Shown here piece after piece: positions 1 through 64,000 of a stretch of 64,000 bases of DNA. The notes under the pieces were generated by a model. The model made no database searches, had not been told where the DNA came from, and was given only the letters and a program-made list of their open reading frames with translations. The stretch comes from Craterostigma plantagineum (lineage: Eukaryota > Streptophyta > Magnoliopsida > Lamiales > Linderniaceae), in assembly GCA_027422505.1 (NCBI GenBank), contig JAPQWV010000051.1, forward strand, positions 806,001-870,000. Direction: 5' to 3'. The translations under genes were made by a program, and so were the position numbers. The number at the start of each line of letters is the position of its first letter. Within the stretch, counting starts at the first letter, position 1.

Positions 1-158
1 TGCATACAAAATGCTGTAATAAGAAAAAGTTTGAATTCGTCAGTACCTAATGTTGTAGCTACACTTCCGACATTGCATCTTATGGAAGTTATATATCTTT
101 AGTTTCGGTAATTTTGTTCATCTCTAACGAATGTAATAAGTGACATCTATTGTTGCAG

Positions 159-2030
159 GTCGATGTACCGCTGGAAGTTGTCCATTTGACTGATGAGTAC
201 TGGAACAATGTGGTAACACTTTTTTCCTAGGAGCTTGCTTTAGTAATTCTGTTGTGTTAATCTTCGAAATTCCTCATCTATGCTTGCCTTTGGTTATCAC
301 TGGTGATAATTTAGATTTTCATGTTTCAGGTTTCATTTATCATTAATGAGTACAAATGTGGTCGTACTCCTAATCCTGATGTGCTTTGCAATACAAGGAT
401 AAAATTCGGTATGTCTAATTATTCTCCTTAAGATCCATCCGCTTTACACTTTTATGCATTTCTGATCAGGTTTTATTTTCCTTTTTCTGTGGTAGGTGCA
501 TTCGTTGATGCCATCGATGGTCTGAAATTCGACTACATTGCATCTGGGCACTATGCAAAGGTTGTTCATCCAGAAACTGGCGATAAAGATGAGCCTTCGA
601 CGTTGGAATTGTCCAAAGATCGCGTAGGTCTAAAGTTAAACGGGAAAATGTCCCTTTGCTGAACTACTGATACCTTCGTAACCTTGATAGTTCTCGTAGT
701 CTTACACCACCTCTTTTACAAATGTTTGCAGTTGAAGGACCAGACGTATTTTCTTTCTCATCTTTCGCAATCTCAACTCAAAAGACTTGTTTTCCCTCTT
801 GGATGTATGTGTAAGGTCGGGTGGGAATGTTCCTTAGCTATCTCCCCACTTTACGGTTTTCAGAATTTAACGTTCTCTGGTTCACCCTCCCATATCTTAA
901 AAAATGTTATTTCTTGGGCATCCTTAATTTTTTTTGTATAATCTTCAGGAAGAAGTACGAGAACTTGCCAGAGGACTTGGACTTCCCAACCAAGACAGAA
1001 AAGATTCACAAGGAATATGTTTTCTTGGAAAAGTATTTTCCATTTCCCTTATGCTCCACAATTCGCTATCATAACTTATATCCCACAAATCGTGATCAAA
1101 ACTTTTTGGGTGTTTTGTCTTATTTTCACTTTCACAGATAAAGTTTAGTGAATTCGTTGCGCGACACATTGGCGAAGAAGAAGGCGCAATATTAGAAGCC
1201 GAAACTGGAGATTTCCTTGGTAAACACAGAGGTTTTTGGTTCTATACAATCGGTCAACGCCAAGGCTTGCGTCTCCCTGGCGGACCTTGGTATTACTCCC
1301 ACATATTTTTCCACGACTTAGTGGTACGAAAATATTACTAACTTCCATGGCTATTTAATAGGTACGTCGTGGAAAAAGACATCAAGAACAATGTTGTCTT
1401 CGTATCGAGAAACTATTTCTCTGCCGATAAAAGGAGACGAGTCTTTAAAGTTGGATCCTTGAGATGGTTCAATGGATCTCCTTCAAATCTCGCCATTACT
1501 CAACCCAGATGCAAGGTAACGCATAATCTCGAATTCTCTATATATATTTACAAAATGAAAATATTTCTCAACGGCTATTTCAGGTCAGGCACGGCCCTGA
1601 TTTCTACGACTGCGAATTGAAAATCGAAATCGACGAAAACAGCGAAGAAATCGCCACCGTTAGATTATCCCAGGACGATCAAGGCCTGGCAGCTGGGCAG
1701 TTCTCTGCGTTCTACGAAGGGCTCAGATGCATTGGTTCGGGCGTTATATTGGAATCGTTTGACGACGAACGAGGTTTTCCCGTCTGCGAAAGGGCTCTCG
1801 AGATTGCAAGAGTGGAAGATAAGTCGAAGCTTGGCAAGCCCGTCAAGATTAAGGTTGTCCCACTTCAGATTGAAAAAGAGAGTTTGAAGGATGAACGTAA
1901 ATCAAAGGCATGTGATTTTGAGAAAATGGGGAATTCGAACGATGGAATCGTATCGTCTTCGGCGGAGACGCCTGGGGGTGTTACGACGTGGGTTCGGAAG
2001 CTTCTCGACAACTTTTCGAGGTTGTTATAG
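159..2030 (+). CDS. tRNA-specific 2-thiouridylase (MnmA/TRMU family), 5' end outside window
   Basis: Enzymes of this family put the sulfur on U34 of tRNA-Lys, -Glu and -Gln; plant members are expected in organelles. Exons by eye: 159-212, 330-408, 496-623, 732-815, 949-1032, 1138-1289, 1362-1515 and 1584-2030, 393 residues in one frame. Family motifs visible: TPNPDVLCN with the first catalytic Cys, [23 protein letters not shown] with the second Cys, and the [15 protein letters not shown] block before the C-terminal beta-barrel. The N-terminal ATP-binding PP-loop and any transit peptide lie left of base 1, so the gene is partial here. The last exon extends about 60 residues past the usual bacterial end with a low-complexity, Ser-rich tail. 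Bases 1-158 are intron. Identification is firm; localisation is inferred from the family. Confidence 0.93.
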
Positions 2031-2038
2031 AGATTTTG

Positions 2039-2075
<37 letters not shown>

Positions 2076-2736
2076 CTGGTAGAATTTATGTATTGTAGTG
2101 TAGTGAGATATGAATGTTAATTATGAGGTTGAATTCGACACAGTTAATTGATTTTGTTTCTCTAATTTTTATTCGATGTACAAAATTAGCCCAATATGTT
2201 AAAGATCATTTAACATTAACAATTCATTTCGCTGCCACCTAATAAAGAGAAGTAATACTTGGGAGTTGGGATTATATGGTCCATTGAAAGTTCCAATTGT
2301 CTGTTCCATTCATTGTATGATGATATTTGGCAAATCCTGTGTTTGATAATTTTTCTTTTATTTATTTGTTTAATTTTTCTCTAACTTCTTAAATACGTAT
2401 TTCACCAAATCATCATTATTCATGTGATTTATATGAAATATACAAACAAACATATCTGATTTATTCTCTGTGTGATCGCCTGTGGTTGAATAGCACATAC
2501 AATCACAATCTTATGAAATGACTGTCAATGATAAATGACCTAATCGTATTGAACTTCGACATGGGAAAATTAGAGAATAAAAAGCACAATTCTTTTTAGC
2601 CAAAATACAACAAAATCCTTAGAGCAACCATAAGTGACACCAAATCTTTTTACAGTATAAAAAAGAACAGTTTGGCACATAAAAATTACAAACATCATAC
2701 ATGACATGCACGGGTAATAACATCCTTCCATTCCGT
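2031..2736. other. convergent intergenic region
   Basis: This holds the 3' flanks of the thiouridylase gene (+) and AGT1 (-). A run of about 33 T lies just after the thiouridylase stop (about 2039-2072). The rest is AT-rich with no convincing coding or structural signal. Confidence 0.6.
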
Positions 2737-5700
2737 TCAAATCCTCGAAGGAATCATCGGCGTAGTGTTCTGCAAGTACGCCGCGGCCGCCGCCACGCCG
2801 CTCCCGAGCTTCACGGGATAGCCGACGTCCCTCAGCACCATCTCAACTCCCGCGAGGCACCCCAACAGTTGCAACTGCACGCAATTGCGCAAAAAAAATA
2901 AAATTACGCCAGGCGAAGAAAATATCGTCTTCGACGACAATTATTATTATTATTATAATAATTATTATTGTTGTTGTTATTCTTGTTACCTCGTTTAGGT
3001 TGCCGAGATGGCCTATTCTGAAGACTTTTCCGGCGACCTTGTTGAGGCCGAGGCCTAAGCTCAAGTTGTAACGCTTCCATCCTCGCCTCACTATCTCCGC
3101 ACTATCGATGTGGGGCGGGACGAGGATTGCGGTCACCGTGTCGCTGTACCACTGCTCGTCCTGCGTGCAGTTCTTTAGTCCCCACGCCTCCACCGCGAGC
3201 CTACCACGAAGACAAAAAGTATCGAAATTTACGGCTTTTTTTGTTGTTCTGTATGTTGGGTGGGGTGTCATCGTGCTGAGACGTGCGTTAAGGGTCGTAA
3301 CTTTAGGATATGTTTGAAAAATGAAGAATTCTGAGGGCCGGTTAAGAATGAAAACCTAATTTCGATACTAAACTGGTGCGAGAAGTGGCGCTAAAGTTGG
3401 GACTCAGGCATTTACTTGTGTTCAAGGAATATTTATTTTATAACTTATTCTTCTAATATTGTGACATGTATAACGCCACCCTGCCTAATATACAAGGTCT
3501 AAAATTGCGACCTTTATATTGCCACTCTTCCTAAAATGGCCTGAATGCATTTGGATAAATTAATAAGTTTCAAGGATGATTGCAATTATAGGACCAAGTT
3601 TAAGAAACGAAGAAATTTGAGGACAATCAACGTTAAAAACCTAATCTTATCCCGAAATCAGACCTAAAAATTACGTTTCTGGGCGTTTGTTGTCCTTAAA
3701 TTGCTTCGATTTTGAAATGTCCAATTAAGATTTCTTAATTAAGGTGTCCGTACAATGTTGCACCCCTAACGTAAAGGACTAGAAAATAATTAAGCCTATT
3801 TTTATTCGCGGAGTAGTAATAAGGTTTCATATGCATGAGGGTTTTTTTTATCTTTACCTCGTTGCTTTGCCGAGACGAGCGTGCCTCTTGAAGACGTTCT
3901 CGAGCCCTTCCTCGAAGATGAGGTCCAAAGCGGCCCTTAGGCCGTATAGGAGCTGAATGGAAGGCGTGTAAGGCCAATATGTTCCGAGCTTGTAAAACTT
4001 CAAATAGTCGTTCCAGTCGAAGAAGACGCGAACCGACTTGGCCGTCTTTGTGGCCTCGATGGCCTTAGGGCTAGCGCAAACGATCCCCATGCCAGTCGGG
4101 AGTGACAGAGCCTTCTGCGAGCCAGTCAAAGCCACGTCGACTCCCCACTCGTCCATGCGGAAATCGAGTGCGCAGATGGAAGATACGCCGTCGACCAAAA
4201 ACAGAGCGGGGTGTTTGTAGTGATCTGTTACATCGTTGAAGAAAAAATCGATGAGAAGTTCGAAATTAAATAAAATAGGTTCGTCGTCCCATGGCAAAAA
4301 AATAAGGTTTAGCTCAGCTACTTTTTTTCGTCCAGTAAGTTAGAGGTGGCAGTTTCGGGAGACCCCAACTTACGGATATGCAATATAAGGAAAAAGGACA
4401 AAATGTGTCGGCCATCTAATTTTTTGGCGAAATTTCGATAAGCGCGTACCTGCCAAATAATTTAGGGATACGTGCCAAGTAATTTAGTGGTATATCATGC
4501 ATGGTAGATTGTTTCAGTCAAGCTAACTTACCTAGTTGTAATTTAATGACACTAAGTTTCGAAACTGGAGCAATTTAAGGTCATATCTATGTTTCCGACG
4601 CATCGTATGCTTAAATTGCTTCAATCTTGAAAGTCGATAGTCTTAAACATTGCAACCAGTAAATTCCGTATCCTGAAAGGGACGCCCCACAACTTTAGGG
4701 ACGAAAAATTAGTTACGCCGAAGAAAAATGCTTACAACACAGACAAATTAACTTAAGCTTTTAGGCAGAAAGGGTTGTTGGAAACCCTAGAATAATATAA
4801 GCTTACCGAGCAACTTCCTCACGGTGGCCAAGTTATTGGTGACCCCAGTGGCCGTCTCGTTGTGGACGATGCATATGGCCTTGATCGTGTGATTCTTGTC
4901 GTCCGCCAACTTTTGCGCTAAAACATCGAGGTCGGCACCTCGGCCCCACTCGCTCTCGACCACGTCGACGTTAAACCCTAAGCGCTGCTGCTGATCAATC
5001 CACAGCAGACTGAACTGACCAATCAAGAACGATATGGTCCTATCGCCGGGGGAAAGCGTGTTGGTGAGCGCACTCTCCCATGCCCCAGTCCCTGCCAAAA
5101 TTTTTCAAATATGTAAAAACAAATTCGAGAAAATTTATCATGTAATTATTCGGATAAAATATTGTAAGGTTGCGTATGGTTCAACGATTTCGGTTAGGAA
5201 AATAAAATGAGATTCGCAAAGGTACATCAGTCGAGGCGTAAAGTATCCATGTTCGACAGCCTAGCTTAGTTTTTCGTCGTGCTTTCCACGCACGAATTTC
5301 GCATACCGAACGCAGACTAAAATTATAACGGTAATTGAAAAGTATGTACAACGGTCGAAGCGCAAAGTACCACTATCTGACAGCCTAACTTAGTTTTCCG
5401 TCGTCCACACACGAATTTCGCATACCAAATGCAGCCTAAAATTGTAACATTGAAAAATTTGTACAGCAGTCGAAGCGCAAAGTATCATTGTTCGGCCTAA
5501 CTTAGCTTTCTGTCATGCTTACCCAGCGCAGACTAAAATTATGACAGTAATTGAAAAATCGGTACACGGTCAAAGCGCAAAGTATTATTGTTCGACGCGC
5601 TGGCTTAATTTTCCGGTGTGCTTTCCACACGCATGAATTTTGCATACCGAACGCAGCCTAAAAGTGCTTTCCACACGCATGAATTCGAATTTTGCATACC

Positions 5701-5993
5701 GAACGCAGCCTAAAAGTGCTTTCCACACGCATGAATTCGCACAATAACGCAACTTAAATTACGAATTTAAAAAAAAAAAAAAAAGAACCTGTGGTGGGGA
5801 TGATGAATGGAATCCCAGAAGTGGTCTTGAAAATCTTCTTGACGTCTTCGATGAGCGTCTTCGTAAGGGCGGGAACGGCGGGAGAACGATAGTCCTCGTT
5901 GTTTCGGTTCATTGCGCGGAGGACTTGCTCGGGGATGTTGACGGGCCCTGGAACAAACAGGTGGTTTCGGCCCGGCCCGTTAACGTAATCCAT
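2737..5993 (-). CDS. AGT1: serine--glyoxylate aminotransferase, peroxisomal
   Basis: Photorespiratory class-V, PLP-dependent aminotransferase that converts serine and glyoxylate to hydroxypyruvate and glycine in peroxisomes. Five exons on the minus strand: 5789-5993, 4807-5091, 3858-4224, 2990-3200 and 2737-2874, summing to 401 codons plus stop, the length known for plant AGT1. The N-terminus has the family block GRNHLFVPGPVNIPEQVLRA. The central block SICALDFRMDEWGVDVALTG is followed by SQKALSLPTG, whose Lys is the expected PLP-binding residue. The protein ends in Ser-Arg-Ile, the PTS1-type peroxisomal signal known for this enzyme. The introns hold repeat remnants (an amplified MITE in intron 1 and a TTA/TTG microsatellite near 2940-2980). 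The promoter contains a G-box/I-box module, which suits a light-induced photorespiratory gene. Identification is very secure. Confidence 0.97.
5167..5745. repeat. amplified MITE-like element in AGT1 intron 1
   Basis: The left edge AGGTTGCGTATGGTT (from 5167) and the right edges GCATACCGAACGCAGCCT (about 5642-5720) are inverted copies of each other, like the TIRs of the small element at 31891-32007. Between them a unit of about 110-120 bp is repeated roughly four times. Each unit begins near 'GTCGAAGCGCAAAGTA' and ends near 'CGCAGCCTAAAATT'. Two shorter copies of the 'CTTTCCACACGCATGAATT' end follow. I read it as a MITE whose interior was tandemly amplified. Confidence 0.6.
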
Positions 5994-6284
5994 ATCTTTT
6001 TTTCCTTTGCTAACCTGCTTATTGAGCGGATTAATAAGAAACCCTTTATTATATCCAACTGTAAATATGAAGTCACAGTATAGTCATACTCATGAATGGA
6101 AAACAAGGAACACTTCAAAAATACTTCTTTCTTGAAAGCAAGTGTGTGTCTTATTAGTACGGAGAAACATTGGTACCTTTTGGTCTGCAAACAGTTCGAT
6201 GAAAATAAGGTTATTAGCAGTTGTTCTATGGAGTGGAAGGAATCAAACAGATATAAAGCAAAGCGAAGGAACAGTGGGACTGAG

Positions 6285-6333
6285 TTTTATAAGAGCGCGG
6301 GGCCCACTTGAGGTTTGTGACGTGGCAGATAAG
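6285..6333 (-). promoter_or_regulatory. AGT1 core promoter: TATA box plus G-box/I-box pair
   Basis: On the minus strand, CTTATC (I-box, 6333-6328) is followed after one base by GCCACGTC (G-box core, 6326-6319). TATAAAA (6291-6285) lies about 28 bp further downstream. The AGT1 ATG is at 5993, implying a leader of about 260 nt. Paired G-box and I-box motifs are an established light-responsive arrangement in photosynthesis-related promoters. That they drive light induction here is inference. Confidence 0.6.
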
Positions 6334-7892
6334 AGTTTGGGGTCAGTCATTTCTTGCGGCTAAGAATGTAAGAAACAACATCTATAGATTATTACTTGGA
6401 TTCATTCACGTATCTCATATTTTCGAAAAAACCCTTGGTAAAAAGATCACTTTTTCTATTAAAAAATTATCGAAATAGTTCAAAATATTTGCAAGATTGT
6501 GGTACTGCCACATAATACAAAAACACACAAGATAACGATGACACCACAAATAAGTAAATATATTGCCTTGGGATTTAGTATGTATTTACTAGAAAACGGT
6601 TGTAAGGACCTTTGAGGTTGTAAACGATGTATTACAAGATAAGGTGATAAAGGACTCACGACCACTCCCAACTCTTTAGTAACACAAGCCACATATAAGA
6701 TATTTGAACTAAACTTTTATTTTCTTTTTTCTATCTCTAGAGTGTAGTCTATTGTGAGGCCATAGTACAAAGGAACTAGATTAATGTGTGTATATATTTT
6801 GGGAATTATAGATTTAAGAGCATGCCATCATGTGACATTTAATTATGTACGCCTAATAAGCAGAATTTGATCATTCCTAAATGAAAGTTCTCATGATAAA
6901 TTTGGAACGAAGCAAATCATATTTATGATATTACCCAAATCTTGTTTTATATGATATTAAGATTCATCATTTTCTTTTTGTTTTTACATATTTATCTTTA
7001 AATCATAGTTGGGGACTGCATGCTGATGTACGATCCATAGGAAGCCCAAAAGGCCCAACTTACAAAGCCTAATAATAGCACCCCATGGCCCAATATTCCA
7101 CGATAAGATGACTTGACCTTACATAGTCTTACTAATAACATCGAAACAAATTAATCATAAGTAAATAAATTGAATTTTCTCTTATATGGTGAATGGATAA
7201 ATAAATCCACCACTTTGATCTCAAAGTGCATTGTGACGCATCCTCGCAAATACTTTGTTACTTTCATAGATCTTGCTTGTAAAAATGTTAGTAATAATAT
7301 AATAACAAAGTAGGCCCTGAAACTGATTAATATATTTCTCATACAATGCATCGTGTCCAAAAAAACATGGGACCCTAGTATTTGGATTACCTCCTAATTC
7401 TTGGACCCACCACAAAACTCAATATTTGAATCCCATTTTGCCACGTGTCTACAAGAGCTTCACTTTATTATTATCCTATCTATTAAATTTTTATTTTATT
7501 TTTCCTATTTTTTCCAGTTTAATTCAATTATGAACCTCATTATCAGCTATGAAACAACCCCAACTCCCAACACACAACATCAATGTAGTTCTCACATTTG
7601 ACAAATTCACTTAAATTGTTTATACATTTTTTTCAAGTTTTTAAATTTCGTGTAGTTTTTAAATACTTTATCTTTCACTGTAGTAAAAAAACGATCAAAA
7701 GAGAAAGGTATGACACAAGACAAGTCTCATAACTTTGTGACCTTCCACCATCACACATGCATGTATGTATGTGTGTGTATATATAATATATATATATATA
7801 TGATCTCAACCCTTACGCAAATCCAAAGCACGAAACATACCCAAAAAAGAAATTAAAAAAAAAAAAAACAATTTTTTTCCCTACAAATTAGA
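6334..7892. other. divergent intergenic region between AGT1 and the bHLH gene
   Basis: AT-rich with no supported gene. A palindromic G-box GCCACGTGTC lies near 7440-7449. A GT/AT microsatellite (about 7763-7801) lies about 100 bp upstream of the bHLH ATG and probably sits in its leader or core promoter. Confidence 0.5.
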
Positions 7893-9351
7893 ATGGCCGA
7901 TCATTTCTTTCCATGCCTGGAAAACCTTAAACATTCACTGTCTTTAACAGACATCGATCAAGCCATCCATTACAACAACAACGCAAGCCATTTTAGACAA
8001 TCTTCCATCTTAATGGAATCATCATTCACACAAGAAAATCCTCAGCTTCCTTACTATTTTCCCGACTTTCATGGAAGTTCTGAAAATATTACTAATGGGT
8101 CGTCGTCGGCATATTTTGTCCATGATACTAAGGATGATCACACTCATAAGCCCATCAATGATATCATTACATCAGCAATCTCAAGTGATCGAAGCAGTCT
8201 TGTCCATGAGAAGAAGAGGAAGAAGAAATCGACGATCCACCAAGAAAATAGTTCTGCGTACTCGTCTCCTCAAGCTTCTGATAGTAATGGGATTTCAAGA
8301 AAAAATGTAAAGCTTCAATTTTTTTTGCATATTATTTATTTTTAAATTACTTATGTTGATTCTTGACATTTATTAGAGTTTGAGAAGAGGAAAGAAGCAG
8401 AAAAACAGTGTAGACGGAGATGAGAAGTCGAGGGAAGTTGTTCATGTTAGAGCTAAGAGAGGCCAAGCCACAGATAGTCATAGTTTAGCAGAAAGGGTAA
8501 TTATTTAAATATATATACTTACGAGATTTATTTATTTTTGGGTTGTAAGAGTTCAATAGTATGTTGTTGTTTATTTCAGGTTAGAAGAGGGAAGATTAAT
8601 GAGAGATTAAGATGTTTGCAAGACATTGTTCCAGGGTGCTACAAGGTTTAGTAAAGAGTGTTTATACATTCTTTTGTGCTTTTATTTTTTCATTTCCCCT
8701 AAAGCTGATTTAATTATTTTATTACATTATCAGACCATGGGAATGGCACTAATGTTGGATGAGATCATCAATTATGTGCAATCTTTGCAAAATCAAGTAG
8801 AGGTTAGTAATATAGAATACCATTTTTTTTTTCTTTTTTCATTATTTTCAATCTTTCGATACTCAAATATGAGCTATAAATTATGTTGGATTAAATTATA
8901 AAATTTTGATCAGGGGAGTGTAACCTTTTTTTTATTTATTTGATTGGATTCATTCAAGTGTCTCATTGAATCTTTTATTGGAGTTTATTTACAAAAACAT
9001 ATTGGAGAATTATGTGTATTATATTTACAGACTTGTATATACATTTATATGTAACTTCTTTATTTATTTTTTGCAGTTTCTTTCAATGAAGCTAACAGCA
9101 GCAAGTACGATTTATGATTTCAACTCGGACATGGATAATGCTATAGAGGCAATGCAGGTGAATGAATTGTTGTTTTTTCTTTAAATTTATATTTGTAAGT
9201 TAAAATAAATTTGAATTTATATTATGTGTTACAGAGAGCGAAAGCAATTGAAGCATTGAAGGTTCTCAACAACACACAAGTTGAAGATTTTCCAACATCG
9301 GCTCAATTTGACAATTTTGGCTATTTACCTCAATTTCCAAACAATAGATGA
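7893..9351 (+). CDS. bHLH transcription factor, BEE1/BEE3-like
   Basis: Six exons: 7893-8306, 8377-8496, 8580-8645, 8734-8802, 9077-9157 and 9235-9351, giving 288 residues. The basic region (VHVRAKRGQATDSHSLAERV) carries the His-Glu-Arg pattern of E-box binders. It is followed by RRGKINERLRCLQDIVPGCY, the loop, and helix 2 (MLDEIINYVQSLQNQVEFLS). The spacing and the conserved AASTIYDFNSDMDNAIEAMQ block after the helix match the subfamily that includes Arabidopsis BEE and CIB proteins, nuclear regulators of brassinosteroid-, light- and growth-linked expression. The N-terminus is Ser/Asn-rich with a KKRKKKS basic patch. The exon breaks inside the bHLH are the usual ones for this subfamily. The specific orthologue is not determinable by eye. 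Confidence 0.92.
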
Positions 9352-12350
9352 TTTTTATTGTTTATTTTTCTAGTATGTATCAACGATGGAAAATCGTATA
9401 GAGAGCATATCGTACTGAAAAATCATACATACTTGTATTTCCTCAGTCACGTGACGGAGGATTATTCTATGAAATTGTGAAATCATTTAAATTTATGTTT
9501 CGGGTTTCTTGATATACATTGCTGGTTTTGCAATTTAAATATGGAATTCAGTGTTGATTATATGGGAGACAACATTGATGATCTAAACATGGACCACCAC
9601 GAAGTCAATCAAATCATAATATTATATATTGCAATGACATTGAACAATAATTGAATCACTTTACTATATTTAACAATTTTTTTAAAAGAGGGTTCCTTAG
9701 CACATAATTGATATGCTACTTTTGTAATTGTGTTGTGACTTCATCCAAAACGTTATAAAATCAGCAAATGTTTACTACAAAAAAAAAAAAAAAGAGAAAT
9801 AGGATTATCTGAATTTTAACAGTATTTTTATGGGTACATTTACACATAGATATATAATCTTTTCAGTCAAGGGCTGAATGAATTGACAACTGTCTTTGTA
9901 TATGTCTGTTGATGCTCTCCATAGCATGTTTCTCAATAATTGTTATTTAATTTATACCTGTTGTGAAAGAATCAATAATTGTTCATTTCTAATTTTAATT
10001 TAATTTTATTATTATTTTCTATATTATAATGGTGTGCCTTATCACTTACTAAATAGCAAATATATTTATGGGTTGTCTGCAGGAGGAAGTAGGGCCACTT
10101 ATTTTTTATGACGTTACAACAACTTAGTTGTCATAAAAGAAAATATTCCATATCTATATAGTGGGAAGCGAAGTTAAAATCTACATAAAATTCATATTCT
10201 TGCTTGACCCTTAGAAATCTAGAAAAAAGAAGTTTATAGCATATATACCTAAATGAGTTAATACCATACAAATGAGTTAATACCATACAAATGAGTCATG
10301 CTATGAATACATAGATAAACACAAACTAGTTTATTACTCGTGCAATGCACGGTGTTAACTGTCTGTAGTTACTTTATATTAATAAATATAAGTATAGTGC
10401 AAGTCCAGATTTGGGCCCGTGCAACCTGGCCCATTGCACAGGGCCACACAAATCCTGAAGCCTCATTTTATTGTTTAAAGTCCATAAATTTATTAAGCCC
10501 ATAATTTAGTATTTAATATCCAATAATTCATAAACTGGGCCAAAAATAGTAGTTAATATTAATTTTTCTCATTTTATTGTTCAAAGCCCATAAATTTATT
10601 TTATTAAGCCCATAATTTGATATTAAAAAATTCGTAAATTGGGCCAAAAATAGTAATAATAATTAAATATATTTATTTATATCAAAATGGACCTCCATAT
10701 ATTATGTAAGAACGGGGCCATCGAAATTAAAAATCGGCCCTGGTATAGTGTATAGTGCGATAGTGGTAGTTTTTTTTTTATATTTATATTATGTTTGTTT
10801 TTAATTTATTACAATTAATTATTATGGGACACGCGACAGCATTAGAGGACACATACATTTGCATAATACTATAAGATACATAAACTTATATATATATATA
10901 TATATAATATATATATATATATATAATCATGTCGACACAGACAAAGTAGGACCTACCATTTAATTGACAAAACTAAATCTCATGGATGTCGCCAATTCAT
11001 GATATGAATTATAAACGATTGTAATAAAATGGCTAATAATAAAGTCTACGTCAAGTGAAACTTATAAAAAAAAATGAAGGGAGAGCAATTCTTGTAATGG
11101 AGAATAGAATCAAAGCAATGTTCATTGTATATATGAGAAGAAGACAGCTTGACATGGACCATATTGTGCCTTAAAGATGAGGAAACAATTGTGGGGTCTT
11201 CTTCAAAATTCTCAAATAATTTTAAAAAAAAAAACAAGTAATAGTAACTTATCAGTCTTTTATGGCCACTTATGTTATCATTTCCAATAAAACAATAATT
11301 TTTTCCCTAGACCTTATTGACTACTTTTTGACCATTTTCATTTCTTGCCCGTTTCGTGGAGCACATGCATGCATAAGGAGGAGTAGATAAACTTATATAT
11401 TGTGTATATATATATATATATGTTGTACAACAATATATTTCATATATATAGATAGAATATCATGATATAGTTAGATACCTTGTATGGAACAAAGCAACAC
11501 TAGCTAACATGGGCAAGTTCTAAGGATCCAAACCTGCACATGCAATCCTCTTCCCAAAGGTGATGGAAGTAGTTGATATGTCAAGAAAAATTGCAACTAA
11601 GAACATATCACTTTTCTATGATTTGATATTTGGTTTTAATTGGGAATATATTGATTTTCTACAATCTTGCGTTCATCCACATTTAATTTCAGATAAATAA
11701 TCTCAGAAATTATCCAACACTGAATCTTACCAGAAAGATTTTTGCAAAGCGGTCTATCATTATCATGCACTAATCATATGTTCTGTGATTTTGTCGGTAA
11801 TTAGCCTAATCAAATAAAATGTTATTCTCCAACAAAAACATAATATTATTCCAAATCTATTGCTCGCATATTGAAGGCAAATCACATTCTGAATTATAAT
11901 TGAAGCATGCATTTAAGTGAGAAACGAGGGACAAATTTTGAAAAAGGATAAACATTAGGGAGCAAAAGTGAAAAAGTTTCATTTTCCTTGGACGATAAAA
12001 TCTCAATTATATAGGTTACATATTCTGGCCCAAATGGTTCATTGGGCCCAATATAACTAATTTCCCATAAAAAAGTCGTTTACGGGCCAACTAAACTGCC
12101 GAGCCCAAATATTTATTTTATTGAATATAGTTCTCACAAAAACCAAAAATAAAAAATAAAAAATCGTTTACATATTATGATCGCGACGATTTTGACAGTT
12201 GATACTAAAATTACTCTCCTCCAACAATCTGTACCCCGATAATTGACTGGCATGGCATTTTTCTTACATATACAATATTCGTATTTAAAACCCTTTTTTG
12301 TTACTATTTCAACGGTTTTCACCCTTCTCTTTTTACCCTTCTCTCTTTAG
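9352..12350. other. 3-kb intergenic region
   Basis: AT-rich, with no gene I can support. It contains a near-perfect tandem repeat of AATGAGTTAATACCATACA (about 10253-10296) and AT microsatellites near 10890-10925 and 11395-11425. A segment at about 10390-10745 repeatedly alternates 'AAGCCCATAA' with 'GGGCCAAAAATAGTA', probably a decayed repeat. The last 100 bp form the promoter and leader of the NOI gene. Confidence 0.5.
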
Positions 12351-12822
12351 ATGGAAGATTGGAACGAGGTGAGTTCATATTCATCGTACTTGTAATAACA
12401 AAAATTTGCATTTTTTTTTTAATTTTATTTCGTATATCTGCAGAAGGAATGGATGTCAGTGCCAAGATTTGGTGGATGGGAAAAGAAAAAGAAGGGTGAT
12501 TCTACAAATTATTCAGTAATATTTCAACAAGCTCGTGCTCATAAGAAAAGGCAAAGGACTCGAATTACAAGCTATAGTCTTGGTAATGAGAAAGATTTAT
12601 TCGCAAGATATAATATTAAGAAGAATAATCATCATGGTGAATTTCTTGGCTCGGTAAGCCATAATTTAAGCCCTATTTTTTTCTTCAAATTTAAAATTCT
12701 GAAAGCTTTACCATATATCAGTTAGTTATTGAATTCAAATCTTGTTTAATTTTTTTGTTATGCAGAGAAAAAAGAAGAGTCTCTTGAGAAGCTTTAGTTG
12801 TTGTTTTACATCGAGAGATTAA
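12351..12822 (+). CDS. NOI / RIN4-like small membrane-associated protein
   Basis: Three exons: 12351-12368, 12444-12653 and 12766-12822, giving 94 residues. The NOI (AvrRpt-cleavage) core is visible: VPRFGGW near residues 12-18, then YSVIFQQAR about ten residues later. This is the motif that bacterial AvrRpt2 protease recognises in RIN4. The C-terminus, LRSFSCCFTSRD, has the paired Cys near the end that is acylated in RIN4 and NOI proteins, so plasma-membrane attachment is likely. Between the two the chain is short and Lys/Arg-rich. The first exon is tiny (MEDWNE), as usual in this family. The exact function of small NOI proteins is poorly known; an immune-related membrane role is inferred from RIN4. 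Confidence 0.88.
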
Positions 12823-13038
12823 TTCGAAGGGCTCTCAAAGTTCGATTACAAATTGATTTTTTGGGCATTCGATTCTCATTTTCCTATTAACCAATTAAAT
12901 TAAATTTTTTCCGTTGTAGAACTAAGAATGTTTATTATAATATGTTGATAAATAAAGAGATTCATTCGTACCTGGAAAATAACAACAATCCTATTCAAGT
13001 GGAGGAAAAATCCTGCAGGGGCGACCTGAGAACACATG

Positions 13039-13083
<45 letters not shown>

Positions 13084-14225
13084 ATATATATAGTATGAAA
13101 ATAATATTTACATAAATAATAGTTTCATGTGGTCTCATAACGCCCCTGTTGGACCCCTTCACAAAATTCTCAAATTTATGGTTATAGTTTTTTTTTTCAA
13201 TAAATAAAAAATTAATGGCAGGGATCCTAACCTTTATTCATTTCCTGGAATTTATGTAGAATATGAATGTACTTCACTGTTGTGGTACTTTTCGAGTGAT
13301 TTGATAATTTTGTACTACTCAGAGCTTAGTACAAGTTTGTACACTTGTACGAGCTGCAGTTAATTATGAACTTTGTTATTATTTTTTTGTAGAGGCAAAA
13401 TATATTTCAAACATTGAAATAGTCATTGTAATAAGAAAGAGCAATATTCCCGTAAGGCGTAAGTGGGCTTAGGCCCTTAACGAGCTCTCAGTTCTCACAT
13501 AATTATTTTTACTACACACATATATATCAAAAAAATTAAATTATATAACCCTTTATTTATTTTCGATTCATTTTAGTATGTAATTCTACTTGAATTTATA
13601 TGTTGGGCTAGATAGCTAGGCATACACACAAAAAAAGTTATTTTTTTTGTTCATATTTTATCTATAAAGAAACTGGGGAATCTCAATACAGACAACACGC
13701 CCAAAGATTTTGATGACACGAAAGGGAGATATTCAAGTGGTGGTCACTGCATTAATTAAGAAACAGTGAATATAATTTAATTTAATGTGCGTATGATCAT
13801 GTGATTCTGCTTTAGGAGACAAAGGCTTAGAAAGTTAATATGATTTAATGATATACTAATATAACTTGACGGAATATGCTTAGATGTCCATAAAGGAGAA
13901 AAAGTAAAAATTGCATGATCTAGTACAGTATTTTTTTTGGTGTGTGGTAACAATAATAAATGTTATTTTCTTACATGTTACCCGATTCAAGGGTGGTCGG
14001 TCGAATATTATGTATGAATAAAATGGTACCCACATTAGTGGAGAGGATCTCTTGATTATCACATTTTTATTTAATTTCGAAAGATATATGTATAAAATTT
14101 GTGTGCAACTGTTTTAACTTTTAGCACTCATACTATACTAGATATCGTATATTCTACAATAAATAGTTCTAGTCATTTTTTGTTTTATTTTATTTTGTTG
14201 TAATAAGATCATTCATGTAAATAAT
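12823..14225. other. intergenic region before the copia element
   Basis: AT-rich with no supported gene; it holds the 133-bp MITE-like element listed separately. Everything else looks like unstructured intergenic DNA. Confidence 0.5.
13016..13148. mobile_element. short MITE-like inverted-repeat element
   Basis: The left end CAGGGGCGACCTGAGAACAC (13016) and the inverted right end (CAGGGGCGTTATGAGACCAC read from 13148 on the minus strand) match at about 80% over 24 bp. They flank an (AT)n core. No convincing target-site duplication was found, so the exact ends and superfamily are open. Confidence 0.45.
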
Positions 14226-14513
14226 TGTTGAAAGATCGGGATATGAACCAATCTGCTCAAGTTATACTCTGTTCTGTTCTGTTATTCAGTATAATTAAAT
14301 AAGATTCCGTTATATTTTAAATGATAAAATGGGCATATTAGGTTGAATAGTAAGCCTAATGTAGAATTGTATAAATTAGGTATTCTGTAATAATTTGGAA
14401 TGCGCGCGCAAATATAAAAACACCAGTGAAATCAAGATTGAATAACAGAGAAATTCTTTTTCATGTTTCTTACTTCTTCAGTATCAATTTCATTCGCACT
14501 ATAAAATTCTTCA
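14226..14513 (+). repeat. 5' LTR of the copia element
   Basis: 288 bp, beginning TGTTGAAAGATC and ending ATTCTTCA. It retains a segment of about 133 bp in its centre/3' part that the 3' LTR lacks. Outside that segment the two copies agree closely. Confidence 0.9.
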
Positions 14514-14558
14514 TGGCATCAGAGCCTCGACTGATCAATCTTCGTTGAAATCGAAACA

Positions 14559-17500
14559 ATGGAAGAGCAGCAAGGATTGCAGAACACCGAAAACCAGAAT
14601 CAGAGCAATACTGTGGCTGTAGATTTCAATAATCCGATGTACATTCATCCATCGGACTCGCCAACTATCGATTTAACTACTGGAATTCTCAGAGGATCAG
14701 ATAATTACAAGATATGGAGCTTGAGAATGATTGTGGCACTTCAAGCAAGAACAAGATAGCATTCATCGATGGTACGTGTAAGTGTCCAGACAAGAACTCC
14801 CCTCTTTATCTAAGTGAAAAAGATGCGATGCATTGGTCAAAACCTGGATACATCGATCAATTTTGGAAGAATTGATCTCTGGAATTGTCTATCATGAAAC
14901 TGCATACGAGATTTGGAATGATTTAAAATAGAGGTATGACAAGATTAATGGAGCTAAAATGTATGGGCTGTTCCGTGAGATTTACTTCAACACTTAAGGC
15001 GCATCCAGTGTAACTGAATATTACAACAGACTCAAACCTCTATGGGATGAGTATGACTCTCTAATTCCCTCACCTGCAACTGAAGTATCAGTAGAATACA
15101 AGAACTTTTGTAGCTGGCAGAAGATGATGCAGTTTCTAATCGGCTTGAATGACTGTTATCAGAACATAAGATCTCAGATTTTGTTGATGACACCTCTTCC
15201 ATCCCATAGTCAGGTATACTCGATGTTGCTTAATGAGGAAGCACAACGTGGTATCAACCTTCAGGCTGGAAATAATGATTCATCAGTGGCCCTCATGTCT
15301 AAATTCTCCACCAGCAACTATTCAAACAACAATCAAATTGGAAGGGGTAATCTGTTCTGTGACAACTGCCACATCAGTGGACACACGAGAGAGAATTATT
15401 TAAGATACATGGATATCCCACCAATTATGTTAGAGGTGGAAGAAGAGGATTTGGTGGAAGAAGAGGACAAGGCAGAAATATAGGTGGGAGAGGATATAAT
15501 GCTAACAATGCCATTGTCCCAGAAGCAGGTGGTGATAAGATAAAGGGGGAGACTTCAGGCAATCAACTAGGCTTCACCCATGACCAGTTCAATCAGATCC
15601 TGAAGCTGATAGAGAAGAATCCTGAGGATAACAGAGCTGCTAATGGTTCAGCTCATGCAAACACCTCAGTTATGTGCCTTAGTAGCATTGATACCATTCT
15701 AGACTCTGATAACCTCTGGATAATTGATACATGGGCAAACCATCATATTACATGCAAAAATGAGTTCTTTGTTGAAAGCTGATGGTGATCCTAGCTATAT
15801 TAATACTGTGAAACTACCAAATGGTACTTCTAGTAGGATACATCTATCTGGTGCAGTTGATATCAGTAGGAACTTTAGGCTAAAGAATGTGCTATATGTG
15901 CCTGATTTTAAACATAATCTTCTATCAGTTTCTAGTCTAACAAAAGATGGGAATGTACATTTGAAGTTCTTTCATAATTACTGCGTTATACAGGAAATCT
16001 CGACTGACAGGATAAGGGGGATTGGTAGGCAGGAGAATGGATTATACATAATTCAAGCCAAGCCCCATTAACAGTTGCAATGTTTCTAGTTATTCTAATA
16101 ATTCAAATAAGGAATCTGCTCTCAGAACAGATGTAACTGATGATGTATTGAGATGGCATTATAGACTTGGTCATATTTCCTTTGGTAGGATGAAGTATAT
16201 GAATGACTCGAAGTTGAAAATGAGTGAATCTGTTAAATACTGTTCCTTATGTCCTTTAGCTAGGCATAAGTTTCCTGTTAGAGAATTGAATGATAAGACT
16301 ATGTTTGAGTTAGTGCATATGGATATATGGGGGCCATACAAGGAAAGAACTTACAACATTGAGAGGTACTTTCTAACTTTAGTAGATGATAACTCGAGAG
16401 CTACTTGGGTGTTTTTTTATGAAAACTAAGGCAGAGGTATTTGATGTTTTAAAAAACTTTCTTGCTTATGTAGAAAATCAGTTTGAAACTAAGATCAAGA
16501 TTATTAGAAGTGACAATGCATGGGAATTTTTCTCACATGAATGCAATACTCTTTTTGCCTCGAAAGGGATTATCCACCAAAGCTCATGTGTTTACACTCC
16601 ACAACAGAATGATGTTGTGGAGAGGAAACACAGACATATCTTGAATGTTGCAAGGGCATTAAAATTTCATTCAAATGTTCCAATCAAGTTTTGAGGAGAG
16701 TGTGTTAAAACAGCTGTATACATTATAAATAGAACTCCCACTCCCATATCAGATGGTAAGACTCCATTTCAGATACTTTTTAGGAAGAAGCCATCATACT
16801 CACATTAAGATATTGGATGTCTGTGTTATGCTAAGGTTCCCTCAGATAAAAATAAATTTAGTCATAGATCTAAACCGTGTGTGTTTATGGGCTATTCTGT
16901 TACCCAAAAGGGATATAGACTGCTAGACTTAGGAACAGAGGAGTTTCTCATTTCCAGGGATGTTCTGTTTGTTGAAAATGCGTCAAATGCTACTAATCTC
17001 GAGAGAGGTAAGTTTCCAGTTCATAATGAGCAGAACTACTATGAAGATCTGGTTCAGCCCTATCAGCAGCTACATGATAATGGAGAAGATCAGAACATCA
17101 CTGAAGAACCAGTAAGTGATGGCCTAGAAGAGCATGCACAAATGGGAACAGAAGACGCTCAGAACAACTCAAATGAAATCACAGCTCAAACCCCTGCAGC
17201 TCAGGTAATGAGATCAGGTAGAGTCTCTAAACCACCATACTGGCATGCAGATTTTGTGTCTCCATATATATATCTGATACAAATATGATAGACATAAACA
17301 GATATCCTCTACCCAACATGATCAATAAAACATGGGAACTAGTTGATCTTCCAAAAGAAAAATCAACTATAGGCTGTAAATGGGTATATACAATTAAGTA
17401 TAAGTCTAATGGGGATATAGAAAGATACAAGGCAAGAGTAGTTGCCAAAGGATACACACAAAAAGAGGGAATATACTATAATGAAACTTTTTCACCCGTT

Positions 17501-18761
17501 GTAAAGCATGTCACAATTAGGACAATTTTATCATTAGTTGCAATCTTTGATTGGCCTTTGTTGCAAATGGATGTCACTAATGCGTTTCTTCAAGAATGAA
17601 GAAGTGTATATGCAAGTTCCACCAGGTATTAATGTTCCGAGAGGTAAAGAACTACAGGTCTGCAAATTGAACAAGGCATTATGGCTTAAAACAAGCCTCA
17701 AGACAATGGAATCATAAGTTCATCGAAAGTAAATTTGGCTTTATGCAATCTAAACATGATTATTCATTGTTTACCAAGCAGGACAGAGACAAGTTTTCTG
17801 TTTTGCTAGTATATGTTGATGACATGTTAATAACTGGCAATGACATTGCCATGATTACTAACTGTAAAGGCTACCTCAGTGATATTTCCTTGGGTGAGAT
17901 GAAGTATTCCTTGGGATTGAGGTAGTAAGATCCAAGGATGGAATCTGTCTCAACCAGGAAAGATAGGTCATTGAGCTCTTAAAGGAAACAGGTATGATAG
18001 GGTGCAAATCTGTGAACACCCCAATAGAGCAGAACAACAAAGTGGTAAGGGAAAAGGTGAAAGATGAAGATCCAGTCATTGATGATATATCTGGTTTTCA
18101 AAGTAAACTGTTATATATGTGCATTACTCGACCTGATATTACATATGCAGTTCAGGTCCTTTGTCAGCGTATGCACAAGCCAAAACAAGTGCTTGTGGAA
18201 GCAGCTCACAGAATCCTCAGATATTTAAAGGCTAGGCCAGGTCTCGGGTTGTGGATGTCTGCAAAAGTTCACTAGCAGTTCATGTTTTTTTGTGATGTAG
18301 ATTGGGCATCATGCCCAAATACAAGAAGATCTTTAACAGTGTATTTAGTAAAGTTGGGAGATTCAGTCATAACGTGGAAGTCCAAGAAGCAGACTATAGT
18401 TGCAAGAAGCTCAGCTGAAGCTGAATATAGATCACTAGCAGCTGCAACATCAGAGATAGTATGGTTACTTGGGTTACTAAATGATTTGAGAATAAATGAC
18501 TTATATCCTGTACAGGTCTGGATTGATAGCAAATCGGCTATACAACTGGCTGCAAATCCAGTGTTTCACGAGAGGAGCAAGCACATTGAAGTGGATTGCC
18601 ATTTTATCCGAGACAAGCTTGATGAAGAGATCATAAAGTCTAACTATATTTCTACCATGGATCAACCCACAGATTTGCTAACCAAGCCCTTAGCACGTGA
18701 ACAATTTGAATATCTTTTGAGCAAGTATGGTGTGATAGATCTTCATGCACACCATGCTTGA
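14559..18761 (+). pseudogene. gag-pol remnant of the copia element
   Basis: Pieces recognisable in order: a gag N-terminus from 14559; a zinc knuckle CDNCHISGHTRENY (about 15357-15400) whose last Cys has become Tyr/Leu; an altered protease site DTWANHHIT (about 15725) where DTGA is expected; a GAG-pre-integrase WHYRLGH block (about 16155). Then an integrase core (16300-16690), RT beginning WKWVYTIKYK-like near 17375, the YVDDMLITGND motif (about 17811-17845), and RNase H with DWASCPNTRRS (about 18300) through SAEAEYRSLAAATSEIVWL. In-frame stops and shifts occur near 14757, 15483, 16070, 16428, 16694, 17288, 17597 and 17925. The loss of the protease Gly and the zinc-knuckle Cys argues for real decay rather than sequencing error. 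Confidence 0.9.
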
Positions 18762-18766
18762 GAGAG

Positions 18767-18921
18767 TGTTGAAAGATCAAGATATGAAGCAATCTACTCA
18801 AGTTATACTCTGTTCTGTTCTTCAGTATAATTAAATAAGCTTCCGTTATATTTTAAATGATAAAATGGGCGTATTAGGTTGAATAATAAGCCCAATTTCG
18901 TTCGCACTATAAAATTCTTCA
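18767..18921 (+). repeat. 3' LTR of the copia element, internally deleted
   Basis: 155 bp. It begins TGTTGAAAGATCAAG and ends ATTCTTCA like the 5' LTR, but jumps from 'AATAATAAGCCCAATTT' straight to 'CGTTCGCAC'. About 133 bp are missing, and the junction lies at a short CAAT/TAAT similarity. Confidence 0.88.
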
Positions 18922-20993
18922 ATAATTGCATAGGTAGTGGAGAATCATAATTTAAAATATATAAAAAAATATATATCACATCAAATTGGTAACTAAAGCC
19001 TCTTAGTGGGATATATAATGTAATAAAAAGCGACGACAAAGGACATTATCCATTATGTAAGAATTTGACACACGCAGCCATACGATTACCACCAATAATT
19101 TCTACTTTTAGAGATAGTTCGAGATCAATAATTATTAGACAACGTTATCTTCGTGACGATTTTAAGAAATCTCTTTAACACACATATATTAATTATATCG
19201 ATATCAAATGCAGATTATGCTCGAAGTGAAAATCATCTTCGAAGCAAAATAAATCTGCCCATTTATAGAAATTTCACTTTTGCGGACGTAATATTCAAAT
19301 GTCCACGAAGGCACATATGTATTCCTAACATTTATGTCGAGTATATTTATATTTGGCAATTAGTGGGCTGCATCTAAATTACCAATTAATATAGTTTTTC
19401 GAAGACTTACGAGTGAAATACCGAAGTGCCTTTGATGTAAACCTAAGCAAGTTAATTCTACATTATTATTTCATTGATGGTCAATTAACTACACTATGGA
19501 GTGTGGACGGTTAAATAATCTTTTTTTTCTTTTTTGGTCTTTACACATAAATACCCATTTGGAAAAAAACTTGTAATTTAGTACCCTTTGAGATTTTTTT
19601 TATATGTAGGTACCTAGTAGAATAATTTTTTTGCAGATAGGTATACGATCCGCCGCAGGTACGCCATACAACACATTTAGCTACCACATATCAACGTATT
19701 GTGGTACGTCATACGTTGAGAAAATGGTATGCCGTATTAGCACATTTAGGTACGCCATCTTTAACACATAAGTACGCTGTACAAACACATTTAGGTACCA
19801 TATATCAACGTGTTATGGTACGCCATACACACACATGAAGCTACGGCGTGACTGAAGAAACTGGTAAACATTAAATCGGGTACCTATATGTAAAAATTTC
19901 TGACATGAGTACATATCTGTAAAAATTTTAGTCAAGTAGGTATTTATGTAGACGTCACTTCTTTTTTCTCCTGGAAATAATAAATAAATAAATTAATTTG
20001 TAAAAGTGCGAAGTGCAAGAGGATTCATTGACCAAAGCGCACATTGCTCAAATAACTTCGCACAAATTTAGCTGAGGCCAACGTAACGCACGCATTCCAA
20101 AAACATCACCTTCATCGCATGCAATTATTAACAGGTTTCATTTTTTTTATTTTACTTTTTTGTTTGGCGTATAATTACTGCGTTGTCGAAACTTGAATAT
20201 ATAAAAAAAAAAAGAGGACAAAGGTGGTTCTGTGGATGAAGGAAGAGAGCTGTACCTGAAAGTTTTATGTGGAGATTGCGCCTCTCTTCTTTCACCGTCG
20301 TCATCATATTGCTTCCAAAGTGTTTGTCGTATTCCCTCAGAGAATATTTTGTCCTTTTGTGATTCTTTTTCGGGGTTGTTCCTTTCTATCTTTGTTGCAA
20401 GCTTATTTGTTTCATATTCTTGTTCAAGGTCGTTCCTTTATGCTGTGTGTAAGCTTTTGGCTTTCTCTGATTGATAGGGTTGCTCATCTTTGATTTGAAT
20501 TTGAAATCAACGTTGCACCTAGCTTTCTTGTTACAGGCCATATTATGTTTCCGACCAGCGTTGTGTAGTTTCCTTAAGATTACACATCATTTTAGTTATG
20601 TGTTTAAGGTAAATCTTGACTTCACCTGATTTAATTCTCTGCTGAAAGTTCCAATCTTTGAGCAACTTTGTGACGAGGCCCACCGTTTTTGGTAGGTGGG
20701 CTCGTCTAAAGCTTTTGAGTGATCTCATTAAATAACTGTTAAAAAAGAGATTTATGAGATCACTCTATCTGTATTCTTTAAAGGTGGTGTTGTTGGAGAA
20801 GCAAAGAACACAGAAAAGTCTTTTCTTTCAGTATTTAAGTCACACTTATTCTATACACTGCTTTCCATTATTGGTGGCCATACCTTTTCCTTCGATCAGT
20901 TTTTTTCCATCTTTCTCTAACGTTATCATAGATAGATCTCCACAGCAACTATATATGTGCCCAACTTGAATTCCCCATCCTCTCTACTAACAA
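18922..20993. other. intergenic region upstream of the F-box gene
   Basis: Contains the dispersed repeat at 19537-19959. From about 20220 the sequence is pyrimidine-rich and could be promoter and leader of the F-box gene. No other gene is supported. Confidence 0.45.
19537..19959. repeat. dispersed GTAC-rich repeat, copy 1 (MITE-like)
   Basis: Starts GGTCTTTACACATAAATACC and ends GGTATTTATGTAGACGTCAC, so the ACATAAATACC ends are inverted. The interior is rich in 'GGTAC' and 'TACGCCATAC' motifs. A second copy lies at 53723-54031. This copy has about 110 bp more, by duplication of the 'CACATTTAGGTACGCCAT' block near 19670-19820. Confidence 0.7.
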
Positions 20994-23366
20994 ATGCTTT
21001 TCTTCTTCATCACTTGTCTCCTTTCTTACATCCTATTCCACAAATCCCTGTGGTTTTTGAAGCCTTCCTCACTTTCCCCTGTCATAGCCTCCTTCAAAAG
21101 TAGTTCTTCATCTCTAAATTCTTCCAAAATGACTCTTAGAAAGAAAAGCTTTAGTTCCAAAGTCAAGAGTACCATTACTGATGATGGTGGTTATGGTGGC
21201 CAAGAATCACCAGACATGTCTGTGCTGGACTTACCTGAACTCGTAATAGAATCCATCCTCGAAAAGCTCACGCCCGAGGGACTATGTCGAATGGCTTCTG
21301 TATGCAGCTCTTTGAGAGATAGGTGCGTGAGTGATCACATATGGGACAAACACATGAAGAACAAATGGAGCAGAATCATCGGCGAGAAAGCCTTCCAAGA
21401 ATGGAAGCGCTCGGGCAAAAAAGGTTCGACCTTTGGCTGCGATCGTCAGATCGAACCAAAGGGAATCATGGGACTCATTGCAATGATTCGATCTGTATTT
21501 GGTAATATCAATAAGAAGAGTGAAGATTGTTCTCATGAGAAAGAATCCGTCATGGCCTTTTATCTTGCCCTTGAGTCTGGCAAGTTTTGGTTCCCTGCTC
21601 AAGTTTATAACCGTGAGGTAAGGTTTAAAGGTTCCATTTCGTCCTTTTTCTTGGTCTTTTCTTTCGCTGGAATTTAATTCGATTTATTTCTTCTCTGTAG
21701 AACGGCCATGTGGGATTTTTGCTTTCGTGCTATGATGCTGAGCTGAGCTACGATCGTCGCACTGACACCTTTCAAGCAAGGTAAAGATTTAATCTTTTGA
21801 CAGTCCTTGAATCTAAACTGCTCATATATGTAAAATCTGTAACGATTTATACAGAAAAAGTTTCTGACTTTTTCTTATAACAGATATCCTCCTCACGGAA
21901 GAAGGGCGAGTTCGATAGAGAACGGCGTGGCGTGGGAGAGAATTCGAGCGTCGCCGGTCGACACTTCGCCCCACGAGCTTCACGTCTCAGATTGCCTGAA
22001 CGAGCTGAAGCCAGGGGATCAGATCGAAATCCAATGGAGGAGAAACAAAGAGTTCCCGTACGGTAATGACGAAAAATCGGGAAAAAAAAAAATAAATTTG
22101 GCGCTTACGTTAGAAAAAATTAGATTACCAAGACGTATTTTCCGATAATTTAGGTTGGTGGTATGGAGTCGTCGGCCACTTGGAAACCTGCGACGGAAGC
22201 GCCGCCTACTGTCGGTGCTGCAATAACGGTGAGCGCTCTTTTCCGAGTGTATGAAATGAAAATTATTTACGCTACCTTCAACTTCTGAGTTTAAGATAGT
22301 ATCATAATTGAGTGGCAAAATTATAAAAATGAGGCACTAAGTATCTCATTTTTTTATTTTGGATCACTATGTTTTCACAAAGCTAGGCCACTAAGTATGT
22401 ACATATAACAAAATTGGGTCACTAGTTGCAAAACTAGGTCATTAAGAATATATATAGTAACAAAACTGGGTCACTAAGAATGTATATAGTAAGAAAAAAA
22501 GGCCAATTTTATTACTATATACATACTCAGTGACCTAGTTTTGTAACTGGCAAACATAGTGACTCAAAATTGAAAAATGGCATACTTAGTGATCCAATTT
22601 TGTAATTTTCCCTAGTTCATGCCTAAAATATAAAGAAATCAATTGGAAATCTAGTAATGAAAATTGATATACTTCCTTAAGCATTTGGGTGAAATGATCA
22701 TTCGATAATACAACATGTTCTAACATATCATGTGTGAACACAATCACGACACAGATCGTGAGGAAACAGACCAGAAAGAGGGAACCTTTGATTATTTATT
22801 CATCTTATGGGGACCAAAGCATCTGTACCTAACCTTTATTATTATTATTATTATTATTATTTTTTTTTGGGGGAGATGGTGGTCACGGATTTTATCATAA
22901 AAAACGTAGAAATTTTCATACACATATATATAGCTCGAGTGGTGGGACTTTCTTGTCTTGCATTCACATTACACACTCATTTACTATGTGTTGCTTTCTC
23001 CCCCGACACGAGCATTCATTTCTGATGTCTCCATGGGGACACAATCATCATGGCTGATGATGAAATTAAAAGAAAAAAGCTGCCATTTTTTTCGCAATTT
23101 CGACGTGTCTTATTCGCCATCCATGGAAAATTTTCGAAAGAAATCGTTTGAAGATGTTGTGTTTATGTGAATGTGCAGATGATTTGGTGCTTGAGTTCAA
23201 CCAATATACGCAAGGGTCGAGGTGGAGGACGACGACGGTCGACAGAAAGGATCACCGAGAAGAAGGCAACGAAGCAGATGGTTTCTACGGTGGGATTCGT
23301 ATGATTCGAAGCGAAGAGGAGAAGTCGACGTGGAAGAAGCTTTGGCCTTCCGAGACCTTGGAATAA
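20994..23366 (+). CDS. F-box protein, At2g26850/At2g32560-like
   Basis: Five exons: 20994-21617, 21701-21780, 21884-22062, 22154-22228 and 23179-23366, giving 381 residues. The F-box spans about residues 75-120 ([20 protein letters not shown], then [10 protein letters not shown]). F-box proteins recruit substrates to SCF E3 ligases through SKP1. Downstream lie [39 protein letters not shown] and the [20 protein letters not shown] block, all typical of this plant F-box group of unknown substrate. I chose the first ATG because related proteins also begin with a hydrophobic segment of about 20 residues ([15 protein letters not shown] here); the alternative start at 21130 would lose it. The 950-bp last intron contains an inverted-repeat element. 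Confidence 0.85.
22305..22615. repeat. inverted repeat (MITE-like) in the F-box intron 4
   Basis: About 300 bp arranged as a long imperfect hairpin. The left arm has 'GGTCACTAAG' and 'TATGTACATATA' motifs; the right arm has their complements ('TATATACATACTCAGTGACC'), centred near 22480-22510. The outer ends 'GGCAAAATTATAAAAAT' and 'CCAATTTTGTAATTTTCCC' are also inverted. No coding capacity. Confidence 0.6.
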
Positions 23367-23664
23367 TAAACCTCCTCGGGGTTTTTTTTTTTAATTTCGT
23401 CGTGAATATGATTAAAAAGAACGATCCTTGGAAGGGTACTATCATTTTTCGAAGGCGAAGAAAGTGCATCGATCTATATGTTGTGTTGCTATGTAGGGAA
23501 AGTTTATCAGTTACCGTCCCAAAAACCGAGCAATTCCTTTCTTTCATCGGGGTGCTGAGGCAAATCCCAATCGAGAAAGAAAAACGAATCGAAACGATGA
23601 CGAAAAAAAAAAAAGAACGACGATGCTCATAGGCATGTTAGTAAGTGGTTTGTTTTTTGGCGTC

Positions 23665-26077
23665 TTACTGCGTTTTGTGCATGTCTTCTTCGGTCTTCCA
23701 AACGACGTCCTTAAGCCCAGTCGAGAGATTCTTACAGAACTGCAAGAATCGAAGATAATCCGAGGTTAATTTTTCATTACAAAATGTGCGCTACGCCCGT
23801 GTAAGCGTATTTATATTACCTTGTGAAACTCTAAAGTATCGCCTTTCGCCTTCTTAACCTCGACCATGTGTAAGGACGGCGCTACTTGGAAAACCTCCGT
23901 AGCTACGTTAAGGTTGCCCTTTCGCCCAGCTTTGAGATTTTCGAGCATCATCTGTTTAGCGATTTAAAAAGAAATAAAAAATCATAAGAACGTCGTAAGA
24001 CTTCTGTAATAATAATAATAACGAAAAGGAGGCGCGGCAAAACCTTGTAATTCTTCTTGTGCACGTCGAAGCCCAAGGGTTTCGCCGCTTGCTCTATTTT
24101 CTTTATTATGTCGCTCGCCGAGCTTTTCGACGTGAACATCGTTTCCCTCTTAAATCGCTGTTCAAAATTATTACCGCCAAAATTACGATATTCCTTTTAT
24201 TTCTTTTAAATTCGATTAGTGGGATTTTTCAAGAAATAAATAAATAAATAAAAGCTCGACCTGTGGTCCGCCGATTAGGTTCTCGAGGTTGAGGCCCTTA
24301 GACATGGAAATCAATTCGAAGGCGTTCATAGCAGTCGGCTTCTCCTCCCTTCTTTCACTCACGCGATATTCCTACCGTACAAATATTTTTATTACGTCGA
24401 TAAATCAATCTTCGAATAATTGTAAGAAATCGCTCGGTCATCGCAAATCGTACCTCAAAATCCTTAAAAACGGCTTCGACATCGTCGAAATTAGCATTGT
24501 CCTTCTCATCGAAGACCGCCGGCTTGTAACCATTCTTAAACCACTCGTCCTTTAAAACCTCAGCGATCGTAATGCGCTGTTCGAAATTCGCCAAGTAAGA
24601 CCAAATATTCGAACGCTACGCATAAAAAGTGTTTGAATTTTCTTTTTTCACCTTTGAAGGATTAGGGTTGAAAATTCGAGCGATCAGCTTCGCCGCGCCG
24701 AAGGAAAGCCAAGGCGGGCAGGTGAACTCAGCGTTTGATATCTGACGAGAAAAAACAAACAAATGCTCGATGAATTCAACGTAACGAAAAAAAAAAAAAA
24801 GATTACGTACAGCGGAAAATATTCGAATAAAAATCGGCGTCGAGTTGCTCACTTTCTTATATAGATTCATAAGATTAGATTCGTCGAAAGGCAAGTAACC
24901 TGCGAGCAGTACAAAGAGTATAACTCCACAAGACCACAAATCCGCCGGCGCTCCGTCGTACCCTTGATCTTCAAGAACCTATAAATTTAGGTGCAACTAA
25001 ATACGCAAGAAAATAATTTTTTTGTTCTTTGTACTATAGTATTTTCATAATGATTTGCGGAACTATATATATACTTCGGGAGCGACATAATTCGGAGTTC
25101 CACAAGTGGTATGCAGCAAACCGTCGCCCTGCAAAATATTCAAATATTTTTTCGATCATCGAACGAAAAATTTCAAATGCGCGTCGCGAGAAAATATATA
25201 TATCTAACCTTATTCATTTGCTGCGAAAGAGTGCTTAATCCAAAATCTGAAACCTTAACGTTTCCCGCAGCGTCGAGCAACAGATTCTCCAACTGCGCGC
25301 GCATATATTTTACGTATTTCGAGCGCAAAACTAACTATCGAATTTAATTTTTTTCGCACGGACGAAACTATTATTATTTACCTTGAGATCTCTGTGGAAG
25401 ACTCCTCTGCTGTGGCAATAATCGACTGCGTTTATGAGCTGTTGAAAGTATTTCCTCGCCTCGTCTTCTTTCATCCTCCCATAGTTTACCTTTTATGGTC
25501 GTAAATCGTACGAATTCAGACAAGCTACGGGTTTTTATTTTAGGGTTTTCGAGGATACGGCGTGAAAAAAAGTTATTACGATTTTGTCGAAGAGTTCTCC
25601 GCCCGTGACGTATTCGATGACTAAATATATCTTCGTCCTGCTCGCCATCACCTGCGAAATTTTTCACGAGCATTCTCACTACAACGAATTCTCGACCCGA
25701 AAACGTCCGAATAAGCGCTTTTTCGAACAAAAAAAAAGGCGCAAGCTAGGGAGAACCTCGTAAATTCGAATGACGTTGGGATGGTTGATTAGTTTCATCG
25801 TGGATATCTCCCTACGTATCTGCAAGAACGAAATTTTCTTCGTTAAGGATTCTGTCCTAAAACCAATTGGGCGTAAAAACGTTTTTTTTTTTTCAAATAC
25901 GTGTTCGGCCATCTTGTGCTTGAGGACTTTATCCTTGTCGAGGATCTTGATGGCGACGGGCTCGCCGTTCTCGGAATTTCTCGCAAACTTTACTTTGGCG
26001 AATGTTCCCTCGCCGATTATCCTCCCAACTTCATATTTCCCGATTTTTCGCTTAATCTTCGGCTTATTCATCATCAT
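23665..26077 (-). CDS. CIPK3: CBL-interacting protein kinase, CIPK3/CIPK26-like
   Basis: A SnRK3 kinase activated by calcineurin-B-like calcium sensors; this clade acts in cold, ABA, Mg and nutrient signalling. Thirteen exons on the minus strand from 26077 down to 23665 (first 25901-26077, last 23665-23739), all in frame, 442 residues. Kinase features: [11 protein letters not shown] (Gly loop), VAIKILDK (Lys), [48 protein letters not shown]. The NAF/FISL motif is [18 protein letters not shown], and the PPI-like region follows ([15 protein letters not shown] onwards). The sequence [19 protein letters not shown] and the C-terminal [20 protein letters not shown] fit CIPK3/26 better than CIPK9, 23 or 24. 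The intron-rich structure is that of the intron-rich CIPK clade. The catalytic loop has Leu where most family members have Pro. Orthologue assignment is by eye. Confidence 0.93.
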
Positions 26078-26169
26078 ATTTTTCCCAATTCAAGTTGATC
26101 TTTTTTCTCCTAGATATCAACAATGTAAGAAATCATCAGCCCAAATCACAGCAACACACAACTCCATTA

Positions 26170-26175
26170 GAGAGA

Positions 26176-26222
<47 letters not shown>
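26170..26222. repeat. (GA)n microsatellite upstream of CIPK
   Basis: About 50 bp of near-perfect GA repeats lie about 100 bp upstream of the CIPK ATG. On the gene strand this is a (CT)n tract, common in plant 5' leaders. Confidence 0.85.
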
Positions 26223-26938
26223 CACAAAGAATTTAAAAGCACAGCAAATACAGCAGTAATTAAATCTCAAACAGAAGCCAGGAGAAAAGCTAAAGAAAAC
26301 GCCGCCCACAAATCAAAATTGAATCTTTAAACGATTGAAATTTGCAACAGTGGAAAGAAAGTGCAGCTGAAGCAAGAAAAATGGAAAGGTGGATATGTGT
26401 CTTTAAACGAAAAATCTCTTGCAAACAAGTTTGCAACCTTCGAAGTGTCTTTATCAATGGACAAAAGCGTTCGCTTAAAGCGACTCTTGGGCGAGGGAAT
26501 GGGCCAAATGGCTTTCAACAAAGGGTTTTTTTCACAGTGAAGAGCTGTGAAGAAGAAGGGCGGGGAGATTTGAGAATAGGCCCTTCGATCTTTAAATAAA
26601 ATCAAGTATTTAATATTTCACCGTGCCTAACATATAGTTCAGCTAAAATTTCCTTTTTTCTTTTTAATTTAGAATTTATTGCAAGTGGGCGTTTTCTTGC
26701 AAGAATCCAAGAAAAAGGCTGTTACGTACTGCAATCGTTTGTTGGCGTTGGCGAATTCTTGTCGTTTAACTTTTCTTGGGATTGTTTCTGCAGTAAATGA
26801 GATATGTATCGTATACTTGTATTAAATGCGGCGTTATATATTTGTTGGGGTTAAGTAAAAAGTTTGTAATAGTTTTGGTAGGAAAGTAGAAGAATTTTAT
26901 TTTATTCCCCAACAATTTTATAATCGATTCTGTCTGTA

Positions 26939-27473
26939 CAGTAAAACCTCTATAAATTAATACTCGATAAATTAATAACCTCTCTAAAATAATAAAACTT
27001 TCCGATCCCGACTTGGGCCTTTGTAAAAAATCATTAATTCGATAAGATAATAAGATAATAATTATTCTGAAAATTCCTTTGTAAATATTAGGTCCCATTA
27101 AAACTCTAAATTAATATTTCATATATTACATTTATAAATATTATGGCATTTGCTAAATATGAATCTATTGTCACTTGTTTTTTTAAATCGTAAATCTGTA
27201 TAATTTCATCACTAACTTTTTAATTGCAGCCAAAAGTTCCGATGTCGAGTTCTCTACTGCAAAAATGTATACATACATTAATATATTAAATTAGTCATAA
27301 AGAATTGGTTTATTCATGAATATAGTCAATTAAACATATTTAAATACTAAATCATTTAAATTTAAATTTTTTTCCTTTAATAAATACATTATTAATTTAT
27401 CGATATATTAATATCTCTTTAAATTAATAAAATTCAGTGGTACCAAAGTTATTAATTAAAAGAGGTTTTACTG
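26939..27473. mobile_element. Emigrant-like MITE (pogo/mariner type)
   Basis: 535 bp. The left end CAGTAAAACCTCTATAAATT (26939) and the inverted right end CAGTAAAACCTCTTTTAATT (from 27473) are flanked on both sides by TA (26937-26938 and 27474-27475). This terminal sequence and the TA target match my recollection of the Arabidopsis Emigrant/Lemi1 family. There is no coding capacity, so it is a non-autonomous element. Confidence 0.85.
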
Positions 27474-27829
27474 TACTATTATATAAAGAATACGGGGTGG
27501 CTATAAAATGCTACATTTGGTCCGTCGTATTTATATGCAATTTAGTACATCTATTTTTTATAAGTTCTTTAGGAATTTCATGTTACTTTTATATTTTTAT
27601 ATTTATTATAATTATGCCCCTAAACATTATTTTCTTTTATATAGTTATAAATTATATTTCATTATAATTATGCCCCGAAACATTATTTTCTTTTATATAG
27701 TTATAAATTATATTTCATTAATTTGACAATAAATAATAAATCTAAAAATTAAGAGTAACATCTATATTGTGCTAATTAAGTTTCACGCCCCAAACGACGT
27801 TCTAAGTTAGGTTTCAGGCCCATGTCAGA

Positions 27830-28130
27830 AAATTTTTATGGTTAAGGACCCGATTTTTGTAAAATTTAGAAGTAAGGACCTAAAATTTACGTAATTGTTA
27901 TAGTGTATATAAACTGGTATCGAACTACTTTTTGTGTTATTACAAACGATGGAGTGTACCGCAAAACCATAAAAGGTACTGCATGTTCATGAAGTGGTAC
28001 TACATGTCTATGAAAGTGGTACTGAAAAATACTTAAGTGTATCGGGTGTATAAAACTAAAAATTTTATGACAGGAACCTGAAACCTAAATGAAACTTATG
28101 TTGGGCGCCCGACATCAAATTGCACCAAAA
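27830..28130. repeat. 'GTTAAGGACC' repeat remnant
   Basis: Contains 'GTTAAGGACCCGATTTTTGT' and 'AGTAAGGACCTAAAATTT' followed by several 'GGTACT(A/G)CATG' and 'AGTGGTACT' repeats. A related block ('GGTTAAGGACCCTGTCAGAC', then 'TTTAAGGACCTG', then GGTA/TGGTA motifs) occurs at about 54155-54960, so this is a dispersed repeat family. Confidence 0.45.
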
Positions 28131-28800
28131 TATTACTAACCTGTAGTACTAGTAATGTAATAATTGGTTTTGCCCCACGCACGTGGTTTTTTCTGTAGGT
28201 GTGGGAGCCCATATGTACGATATTAGGTCCGTACAAATAAAGGTTCAGATTTAAATGCATGTTCAGTTCGTCATAAATTCGTTAGTTGTAATAAATACGG
28301 TGTCTCCGTCAAGCGATGAGTACTAAAAATAACAGTACGACGTATAATATTACAATTGATAAATAATTGTTGTGATTATAAGAAATTTAAAGATAGAGTT
28401 CTTCTCCAAAGACTAAAATAGTAATGCATTTGCCTTGATTTAATTTCACTGAATTTCGTCCATGCTTACTGAGAATTAGCTCGAGTGGTCGAGCACTATT
28501 TCCATCTAAAAGGTAAGAAGATTTCTACAAATTGCATATGAAAATGCACAAATATATATTCATTTTCACAAAATTATAGAAATTTTGTGTGGGCTTTCAG
28601 ATAGGCCAATATGTATTGTTTGAGCCCAACTAATTAGCCCATTTACGCCTTATGATTTGTCATAATGCCAAAAATCAATTTTGCTAATTGCTAGTCTCCT
28701 TTCTCTTCTCCTCACTCTCCAGAAAACCCCCCTTCAATTTTCGATTTTGATTTTCATTTCTCGTCTTGCTATAAGCGAAGCCTTTGAATCACAAAGCAAA

Positions 28801-31626
28801 ATGGCTTCAGGTGATGATCGTATTTTATTTCAATTTTATCGTATTTTGTTTCTTGTTTTGTTCGCTCATCTTCTTGTTCTTTTTAGTAGGATTTGTTCTT
28901 TTAAGTTTGAATTGTGTATGTTGTTGCAGATGCTGACATGGAGGACTATGGATTTGAGTACTCTGATGAAGAACCAGAGGAGCAAGATGTTGACATTGAG
29001 AATCAGTATTACAACTCTAAAGGTATATATATCTAGTCTTTGATTCATCGTTCTTTTTTGTTACTATGTATTGCATTTATTATTTTAACTAGTAATGTGG
29101 ATTCTTGGGACATGAACATTGCCTACTTGTGGAGTTGATTGCATTGAAGTGATGTTCAGTTTGAGCCGTGGAGGCTTTGCGATGGGACAGATCAAGCATT
29201 AATTATCGGAAATAGAAAATTCGTAAAATGTAGAATTTGATTGAAAGTCGTAGTAGAATCAATCAATAACAATGCGGTTATTGGGTAGGTAGTTACTCTA
29301 CAAAAGGATTACCCTACTGTGATTTTTGATCGGGGCCGTATGCTCCATTGTTCTAGCGGCTGATAATTATCTTAATACGCTGATTTTGTTTTTCTTAAGA
29401 CGATCTTCATATGATGCTTTTCCTCTGCAGGCTTGATCGAAGCAGATCCTCAAGCAGCACTTAAAGGTTTTTCAGAAGTGGTCACAATGGAACCTGAAAA
29501 GGCTGAATGGTGATTCCCGTTTGACTGAATTATTAGCCGATTCTTTTTTTTTTTTTCCTTATATATGAGACTCAGATTTTGGGGGGTTGGATTGTAGGTA
29601 GTGGAGTTAGACAATACCTGAATAAGTTATCCTTAAAGTGTATGTTTTCTTCTGTCTTTAGGGGATTCAAGGCACTGAAGCAAACTGTTAAGCTTTACTA
29701 TAAGCTTGGGAAGTACAAAGAAATGATGGATTCTTATAGAGATATGTTGAAGTACATCAAATCTGCAGTGACTCGAAATTACAGTGAGAAATGTATAAAC
29801 AACATCATGGATTTTATCTCTGGTTCTGCTGGTCAGCATTTTGATCTATTGCAAGAATTTTATCGGACCACTTTGAAAGCCCTTGAAGAGGCAAAGAATG
29901 AGGTTAAAAGTGTTATATTAATTTATTTATGACTTTTTTTAGGGAAAGAATGAGGTGAAAATGTTTAATGTTTCGATATTGGGCCTTTCTTTAGTTTATG
30001 AATAAATTACCTTCTTAACAGAGGCTCTGGTTCAAAACCAATCTGAAGCTATGCAAAATATGGTTCGATATGGGCGAGTATGGGAGGATGAGTAAGGTAG
30101 TGTAGTATATCATTGCATGTAGTTATGTCTTATTGATATGGTGACTCAAATTTAACTTTACAACCTTTGTTAGATCTTGAAAGAGCTTCATAAATCTTGT
30201 AAAAAAGAAGATGGTAGCGATGATCAGAAAAAGGGCACCCAGTTGCTGGAAGTGTACGCAATTGAGATCCAAATGCACACTCAGACGAAGCACAACAAAC
30301 AGTTGAAGGTTGTCTGGTTTCCAAACTCCTACTTTCTTTACCATAATTGTGGTCCTTGAACTTTACCTTGATTACTTAAATGCTGTTATGATTATTGATG
30401 TAGGAATTGTACCAAAAAGCACTGTCTGTCAAATCTGCCATTCCTCATCCAAGAATAATTGGGATAATTCGCGAATGTGGTGGAAAAATGCATATGGCCG
30501 AGCGTCAATGGAAGGAAGCAGCAACTGATTTCTTTGAAGCCTTCAAGAACTACGATGAAGCTGGGAATCATAGGCGTATTCAATGCCTAAAGTATGTACT
30601 TTTCTTGGTCAAGATTTTGGACCCTCTGGCTTCATTCACACAAATACGAAGTTGTCTGCACATTGCAGATATTTGGTTCTGGCAAATATGTTGATGGAAT
30701 CAGAGGTCAATCCATTTGATGGTCAAGAGGCAAAGCCGTAAGCTCTACTAGGAACCTTTACCTTCTTTTTCTTTTTCTTTTTCGTTTTTCTTTAGATGGT
30801 GTTGTTTCAACGTTGTTAATAATGTCCTCTTGGCTGTAAAAGGTACAAAAACGATCCCGAGATTCTGGCGATGACAAACCTAATTGCTGCATATCAGAGA
30901 AATGAAATCTTAGAATTCGAAAAGATTCTCAAGGTACGTTATATAATTTTGCTTATAACATTAATTTTTCACTTCGTCTCAAGTTATTGGTTCTATTGCT
31001 GCAGAGTAATAGAAGGACGATAATGGATGACCCCTTCATTAGAAACTACATCGAAGAGCTTATGAAGAACGTGAGGACTCAAGTGCTTCTCAAGCTCATA
31101 AAGCCCTACACAAGAATTCGAATCCCATTTATATCAGAGGCAAGAAACCAAATAGTTTGTTTCAGCTGGAGACATATTATTCTTTCAATGTTATACCACC
31201 TGCCTTGCCAAACAACTTATGTCTGTTCTTGGAGCTTACGCCTATCGCGTGTACTTACCTATCATTTTTCAAATTATACAAAACAATAATCGAAATTTGT
31301 TATCTTTCAGGCTCTAAATGTACCCGAGAAGGATGTGGAGGATTTATTGGTGTCACTTGTATTGGATAATCGTATCCAAGGGCATATAGATCAAATAAAT
31401 CGCCTATGGCTGCGTGGAGACAGGTTAATCTGTAACTATTATTCTAACTTCTTCAGTCACATATTTGTCCCTTTTCATATCTGCTTATGAGATGTAATGA
31501 CGAGCACGGCAAAATTTTTTTCTTTTCTTTTGCAGTTCGACGGGGATGATGAAATACGCTGCGATAGACAAATGGAACACACAGCTCAAGTCTTTGTACC
31601 TAACTATCGGCAATCGAGTTTGTTGA
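28801..31626 (+). CDS. CSN2: COP9 signalosome complex subunit 2
   Basis: CSN2 is the PCI-domain subunit that helps dock cullin for removal of NEDD8/RUB by the COP9 signalosome (nucleus and cytosol). Twelve exons: 28801-28810, 28930-29022, 29431-29509, 29662-29902, 30022-30096, 30174-30308, 30404-30591, 30669-30737, 30843-30933, 31005-31139, 31311-31423 and 31536-31626. They total 439 residues, the family length. The acidic N-terminus ([20 protein letters not shown]), the TPR-like helical repeats, and the C-terminal PCI/winged-helix region ([20 protein letters not shown]) are all present. Intron 10 starts GAG|GCAAGA, a GC-AG intron, and reading through it gives the expected ISE-ALNVPEK junction. 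The first exon encodes only three full codons. Confidence 0.97.
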
Positions 31627-32311
31627 GGCCGAGTTACATCTCCTAGTCATGCATCTGAAGAAAGTGAGATGATTCATGGTACAGATTTGCTTGCCTTTGT
31701 TGTTGATGTGTAACTCTTGAATCGAATGTGCTTCACTTGGAGTGGCATTTCTGTTGCTGGTTTTAGTATGTTTTGAATCGATTCTTTTTGTCGCGCCTTA
31801 TTTTTTACTGTTATCGCGCGCAAAATAGTTTCCCGATTAGGGAAAGGTTTGAACTTGGAAGCTTTGATGGATTGGATAAGAATAAGATGCTTAGGTTGCG
31901 TTTGGCGTTTGGCAATGCATTCGCGTGCTGGAAAGCACGGCGAAAACTGAATCAGCTCATCGAACAGTTATACTTCACGATTTGACCAAGCGTACCAAAC
32001 GCAGCCTTAAATTGTGATCGTTGTATCCTTTTTTTCTTTCCTATTCCTCACCAACTGGTTAAAATTATTCCTTAGTTATAAATATAAAATTTAATATCTA
32101 TTTGATATTAATTCTCATCTTCCCTTTCATTTCTTAACAATGCTGACAATTTCGAAAAGTATCGAATAAAGGGAAAGCAAGCAAAACAACATCAAATTGC
32201 AAAATAAAGGGATCTCTAAACTGCAAACAAACAAGCAAGAGAAGAGAAGAGCCATAGAACAGAAGGGCACAATCATTAACATTGCTCTTAATCACATAAC
32301 AACTCAGAAGC
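31627..32311. other. convergent region between CSN2 and calmodulin
   Basis: 3' flanks of both genes with a small MITE-like element at 31891-32007; nothing else recognised. Confidence 0.5.
31891..32007. mobile_element. small MITE-like element
   Basis: TIRs TAGGTTGCGTTTGGCG (from 31891) and CCAAACGCAGCCTTA (to about 32007) are inverted copies. The interior is about 90 bp. Its right end resembles the right ends inside the amplified element of AGT1 intron 1. Confidence 0.55.
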
Positions 32312-33505
<1,194 letters not shown>

Positions 33506-33948
33506 TTCCTTTAGCTTTTAAATGATTCTAACGACGCTTTGAAGATATACGAACACGGAGTAGAGCTCTGCGCGTAAGCCGTTTCAGTTTCCGTACGTGA
33601 CAACGAAGGGAGCGGAACTAAAAGTTTGGCTCTGTTATTTTCTATACTACAATATCGGAGCTCGAATTATTTATCAGCATCTTTTCTATATTCATTTTCC
33701 CCAATATATACCATGCCATCTCAATAAGTACTATTGGCTATAATATGACTGTTATCTTATAAACTGCTTTTGTTTCAATTTTAATTACATTTTTGATCCT
33801 ATAAACCAGAGACTGAACCAACCTCATAAACCATAGAAAACAAAACCCTACGAAGACAGATGAGAAAACAAAGCATTTTTCCAATCTGTTTATTATTACC
33901 ATCATATCGTTATTAAGATCCATTCATAAAGATTTTTCCAACAAACCA

Positions 33949-35831
33949 TCACAGACTAGGAGAAGAAACAAATTGCCTGTGAAAACCGAAAATGTCATTC
34001 TCTTCAAACGGAGAAGTCCACTCCCTCAAACCACCACCACCACCACCGCCGCCGGCCGCCGCCTCACCACCGCCCGCCGCCGTCGCCGCCCCATCTCTCA
34101 AACCCGCCGCGCGCCCATGACCCACCGCATTCGACCTCACGCCTGCACCGTAGCTCCAAGGCCCGCGGGACCCAAGACCATCGTTCGAACCCACGGCTCG
34201 ATAGCTCGAGCTACTCCACAGACCGCTCGGTTTCGAAGTAAACGAGCCGCGGTCCAAGCTCCAATCCACGTTGGTGTAGTCGAACTGCATAGAACTGCAG
34301 GTGCTCCAGTCGACCTGAGAAAGAGAGGCAGACAGGCCGTTGCTGGCCAACGACCTCGAGAAGAGGCCGAGCGAAGAAGCAGCTGCTAACGGTGGAGATG
34401 ATCCCCCCGGCCGCCGTTGAAGGAATCCACCGAAGGCGGGCTGATTCCATGACGCTGAGCGAACTGCTGCTGTGGCTGGTAAGGGTTCACCGCGTGGGGG
34501 CTTATGCTTCTAGAAAAGGATGGAGCTTGCGCTGCGAACCCGTTGAGCTTCGGCGGTTCAGGGTTTGGGTGCCAACCCACGGGCGGAGATGAGTCGAGGG
34601 TTGTGGTTGGGGTTTGCTTGGGCTGTGGTCTCTGAATGACGGTGATGGGCTCTTTCACTTGCCTGTCTTGAAGATTCTTCAGCTCGTTTGTGATGGGTAT
34701 GCTGCGAGGTTGGGGAGTTGAGAAGGGCACGGGCGATGTTAAGGAGGACGAAAACGGATGGCTCGATCCACCCTCGGGCCACCTTTTATCTGCAGGCAAA
34801 GGTACTGCTTGCTGAGGTTTGGGCCACTCGGGTTTGGATGGTGGTGGTACTTTCTTCAACAGCTGCACGTTTCTGTTGCCAGGGTCCATTGAAGAGCCGC
34901 CGACGAGGGTTGGAGCTTTTGTGTAGTTGAATTCTTTATCATCTCGTCTTTGTTTTATGGCGGTGGGAATTGGCAGTTCCTTTACTCTGGGCGGATTCTG
35001 ATTAATAGCAACTGTTGCCTTGCCGTTGGCTAAAGCTGGTGGCTCGCCGGCCTTGGGTGCAGCAATAGGCTCCTCCTTCTGAGCTTTCAAGGTCTCTTCA
35101 GCCTTGTCTAGGTCGCCTTCGCAAGAAACTACAGTTCTTTCGACGTCCTGCCTCGTCGTCTTGTACTTAACGACCATTTCTGCAATACGAGCGAGCTCTT
35201 CCGATATGTCGAGCTTTAGATTGCCCCCACCATCTACTTTATGCTCGGATAGTTTATCGTCTTCCCCAGCATCGACAAGGTAATCCACCGAGTCCTCCAC
35301 CCTACCTTCGTTCAGTATGAGGGCCATCGTTGCTCGTTCTTGAGAGAAACCCATAGACACAAGCTGCTGAGCCAACGATTCCAGCTTCCTAGACATGAGA
35401 TAACCCCTGCATCGCTCATGAAGCTCCTGGGCTCGTTTTTCCTTTTGGCGTTGATGCTTCTTCTCATTCTTCAGGCGCATTTTCTCTCTCTTGTCGTTGT
35501 CAGCTCCAGGAACCAACTCGGTTCGGGGGATGGGTTGGGACGGTTTCTCTTTGAGGTCTTCTGACCCGCCAGACCAACTTCCAGCATTGGAGACCGAATC
35601 GTACTCGAATGCAGTGGTCTCATCAGTCTCATCGATGCTTTTGAAGCGACCATTCGGGTGAACGGTACTGGCAGAAGCAGCCGGCGGTGCGTCGAGCGTA
35701 TGGAAAGTTCCTGAAACTGGATTGTATCCATTTGCAGGGGTAGGTTTTGATGAGTTAGGTTGACCAGTAGTCTTTGAAGGACCCGTGCCAGCCTTTTTGT
35801 CCTTTGACTTTGATTTAGATGCTGGAGACAT
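33949..35831 (-). CDS. UBA-domain protein with an apparent 1-base frameshift
   Basis: The frame opens at 35831 (MSPASKSKSKDKKAGTG) and runs 481 residues to a stop at 34386. A UBA domain spans about residues 150-188 (LESLAQQLVSMGFSQERATM, with the MGF loop), preceded by a Lys/Arg-rich coiled segment (about 113-140). A long Pro-rich linker follows. The last frame, on the same strand, continues from near 34402 to a stop at 33949 and ends NDIFGFHRQFVSSPSL. The two frames meet at a run of six C (34403-34408). The join restores one continuous protein of about 630 residues, so I treat the first stop as caused by an indel. The ubiquitin-binding role is inferred from the domain; the protein class is otherwise uncharacterised. 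Confidence 0.8.
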
Positions 35832-35857
35832 TTCTTGATGTTAAGTTCTATTATTCC

Positions 35858-36621
35858 CTGCAACACTCACGAAAGTTCACAACTGTCTAGAGAAAAGTCT
35901 GTGACATTTAATAAAATGAGAAGCATAAATTTCTTGATGAAAAGTTCCATGATAATAACATACGATATGACAAAAAGCATCTATCTCCTACGAGCTATAC
36001 CCTTACGTCTCTGCAGATATGCTGATTTTTGGCACGTCCGTCACCAAAATTTATAGATGTATAGAAATGCAACTGATAAGACTTTCTAGTGTTCAGCGAA
36101 TTTCTAAACGCTATTGTGAATTAAACAATCCAATTTCATCACCCCAAACCCACGCCAACAAGATAGCAAACCACGGGGCCAATCACAATTATATGACTAC
36201 ATTCAGAAACCTCATTGTCTGAGGTCCACATCGACGCATTCAACCAACCAACAACAAAGAACCGCATAATATCATGACAATCAGATGTTTTGGCGGCATA
36301 GGTCTACAAACATTCAGCAGAGCAAAAAAAATTCAGAAGAGAATTAAGAGAAATGAAAGTAATTTTAGAAAATGATTCGTCACTGGAGAAATCAAATCCA
36401 AGGAAAAAAAAAAGAACAAAATCAGTAAACCTAATGTCTGAACCAAAAACAAAAAAGAGAAATCGATTAACCACAAATTCGCAGGCAATAACAAACACTC
36501 GAACCACAAAAACAAATTCGAAACAATCACAACAAAACAAGAAGCGCGAGCAGAAAAAAGTCGCCAAAACATGCCACAAAATCAATCGCACAAAAAGAAA
36601 TATAGAATGTCTAAGCGTCAC
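35858..36621 (-). other. 5'-UTR intron of the UBA gene
   Basis: On the minus strand, CTTCAG|GTGACG (donor, exon edge 36622) and TTGCAG|GGAATA (acceptor, exon edge 35857) flank 764 bp, 26 bp upstream of the ATG. The sites are good, but there is no transcript support here. Confidence 0.6.
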
Positions 36622-37142
36622 CTGAAGTAGGAAGATCGATCGGCGGGTTAAATCGACGCTGAATTGATTCTCCAAGATTCTGATTTGGAATTCTCGGACC
36701 AGGGAAATTGGGCGATGGGCAAAGAAAATGAGAGCTGATTTGCGATTTCTAGAGAGAGATAAACAATACGAGGCTGAGAAATGAAAGCAGAAATAGACGG
36801 GAGATTAGGGTTCCTTCCCCCTTTTACCTTTTTTGGTTTTTCATTTTAATTATTAATTTGTTTTACCTTAATGCCACGTGGCAGAACTCTCGGAAAAAGA
36901 AAATAAACATTAGGGAGTAAATGTTCATTTCGTCGTAGTTCTAGGGGTGTAAATATGATTTCCAGCAAATAAAAGAGATTTTTGAAGTTTTCGAAATTGT
37001 AAGGTCGTTTAGATATTTTTGTCTTGGAAGTAGGAAGAAACGAAACAGCAGCTGCACAGCTCCTCTGCCCTAAAAAACAATCAGATATTTCTGTTGTTCT
37101 TACGTCGGAGGATTCAACCTAGTTCCGATCGAGGAAGAAGAT
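36622..37142. promoter_or_regulatory. divergent promoter region of the UBA gene and CDKC
   Basis: About 500 bp separate the first UBA exon from the CDKC ATG. A perfect palindromic G-box GCCACGTGGC lies at 36873-36882, roughly central, so it could serve either gene. No clear TATA box was seen for CDKC. Confidence 0.45.
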
Positions 37143-40080
37143 ATGGCTATTTCAGCGCCGGAGCAGCTCAACATCACCGAAGTGCCCGCTTGGGGCTCTC
37201 GAAGTGTCGATTGTTTCGAGAAGTTGGAGCAGATTGGCGAAGGAACCTATGGGTATTTTGTTGTATTAATTAATCTGTATTGAAGGATGAAAGGTTGATT
37301 ATTTTCGGCTTTCTATAATTTTACGCCCAATTGGGTTATTTTTGTCTGGGCCATTGGAAATTGAGTTCCATCCAAGCTAGTTGCTGTAGTTCCTGAGTTT
37401 CACCCTTTTCCATCTGTCTCATGGATATACGTCGAATCAGTATTAAATGTGTTGTGTAGCTGCTTCTATCAATGTGTTATAAAATGGCTGCGGCATGATA
37501 TTTGATTGGTCTTGTCATGCTTTGAAAGGTTTGATTGGTGTGATATGGACATGCTTTTTGTTGATTGCAAGTGGAATATGGCCATAGTTTGCACGTTGGA
37601 CTATATCAAATAGATGAACCTTGATGGTGATGAGATAACTTGGATCTTGAAATTTTTCTTATCACTTACTGGCTTGGATTCTTTTGGAACCTGCAGGCAG
37701 GTTTACATGGCTAGAGAGATTAAAACTGGGGAGATTGTTGCTTTGAAGAAAATAAGGATGGACAACGAAAGAGAAGGGGTATGGTATTGCGCACATAGGA
37801 TTTGACGTTCTGAATTATCTATTCTATGAGTATGTGTTGTCATCTGAGGCAAGGCTAATTTGAAATTTTTTATTCGTTTATGCAGTTCCCAATAACAGCT
37901 ATACGTGAGATTAAAATATTGAAGAAACTTCACCATGAGAACGTCATCAAGTTGAAAGAGATTGTGACATCAACCGGTATGCTTGTGATTTATTCATTTA
38001 GCTTTAGCTATTGATTCTTTTATATCGGACTTTTTAATTGTTATGCAGGTCCTGAGAAAGGTGAGCCGGCGTCTTCAGGTAAAGTCATGAGTCTGTGCAT
38101 TCCTTTCATACGCTCGCTCTACATTTTCTGTTTTCTTGATCCTATAACCTCTCATTTGAATTTATTGTGTTCCAGATGGTAACAAGTACAAAGGTGGAAT
38201 ATATATGGTCTTTGAATACATGGACCATGATTTGACTGGTCTTGCCGATCGTCCTGGAATGAGATTTTCTGTGCCACAAATTAAGGTATTACAATTGTCT
38301 TGAAAAACACAGATATGCTTTTGGTAGAGAAGAAAGGTGATTGGTAATCATTTTTTTTTTTCCATTTTCTCTCTTTTAGTGCTATATGAGACAGCTCCTG
38401 ACAGGGCTTCACTACTGTCATATAAATCAAGTGCTCCATCGTGATATTAAAGGTTTCTATTTAGAACTAGCCTTTATCTTATGCTAAGTCTCAGTAGATA
38501 TAGACGTAGAATCCTGTACTGTGGTTTCAGGTTCAAATCTTCTCATAGACAATGAAGGAAACCTGAAGCTTGCAGACTTTGGTTTGGCCCGTTCGTTCGC
38601 TGGTGATCAAAATGCTAATCTTACAAATCGAGTTATTACTTTATGGTACAGGTGAGTCTTATGGATGTAAGTATTTGCACACGGCATATCGCCAAATGCT
38701 ATTCTCGGTATGCGATCTGCTGATATAATGAGCCATGTAGGCCACCAGAGTTGTTGCTTGGGACAACTAAGTATGGCCCAGCTGTTGATATGTGGTCAGT
38801 TGGTTGCATATTTGCTGAACTCCTTAATGGAAAACCTATCTTTCCGGGGAAAGATGAGGTAATTCATTTGACCCTTGTCAATGAATTGAAAAAAAGGCTT
38901 GACATGTGGACGGTTTTGTTTATCTGGAAATTGAAAAGATTGTTGGTGTCTTTCTAATCAAGAATTTATAAGCCCAAGGTTTCTTCACAACAGAAGAAGG
39001 TTTACCAATTCATGCGTAGGAGTGGATATGGATTGTAGTCTCTTATCTATCCACTCTATTTTAACTGTCGTGTGATTGAACTTTTGTCTTGTGTTCTACG
39101 AAGCCCGAGCAATTGAACAAAATCTTCGACGTATGTGGTACTCCTTCCGAAGAAAGTTGGCCCGGAGTGTCAAAGATCCCTTGGTACAACAACTTCAAAC
39201 CATCGAGGCTTATCAAAAGGCGCCTCCGAGAGCAATTTAGACAGTAAGCAATCCCATAAATTCATATGTTGGAAATCCCTTTCTTTAGAGAATTCCAAAA
39301 TCTTCTCCGCCCTTTTACCTCCTTAGCTTTGATCGCCACGCCTTGGATTTACTCGATCGTATGCTGACTCTTGACCCCGCTCAGGTACATTCGACTATTA
39401 CAATCTATATATACCTGTTTTATTCAGTGTCTGCATTTTCTGTCATTCCTTCGATCCACAGAGAATATCAGCAAAGGACGCCCTTGACGCCGAGTATTTC
39501 TGGACAGACCCTTTGCCCTGCGACCCAAAGAGGTACAAAAATCTCAACTTTTTTTTTTCTTCTTTCTCCGAATACATCGAATCGCCCTCATTCATCGATC
39601 AATCTTTGCGTCGAACAACAAAAAAGTCTGCCCAAGTACGAATCTTCCCACGAGTTCCAAACGAAGAAGAAACGCCAGCAGCAGAGGCAAAACGAAGAGA
39701 ACGCCAAGAGGCAGAAGCTACAGCACTCTCGCCTCCCGCCGACCCAACAATCTGGTCACGGGCCAGCCCAGATCCGACCCGGCCCGGGCGGTGCGCCGGC
39801 CAACCATTACAACAAGCCACGGGGCTCGTCGGGCGGGCCCGGCAGATACCCGCATAACCCTTCCGGCGGCTACAGTCAACCGAACCGTGGTCAGGGCGGT
39901 GGCCCCTACCCGCCTCAGGGACGGGCCCCACCGTACGGTACGAGCGGTGTGCCCGGCGCGGGCCCACGGGGAGGTCCTAATTACCCTCCCGGAGGTTCGT
40001 ACGGTGGCTCGGGCGCTGGGCGTGGTGGCTCGAATGCAGGTAATAGCCGTAATCAGCAGTATAACAATTGGCAACAATGA
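37143..40080 (+). CDS. CDKC: cyclin-dependent kinase C (PITAIRE, CDK9/P-TEFb-like)
   Basis: Plant CDKCs pair with cyclin T and phosphorylate the RNA polymerase II C-terminal domain. Twelve exons: 37143-37252, 37697-37778, 37886-37976, 38049-38078, 38176-38285, 38380-38452, 38531-38651, 38741-38858, 39104-39243, 39327-39384, 39462-39532 and 39627-40080. They total 485 residues. Kinase motifs: [19 protein letters not shown], the signature [27 protein letters not shown], the T-loop block [14 protein letters not shown] and [13 protein letters not shown]. The C-terminal tail is a nuclear-type KKKRQQQRQ cluster followed by a Gly/Pro/Arg/Asn-rich low-complexity region ending QQYNNWQQ, as in CDKC;1 and CDKC;2. 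The family assignment is firm. Confidence 0.96.
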
Positions 40081-40913
40081 TTATTTTGTTTTACGTACTA
40101 TTGAGCAAAGATGATGTATACAAATCATGTATTTCTTTGTCAGTCACTATTTACTTGTGATACTTCATCGTCTTAAATGGAAAAAACATCATTTTCGGTT
40201 TTCCATGTTTGGGGTATGTTTTTCATGTGTCGAGATTTTGTGTCATATTTGGCTACTAACTAATAAATTGGAATTTCGTGTGTAACTGATCAGTTCGCTC
40301 CGTAAACTTTGTCAAAGTTAACGTATAAATTAACCGAGTAACTAAAAGTAAAACGGCTCAATATAATTCTAACTAGTATTTCTGGCACACCTATGTGACT
40401 ATGTCTGTGCAATTAAAATAGTAAATTATTATTAAATAGTATTACTAAGTTATGAGGTTATGAAAAGGTACGTACGTAGCTTAAAAGTTTTGTTTTTTTA
40501 ATAGATGTAGATAAAATCTAATTGGTCCATTGACGGTTTATCCTAGCCCGTCAAACTTAGTATAATACTAGTATACTGTGCACATTCTAACGCATGTGCG
40601 TGTCAGTTTTTTAATTATCTTTTATTTGAGAAAAAAAACAAAACGTGGTGTGGCATTGGTGAACGTGGTTTGAGTTGTTTTTTTAATTAAAATTAATTCA
40701 GAAATTGACACACCAAATTGACACACCAAATTGGTAAGTGACGGTTACTATAAGGGGAATGGGCTTAATAAAATAGAAAGATAATAGATACTTTCATATC
40801 GTATTCGAGCATTGGGGAAAGACATTTCCGATGAAATTTCTGTGGAAAGAAAAAAAAGAAAAAGAAACCAACATATGTATAAATACAACCTAATATATCA
40901 CATGTTTCAAATA
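40081..40913. other. convergent intergenic region after CDKC
   Basis: AT-rich 3' flanks. A short tandem repeat of ATTGACACACCAA lies near 40703-40732. No gene is supported. Confidence 0.5.
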
Positions 40914-41526
40914 TCAACATGAAAGTCGCCTTAACATCACCACCACCACCACCATTGCCGTCAATATTCCTCCGCATTCAGCATACGCCGGACAGTTCAC
41001 ATTCCGGCGATACTTCCCCGTAATAAAGCTCCCAACTTTCCACCTCACTCTCCCCTCTACTTTGACGCCGACGAACACCTTCCCCGTCGCTCGATCGTAC
41101 TCGACGCCGTCCTTCACGTCGGCGGAAACAGGGACGTCCTCGCAGGATACGAACGGTGACCACACGGTGACGTCTTCGTGGCCCTGATAGGACGAGGGCA
41201 GAGAAACGGGCGTCGTGATTTGCTGGTTGAGGTAAGAAACGTACGCCGAGAGCCCTTCGTAGTAAATTCCGACGCGGTCGTTAGGGTTTCTAGCGAAGAG
41301 GCTGAGCTGTATGGATGTGGTGAGGAGATAAGGAGAGGTTAAATTGAAGGTTGAGATTTTGGCAGCTTTGAGCTTGAAGATGGGCTTTGTAGGGCGGAGG
41401 ATGAGGTAAGTTAGAAGGATTGTAAGGAGGACGAGGAGGGGTTAGGGCTAGGGAGACAGCGGCGGCGTGGCGGAGGAGGGTTTTCCGGCGGTGGTGGTGG
41501 TGGTGGGCGCAGTCTTTGGGGCTCAT
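40914..41526 (-). pseudogene. LEA2/NHL (NDR1/HIN1-like) gene, frameshifted, with an LTR in its leader
   Basis: Starts MSPKDCAHHHHHRRKTLLRH at 41526. It should continue into a membrane segment (LLVLLTILLTYLILRPTKP) and a LEA2 domain with ARNPNDRVGIYYEGLSAYVS and GKYRRNVNCPAY, about 200 residues in all. To do so the reading must shift one base at a run of four G on the plus strand (about 41438-41441). Without the shift the frame ends early. The natural C-terminus is also unclear: this frame ends in five Val from a GGT/GTG repeat, while another frame gives a Gly-rich end. NHL proteins are single-pass membrane proteins with an apoplastic or vacuolar LEA2 domain, several linked to immunity or cell-wall processes. 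The solo LTR upstream and the shift(s) make a non-functional allele plausible, but a sequence error could mimic the shift. Confidence 0.7.
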
Positions 41527-41538
41527 GGTGGTGGTAGG

Positions 41539-42707
41539 TGTCACGCCCCTTTCAATTCCCTTAGAATTTTCTAAGTATTTGAGGTTCGTGCGGCCTAACT
41601 CGTCCCCGTGCAAGTTAGTCAGCCCTTTCTTTTCACTCGAATTCTTTTCCCTCACAGAACTCTCGTGTTTGTGTGCTAGCATGCCTTTTTGTGCTTACTT
41701 CGTTTGAGCAAACAACAGAATTACAGGCAAAGCCCAACCTTTTCTTTATTCCCAAAAAGATTACAAAGGACTCACTTAGAACACACTTTAGCACTATCTC
41801 GGATGCCTTTAAACGAAAGACAACATAAGCTATTTATAGACAACATCAAGTCTCTAGTTGGCTAAGATCAAACGGGCTGCAACTGCTTCGGGAGGCAGTT
41901 TCATGCGGACTCAAACTGCCAACCGCCAGGCAGTTTCTTGCTGGCTGGCTCGGGGAAGTTATCTGCCAGGCTGGTCTTGGAACTGCTTGTCAAGTTAGGC
42001 CAACTGTCTTGGTAACTTCCCGCCAGGCTAGGCCAAACCGCCCTGGAAACCGCCGCAACTGCTCGTCGGGTTAGGCTGGCCGAGCCATCTTGGGTACTTG
42101 GCCAAGAATGTTGCCCGCATGACTTGGCGCTGCGCTAGGCCAACGCCAATGTCTCGCACATTCTGCCCACGCCGCGCGCGCGTTTCGCTCAAGCCGCGCG
42201 CGCGTTTCGCCCAATGCCTCGCACATCCTGCTCATGCCGCGCGCGCGTGTCGCCCAAGCTGCGCGCACGTTTCGCCCAATGTCTCGCACATTGTGCATGA
42301 GTTCCGCGCATGCATGACTTAGCGTGCGCGCGTCCTGTCGAAGGATCCCGCACGCTGCGCCTGATTTCCGCCCATGTCTGCCCGACTACCGCGCGCGCCG
42401 CGCGCGTTCTTGCCAACTTGTGTTGTTGCGCGCAGTGCCTACTCTGCACGCCGATGCCGAGTGCCTTGCGCGCCCCGTGCGCGTCATTCCTCGCACATCG
42501 TCGCCAGGCCAGCGCGTAGTGCCGCACGCGCTGCCCTGCCTTGCCCGCGCGCAGTGTGCTGCGCGGGCTGTGTTCCTCGCAAGGCCTGGCCACGCACTGG
42601 CCAGGCGGGACATCCCACCAAGCAAACGCCCCAATATGCGTGGCACATGCGCCCTAAGCCGAAGGTGACGCACGGCCACGTCATGCCCAAAAGTTAGGGG
42701 TCTAACA
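41539..42707. mobile_element. solo LTR inserted in the NHL 5' leader
   Basis: 1169 bp beginning TGTCACGCCCC and ending GGGGTCTAACA, the TG...CA boundaries of an LTR. It is flanked by a perfect 5-bp duplication GTAGG (41534-41538 and 42708-42712). No internal retrotransposon sequence exists, so it is a solo LTR left by recombination. The right half is strikingly GC- and CpG-rich compared with all surrounding DNA. It sits 8 bp beyond the NHL ATG with its duplication, and the NHL TATA-like sequence lies on its far side. Gypsy versus copia cannot be decided from one LTR. Confidence 0.9.
42149..42301. repeat. 65-bp minisatellite inside the solo LTR
   Basis: Two full 65-bp units (42149-42213 and 42214-42278) plus a partial third. 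Each starts ATG(T/C)CTCGCACAT and contains two 'GCGCGCGCGTTTCGCCCAA'-type blocks, which form a shorter repeat within the unit. Confidence 0.8.
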
Positions 42708-42744
42708 GTAGGAGGATATGTGGGTGGTCAGAGAGAGTTGGTGA

Positions 42745-42756
42745 TTTATTTATAGT
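42745..42756 (-). promoter_or_regulatory. TATA box of the NHL gene, displaced by the solo LTR
   Basis: On the minus strand the sequence reads CTATAAATAAAT here. Without the LTR it would lie about 50 bp upstream of the NHL ATG at 41526, a normal distance for a short leader. Confidence 0.55.
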
Positions 42757-43494
42757 GTGGAGTTTAGATATGTGTGTTTAATAATTAATCAAGATTTTTA
42801 AGGATGTAAGAATATTGTGAGTGAGCATTGATGTCATGACGTGCAAGTTTGAGCTTCTGCAAACGTATGTGAAGGGAAAAATTAGGAAAAATGGTAACTT
42901 AGTCTGCATACGTTTGAAATATGTTTCGCATTTGCCTTAAATTCGATGGAGTGGAGACGAGTCAACTAAAAAACATATATCAATAGATAGCTAAGTAATA
43001 CCATCTTTATTTCACTGCAATTCTCATACTTTGATCAAGTTTAATCCGAGACAAATATTTAACCTCATTGTGCGACTAATCTTCATGACCTACGTACACA
43101 CATACAACCCCAGAGAATGACTTGTCAATGTAATTGTCATGAGAAATTGAACACATCATTACATGTAGCAATTCCTTGCACTAAGCTCAACTTGATCTAC
43201 CTACACGTATGTTATCTTTAGGCTCTAATAGAGCACCACGAAAACATTTTTTTTTCTGGTAGTTCTAACTTGAAAATCTAGCTATCAACACGGAAAGCCA
43301 AATGTTTATCAATCGACGGAAATGATCTACGAAAAGATCGGCGATTGCCATTCGAAAAAATAAAGAAATCACAGAGGACAAGGAAGAAGGCAACTTCTGT
43401 CATTCCATCGCTAATGGAACTTACGTATCGAATCTATCTCAGGCTCCAAAATTATTGTTTTGTTGCTCAAGTTTGAATGGTAGCTTGTTTCAGC
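42757..43494. other. intergenic region with an orphan exon-like fragment
   Basis: AT-rich. Near 43420-43465 lies a fragment also found at about 52158-52205, described separately. Otherwise nothing is recognised. Confidence 0.4.
43420..43465 (-). other. duplicated exon-end fragment, copy 1
   Basis: On the minus strand this encodes ILEPEIDSI and then meets a perfect donor GATAC|GTAAGTTCC. The second copy (52158-52205) has the same peptide with synonymous codon changes (GAG/GAA, CCT/CCC). It is probably a piece of an unrecognised gene scattered by duplication. Confidence 0.4.
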
Positions 43495-44211
43495 TAGGGG
43501 TGAGCAAAATCGGATATTCGGTTTTTAGGATATCTGAAATTCGGATATCCGGATTTTTAGATATCAAAAAATGGTATCCATATCTGCTCCGGTTTTAGTC
43601 GGATATCCGAAAATCAGATATCCGGTTTATTCGGATAATTTTACCGGATATCCGCATCCAGTTTTTAAATTTATTTTTCTTATATTTTTATTATTTTCTT
43701 TTCAAAATCATATTTTTTTATTTCTTATCTCAATAAAAAAATATATTTTTTAAATATAAGAATTTCTAAACATAGTAATTCACACAATATGTGAATTTAT
43801 GATTCGTAATTACGTAATAAATAATAAACACAATACCACAAATTTACATTAATTTTTTAACATGCATCTCGATGTTTTATGTTTTTTTCATCTCAATTCT
43901 CTAACAATGTTTTTTGCAATAATAAAATAATATAAATTTAAATATTCTACTTGCTGATTTTTTTTTTTCATTCTTGGACCTTCATTTTTCTTTTTGAACT
44001 ATTTTTATTAATTTTTATTTTTTTAAATATAAAACCGGATACCGGATATCCGAGTTTTAGACAAATCACTATCCGTATCCGATCCGGTTTATTTTAAATA
44101 AATCGGATTGGATACCCGATCCGGTTTTAAAATCGGATATCCGTTTTTCCGGGTTTTGAAAACCGGATACCGGATCGGAATCCAGTTTCGGATATTTTTT
44201 GCCCACCCCTA
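43495..44211. mobile_element. hAT-like non-autonomous element 1
   Basis: 717 bp. TAGGGGTGAGCAAAA at the left and the inverted right end (TAGGGGTGGGCAAAA) form the TIRs. The flanks GTTTCAGC (43487-43494) and TTTTCAGC (44212-44219) match at 7 of 8 bases, an 8-bp duplication as in hAT elements. The subterminal parts are built of repeated 'CGGATATCCGG'-type palindromes. No ORF. Confidence 0.75.
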
Positions 44212-44239
44212 TTTTCAGCTGCAATAGTATATTGAGTAG

Positions 44240-44335
44240 ATGTGATTAGCTCAATTGGGAAGTATCCATGATTCTCCTGGGCTAGTAATAGCCTGTCACT
44301 CCGTAGCATGCATAGTTCGAATTCCTCTTCCCTTG
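44240..44335 (+). other. tRNA-like / SINE-like segment
   Basis: An A-box-like TAGCTCAATTGG and, about 65 bp later, a B-box-like AGTTCGAATTCC are present, which is the promoter spacing of tRNA-derived SINEs. I could not fold a proper cloverleaf, and no end or poly-A/T tail is clear. Confidence 0.3.
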
Positions 44336-44455
44336 AGAATTCATTTGAAGTTCAGATGTGAAATCGGTTTTTTGCACTTCTTGTGTGATCAGTTACAACT
44401 TCGTTTAGTGCATTTTTTTATCATAGAAGTCTGACTTTGGATTGTCGACTTGCAG

Positions 44456-44532
44456 AAGGTGACGTTGAGGACCTACTGCCTGCCAAGTCACATTATGTTG
44501 GTGTTGTGTGTCTAGGAGCAGCTATGTTTGGG
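44456..44532 (+). other. orphan exon-like fragment
   Basis: TTGCAG|AAGGTGACG to TTTGG|GTATGC encloses about 75 bp open in one frame (GDVEDLLPAKSHYVGVVCLG). Both splice-type borders look good, but no neighbouring exons were found and I do not recognise the protein. Confidence 0.3.
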
Positions 44533-44963
44533 TATGCCTTCTTGTTATAACTTTCTGCTCTACTTAAATAGGGTCATTCATATTGGTTATTTCTCAAAAA
44601 CAAAAACAAAGAAAACAGAGGGTCTGTTGTTTTCAAGAATCCAGTTTCACCACTAAGATAAGAGACTTAATTAAGAGAGAGAACCCCTTTTTTCCTATAA
44701 TTCTTTCTTTCGCGTTATATTATATAGCATAAATTAATGTGTACTACTTACTCTTTCGAGGAAAAACAAGTTCACAAATCCATACGTCACTAGGATATAT
44801 TTTTCTTGGTTAAATTGGTCAAACATCAAGTTTGAAATTGTGGGAGAATTTGAACGACATCAATGCGAAGAATGTTTCAAAACGTATGCAATCCTATCCA
44901 AATGTAATAAGAAGTGATTTCAATGCTAAAAACACTTCCCATAAAATCACAGACGACAAAATA

Positions 44964-45460
44964 CTAAGCAGGATTCAACGGCGTCGAATCCGAAGAAGAA
45001 GACAACGCCACGTCATCATCACCTTCCTCCATGGAAATATCAACAATCTCCACCGTACAATCACCACCATCCAAATCCAATCGACGGCCCTTGTCAATCC
45101 TCACCAAACTCTCTAGAACTTTTTGCATCGAAGGCCTCATTTCTCCCTCTTGTTGCAAGCACCTAAACGCAAGCTCGCCGACCGAACCCATCATCGCCCT
45201 TACCTCGCCATCCCTTTCAAAGCCCAACCTCGAATCGAAGAGCTCATCAATCCGACGGCTCTGAATCTTACTCACGTCCATGGTTGAAAGGTTCACGTCG
45301 CCCCTCCTCCGCCCAACATCCACCGCCGGCAACGAAGATATGAGCTCGATTAAGACGACCCCAAAACTGTAGACGTCGCTCTTCTCCGTCACCTTATAGC
45401 ACTGGTAATATTCTGGGTCGACGTACCCCGGCGTCCCCTGCGGCGCGGTGGACCAGCATT
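44964..45460 (-). pseudogene. receptor-like kinase C-terminal fragment (LRK10L-type)
   Basis: On the minus strand from about 45455: TAPQGTPGYVDPEYYQCYKV, EKSDVYSFGVVLIELISS, and further to a stop at 44964 (about 160 residues). These are kinase subdomains VIII-XI of LRK10-like receptor kinases, ending in an acidic Ser-rich tail. There is no ATP-binding lobe, ectodomain or membrane segment upstream; homology stops abruptly near 45460. It is a truncated copy, not a gene. Confidence 0.75.
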
Positions 45461-45804
45461 GACCAGTCCAATTTTACGCCATGATCTCATATTTAATATC
45501 CGTTTTTCGAACCGAGCTCTGCACACTCAGTAATATGTTAGTGATACAATTACTGTGTTTTGTGTTCATCAAACCGGATTGCATATCTAAATCCAATTAT
45601 TTGTTAGGTTAGGAGATTTGGTTGCTGTGTTGGAGAGAACGAACATTGACCAAAGTAGTATTATTAGTTTTAGCGATAGAAGAATTTTAATTTTAGTGGA
45701 GATACGGATTTCAGATTATCTTTCTATGTTTTATTAAGGGAGAACTACTGCCAAATTAATTTAGTGTGGCGGGCACAAATTACCTTGTACCCAAATTTTA
45801 ATTT

Positions 45805-46216
45805 TGTTGTTTATTTTTATATGTAGATCGAACGAAGAGAAGAACTAGTGGAGGGAGAAGTATTTTCTCGAGCAAATGATTTTTTTTCTTTACTTAACTT
45901 ATTGCTCACGTACTAAGAAGAGCTTGTGAAGAGAATAAAATTTCGGCCAACTCATTCTTTTGTTTCTATTTCTCTTACTTTCAATCACGTATGATGCATG
46001 CATATAAATAGATACAAATCACACACAAAGACAACTAAGCATTCAAAAACATATCATGCTTGTAGATTTCTTTTTGACTTGTATGGCAATCATATCATAT
46101 CTTTATTTCGGCTTATATTGACTAAGTTGGCTGCCATATCACGCTTGTCCCTTGGGCTCTTTTCATGCTTCACATTTCTTTGTCTTTTCTGCTTCCACAA
46201 TTGAGCTTATCCAACA
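45805..46216 (-). repeat. 3' LTR of the chaperone-carrying element
   Basis: 412 bp, TGTTGTTTATTT...CCAACA as read on the plus strand. Differences from the other copy that I noticed are at TTCTCGAGC/TTCTTGAGC, GCATATAAA/GCTTATAAA and GCTGCCATA/GCTGACATA. Confidence 0.95.
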
Positions 46217-46251
46217 AATTCCCCCCTTAAGCTCAATCTTCTTTCGGTCTT

Positions 46252-46779
46252 TCAATCCTCCTTAGACTTAACTCTTTTTCGCGTATCATACGTTGCGGCT
46301 CGCCACTTGCCGTCAATAATTGTCTTCGTGATTATCTCCATATTTGTCGTCCAGCCGCACTCGCCAGTTATTAGATAGTTGAGTGCGTTGGCGACATTAC
46401 CGTAGACGACCATTTTTTCTATTTCCTTAGTTTTGTCGTCTACCTTCATCCGCGCTTTAGTGATGAAAACCAACTTCCTTTTATCGTATTCTTTCAACTG
46501 CATGACTGCGTATTCGTCGATCGCATCATCAACCACATGCAAAACTTCGTAGCACTTCTTCATCGGGCTTTCGAAGTGTAGAGAGCTATCTATAGCCTTT
46601 TCGCTTCCGTCGGTGCTGTAATAAATATAGTAATGTTTTTCCTCCATCTTCGGGACGTAGCCCGTCAGGCGCGTCGACTCGTCGCCAGGATCTGGCGTAT
46701 CGAATCCTTCATGCTCTTTCTCGTTAATCTCCTCCATGGTGACGACCATGTACTTCTCCGTCTCGTTGTTCACGAGCAC
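46252..46779 (-). CDS. HSP90-like segment of the retroelement protein
   Basis: The open frame covers about 175 residues. From residue about 30 to 155 it parallels the end of the HSP90 middle domain and the start of its C-terminal domain. PGDESTRLTGYV, YIYYSTDGSEKAIDSS, KKCYEVLHVVDDAIDEYAV, QLKEYDKRKLV and ITGECGWTTNMEII match HSP90 landmarks (YYITGESKKAVENS, YEVLYMVDAIDEYAV, TGEYGWTANMER). The charged helix between them in HSP90 is missing. The N-terminal ATPase domain and the MEEVD tail are absent, so chaperone activity is unlikely. The frame begins upstream without its own ATG in the natural phase. It most likely continues from the preceding gag/BiP frame, from which it is separated by an indel in a run of 14 A (46834-46847). 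Confidence 0.8.
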   Translation of the reverse strand: MLVNNETEKYMVVTMEEINEKEHEGFDTPDPGDESTRLTGYVPKMEEKHYYIYYSTDGSEKAIDSSLHFESPMKKCYEVLHVVDDAIDEYAVMQLKEYDKRKLVFITKARMKVDDKTKEIEKMVVYGNVANALNYLITGECGWTTNMEIITKTIIDGKWRAATYDTRKRVKSKED

Positions 46780-48302
46780 ATCGCTTTTATGAACGACCTC
46801 CTCCGCGACTTCTTTGCAATTTTTGCCGTTCTCTTTTTTTTTTTTTTCAGATTTTGGTTATCGTCTACCGCCTCGAGGGTCTCCTTGTCGTTCTTGGCTG
46901 CTTCTAACTTATCTCCGAGCTTGTCCTTCTCGTAGATTCGATTCTTCAAATTGTTTATATAGGCCTCAAGGCTGTTTCTCGCCTTGATCCACTGCTTCAC
47001 GTCCTTGTCTTTCTGGCACTCTTCTTCCTCGTTAAAGCGCTCTGCCTTGTTTGAACTGGCTTCTATAGGTTCTCCAGCTCCTTGTACACCGACTTTATCG
47101 CCGGTCAGTTGCAGGGCCTTCGTCATGACTTCATGCGCGTCCATCTCATCGCGCTTATACGTCTCTCCTCGTACCGCTTCTTCAGCATGCTTGGTTGTCT
47201 CTTCAACCGTCTCACCACCTTTCTCGGACACTGTCTCGTGTGTCTCAACGGCTTTTACATTCGCCTCGTGGAATCTATTTTTATTTTCGTCCGACGACGT
47301 GTGCATGGCGTCGTCGACCTCGTTCTTCATCTCATCGGTATTTTCTGATGTCTTCGCGTCGATCTCATCGACTTTCTCAGGTGGTTGTCGTGGCGGCGTC
47401 TCTTCAATCGCTTCCTCTTTCTCGAGCTTTGAGGGCTCCGCCTCGTAGGTAGGTTCCGTTGGTGGAGTGGTGGTGGATACTTCATGAGTGATATTTTCTT
47501 TTATCACTTCAACGACTGCTTCAGTCGTTTTCTCTTCTTTCACGGCCTCTTCGGCCTTTGAAGATTTTTCTTCCTTTTCTTCACCTGCGTCTTTCTTTGA
47601 CGCTCCGCCTTCACCGTGAGTTGGCTCCTCGGCCTTTGAATATGTTTCCTCCTCTTCAGTGACTTCACTGGCTTTCATCTTTGATGATTCGCCTTCTTCT
47701 TTTCCCATCTCGGGTTTTAGTGGTGGTTTGACTTCTTTCTTTTCCACCACCGGCTCAGCTTGATCTTTATCAAGCTTACTCTCCACATCACAAGCTACCT
47801 CTTCTCGTACGGGTTCGCCCTTAACGTTCTTCTCGTCCTCCTTCGTCGTCTCAAGTTCGCCCTGTTTTTGTGGCTGAACTTCGTTGCTGCTATCAGCGAC
47901 TTTATATGCTTTCTCCAACAGATCCCAGGCTTTCTTGGCTTCTCTCGTTGCGCCTATGGCTCCGAAACCGGTAAGATCTAACGCCTCTAAGATGAGAAGG
48001 CGCGCGAGACCATTTTCTCTCACGGCGGCTCCCAACGTCTTCCGTTGCGACTTTGTATACTTCGTCGTATTTGGTGAAAATCCATCTTCGATTATTTCCC
48101 ATAAGCCTTGCGATTTGAATAGAGCTCTCATTTCGACGCTCCACCTTGCGTAGTTATTCTCGGTGAGTTGCGGGATTAACATGTGGTCAAATAATATCAG
48201 CTTCCACACCATCGGCACTATCGGCTCTGTCGGCTCTGGCGATATCATCGGTTCTGACTCTCGCTCCGCCGGTACTGGCGATATCATCGGCTCTGATACC
48301 AT
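46770..48302 (-). CDS. gag-like protein with BiP/HSP70-like C-terminal segment
   Basis: 510 residues. Residues about 35-145 form a copia gag-type domain (LTENNYARWSVEMRALFKSQ, GLWEIIEDG). About 145-420 are a Glu/Lys-rich, low-complexity linker with no recognised domain. About 420-483 resemble the C-terminal helical lid of ER HSP70/BiP: IKARNSLEAYINNLKNRI, YEKDKLGDKLE and LEAVDDNQ match the BiP pattern ARN-LE-YVYNMKN, DKDKLADKLE and WLDDNQ. After residue 483 the frame enters a run of 14 A and ends 27 residues later; the alternative frame leads into the HSP90-like segment. The start codon lies inside the primer-binding site (ATGGTATCAGAGCC). The function is unknown; a structural gag role is inferred. 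Confidence 0.8.
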   Translation of the reverse strand: MVSEPMISPVPAERESEPMISPEPTEPIVPMVWKLILFDHMLIPQLTENNYARWSVEMRALFKSQGLWEIIEDGFSPNTTKYTKSQRKTLGAAVRENGLARLLILEALDLTGFGAIGATREAKKAWDLLEKAYKVADSSNEVQPQKQGELETTKEDEKNVKGEPVREEVACDVESKLDKDQAEPVVEKKEVKPPLKPEMGKEEGESSKMKASEVTEEEETYSKAEEPTHGEGGASKKDAGEEKEEKSSKAEEAVKEEKTTEAVVEVIKENITHEVSTTTPPTEPTYEAEPSKLEKEEAIEETPPRQPPEKVDEIDAKTSENTDEMKNEVDDAMHTSSDENKNRFHEANVKAVETHETVSEKGGETVEETTKHAEEAVRGETYKRDEMDAHEVMTKALQLTGDKVGVQGAGEPIEASSNKAERFNEEEECQKDKDVKQWIKARNSLEAYINNLKNRIYEKDKLGDKLEAAKNDKETLEAVDDNQNLKKKKKRTAKIAKKSRRRSFIKAMCS

Positions 48303-48304
48303 TT

Positions 48305-48716
48305 TGTTGTTTATTTTTATATGTAGATCGAACGAAGAGAAGAACTAGTGGAGGGAGAAGTATTTTCTTGAGCAAATGATTTTTTTTCTTTACTTAACTT
48401 ATTGCTCACGTACTAAGAAGAGCTTGTGAAGAGAATAAAATTTCGGCCAACTCATTCTTTTGTTTCTATTTCTCTTACTTTCAATCACGTATGATGCATG
48501 CTTATAAATAGATACAAATCACACACAAAGACAACTAAGCATTCAAAAACATATCATGCTTGTAGATTTCTTTTTGACTTGTATGGCAATCATATCATAT
48601 CTTTATTTCGGCTTATATTGACTAAGTTGGCTGACATATCACGCTTGTCCCTTGGGCTCTTTTCATGCTTCACATTTCTTTGTCTTTTCTGCTTCCACAA
48701 TTGAGCTTATCCAACA
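48305..48716 (-). repeat. 5' LTR of the chaperone-carrying element
   Basis: 412 bp, nearly identical to 45805-46216, immediately upstream (minus orientation) of the primer-binding site. Confidence 0.95.
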
Positions 48717-48721
48717 AATTT

Positions 48722-49036
48722 ATCATTCATTACATCTTTAAAGTCATTTTTAATTTTTAAAAATAATATAAAATTAAGTCAACATTTTAATTTCACCTAT
48801 TAAAATTTAAAATATAAATTAATGTTATAGATTTATATAGTCAAAGACACACATCGGTGCGGCAAAATACTAGTTGTAGTTTATTACAGCAGTGATATAG
48901 ATGGAGAAGGCCAAGTTCGATTGCAACGCTTCACCTACCATAGTTGACTTGGAAAGCATAATAAAATAACAGATAACATTTTAAGCATGTGTTTCGATTA
49001 ATTATTAATGCTGTAATATCTATACCTTTATATAAG
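48722..49036. other. short spacer between two mobile elements
   Basis: AT-rich, with no features seen. Confidence 0.5.
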
Positions 49037-50048
49037 TAGGGGTGGGATCGGGTCGGGTATATCGGGTTTCGGGTTTTTCGGGTCGGGTACCCGAAAAAAT
49101 CGGGTATTGAATTTTAAACCCGAACCCGACCCGACAAAAATCGGGTACCCGACAATCGGGTACCCGAAACCCGATCATCGGGTTCGGGTCGGGTTCGGGT
49201 TTCACATTATTATTTAAAAAAAAAAAAAAAACTTAAATTAAGAGGTAAAAAATCGCAAACTACATCGGCTGCTGTACAAATCAGATCTGGATCCACAGTA
49301 AAGGAGTAAACCCAACTCAAAGTGATGACGGCATCAGAAAGTAGCTCCATTGATACAGATTTCATTAGAAGGGAAAGATGAAAAGGGGAAAATTAGTGGT
49401 CGGAGATAGGACTCACAAACTTCAACATACCTGCTGCAAAAGTCAGGGAGGCGAGGAAGCTCATCTCCTCCGAGGACTTGCCGGTGAAGTCGTTTTCGCC
49501 GAGGTTGAGAAAGTCGAGGAACTTAAAACTCGCCAACTCCGTCGAAACCGCCGAGGAAGTGCTCATCAAATCCGACCTAAAGTTCTGCAGTCGGCCGAGC
49601 CCAATAGCCTTTTGGAAGTCTCTTACAACTGCGCCAACATCCCTTCTCTCCTTCCAGCGACTAATGGCGTGAGATGAGGAAGCTCGCCAATCGCCATGCT
49701 TCATCTTCTGCTAGTAAACAAAATAAAATTCGGTCTTGTTATTACAGCAATTAACGAGTTTTTAAGTTCATATTATTTTTTTATTTTGTTTGTGCATTGG
49801 GCTAGACTTGTTACTTGGGCCGAATTTTTAATAAAAATGCAGTGTTTTTTTTTTTCTTAAATCGGGTCGGGTACCCGATAAACCCGATCGGGTAGCATAT
49901 TGCTACCCGAAACCCGACCCGAAGTATTACATCGGGTATCGGGTTTAAACCCGATACCCGATTAAACCCGACTTTTCACACCCGATCGGGTAAAACCCGA
50001 TCGGGTCGGGTCGGGTACCCGAAACCCGAACCCGAATGCCCACCCCTA
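49037..50048. mobile_element. hAT-like element 2 with captured gene fragment
   Basis: 1012 bp. TIRs are TAGGGGTGGG and CCCACCCCTA, with a perfect 8-bp duplication TATATAAG (49029-49036 and 50049-50056). Both ends are built of tightly packed 'TCGGGTACCCGA' and 'ACCCGAACCCGA' motifs. The centre (about 49250-49740) is different, GC-balanced sequence that looks like host gene material, listed separately. No transposase. Confidence 0.8.
49393..49704 (-). pseudogene. captured exon-like fragment, possibly LRR-type
   Basis: On the minus strand an open frame from 49704 (MKHGDWRASSSHAISRWKER) runs to FLASLTFAAG, where it meets a splice donor G|GTATGT near 49430. The segment FLDFLNLGENDFTGKSSEEM fits the leucine-rich-repeat spacing LxxLxLxxNxFTG. 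The upstream part is not recognised. It lies wholly between the hAT TIRs. Confidence 0.4.
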
Positions 50049-50056
50049 TATATAAG

Positions 50057-50437
50057 AGCCTAGGGTAAAAACGTCGTAGAAACTTATTTACAACTTATTT
50101 ACAAATTAATTAATTTTTGATCCATGTGATATATGAGTATTGAGTAATGCATATTAATTAAATTAATTAATAAACAGGAAGCACGTGATACTAAATCAGG
50201 TAAGGAAGATGATAAATACCAAGGATTGATGGAATCTAAGACTTTTTCTTGAGGACGAAGAATGGGTTTCCGAAATCGTTTTTTTTTTCTTGAGCAACAA
50301 GGAAGGAAGTTGCATATTATTAACTTTGGAGGATACATACTAACTTAAGTTCAAGATTAATAAATATATTTTCTTGTCCAACAAGTTTCGATCTTTAAAA
50401 GGGAATTGAAGACGATCTCACTCCCTTGGCATTCATC
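50057..50437. other. spacer upstream of the F-box pseudogene
   Basis: AT-rich; presumed promoter and leader of the following gene. No distinct motif. Confidence 0.4.
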
Positions 50438-51588
50438 ATGTTGACTGATCATCATCATTTCTTCCCTGAAGAGATGATCCGAGAAATCTTAACGAGGGTA
50501 TCATCGGTGAAGTCCCTATTAAGATTTCGGTGCGTCGCAAAATCGTGGCATTGTCTGATCTCAAGCGAAAGCTTCGCCAAAGAGCACCTTGGCAGATGCC
50601 GACGAGGACGCCGACGTTTTATCCGTGAGAAGGACATCTCAAAAAGCTATTTGCTATTACGTGGAAGAGATTTTTCGGCCTTGACATCTTGTAATGGCCT
50701 GTCATGCTTTTTCTCATCATCAAAAGGTAACAATAATACTCTTCGAATAAAAGAAATGACCTTGTTGAACCCATCCACTAGAAAGTTCAAAAAGTTGCCT
50801 CCACCGCAGCCGACCATCAAAAATAATAATAATGATGGGTTGGTCTTGTTGCCGTCGTCTTGTGGGTTCGGCTACGTAGAGCAGAGTCGAGCGACGACTA
50901 CATGGTTTTTGCGCTGTCGTACGACGACCAAAGAGTCAAAGTCAATGGTAAGTACTTCTACCGCTGCAAGGCCAGCATCTACAGTTTGAGAAAGGATCGC
51001 TGGACGACGGTCGACGACGATTATATGCTCGAAACGCGGACGATCGCGGTGGCGAGATACGCCGGCGGCGTCCTCTACTGGCTGAGAAGATTGTTCCACC
51101 AGCAACAAATAACGGGATGGGAAATCGTTTCGTTCGACTTGGAGAACGAGGCGTTTGGAAAGACGCTGCAGCTTCCCGAGGGTTTTGTGGGACCGTGGCC
51201 GTACTTGGGAGCACTTCGCGGCGGGAAAAACCTGTGCGTGTTATCTATTTCTGTCGAATACCCGGGCAGCAGCGTTTTTATATGGACACTAATAGCAGAA
51301 AACAACTGTTGGACTCGTATGGCAAAAGTTGACGTCGATGGTCTGATTGGTCTCGACGATTGGGGATCGAATTTCTTGCTATACTATTACAAACGAGATG
51401 CAAATAATAATGCTACTCTGGTGCTCGATGAGAGGAAGAGGCGGACTCGTATCGATGATGACTTGGATATGTTAACCGGTGCATGCCCTCACGTCGAATC
51501 CTTAGTGTCTCTGGGTAGTCATTCTAAACAAGAAGAAGAGGGGATGAACTCTTTTATGTTAAGCTCAACAACGCCATGGAGGCATTGA
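50438..51588 (+). pseudogene. F-box/associated-interaction protein, broken by a 5-bp insertion
   Basis: The ATG at 50438 opens FFPEEMIREILTRVSSVKSL, then RCVAKSWHCLISSESFAKEH, a standard F-box, followed by the NPSTRKFKKLPPP and SSCGFGYVE signatures of the F-box associated (FBA) domain. The frame is lost at about 50876-50886, where 'GTAGAGCAGAGTCGAGC' stands in place of an expected 'GTAGAGTCGAGC'. From there another frame continues the FBA domain (DDYMVFALSYDDQRVKVNGK, YSLRKDRWTTVDDD, SFDLENEAFGKTLQLPEG) to a stop at 51588. Together they make about 380 residues, the usual length. A five-base near-duplication of AGAGC/CAGAG is not a homopolymer error, so genuine inactivation is likely. Intact relatives act as substrate adaptors of SCF ubiquitin ligases. 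Confidence 0.8.
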
Positions 51589-51908
51589 GCACCTTTTGTG
51601 TTGCAGCCGTGGTCATGATTTCCCTATTTTATTCCTAGGACTGGCCCTATATATCTTATATATAAATAGAAATGTAGCTTTCATGATAGGGGGACACGTG
51701 TCCACCTCTTTATTTAGTACAAAATAATTTACTTTAAAAGATATAAAACCCACGTTGATTAACCAATTATTTTAAAAAAACTTGAAACTATCCACTATCA
51801 TATTAATTTAGTCAATAACATCCACTAGCACACATAAAATTTACTAATTTTATTAGCATATAAAAATTAGGAATAGCTAATACCGTGCATTGCACGGGAA
51901 TATACTAC

Positions 51909-51940
<32 letters not shown>

Positions 51941-52630
51941 GTAAATAAATATAGGACAAACCGAATGATTATTTGTAAGTGCTTGATATTTTTTATTTTC
52001 TAACTTTTAAAGAACTGCTTTCAAATGCCACGACTGATGGATAGGAGGAGCCCTTTGCCTCTGGCAGTTTAAAGCAAAACATATAAAAACCCAAAACAAA
52101 GGACGGCAATGCATGTGATAGACAGGAGAGTTAGAAGACTGATACGTCTTAACAGACAGAGATGGGAACTTACGTATCGAATCTATCTCGGGTTCCAAAA
52201 TCATTGTTTTCCTATTAAATTAAGACAACAGTAGCAGCATATATGTGTTCGGACAATAATTCAATAGACAAAAACATTTGTGCGTGCGCCCTTAGAGTTC
52301 AAGCATAGAGCCGACTAATTTCCCATCTATATAGCAATTCCCTTGAGTTAAGAAAGATTGAGAACTGGACAGCCACAAGAAATAACATATCTTCGACTCT
52401 CGGAACATAGAACGAAGCAATCAAGAACGAATTATCGAACTAACTGGAAAAAGAAACATGAAAGCCCATGATAAGCAGCGAAAATTCCTGTAAGCATTTG
52501 TGAGTCAGACTAAACAAGAACGACCATTAAATCGAATCAATCTTTACCAGAATTCATCCCCCCATAGAACCTAAAATACCTAAGAAAGAACAATTTTAAA
52601 CTCCATTGAAAGAAATCCACCAAAAGTTAC
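51589..52630. other. intergenic region between the F-box pseudogene and the LEA2 gene
   Basis: AT-rich with an AT microsatellite (about 51905-51942). It includes the second copy of the exon-end fragment (52158-52205) and the 3' flank of the LEA2 gene. Confidence 0.4.
52158..52205 (-). other. duplicated exon-end fragment, copy 2
   Basis: The minus strand reads MILEPEIDSI and then the donor GATAC|GTAAGTTCC. It agrees with 43420-43465 over about 45 bp, with mainly third-position changes. Confidence 0.4.
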
Positions 52631-53368
52631 TCAAATCCCAACCTGGCAAATCCTTGCTCCACCTGTCAGTTTACCCGATTTTCCACCATCTTCGGCGAAG
52701 CTCACATTCAGATTGCCACAGTACGCTCTCATAAACCTCCTTCTTGTCCTCCAAGCCTTAGCCTCAAACCTAATCCAACCGATCAACCTCAGATTGAACT
52801 TAGATGCATTACCGTTCTTAGCCTTCTCCCCATTGATCCCATTAACCATATCCTTACCAACGTAAGTGCCCACAGCAGCAAATGCAGCTCCCATACTCGT
52901 AACGTTCCCAGTCTCTTGCGCAATTGGAGGGATCACTGTCTGCGCAATCGACGTCGATTCGTAGAACAGATAGGCATCGAAGGCGTCGTATTTGAGCGCC
53001 ATCTTCTTGTTAGGGTTCCTGACTGTGAGGTTGACTTGCGAGTTCAGCGAAACCATGAACGAATTCGAATCGAGTGTGAAATTGGAAATCCGAAGATCCT
53101 CGACGCGCAATTGGGGGAGCTGAGGTCGGAGTACCAGCCACACGATGAACGTCACCGTGCCGAATATGATGAATCCGGCGATGATGATCGCGAACAGGCG
53201 CCGGAGGCACGTGGCGCGTCGCGCGGCGTAGGGATCGTAGGCGTAGTTCGCCTGCGGGTGGTAGGGGTAGCTCTGGTGATTGGCCGTGTAGGCGTAGGCG
53301 GTGGAAGCATTGGGAGGCGGCGGCGCTGGGTAGCCCGAGACGGGTCTCGGCGGATCAGTCGATGCCAT
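52631..53368 (-). CDS. LEA2-domain NDR1/HIN1-like (NHL) protein
   Basis: Single exon, 245 residues. A Pro/Tyr/Ala-rich cytosolic N-terminus (PRPVSGYPAPPPPNASTAYA) is followed by basic CLRRLFAI, one membrane helix (about residues 57-80: IIIAGFIIFGTVTFIVWLVL) and RPQLPQLRVEDLRISNF. The LEA2 domain then contains NLTVRNPNKKMALKYDAFDA, with NPN as the family signature. The long C-terminal part carries likely N-glycosylation sites (NVT, NAS, NVS). NHL proteins are type II membrane proteins, some involved in immunity and callose or abiotic responses; the specific role is unknown. It is intact, unlike the LEA2 gene at 41 kb, and the two are clearly different members. Confidence 0.93.
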   Translation of the reverse strand: MASTDPPRPVSGYPAPPPPNASTAYAYTANHQSYPYHPQANYAYDPYAARRATCLRRLFAIIIAGFIIFGTVTFIVWLVLRPQLPQLRVEDLRISNFTLDSNSFMVSLNSQVNLTVRNPNKKMALKYDAFDAYLFYESTSIAQTVIPPIAQETGNVTSMGAAFAAVGTYVGKDMVNGINGEKAKNGNASKFNLRLIGWIRFEAKAWRTRRRFMRAYCGNLNVSFAEDGGKSGKLTGGARICQVGI

Positions 53369-53722
53369 TGTGGTAGCGTGAATCTCACACGCACTTCGTG
53401 GTGTTTGTGCGTGAGTGGGGAGTTACTGAAGTAGTGGAGGAGAGGAGGGTGTTTTCGGTATTCGCAATAATGTTCTTCGACTCTACAAATCTTGGCCGTA
53501 CTAATTAGGGCTTTTGCTTTTCGAGGAAGGAAAAAAAATATATTAGTATCTTCATAAAAAATACATTTAGAGGCCCAACGATATGTATATGGAATCAAAT
53601 TTTGTTTTTTCAAAGTATGTATATGGAATCAATGCGTTAATTATTATTTTATCCTTTTCAATCAGACGAATAATATCCAAGTCCTTATCCTTAATATAGA
53701 TGCACGTTTTTGGATTTTTTGG
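53369..53722. promoter_or_regulatory. upstream region of the LEA2 gene
   Basis: Promoter and leader of the minus-strand LEA2 gene; no distinct motif seen. Confidence 0.35.
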
Positions 53723-54031
53723 GGTCTTTACACATAAATACCTTTTCGGAAAAAACTTATAATTTAGTACCTGTCAGATTCTTTTATATGTAGGTACCTA
53801 GTAGAATAATGTTTTTGCAGATAGGTACCCAGTCAGCCGCAGGTACGCCATACAAACACATTTAGGTACCCTATATCAACGTATGGTGGTACGCCATACA
53901 CACACAGGAAGGTACAGCGTGATCGAAGAAACTGATAAACATTAAATCGGGTACTTATCTGTAAAAATTTATGACATGGATAAGTATCTGTAAAAATTTT
54001 AGTCAAAGAGGTATTTATGTTTAGATGTCAC
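53723..54031. repeat. dispersed GTAC-rich repeat, copy 2 (MITE-like)
   Basis: Collinear with 19537-19959: GTCTTTACACATAAATACC at the start, GGTATTTATGTTTAGATGTC at the end, and the same 'TAGGTACCTAGTAGAATAAT' and 'CATTAAATCGGGTAC' internal blocks. It lacks the duplicated inner block of copy 1. Confidence 0.7.
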
Positions 54032-54094
54032 TTTTTTTAATAGCGGGGTGGAAAAAATAAAATCAAACACAATACTAAGACCTATTATTTAGGG

Positions 54095-54960
54095 GCGATT
54101 GGGGTTCACGTACCCTAGGTATGTATTTTTTAGGGTTAAGGACCCTGTCAGACAAAAATTAGTTTTAAGGACCTGTTTTTGAATTTTACTTAGTTTAAAG
54201 GTTGTCTGACGAAAATACCCCTATAAAATATTAATGAGAAGTGGTATCCAGCGGCATTGTTTTGTTATCAAATCGTAGTGGTATCATCACTCACAAATGT
54301 GTTACTGTATATCCAATAAGTGATATCAGCACAATAAAATATAGTTTTTTAAGTGTATGCCACTAACATGCTTTCTTGACAACACTTCATACTTCTGCGG
54401 TACCCCTTCATTATTTCTGCGTAACACTTCATGCTTTCCGAGTAACAATTCATGCTTTCCGAGTAACACTTCCTTGTTTCTGGCACATATGCGGTAACAC
54501 TTCATTATTTCTGCATAAACACTTCATGCTTTCCGAGTAACACTTCATGCTTCCCGGGTAACACTTCCTTGTAATCATTTTTTTTGTAATAGAATGCACT
54601 TAACACAATGAATTGTTATGCAGAATTTATGAACTGTTACTCTATAGCTAATAAGTGGTATCAATAGAATAGAATTAGTTTTGAAGCATGTGCGATTAAC
54701 GTGCTTTTTGGTAACACTTCCTTATTTCTGGATAACACTTTCCTGTATTTCATGATGTGTTACCACTTCATGCTTTTGGATACCACTTTCTTATTTCTGG
54801 ATAACAATGTCCTATAATTTTTCATGTAATTCATGAAGTGTTACCACTTCATGCTTTTCTGTACCGCTTCCTTATTTCTGGATAACACTTTCCTGTAATT
54901 CATGAAGTGTTACTAGAAATGAACAAAGTGGTACCCGCCGAGTGTTTGGAATATCTGATG
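54095..54960. repeat. 'AACACTTC' tandem-repeat region
   Basis: Begins with the 'GTTAAGGACC' block shared with about 27830-28130. It then holds about fifteen degenerate copies of a 20-26 bp unit built on 'GTAACACTTCATGCTTTCCGA' and 'GGATAACACTTTCCTGTA'. Non-coding; it abuts the spacer before the CACTA element. Confidence 0.6.
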
Positions 54961-55193
54961 GCAATCATGTGTAGTTTCCGCAAACAGGCAAGGCAAATGC
55001 GTCGTTTTTCTCAAAATTGGTGTTTAACTCTAAGTCCAAACTTGAAATAGATCATTATCCATATTTTAAACATAATTGGGTCCTAAGAACTAATGAAATT
55101 ATATTATTTGGGCCTAACATATAATTACCTCTATTATTTATGTCTCTTATTATGTGCATGAAATGGGTCCAAAGGGTGACAACCACTAGCACA

Positions 55194-55440
55194 AACATAG
55201 TAATCGGCGTCGGTTGTTTTCGATTATCAGCGTCGGTTGTTGGTAGACGCTAAACTCACAGACGCTTATAATCAAGAGAATAGGCACCGGTTGTAAACCG
55301 ACGCCGAATCGCAACTATAGGCGTCGGTTGTTAACAAAAAACCGATGCCTATGTTCGGCATGTTGGCGTCGGTTTTCCTCAACAACCGACGCTTGTCTTC
55401 TGCTTCTTCAGCGTCGGTTGTTTCAACAACCGACACAAAT
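55194..55440. repeat. left subterminal repeat array of the CACTA element
   Basis: At least eight 'GGCGTCGGTTGT' or complementary 'ACAACCGACGC' motifs, several paired as short hairpins (for example GCGTCGGTTGTTTCAACAAC). The matching right array (about 60890-61163) has variants such as 'GCATCGGTT' and 'AACCGACGC'. Confidence 0.85.
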
Positions 55441-55701
55441 TTGCATTTATTTTTATATTATATATTTTTTCTTTATCCAAATAAACCTTTAATTATAAAT
55501 TTGGAACCAACATTTCATTCAACCATATTTCATTAATAATTTCAACCCAATAATTCAACAAAGTTATTACTATTAAAGTAATACATCGTCAAAAAGCGTT
55601 TCTATTAAAAGTAATACATCGTCAAAAAGCGTTTCACGAATCAAAACCAAACAGTAGCATGCCTATCTTTAGAACATTTCTTCGTCAGCATTATTTCACG
55701 T

Positions 55702-57131
55702 CGATTTCGCCCGTGTCCCTGAAAGAAACGACATAATAAACAAAGATTCGAACAAGCTGCACTTCCTTGCAAGAATCACCGTGTCGATCTTACCTTTGAC
55801 AAGCTAAAGGTGTTTCCTGCTCAGTTTCTTCGTTCCAATTTAGCTTAGCAACTGTTTCATCTTGCACGGGCTCGTACTTCTGTTATATATCAAAGAAACA
55901 TTAAGCACAAAATCACGCACAAATAAATAAAAAGTTTTAAAAGAGCCAAGGAAAGGCTGGAAGATTCCTGACAAAAATGCAGTTTTTGCCATTTGTGAAA
56001 CTATAAAGACAACTCTAATGGAAAGGAAAAAAGCAAAGAACCTGAGAAAATATTAATTGACTGTGGTACGAACACAAAGACGCAGTTACTAATTATTACG
56101 TGTACCTCGAGTTTCTGAACGAGTTCTTTGGGGCTAGGGGCAGATACAAGAATGTGACGCTGACGAGGATTAATGAAACCGTCATCCACAGCTTTATCGA
56201 TGAAGTTGAGGAAAGAGTTGAGTAACCATCAACGTTGAGCAAACCAACCTACGCATCGTATTGTAATATACGAATGAATTACGGTAAAGGGAAAAAGACA
56301 TGAAATATGGATATACTTACAGGCTTGTCATGGATGCCAAGCTGCGCCCATGTTATCACTTCTAATAGTTCCTCAAGAGTTCCATAGCCACCTGATAACA
56401 TGACATGCGTAGCCATGGTTAGTTATGAGGTCAGGATTTAGATGGGTCAAAAGAAATGGCGAAAATGGATAAAGGCCAACGCTCATATTATAATACAATA
56501 CCTAGCAAAGCTATGAAGCAGTCAGAATGGCGAGCCATCTCAGCTTTCCTCTGGTGCATATCAGCCACGATTCTAACTTGGCCAATTGCCTCACCAGTTT
56601 TCTGAACCATCTCAAACACATAAATGGAATTTTCAGAACCAGGGAAGTTAATAACATCTGCTACCAATGTAAGGTAAACACATGAAGAGAGGTAAGAAAG
56701 GAGAGATAGACAAAACCTCTTTTCCGGCCAAACATCTAGGTAAGATCCTGCAATAATGTTGCAAAAACGTATTTCATAATCAAACAGAATAATTAATGAG
56801 AAAAAGAAATGGAAAGAGCTTTGATTAAAACCCAAGAACATGTCCATCCCCGCTATGAACAGCTTGCGCCACTAGACCCATCAGCCCAATGCTTCCGCCG
56901 CCATACACAAGGTTCAATCTTCTTGCAACCTTCATATAAAATTCCCAGTTAGTTTAAGAAAGAAAATTGAAAAGGCAAGCTTGGTCGTTGATTAATTACC
57001 AGCTCCTTCCCTAGCTCGAGTGCAGCTTCTTTGTAACAATCCTTTTTACCAGAGCTGCTCCCACAGAAAACACACACAGTTATGAATCTTGATTTCCCAT
57101 AATTCTCTTTCATTGTCTTGCTTGTTTTCAC
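55702..57131 (-). pseudogene. LOG: LONELY GUY (cytokinin riboside monophosphate phosphoribohydrolase) gene inside the CACTA element
   Basis: LOG releases active cytokinin bases from their nucleotides. Eight exons with good splice sites: 57000-57131, 56832-56929, 56717-56747, 56502-56601, 56321-56391, 56106-56248, 55794-55879 and 55702-55729. Motifs: [74 protein letters not shown]. Two defects: the usual Pro before GGYGT is Leu, and exon 6 (143 bp) lacks one base near 56220 after the GLLNVDGY codons. The frame that follows otherwise matches (FIDKAVDDGF, HILVSAPSPKELVQKLE). All introns are retained, so the gene was taken up as genomic DNA, not cDNA. The protein from this copy would be truncated; the exon 3-4 join (GKE/KTGE) is by homology. 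Confidence 0.85.
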
Positions 57132-57541
57132 GGATAAGAAGCTCGGAGCAAAGGAACAAGGCCTCGTTTATGCTGCAAGGTTGAAAGGGTACCCATTCAT
57201 GTGATAAATGAACAAAATAACATCCGCACGCCCATAATAAGGTTTGATATAAAAGAACGTACCCCATCAGGTAAACATGCTCAGATATAAAAAAAAATCT
57301 CAAGAAATTAACCAAAAAAAAAAACAATCTGAATTTAACATAGAACTAGATTTATAATAACCAAAACTATATTAGATTTGAGGCCTAAATTGCTAATATT
57401 AAATAAATTTTAGAAATAAAGATCTACGAATTCCATAAGTTCTGTGTGTATTAGTTATATTTATAATAACCAAAACTATATTACATATTAATTTTTATTA
57501 CAAATTTAATGAGATTTAATATTTTGTTATTTAATTTTTAT

Positions 57542-59259
57542 TTAGTAAGCTAATTGTCTGGTTTTAAGACCATCTTTTGTCTTACCAGGCATATTTAAAA
57601 ATGTCCCCACGATACTGTCACAAACATTCTTTTCAACGTGCATCACATCGATGCAATGTCGCACGTCGAGGTGCTCCCAATATGGCAGGTCCCAAAATAG
57701 CGACCGTTTTTTTTCCAGACATTAGCCTTTGGTATTTTACATTTCTTACCAAACTGGGCGTTAATGTTCGCAACGATGTCACTCACTTCTTTGCCTTTCA
57801 AAGGAAATGCAGCATGAGAAGTCTCGCTCTTTCCATTAAATAATGGCAAGAGTTTCTTCTTTGTTCGATATTCGTGCGTACGTGAAAGAAATTTCCGATG
57901 TCCCATATAAACGTGTTTCCTGCAATTGTTTAACCACCGGCTGTCCGTGTTATCCCCACAAATTGGACAAGCTTTCTTGCCCTTCACACTGTAGCCAGAT
58001 AGATTTCCATAAGCGGGAAAATCGTTAATGGTACAAAATACCATGGCGCGTAGCGTAAATCTTGATTTCATGTACGCGTCGTAAACCTCAACGCCTTCGT
58101 TCCATAAAGTTTTCAAATCATCAACCAACGGAGCCAAGTAGACATCAATGTCATTACCAGGTTGTTTAGGACCCGATATTAACAACGACAACATGATGTA
58201 TTTCCTTTTCATTGAAAGCCATGGAGGAAGATTGTAGACACAAAGCAATACCGGCCACGTACTATGACGGCTGCTCATGTCACCGTGTGGATTTATCCCA
58301 TCAGTGCAAAGACCAAGCCTAAGATTCCGTACCTCAACGCCAAATTCAGGAAACAAAGTATCAATGTTTCTCCATTGAGGCGAATCTGCCGGATGTCTCA
58401 GCTTTCCATCTTTTATTCTTTCTTCGTCGTGCCATCTAAACATTTTAGCGACATCGGCGTTGGAGAACATACGTCTTAGTCTAGGAACTATCGGTAAGTA
58501 CCATAGAACCTTAGCAGGAGGACCATTGACTTCATCTTTTTGCTTATAACGCCAAGTGTCACAAACTGGACACTTATTAACAAATTCATACTTGCCCCTA
58601 TAAAGTACGCAATCGTTGGGACAAGCATGTATTCGCTCATACTGCAAATTTAAAGGGCATAACAACTTTTTTGCATCGTACGTCGACGTGGGAAGCTCAT
58701 TACCGGCAGGAAGCATATCCGAAAATATTTCTAAGAATGTAGAGAAACATTTGTCTGAAATTCCAAATTTTGCCTTAACATTCAACAGTTTGAACACAGC
58801 AGATAGCTTTGTGTATTTTGAACAGCCGTTGTACAAAGGGGTATTGTGGTCTCTAACTAAACTGTCAAATATTGGAGGACGTTCTTCAGAATCCTCTTGA
58901 ACATCGCGAAGCATGTCCTCAATACAATCATCTTCGTCAGACAAACTGTCCACTACAACATCGTCGACTGCATTTGGTGGCACTAATTTACTACTTGATT
59001 CCCCCACACAACTAGCTTCGGTGACTGTCTCACCGTGCCATATCCAAGTAGTATACCCAGGTTTAAAACCGGTAATTATTAGATGTTCCTTAACAGTCGC
59101 ACTATCCCGCCACTGTAAGTTATTACAATTACGGCACGGACATGAAATCTTCGATTGCCTCTTTTTTCTCTTATTCTGTTCTGCACATGTCATAAATTCC
59201 TCTACACCACTCAAAAATTCAGCTGTTGTTCGATTACTACACATCCAAGCCCGATCCAT
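57542..59259 (-). pseudogene. CACTA transposase TNP2 (TNPD), N-terminal half
   Basis: Starts MDRAWMCSNRTTAEFLSGVE at 59259. The transposase-associated domain has the metal-binding-like ISCPCRNCNNLQWRDSATVK and HLIITGFKPGYTTWIWHGE. The transposase_21 domain follows: KLLNVKAKFGISDKCF, CPNDCVLYRGKYEF, CPVCDTWRYK, MFRWHDEER, RNLRLGLCTDGINPHG and NDFPAYGNLSGYSVKGKKAC. The frame breaks at a run of eight A (57707-57714) after residue about 515. In the shifted frame the expected WDLPYWEHLDVRHCIDVMHV and EKNVCDSIVGTFLNMPGKT appear, then a stop at 57542. The C-terminal half (roughly 400 residues) is gone, replaced by AT-rich DNA and the LOG gene. Confidence 0.92.
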
Positions 59260-60890
59260 TTACAAGAACCTAAACCATAACAATACAATTATTACAAATA
59301 ATTCGTTCAAGCAATTCTCATATAATTGACAAACTGGCTTTCAGGCTCCCTATCACTCCAAACTAACCCATCTTAAACATTCGTTATCACTAGTAAATGC
59401 ATGTTCGAGCTTCCATATTGAAGAAAATTCGGCAGCATTTCCCCATAGTTCTCTAAGTAGACGAAAAATATGACAAGGTTATATATCCAATTCATATGTC
59501 TACTCAGAGAACAATTTTGGGAGATGAAACCAAATTCTTTATCACTATCGAAGCTCAACCACACATTTATAGCCTAAAGCGATATTAAATGTCTAAGAAT
59601 GGTCCCAAAATGGGGACCATAGGAAATCTTGAACGGCTAGCTAAGCTTATAACAAGCCATAAACACATATATTGCAACAATTAAACACGTATTAATGTGA
59701 AGAAACACAACTAAACATATAGAGTAGTTAAATAATTACCGTAAATGCCCAATTAAATCGAGGGTGCCCCAATCGCAGCTGCTCACACGAGACGAACCTT
59801 ATCGCCGTTAATAACCCAATCGCACCTTACACCTTCTAATGAAGAACAATCTCCGTCCTATCGCCGTCAATCACCCAATCGCAGCTGCCCACACTAGAGT
59901 TTAGCTAACCAATGCAAATTCGCCCAAACCCTGATTTCGAATTAAAAATTTCCAAAATCAACCCAAATACATCAATTATATTTATAACGATAACAACATA
60001 TACAAACAACAACTATCCAAGTGCACGAAAGATTCGACAAAATAACAGCTTAAATACGAAAAAATCATTTTCGAATTTCGGCCAGAAACCGAAATCGACG
60101 AAAGGACGCACCTTACGCCTTCTAATGAAGAACAATCGCCGTCCTATAGTATCGCCGTTAATCACCCAATCGCAGCTGCCCACACGAGACTTTAGCTAAC
60201 CAATTCAAATTCGCCCAAACCCTAATTTCGAAATAAAATTCCCAAATATCAACCCAAACATATCGGTTAGTAATTTATAACGATGACGACATATACAAAC
60301 AAAAATTGTCCAGATGCAAGAAAGATTCTACAAAATAATAGCTTAAATTCGAAAAGCCAAAATCAACCCAAAATTCGGCCGAAAACCGAAATGACGCACC
60401 TTATATCCGAATGAAGGGCAAACGCACCAATCGTGCAACCCAATAGTTGATATATCCGAATGGACCTCAAATATTCGAAATTGGGCAAATACCGCTCAAA
60501 CCCTAATTTCGAATGAAAAATCCCCAAATTATCAACCCAAATCAAATAAAAATCCGAAAATCACCAAATGCACGGACGATTCGTCAAGATAATCGAGCTT
60601 CAACAAACTAATCGAGCGAAAGTAGCTAATATAATTCGAAATTGGGCAAAATAATAAGAAATTGTCAAAAAACCGCACCTATAAAGCGTTCGATCGAGTG
60701 ACGCCGCACCGCCCTATCCCCCGTGAAAATCGTTCTATCCCGCGTCGAATACGAGTGAAATCGAAGTGTGGCGACGCCTAACGTGATTGATTGGAGAAAG
60801 AAGAGTGCTCGATTGGAGAAAGAAAATGGAGTGAAGACGTTCTGCGAGTAATTAGCACTGTGGCTCGAATTATAATAACAATAAGCATCG
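59260..60890. repeat. CACTA 5' (transposase-proximal) non-coding region with 286-bp tandem repeats
   Basis: Units of about 286-288 bp start at 59821, 60107 and 60395, each beginning 'CGCACCTTA'. They share blocks such as 'CACCCAATCGCAGCTGCCCA', 'TTCGCCCAAACCCTAATTTC' and 'CGAAAGATTCGACAAAATAA'; the third is more diverged. The array sits upstream of the transposase start and may include its promoter. No gene seen. Confidence 0.7.
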
Positions 60891-61163
60891 GTTCTTTTAG
60901 TAACAGACGCTTATTCGTGGAAGTGTCGGTTGTTTGCAAAGAACCGACACTGATTGCTGGACAAAGAGCATCGGTTTGTCCAACTAACCGACGCTAAGAG
61001 TAAGCAAAAACAAACGGCGTCTGTTATCTCCTTGGAACCGACACTATTTGGTTTAAAAACTTGTAATTTTATTACTTATATGCCACCGACCGTCAAATAG
61101 GTATCGGTTTCCCAGAAACCGACGCCTATAGTGGCGACGCCTATTTGCATTTCTGTACTAGTG

Positions 61164-61913
61164 AACCGTTCGAAGTCGCCGGATCTATTTGAGCCGAAAA
61201 TTTTCACCGTCTCATAAATTCTTCAAATAGAGAACAAAAAAATCGATATGAAATTTCGTATGTAGTGTCATATTCTGATTAGTATTTATTTATTTATATG
61301 ACTTATAGTATTGTATAAAGTTAATATATTTATATATTTCTACCCTAACTAAGTGGCTAGTTGGAGTCAACGTAAACGATTCAATCTTATTTGTTTCCAT
61401 AAGGAAATTTCAAGAAAAAGTACGACCCGGTAAAACAAGCAAGGGCGACCTAACCACTCCTCAACTTATATTTATAAATCAAAATTATATTTAAAAAAGC
61501 AACCCTCACTTGTAAGTTTTAACACAAATAAATCCTATATTAAAACCAAAATATGAAATCATAAAATATAAAATAACTCCTTCACTAATCTTTAACTTCA
61601 AATAGTATTACAAAATCATATCGAGCTTTAATATTTTTTCCTCAACGATCACATATTACACAAACAATATCTCGACACAACGGTCTATTTCCCCCACTTC
61701 CATTATTCCTCCTTTGAAAAAAATAATCCCCGTTCAAACTTGTGCAACAGTTCGCAGCTTAGTCTTACCTCTACTGCCAGTCAAAATTAAATAATAATAA
61801 AAATAGTAATAACAAGAAAATTGACATTCACTCAACCATTCCTTATAAAAAGAACTCCACACAAAACAACAGATAAAACCAAAATTCATTACCAAAAAAA
61901 AAGAAGAAGAAGA
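61164..61913. promoter_or_regulatory. upstream region of the PUB gene
   Basis: AT-rich. A possible TATA (CTTATAAAAAG) lies at about 61851-61860, about 55 bp before the ATG. The CACTA element ends about 750 bp upstream of this ATG. Confidence 0.4.
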
Positions 61914-63621
61914 ATGTCCGAAACTATCCCAGAATTCTTCCTATGCCCAATCTCCCTACAGCTCATGAAGGAGCCCGTGACCACAACCACGGGCATCACC
62001 TACGACCGCGAAAGCATCGAGAAATGGATCCGCGGCTCGCCGTCCCCGAGCCTCCTATGCCCCGTCACGAACCAACCCATGGCTCGCAGCTCGGACCTAA
62101 CCCCGAACCACACCCTCCGACGGCTCATCCACACCTGGCTCACCGCCCCCAAACCTAACCCTCCGTCGGCCCACCGCCGCTCATCCGTGCTCGAGCTCCT
62201 CCGAGCCGTGAACAACGAGCCGTCCTCGACCGCCCTGACCGCCCTCGGGAAATTACGCCAGCTGGCGGAGGGGAACGACGAGAGGGATAAAAAGTGGATG
62301 GCCGAGCACGGAGTTGACCGGGCGATGATTCGTTACATCCTCGGGAGAAAGAATGAAACCCTAATGATCGGAGTCGAACTCGCCCTTAGGGTTTTGGTCC
62401 TCGCTTGGGATCCTCAAAGCTCGGGAATTAAAAATCTCGTGGGGGACAACTTTCTCGACCTTATCCAATCCCTCGTGAGGATCCTAACCGTCCCAAACCT
62501 CGACCGAGCCGTTAAAACCGACGCCCTGGCGGCCCTCCAGCTCGTCGTCGAGCTGGCGGGCCCCAGCCTGATGCAGAAGCTGGGAACCGTTGAGATTCCG
62601 ATGCCCTTAGGTTCGCAACTCATTGTTCTTTTCGTGGGGAGTGTGTGTTAATCAAGTCGAGCAGACTGATCGACCTCTTTTACTGCTTAATTCTTTCAGC
62701 TCAACCAAACAGCTTGAGCAGTGGCGGAGGCAGAGAGTTGGGTTATTGGGGTTCCAGTCAAATTGGACCCTATGCCTAGTATTTTTTAAAAAAAAAAATT
62801 TACTGAATTGCTTTTAGTGTAATTTTACTTAGGGCAACAGTAGCCTTACTTACGTTGGCATCCAACCCAACTCCATCAGATTTTCGACCCGTTATCGAAA
62901 ATTCAATTTTTGCAGACGTGTCGAAAATCCAACGGAGCCGGGTTACTACCCAAGTGGGTCGGAATGAATGGACTTTTTACTTATTCGATCTTCAACTGAG
63001 TTTTGGCTCATTTGTGCCCCAACAGGCACGACGAAGACGACCACCACCAGCAGCAACAAGAAGACATTCTTCCAGGCGATGGTCGGCTTCTTATCGAACA
63101 ATAGGACAGTCGTCGACCCGCAAGCAACTAGGGCCGTCCTGAAAACCCTAATCCAGGCGGGCCCATACGGTTACAACAGACTCAAGATGGTCGAGGCGGG
63201 CGCGGTCCACCGGCTCGTGGAGCTCGAGCTCGCCGGCGGCGGCGGCTCGACCGACAAGAAGACCACCGAGCTCGTCATGGGCCTAACGGCTAGCCTTTGC
63301 CTGACCGGCGAGGGCCGGCACGAGCTGTTGAGGCACTCGGGCGGCTTGGCGGTTGTTGCGAAGAGGGTCCTTAGGGTTTCGAGCGTGGCCGACGAGTGCG
63401 CTCTGTCTGTATTGGAATCGATCGCTAGGTTTTCGGCCTTGCCGGAGGTTTTATCGGAGATGTTGGCCGTCGGGGCGGTGACGAAGCTCTGCATGGTTCT
63501 GCAGGCGGACTGTGGGCCCCACCTCAAGAAGAAGGCGAGGAAGGTTCTTAGGCTGCATTCGAGCGTTTGGGATGACTCGCCTTGTATTCAGGTTTATTTG
63601 CTTACGAGGTATGGTAGGTGA
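61914..63621 (+). CDS. PUB: U-box E3 ubiquitin ligase, PUB22/23-like
   Basis: Two exons, 61914-62610 and 63026-63621, 430 residues. The U-box spans about residues 6-80: PEFFLCPISLQLMKEPVTTT, TGITYDRESIEKWI, CPVTNQPM, LTPNHTLRRLIHTWL. Armadillo-like helices follow, including the ALGKLRQLAEGN and FLSNNRTVVDPQATRAVLKT regions, and the tail KKKARKVLRLHSSVWDDSPC is typical of the PUB22/23/24 group. These cytosolic ligases dampen PAMP-triggered immunity and drought responses in Arabidopsis. The 415-bp intron joins PMPL and GTTKT in frame with GT-AG borders. Arabidopsis relatives of this group are, to my knowledge, single-exon, so the intron is notable. I chose the ATG at 61914 because it directly precedes the U-box and follows a purine-rich leader. 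Confidence 0.92.
62611..63025 (+). other. intron of the PUB gene with repeat-like sequence
   Basis: Borders CCTTAG|GTTCGC and CAACAG|GCACGA. It contains 'GAGCAGTGGCGGAGGCAGAG' followed by an A-rich stretch; 'AGTGGCGGAG' starts are common in plant repeats. This suggests, without proving, a transposon-derived intron. Confidence 0.45.
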
Positions 63622-64000
63622 TTATTGTCATTGAATAATAATAATAAAGATAACAGAAGTTTTTGATAATTTTGATTATGTATAATAAGATATATTTGAG
63701 ATGTATATTTGAGAAGTATGCGGCGTTGAACGATTATATATAGTTTAGATGATTGTGTTGGTAATGCTTACTCTTAGTCTAATCTCAAACACATCTATCA
63801 ACTACAATTTATATTATTACACAAATAATTAATACATACGTAAATATGTTAAAATATAATATCAACAAAATTCGTGTATACCCAAATAATGTATATCCGT
63901 GTAATCTATTAACATTGATATCAAACGACCGCATAACGGCTTGTTTGATATGTTTGTTTAGATGGGTAATAGATGTGTATGATAAAATTATGTAATCTTT
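63622..64000. other. 3' flank of the PUB gene
   Basis: AT-rich; no feature recognised up to the window edge. Confidence 0.5.

What the first reader, a model, noticed from the sequence alone, without database searches (positions are those of the whole stretch)
45805..48716. LTR retrotransposon that carries BiP-like and HSP90-like segments behind a gag domain
Seen: matched 412-bp LTRs, AATTT duplication, PBS and polypurine tract. The interior encodes a copia gag-type domain, a Glu/Lys-rich linker, a stretch matching the BiP/HSP70 C-terminal lid (IKARNSLEAYINNLKN, DKLGDKLE, DDNQ) and a stretch matching HSP90 (KKCYEVLHVVDDAIDEYAV, ITGECGWTTNMEII). Known: BiP and its ER HSP90 partner GRP94 work together, and retroelements can transduce host sequence. 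Inference: two chaperone pieces were captured and kept. They are far diverged from their sources while the LTRs are almost identical, so the capture must be older than this insertion and the chimera must have been copied through many cycles. I know of no described element with this pairing.
Basis: partly seen in the sequence, partly recalled or inferred. Interest (0 to 1): 0.92.

Follow-up and report, generated by a model that had tools for sequence, protein, structure and literature searches.

The report
Jumping gene carrying two chaperone pieces
A short, recently inserted plant retrotransposon really does carry worn-down pieces of two host protein-folding helpers behind its own coat-protein domain, and it belongs to a large family that mostly keeps this fusion readable while swapping its parts between copies.

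Summary
On the minus strand, 45805-48716 is a 2.9-kb non-autonomous Copia-type LTR element: 412-bp LTRs (3 mismatches), AATTT duplication, PBS, PPT. It encodes half a Copia gag, a Glu/Lys-rich linker, an HSP70-lid piece and an HSP90 piece. The likely sources are in the host genome: 17 of 17 tested lid pieces score best to a BiP exon ending in HDEL (8 host HSP70 loci compared), and 16 of 16 HSP90 pieces score higher to cytosolic-type HSP90 than to GRP94. The BiP-GRP94 partnership is therefore wrong. All 37 regions fetched after the whole-element search carry gag and lid; 12 have one frame from gag to tail; 19 keep a recognisable HSP90 core. Of 150 scored lid loci, 141 lack stops. In-frame dN/dS is 0.45-0.46 for the chaperone segments, against 0.75-0.90 in shifted frames (most diverged HSP90 copies left out). 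The window copy is a mosaic with a broken frame. It resembles maize Bs1 and TR-GAG elements; what the fusion does is unproven. Nine paper searches listed no such element.

The parts
45800..45804 (.). target-site duplication AATTT, left copy
48717..48721 (.). target-site duplication AATTT, right copy
48305..48716 (-). 5' LTR of the minus-strand element, 412 bp
   Evidence: 3 mismatches to the other LTR
48289..48301 (-). primer binding site TGGTATCAGAGCC, as for initiator Met-tRNA (tRNA sequence recalled), 3 bases inward of the 5' LTR
   Evidence: sequence; the 12-mer TGGTATCAGAGC lies beside the 5' LTR in 27 of 41 other fetched regions (4 of the 41 were cut too short to show it)
46770..48302 (-). 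ORF1, 510 codons from ATG: gag, linker, BiP-lid piece; runs on in another frame than ORF2 after the A-tract
47850..48212 (-). N-terminal half of a Copia-type gag (DUF4219 and Retrotran_gag_2 positions 1-87 of 172)
47133..47849 (-). Glu/Lys-rich linker with an in-frame partial duplication (33 bp, 85% identical, spacing 78 bp); no Pfam match at E below 1
46839..47123 (-). HSP70 lid (SBD-alpha) piece, closest to host BiP
46834..46847 (-). A14 tract at which ORF1 and ORF2 lie in different frames
   Evidence: some other copies read through this place in one frame
46252..46857 (-). ORF2, 201 codons: HSP90 piece and element-specific C-terminal tail
46321..46704 (-). HSP90 piece, end of middle domain to start of C-terminal domain, with an internal deletion; cytosolic type
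46255..46320 (-). C-terminal tail (DGKWRAATYDTRKR...) found in most aligned copies and not part of HSP90
46217..46230 (-). polypurine tract
   Evidence: sequence
45805..46216 (-). 3' LTR, 412 bp
   Evidence: 41 matches in the genome, the window's own two included

Best explanation
This is a non-autonomous Copia-type LTR retrotransposon, TR-GAG-like in layout. In the family one long reading frame fuses the N-terminal half of gag to a Glu/Lys linker, the C-terminal lid of a host BiP and a middle/C-terminal piece of a host cytosolic HSP90. Shown: the anatomy, the nearest host genes, a family of many loci, in-frame constraint on the chaperone segments in the copies tested, and mosaic exchange of LTR, gag and cassette between subfamilies. 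Inferred: (1) the pieces were transduced long ago, by read-through or template switching during reverse transcription; (2) the element is copied in trans by an autonomous Copia element that supplies protease, integrase and reverse transcriptase; (3) co-packaging of different RNAs and template switching keep reshuffling the modules; (4) the fusion is translated and acts in the particle, most likely because the lid and HSP90 surfaces serve as an assembly or chaperone-docking extension of Gag. A folding activity of its own is unlikely, since neither piece contains the ATP-binding domain. The confidence below is for the element's identity, capture and mobilisation in trans; step (4) alone I put at about 0.3.
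For: structure; BiP source: 17 of 17 pieces best to L057 among 8 host HSP70 loci, which are 8 of the 100 matches; cytosolic-type HSP90: 16 of 16, against two cytosolic-type loci and one GRP94; 37 of 37 regions with gag and lid; 12 of 37 with one frame from gag to tail, 10 if allelic pairs are counted once; TSD in 23 of 41 regions, PBS beside the 5' LTR in 27 of 41; 141 of 150 scored lid loci without a stop in the lid, 81 of them in frames of 500 codons or more; dN/dS 0.45-0.46 in frame against 0.75-0.90 shifted for the chaperone segments; window copy closest to different copies in different segments; L050 has the cassette behind a complete gag with zinc knuckle; 117 (17 LTR pairs of this type, all 2.1-2.5 kb apart); 105 (no pol inside the elements with two pol probes).
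Against: Function is not shown: no transcript, protein or particle data. The dN/dS control is clean only for the chaperone segments; for gag and linker one shifted frame was as low as the real one (0.47 and 0.56 against 0.54 and 0.61). In one search the HSP90 set held 16 of 25 frames offered; the 9 left out by a motif filter include the most diverged, so the HSP90 value leans to the better kept copies (with wider rows, 0.51 and 13 of 174 usable pairs above 1). The HSP90 core is absent or beyond recognition in 18 of 37 regions and in 8 of 10 long-frame copies by Pfam. No autonomous partner was identified. The only fold prediction failed (pLDDT 29).
Confidence: 0.78

Rival explanations
1. Passenger (competes with step 4 only): the chaperone pieces are captured filler. 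The frame stays open because new copies descend from a few recent masters and because a long open frame protects the RNA or couples translation to packaging, not because the lid or HSP90 surfaces do anything.
For: HSP90 core diverged or lost in many copies; frequent module exchange can restore frames; dN/dS is only moderately low and pairs are not independent.
Against: In-frame dN/dS for both chaperone segments is about half that of shifted frames; 15 lid columns are invariant in 16 copies that are 55-85% identical to the first; 141 of 150 scored lid loci lack stops, against 29-40% in a simulation without selection at 70-79% identity (best-first, related loci).
Confidence: 0.35
2. The fusion is dominant-interfering: the lid and HSP90 pieces titrate host chaperones or co-chaperones, or the truncated gag interferes with other Copia particles.
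For: Truncated gag without zinc knuckle or pol; chaperone fragments without ATP-binding domains.
Against: No test available here; the pieces are about half diverged, so binding may be lost.
Confidence: 0.1
3. A host chimeric gene (gag-BiP-HSP90) arose first and was picked up by elements as one unit.
For: The cassette occurs behind different gags and between different LTRs.
Against: The 41 regions examined were element-like wherever enough sequence was held; no stand-alone gene was seen, but most of the 150 lid loci were not examined.
Confidence: 0.07
4. The chaperone similarity is chance in Glu/Lys-rich, helix-prone sequence.
For: Pfam HSP70 is below its cut-off in the window piece and in the best of 16 members (18 bits against 20.6); the protein is strongly biased in composition.
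Confidence: 0.01

Closest known systems
Maize Bs1 (LTR retroelement with three transduced host gene pieces; review PMC13317346, one section and passages seen)
   Same: Plant LTR element whose frame fuses retroelement and several captured host gene fragments.
   Different: Different host genes (H+-ATPase, xylan endohydrolase, beta-1,3-glucanase in Bs1). Here the chimera is a large, diversified family (41 regions looked at, 150 lid loci scored at the cap) with two chaperone sources and module swapping.
TR-GAG elements (passages seen in PMC9784723)
   Same: Two LTRs around a frame that encodes only GAG; non-autonomous.
   Different: Here only the N-terminal half of gag is present in the window copy, and more than half of the frame is linker plus captured chaperone sequence.
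Phalaenopsis Gypsy elements with an AlkB m6A demethylase domain (PMC9289625, abstract and one section read)
   Same: A host-type domain fixed in a plant LTR-retrotransposon lineage.
   Different: Those are 25-kb Gypsy elements with an additional, enzymatically active frame; here partial, non-enzymatic pieces are fused to gag in a small Copia-type element.
Template-switch chimeras such as BARE-2 and Veju (review PMC13317346, passages seen)
   Same: Module exchange between LTR-retrotransposon RNAs.
   Different: Here exchange involves LTR, gag, linker and captured host segments within one family.

Membership tests
LTR retrotransposon (insertion) | Paired LTRs with TG...CA ends, TSD, PBS, PPT | tested here: met
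   by script 23 of 41 other regions have a TSD
Copia-type (Pseudoviridae) element | Copia-type gag domain | tested here: met
   PF14223 and PF13961 above cut-off in the window copy, first half of the PF14223 profile only; complete gag in L050
Copia-type (Pseudoviridae) element | pol order protease-integrase-RT-RNase H | tested here: not met
   Two Copia pol probes from the window found nothing inside the elements; the two RNase H hits lie outside the LTRs; the 17 pairs of this LTR in the listing leave no room for pol (40 of 129 candidates scored)
TR-GAG non-autonomous element | Two LTRs flanking a gag-only frame | tested here: inconclusive
   LTRs and partial gag present, pol absent, but no zinc knuckle in the window copy and a large non-gag extension
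Gene-transducing retroelement (Bs1-like) | Segments homologous to identified host genes inside the LTRs | tested here: met
   Host BiP and cytosolic-type HSP90 loci found in the same genome
Gene-transducing retroelement (Bs1-like) | Capture through spliced mRNA (loss of introns) | not tested
   The host stretches compared lie within single open frames, so they do not discriminate
HSP70 (BiP) | ATPase domain and substrate-binding beta domain | tested here: not met
   Only the lid region matches
HSP90 | N-terminal ATPase domain and dimerising C-terminal domain | tested here: not met
   Best stretch covers profile positions 259-352 of 518, plus one further short stretch

The most novel reading that the evidence does not exclude
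A retrotransposon family that builds chaperone surfaces into its own Gag: the BiP lid and HSP90 middle segment, kept in frame by selection and exchanged as cassettes between backbones, help a truncated Gag or its co-packaged partner assemble or recruit host chaperones, so that a hitchhiker pays its way in the shared particle.
Probability: 0.3. Interest if true: 0.88.

Novelty: new variant of a known kind. Interest (0 to 1): 0.74.

Why it matters
[quoted passage not shown] Here two chaperone fragments are a lasting part of a large and recently active family, the lid in particular. A survey of 121 angiosperm genomes for extra domains in LTR elements reported frequent ones only in Gypsy-type elements and located elements through their reverse transcriptase (PMC9289625, section 12), so families like this one, without reverse transcriptase, would be missed by design. 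With 150 scored lid loci at the cap and clear module swapping, the family makes it directly testable whether retroelements gain from carrying chaperone parts, and how template switching builds new fusion proteins.

Tried and rejected
GRP94 as the HSP90 source: rejected, 16 of 16 pieces score higher to cytosolic-type HSP90 over the shared stretch, though for the most diverged pieces the scores are low (L021 67 against 42, L025 75 against 45). The labels GRP94 for L048 and cytosolic for L046 and L047 rest on my recognition of the sequences and on closeness to HSP82 and HSP90-beta, not on database names. L049, a second GRP94-like stretch, was fetched but not compared. Chance similarity in Glu/Lys-rich sequence: rejected. 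Cytosolic HSP70 as source of the lid: rejected. A heat-shock element in the LTR, which would have suggested ONSEN-like control: none found in the window LTR by a simple motif scan. Structure prediction of ORF2 with a 3-row alignment: useless, pLDDT 29; no fold search was run on it. Protein database searches for relatives of ORF1: nothing at E <= 0.001, whole (7994 candidates scored, probably swamped by low-complexity words) or lid only (86 candidates); ORF2 found 2 proteins with Pfam HSP90 among 74 candidates. PHROGs: nothing for ORF1. The origin of the linker was not found. The variable stretch of L025, sought in the PDB, matched HSP82 only weakly (E 0.0011). An autonomous partner sharing the L050 LTR could not be sought: not completed. 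Relatives in other plants could not be searched: the genome tool said that this genome has no relatives there.

Full report
Structure. The LTRs are 412 bp with 3 mismatches, flanked by AATTT, and the element reads on the minus strand. The PBS begins 3 bases inward of the 5' LTR and overlaps the first ATG of ORF1; the PPT lies beside the 3' LTR. At a recalled rate of 1.3e-8 substitutions per site per year, 0.7% LTR divergence means roughly 0.3 million years. ORF1 has DUF4219 and the first half of Retrotran_gag_2, ORF2 a clear HSP90 match; neither has a zinc-knuckle or pol match in Pfam.

The family. The host assembly has 1.71 Gb in 6262 contigs; the whole-element search gave 97 matches, with only 39 of 1613 first-look candidates scored. 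I fetched 37 regions. Gag and lid are found in 37 of 37 by tblastn; counting by hand from the printout, a match of 40 or more residues to the HSP90 core is present in 19 of 37, some at only 28-31% identity. Several further HSP90 hits are only to the element-specific tail. In 12 of 37 one frame (570-715 codons) runs from gag to the tail; two of the 12 are allelic partners of others. These regions were chosen by similarity to the window copy, so they are not a random sample. A lid query found 150 scored loci (the cap) out of 1520 first-look candidates, 65-100% identical; 141 lack a stop in the lid and 81 of those lie in open frames of 500 codons or more. A simple simulation without selection gives 29-40% stop-free lids at 70-79% identity; the loci are related and best-first, so this is only a guide. 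Six pairs among the fetched regions share flanks, five on both sides and one on the 3' side only; three of them compared in full are 99.1-99.7% identical. Counts of loci therefore overstate counts of insertions. TSDs were found by script in 23 of 41 regions and the PBS beside the 5' LTR in 27 of 41; the four regions were cut too short to show either.

Mosaic. Cut into 120-bp steps, the window copy is closest to different copies in different segments: LTRs and 3' tail to L030/L034 (97-99%), gag to L042/L043/L026 and others (99-100%), proximal linker to L052, L023, L010 or L025 by step (94-100%), distal linker, lid and first HSP90 part to L031/L032 (94-99%), mid HSP90 to L051 (84-92%). L031/L032 have no match to the window's LTR there, and L030/L034, which share its LTR, match its gag steps at only 82-94%. 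This is the pattern expected from template switching between co-packaged RNAs; I ran no formal recombination test. L050 goes further: the cassette sits behind a complete gag (1.8e-38, positions 1-171 of 172) with a zinc knuckle (5e-6) in one 853-codon frame.

Selection. Median pairwise Nei-Gojobori dN/dS among copies is 0.45 for the lid (0 of 202 usable pairs above 1, of 210) and 0.46 for the HSP90 core in a re-made alignment. That alignment held 16 of the 25 frames offered; a motif filter left out 9, among them the most diverged. With wider rows the HSP90 median was 0.51, with 13 of 174 usable pairs above 1. Shifted-frame controls give 0.75 and 0.90 for the lid and 0.85 for HSP90, where only one shift was run. 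For gag and linker one shifted frame was as low as the real one, so nothing is claimed there. Dating the capture by dS fails: values to the closest host genes are 0.92-2.36 (lid) and 1.05-1.91 (HSP90) or saturated. It is old compared with the LTRs.

What is broken. In the window copy ORF1 and ORF2 lie in different frames across an A14 tract. Copies with one continuous frame exist. I did not read the window copy through.

Mobility. In the listing (41 matches, 40 of 129 candidates scored) I count 17 pairs of the window-type LTR, start to start 2.1-2.5 kb apart, so no pol-sized member of this LTR family was seen. Two Copia pol probes from elsewhere in the window found nothing inside the elements; two hits, in L031 and L034, lie outside the LTRs. 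A helper with another LTR is therefore inferred, not shown.

Literature. Bs1 with three transduced pieces and template-switch chimeras are precedents (PMC13317346, one section and passages). TR-GAG is described in PMC9784723 (passages). The orchid AlkB paper screened 121 angiosperm genomes through the RT domain and reported 15 extra domains passing its frequency filter, all in Gypsy-type elements (PMC9289625, section 12); its main text has no HSP, heat shock or chaperone. The survey of genes captured in rice and sorghum names no HSP70, HSP90, heat shock or chaperone in its main text (PMC3726574); supplements were not searched. A 2025 review suggests HSP70/90 among host factors to screen for effects on retrotransposon recombination, and relates that yeast Ty1 Gag passes through the ER (PMC12786077, passages). 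The searches listed no element with BiP or HSP90 pieces; I saw titles and abstract starts of what was listed, and most subscription papers are not held.

Verdict. A real, unusual and well-supported transduction, known in kind (a host-gene-carrying non-autonomous LTR element) but new to me in content, scale and persistence. The function of the fusion remains open.

Noticed in passing
L050 (G000:C1:26920800-26924600), frame 398-2956 minus: The linker-lid-HSP90 cassette is fused, apparently at the start of protease (recognised from memory), to a complete Copia gag with zinc knuckle.
   Followed up: partly
L034, L029, L038, L039: Tandem arrays of two or more elements, in L034 sharing LTRs (LTR-interior-LTR-interior-LTR), as left by unequal recombination.
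   Followed up: no
L018 and L044: Same insertion by flanks and TSD (99.25% identical over 5875 bp), yet one allele has a continuous 638-codon frame and 100% LTR identity, the other broken frames and 96.8%.
   Followed up: partly
G000:C42:3970550-3970996, C104:1952771-1953217, C23:6238675-6239103: HSP90 fragments 57-58% identical to plant HSP90 over about 145-153 residues, longer than the element piece; old HSP90 pseudogenes or less diverged captures, context not examined.
   Followed up: no
L017 and L021, C-terminal part: Sub-threshold Pfam GAPDH N-domain matches (E 0.027 and 0.045) in the stretch where other copies have HSP90.
   Followed up: no
window 44964-45473, minus strand: Open stretch that looks like the C-terminal end of an LRK10L-type receptor kinase (recognised from memory), about 330 bp from the insertion; no further minus-strand frame of 130 codons or more between it and 50398 other than the element's.
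   Followed up: no
window 14998-18761, plus strand: Frames that look like a degraded Copia element (gag, integrase/RT and RNase H pieces; recognised from memory).
   Followed up: no
window 57643-59259, minus strand: 538-codon frame resembling a CACTA (TNP2-type) transposase, recognised from memory.
   Followed up: no
window 49040-49200: Short array built on TCGGGTACCCGA-like palindromic words, some 320 bp from the element.
   Followed up: no
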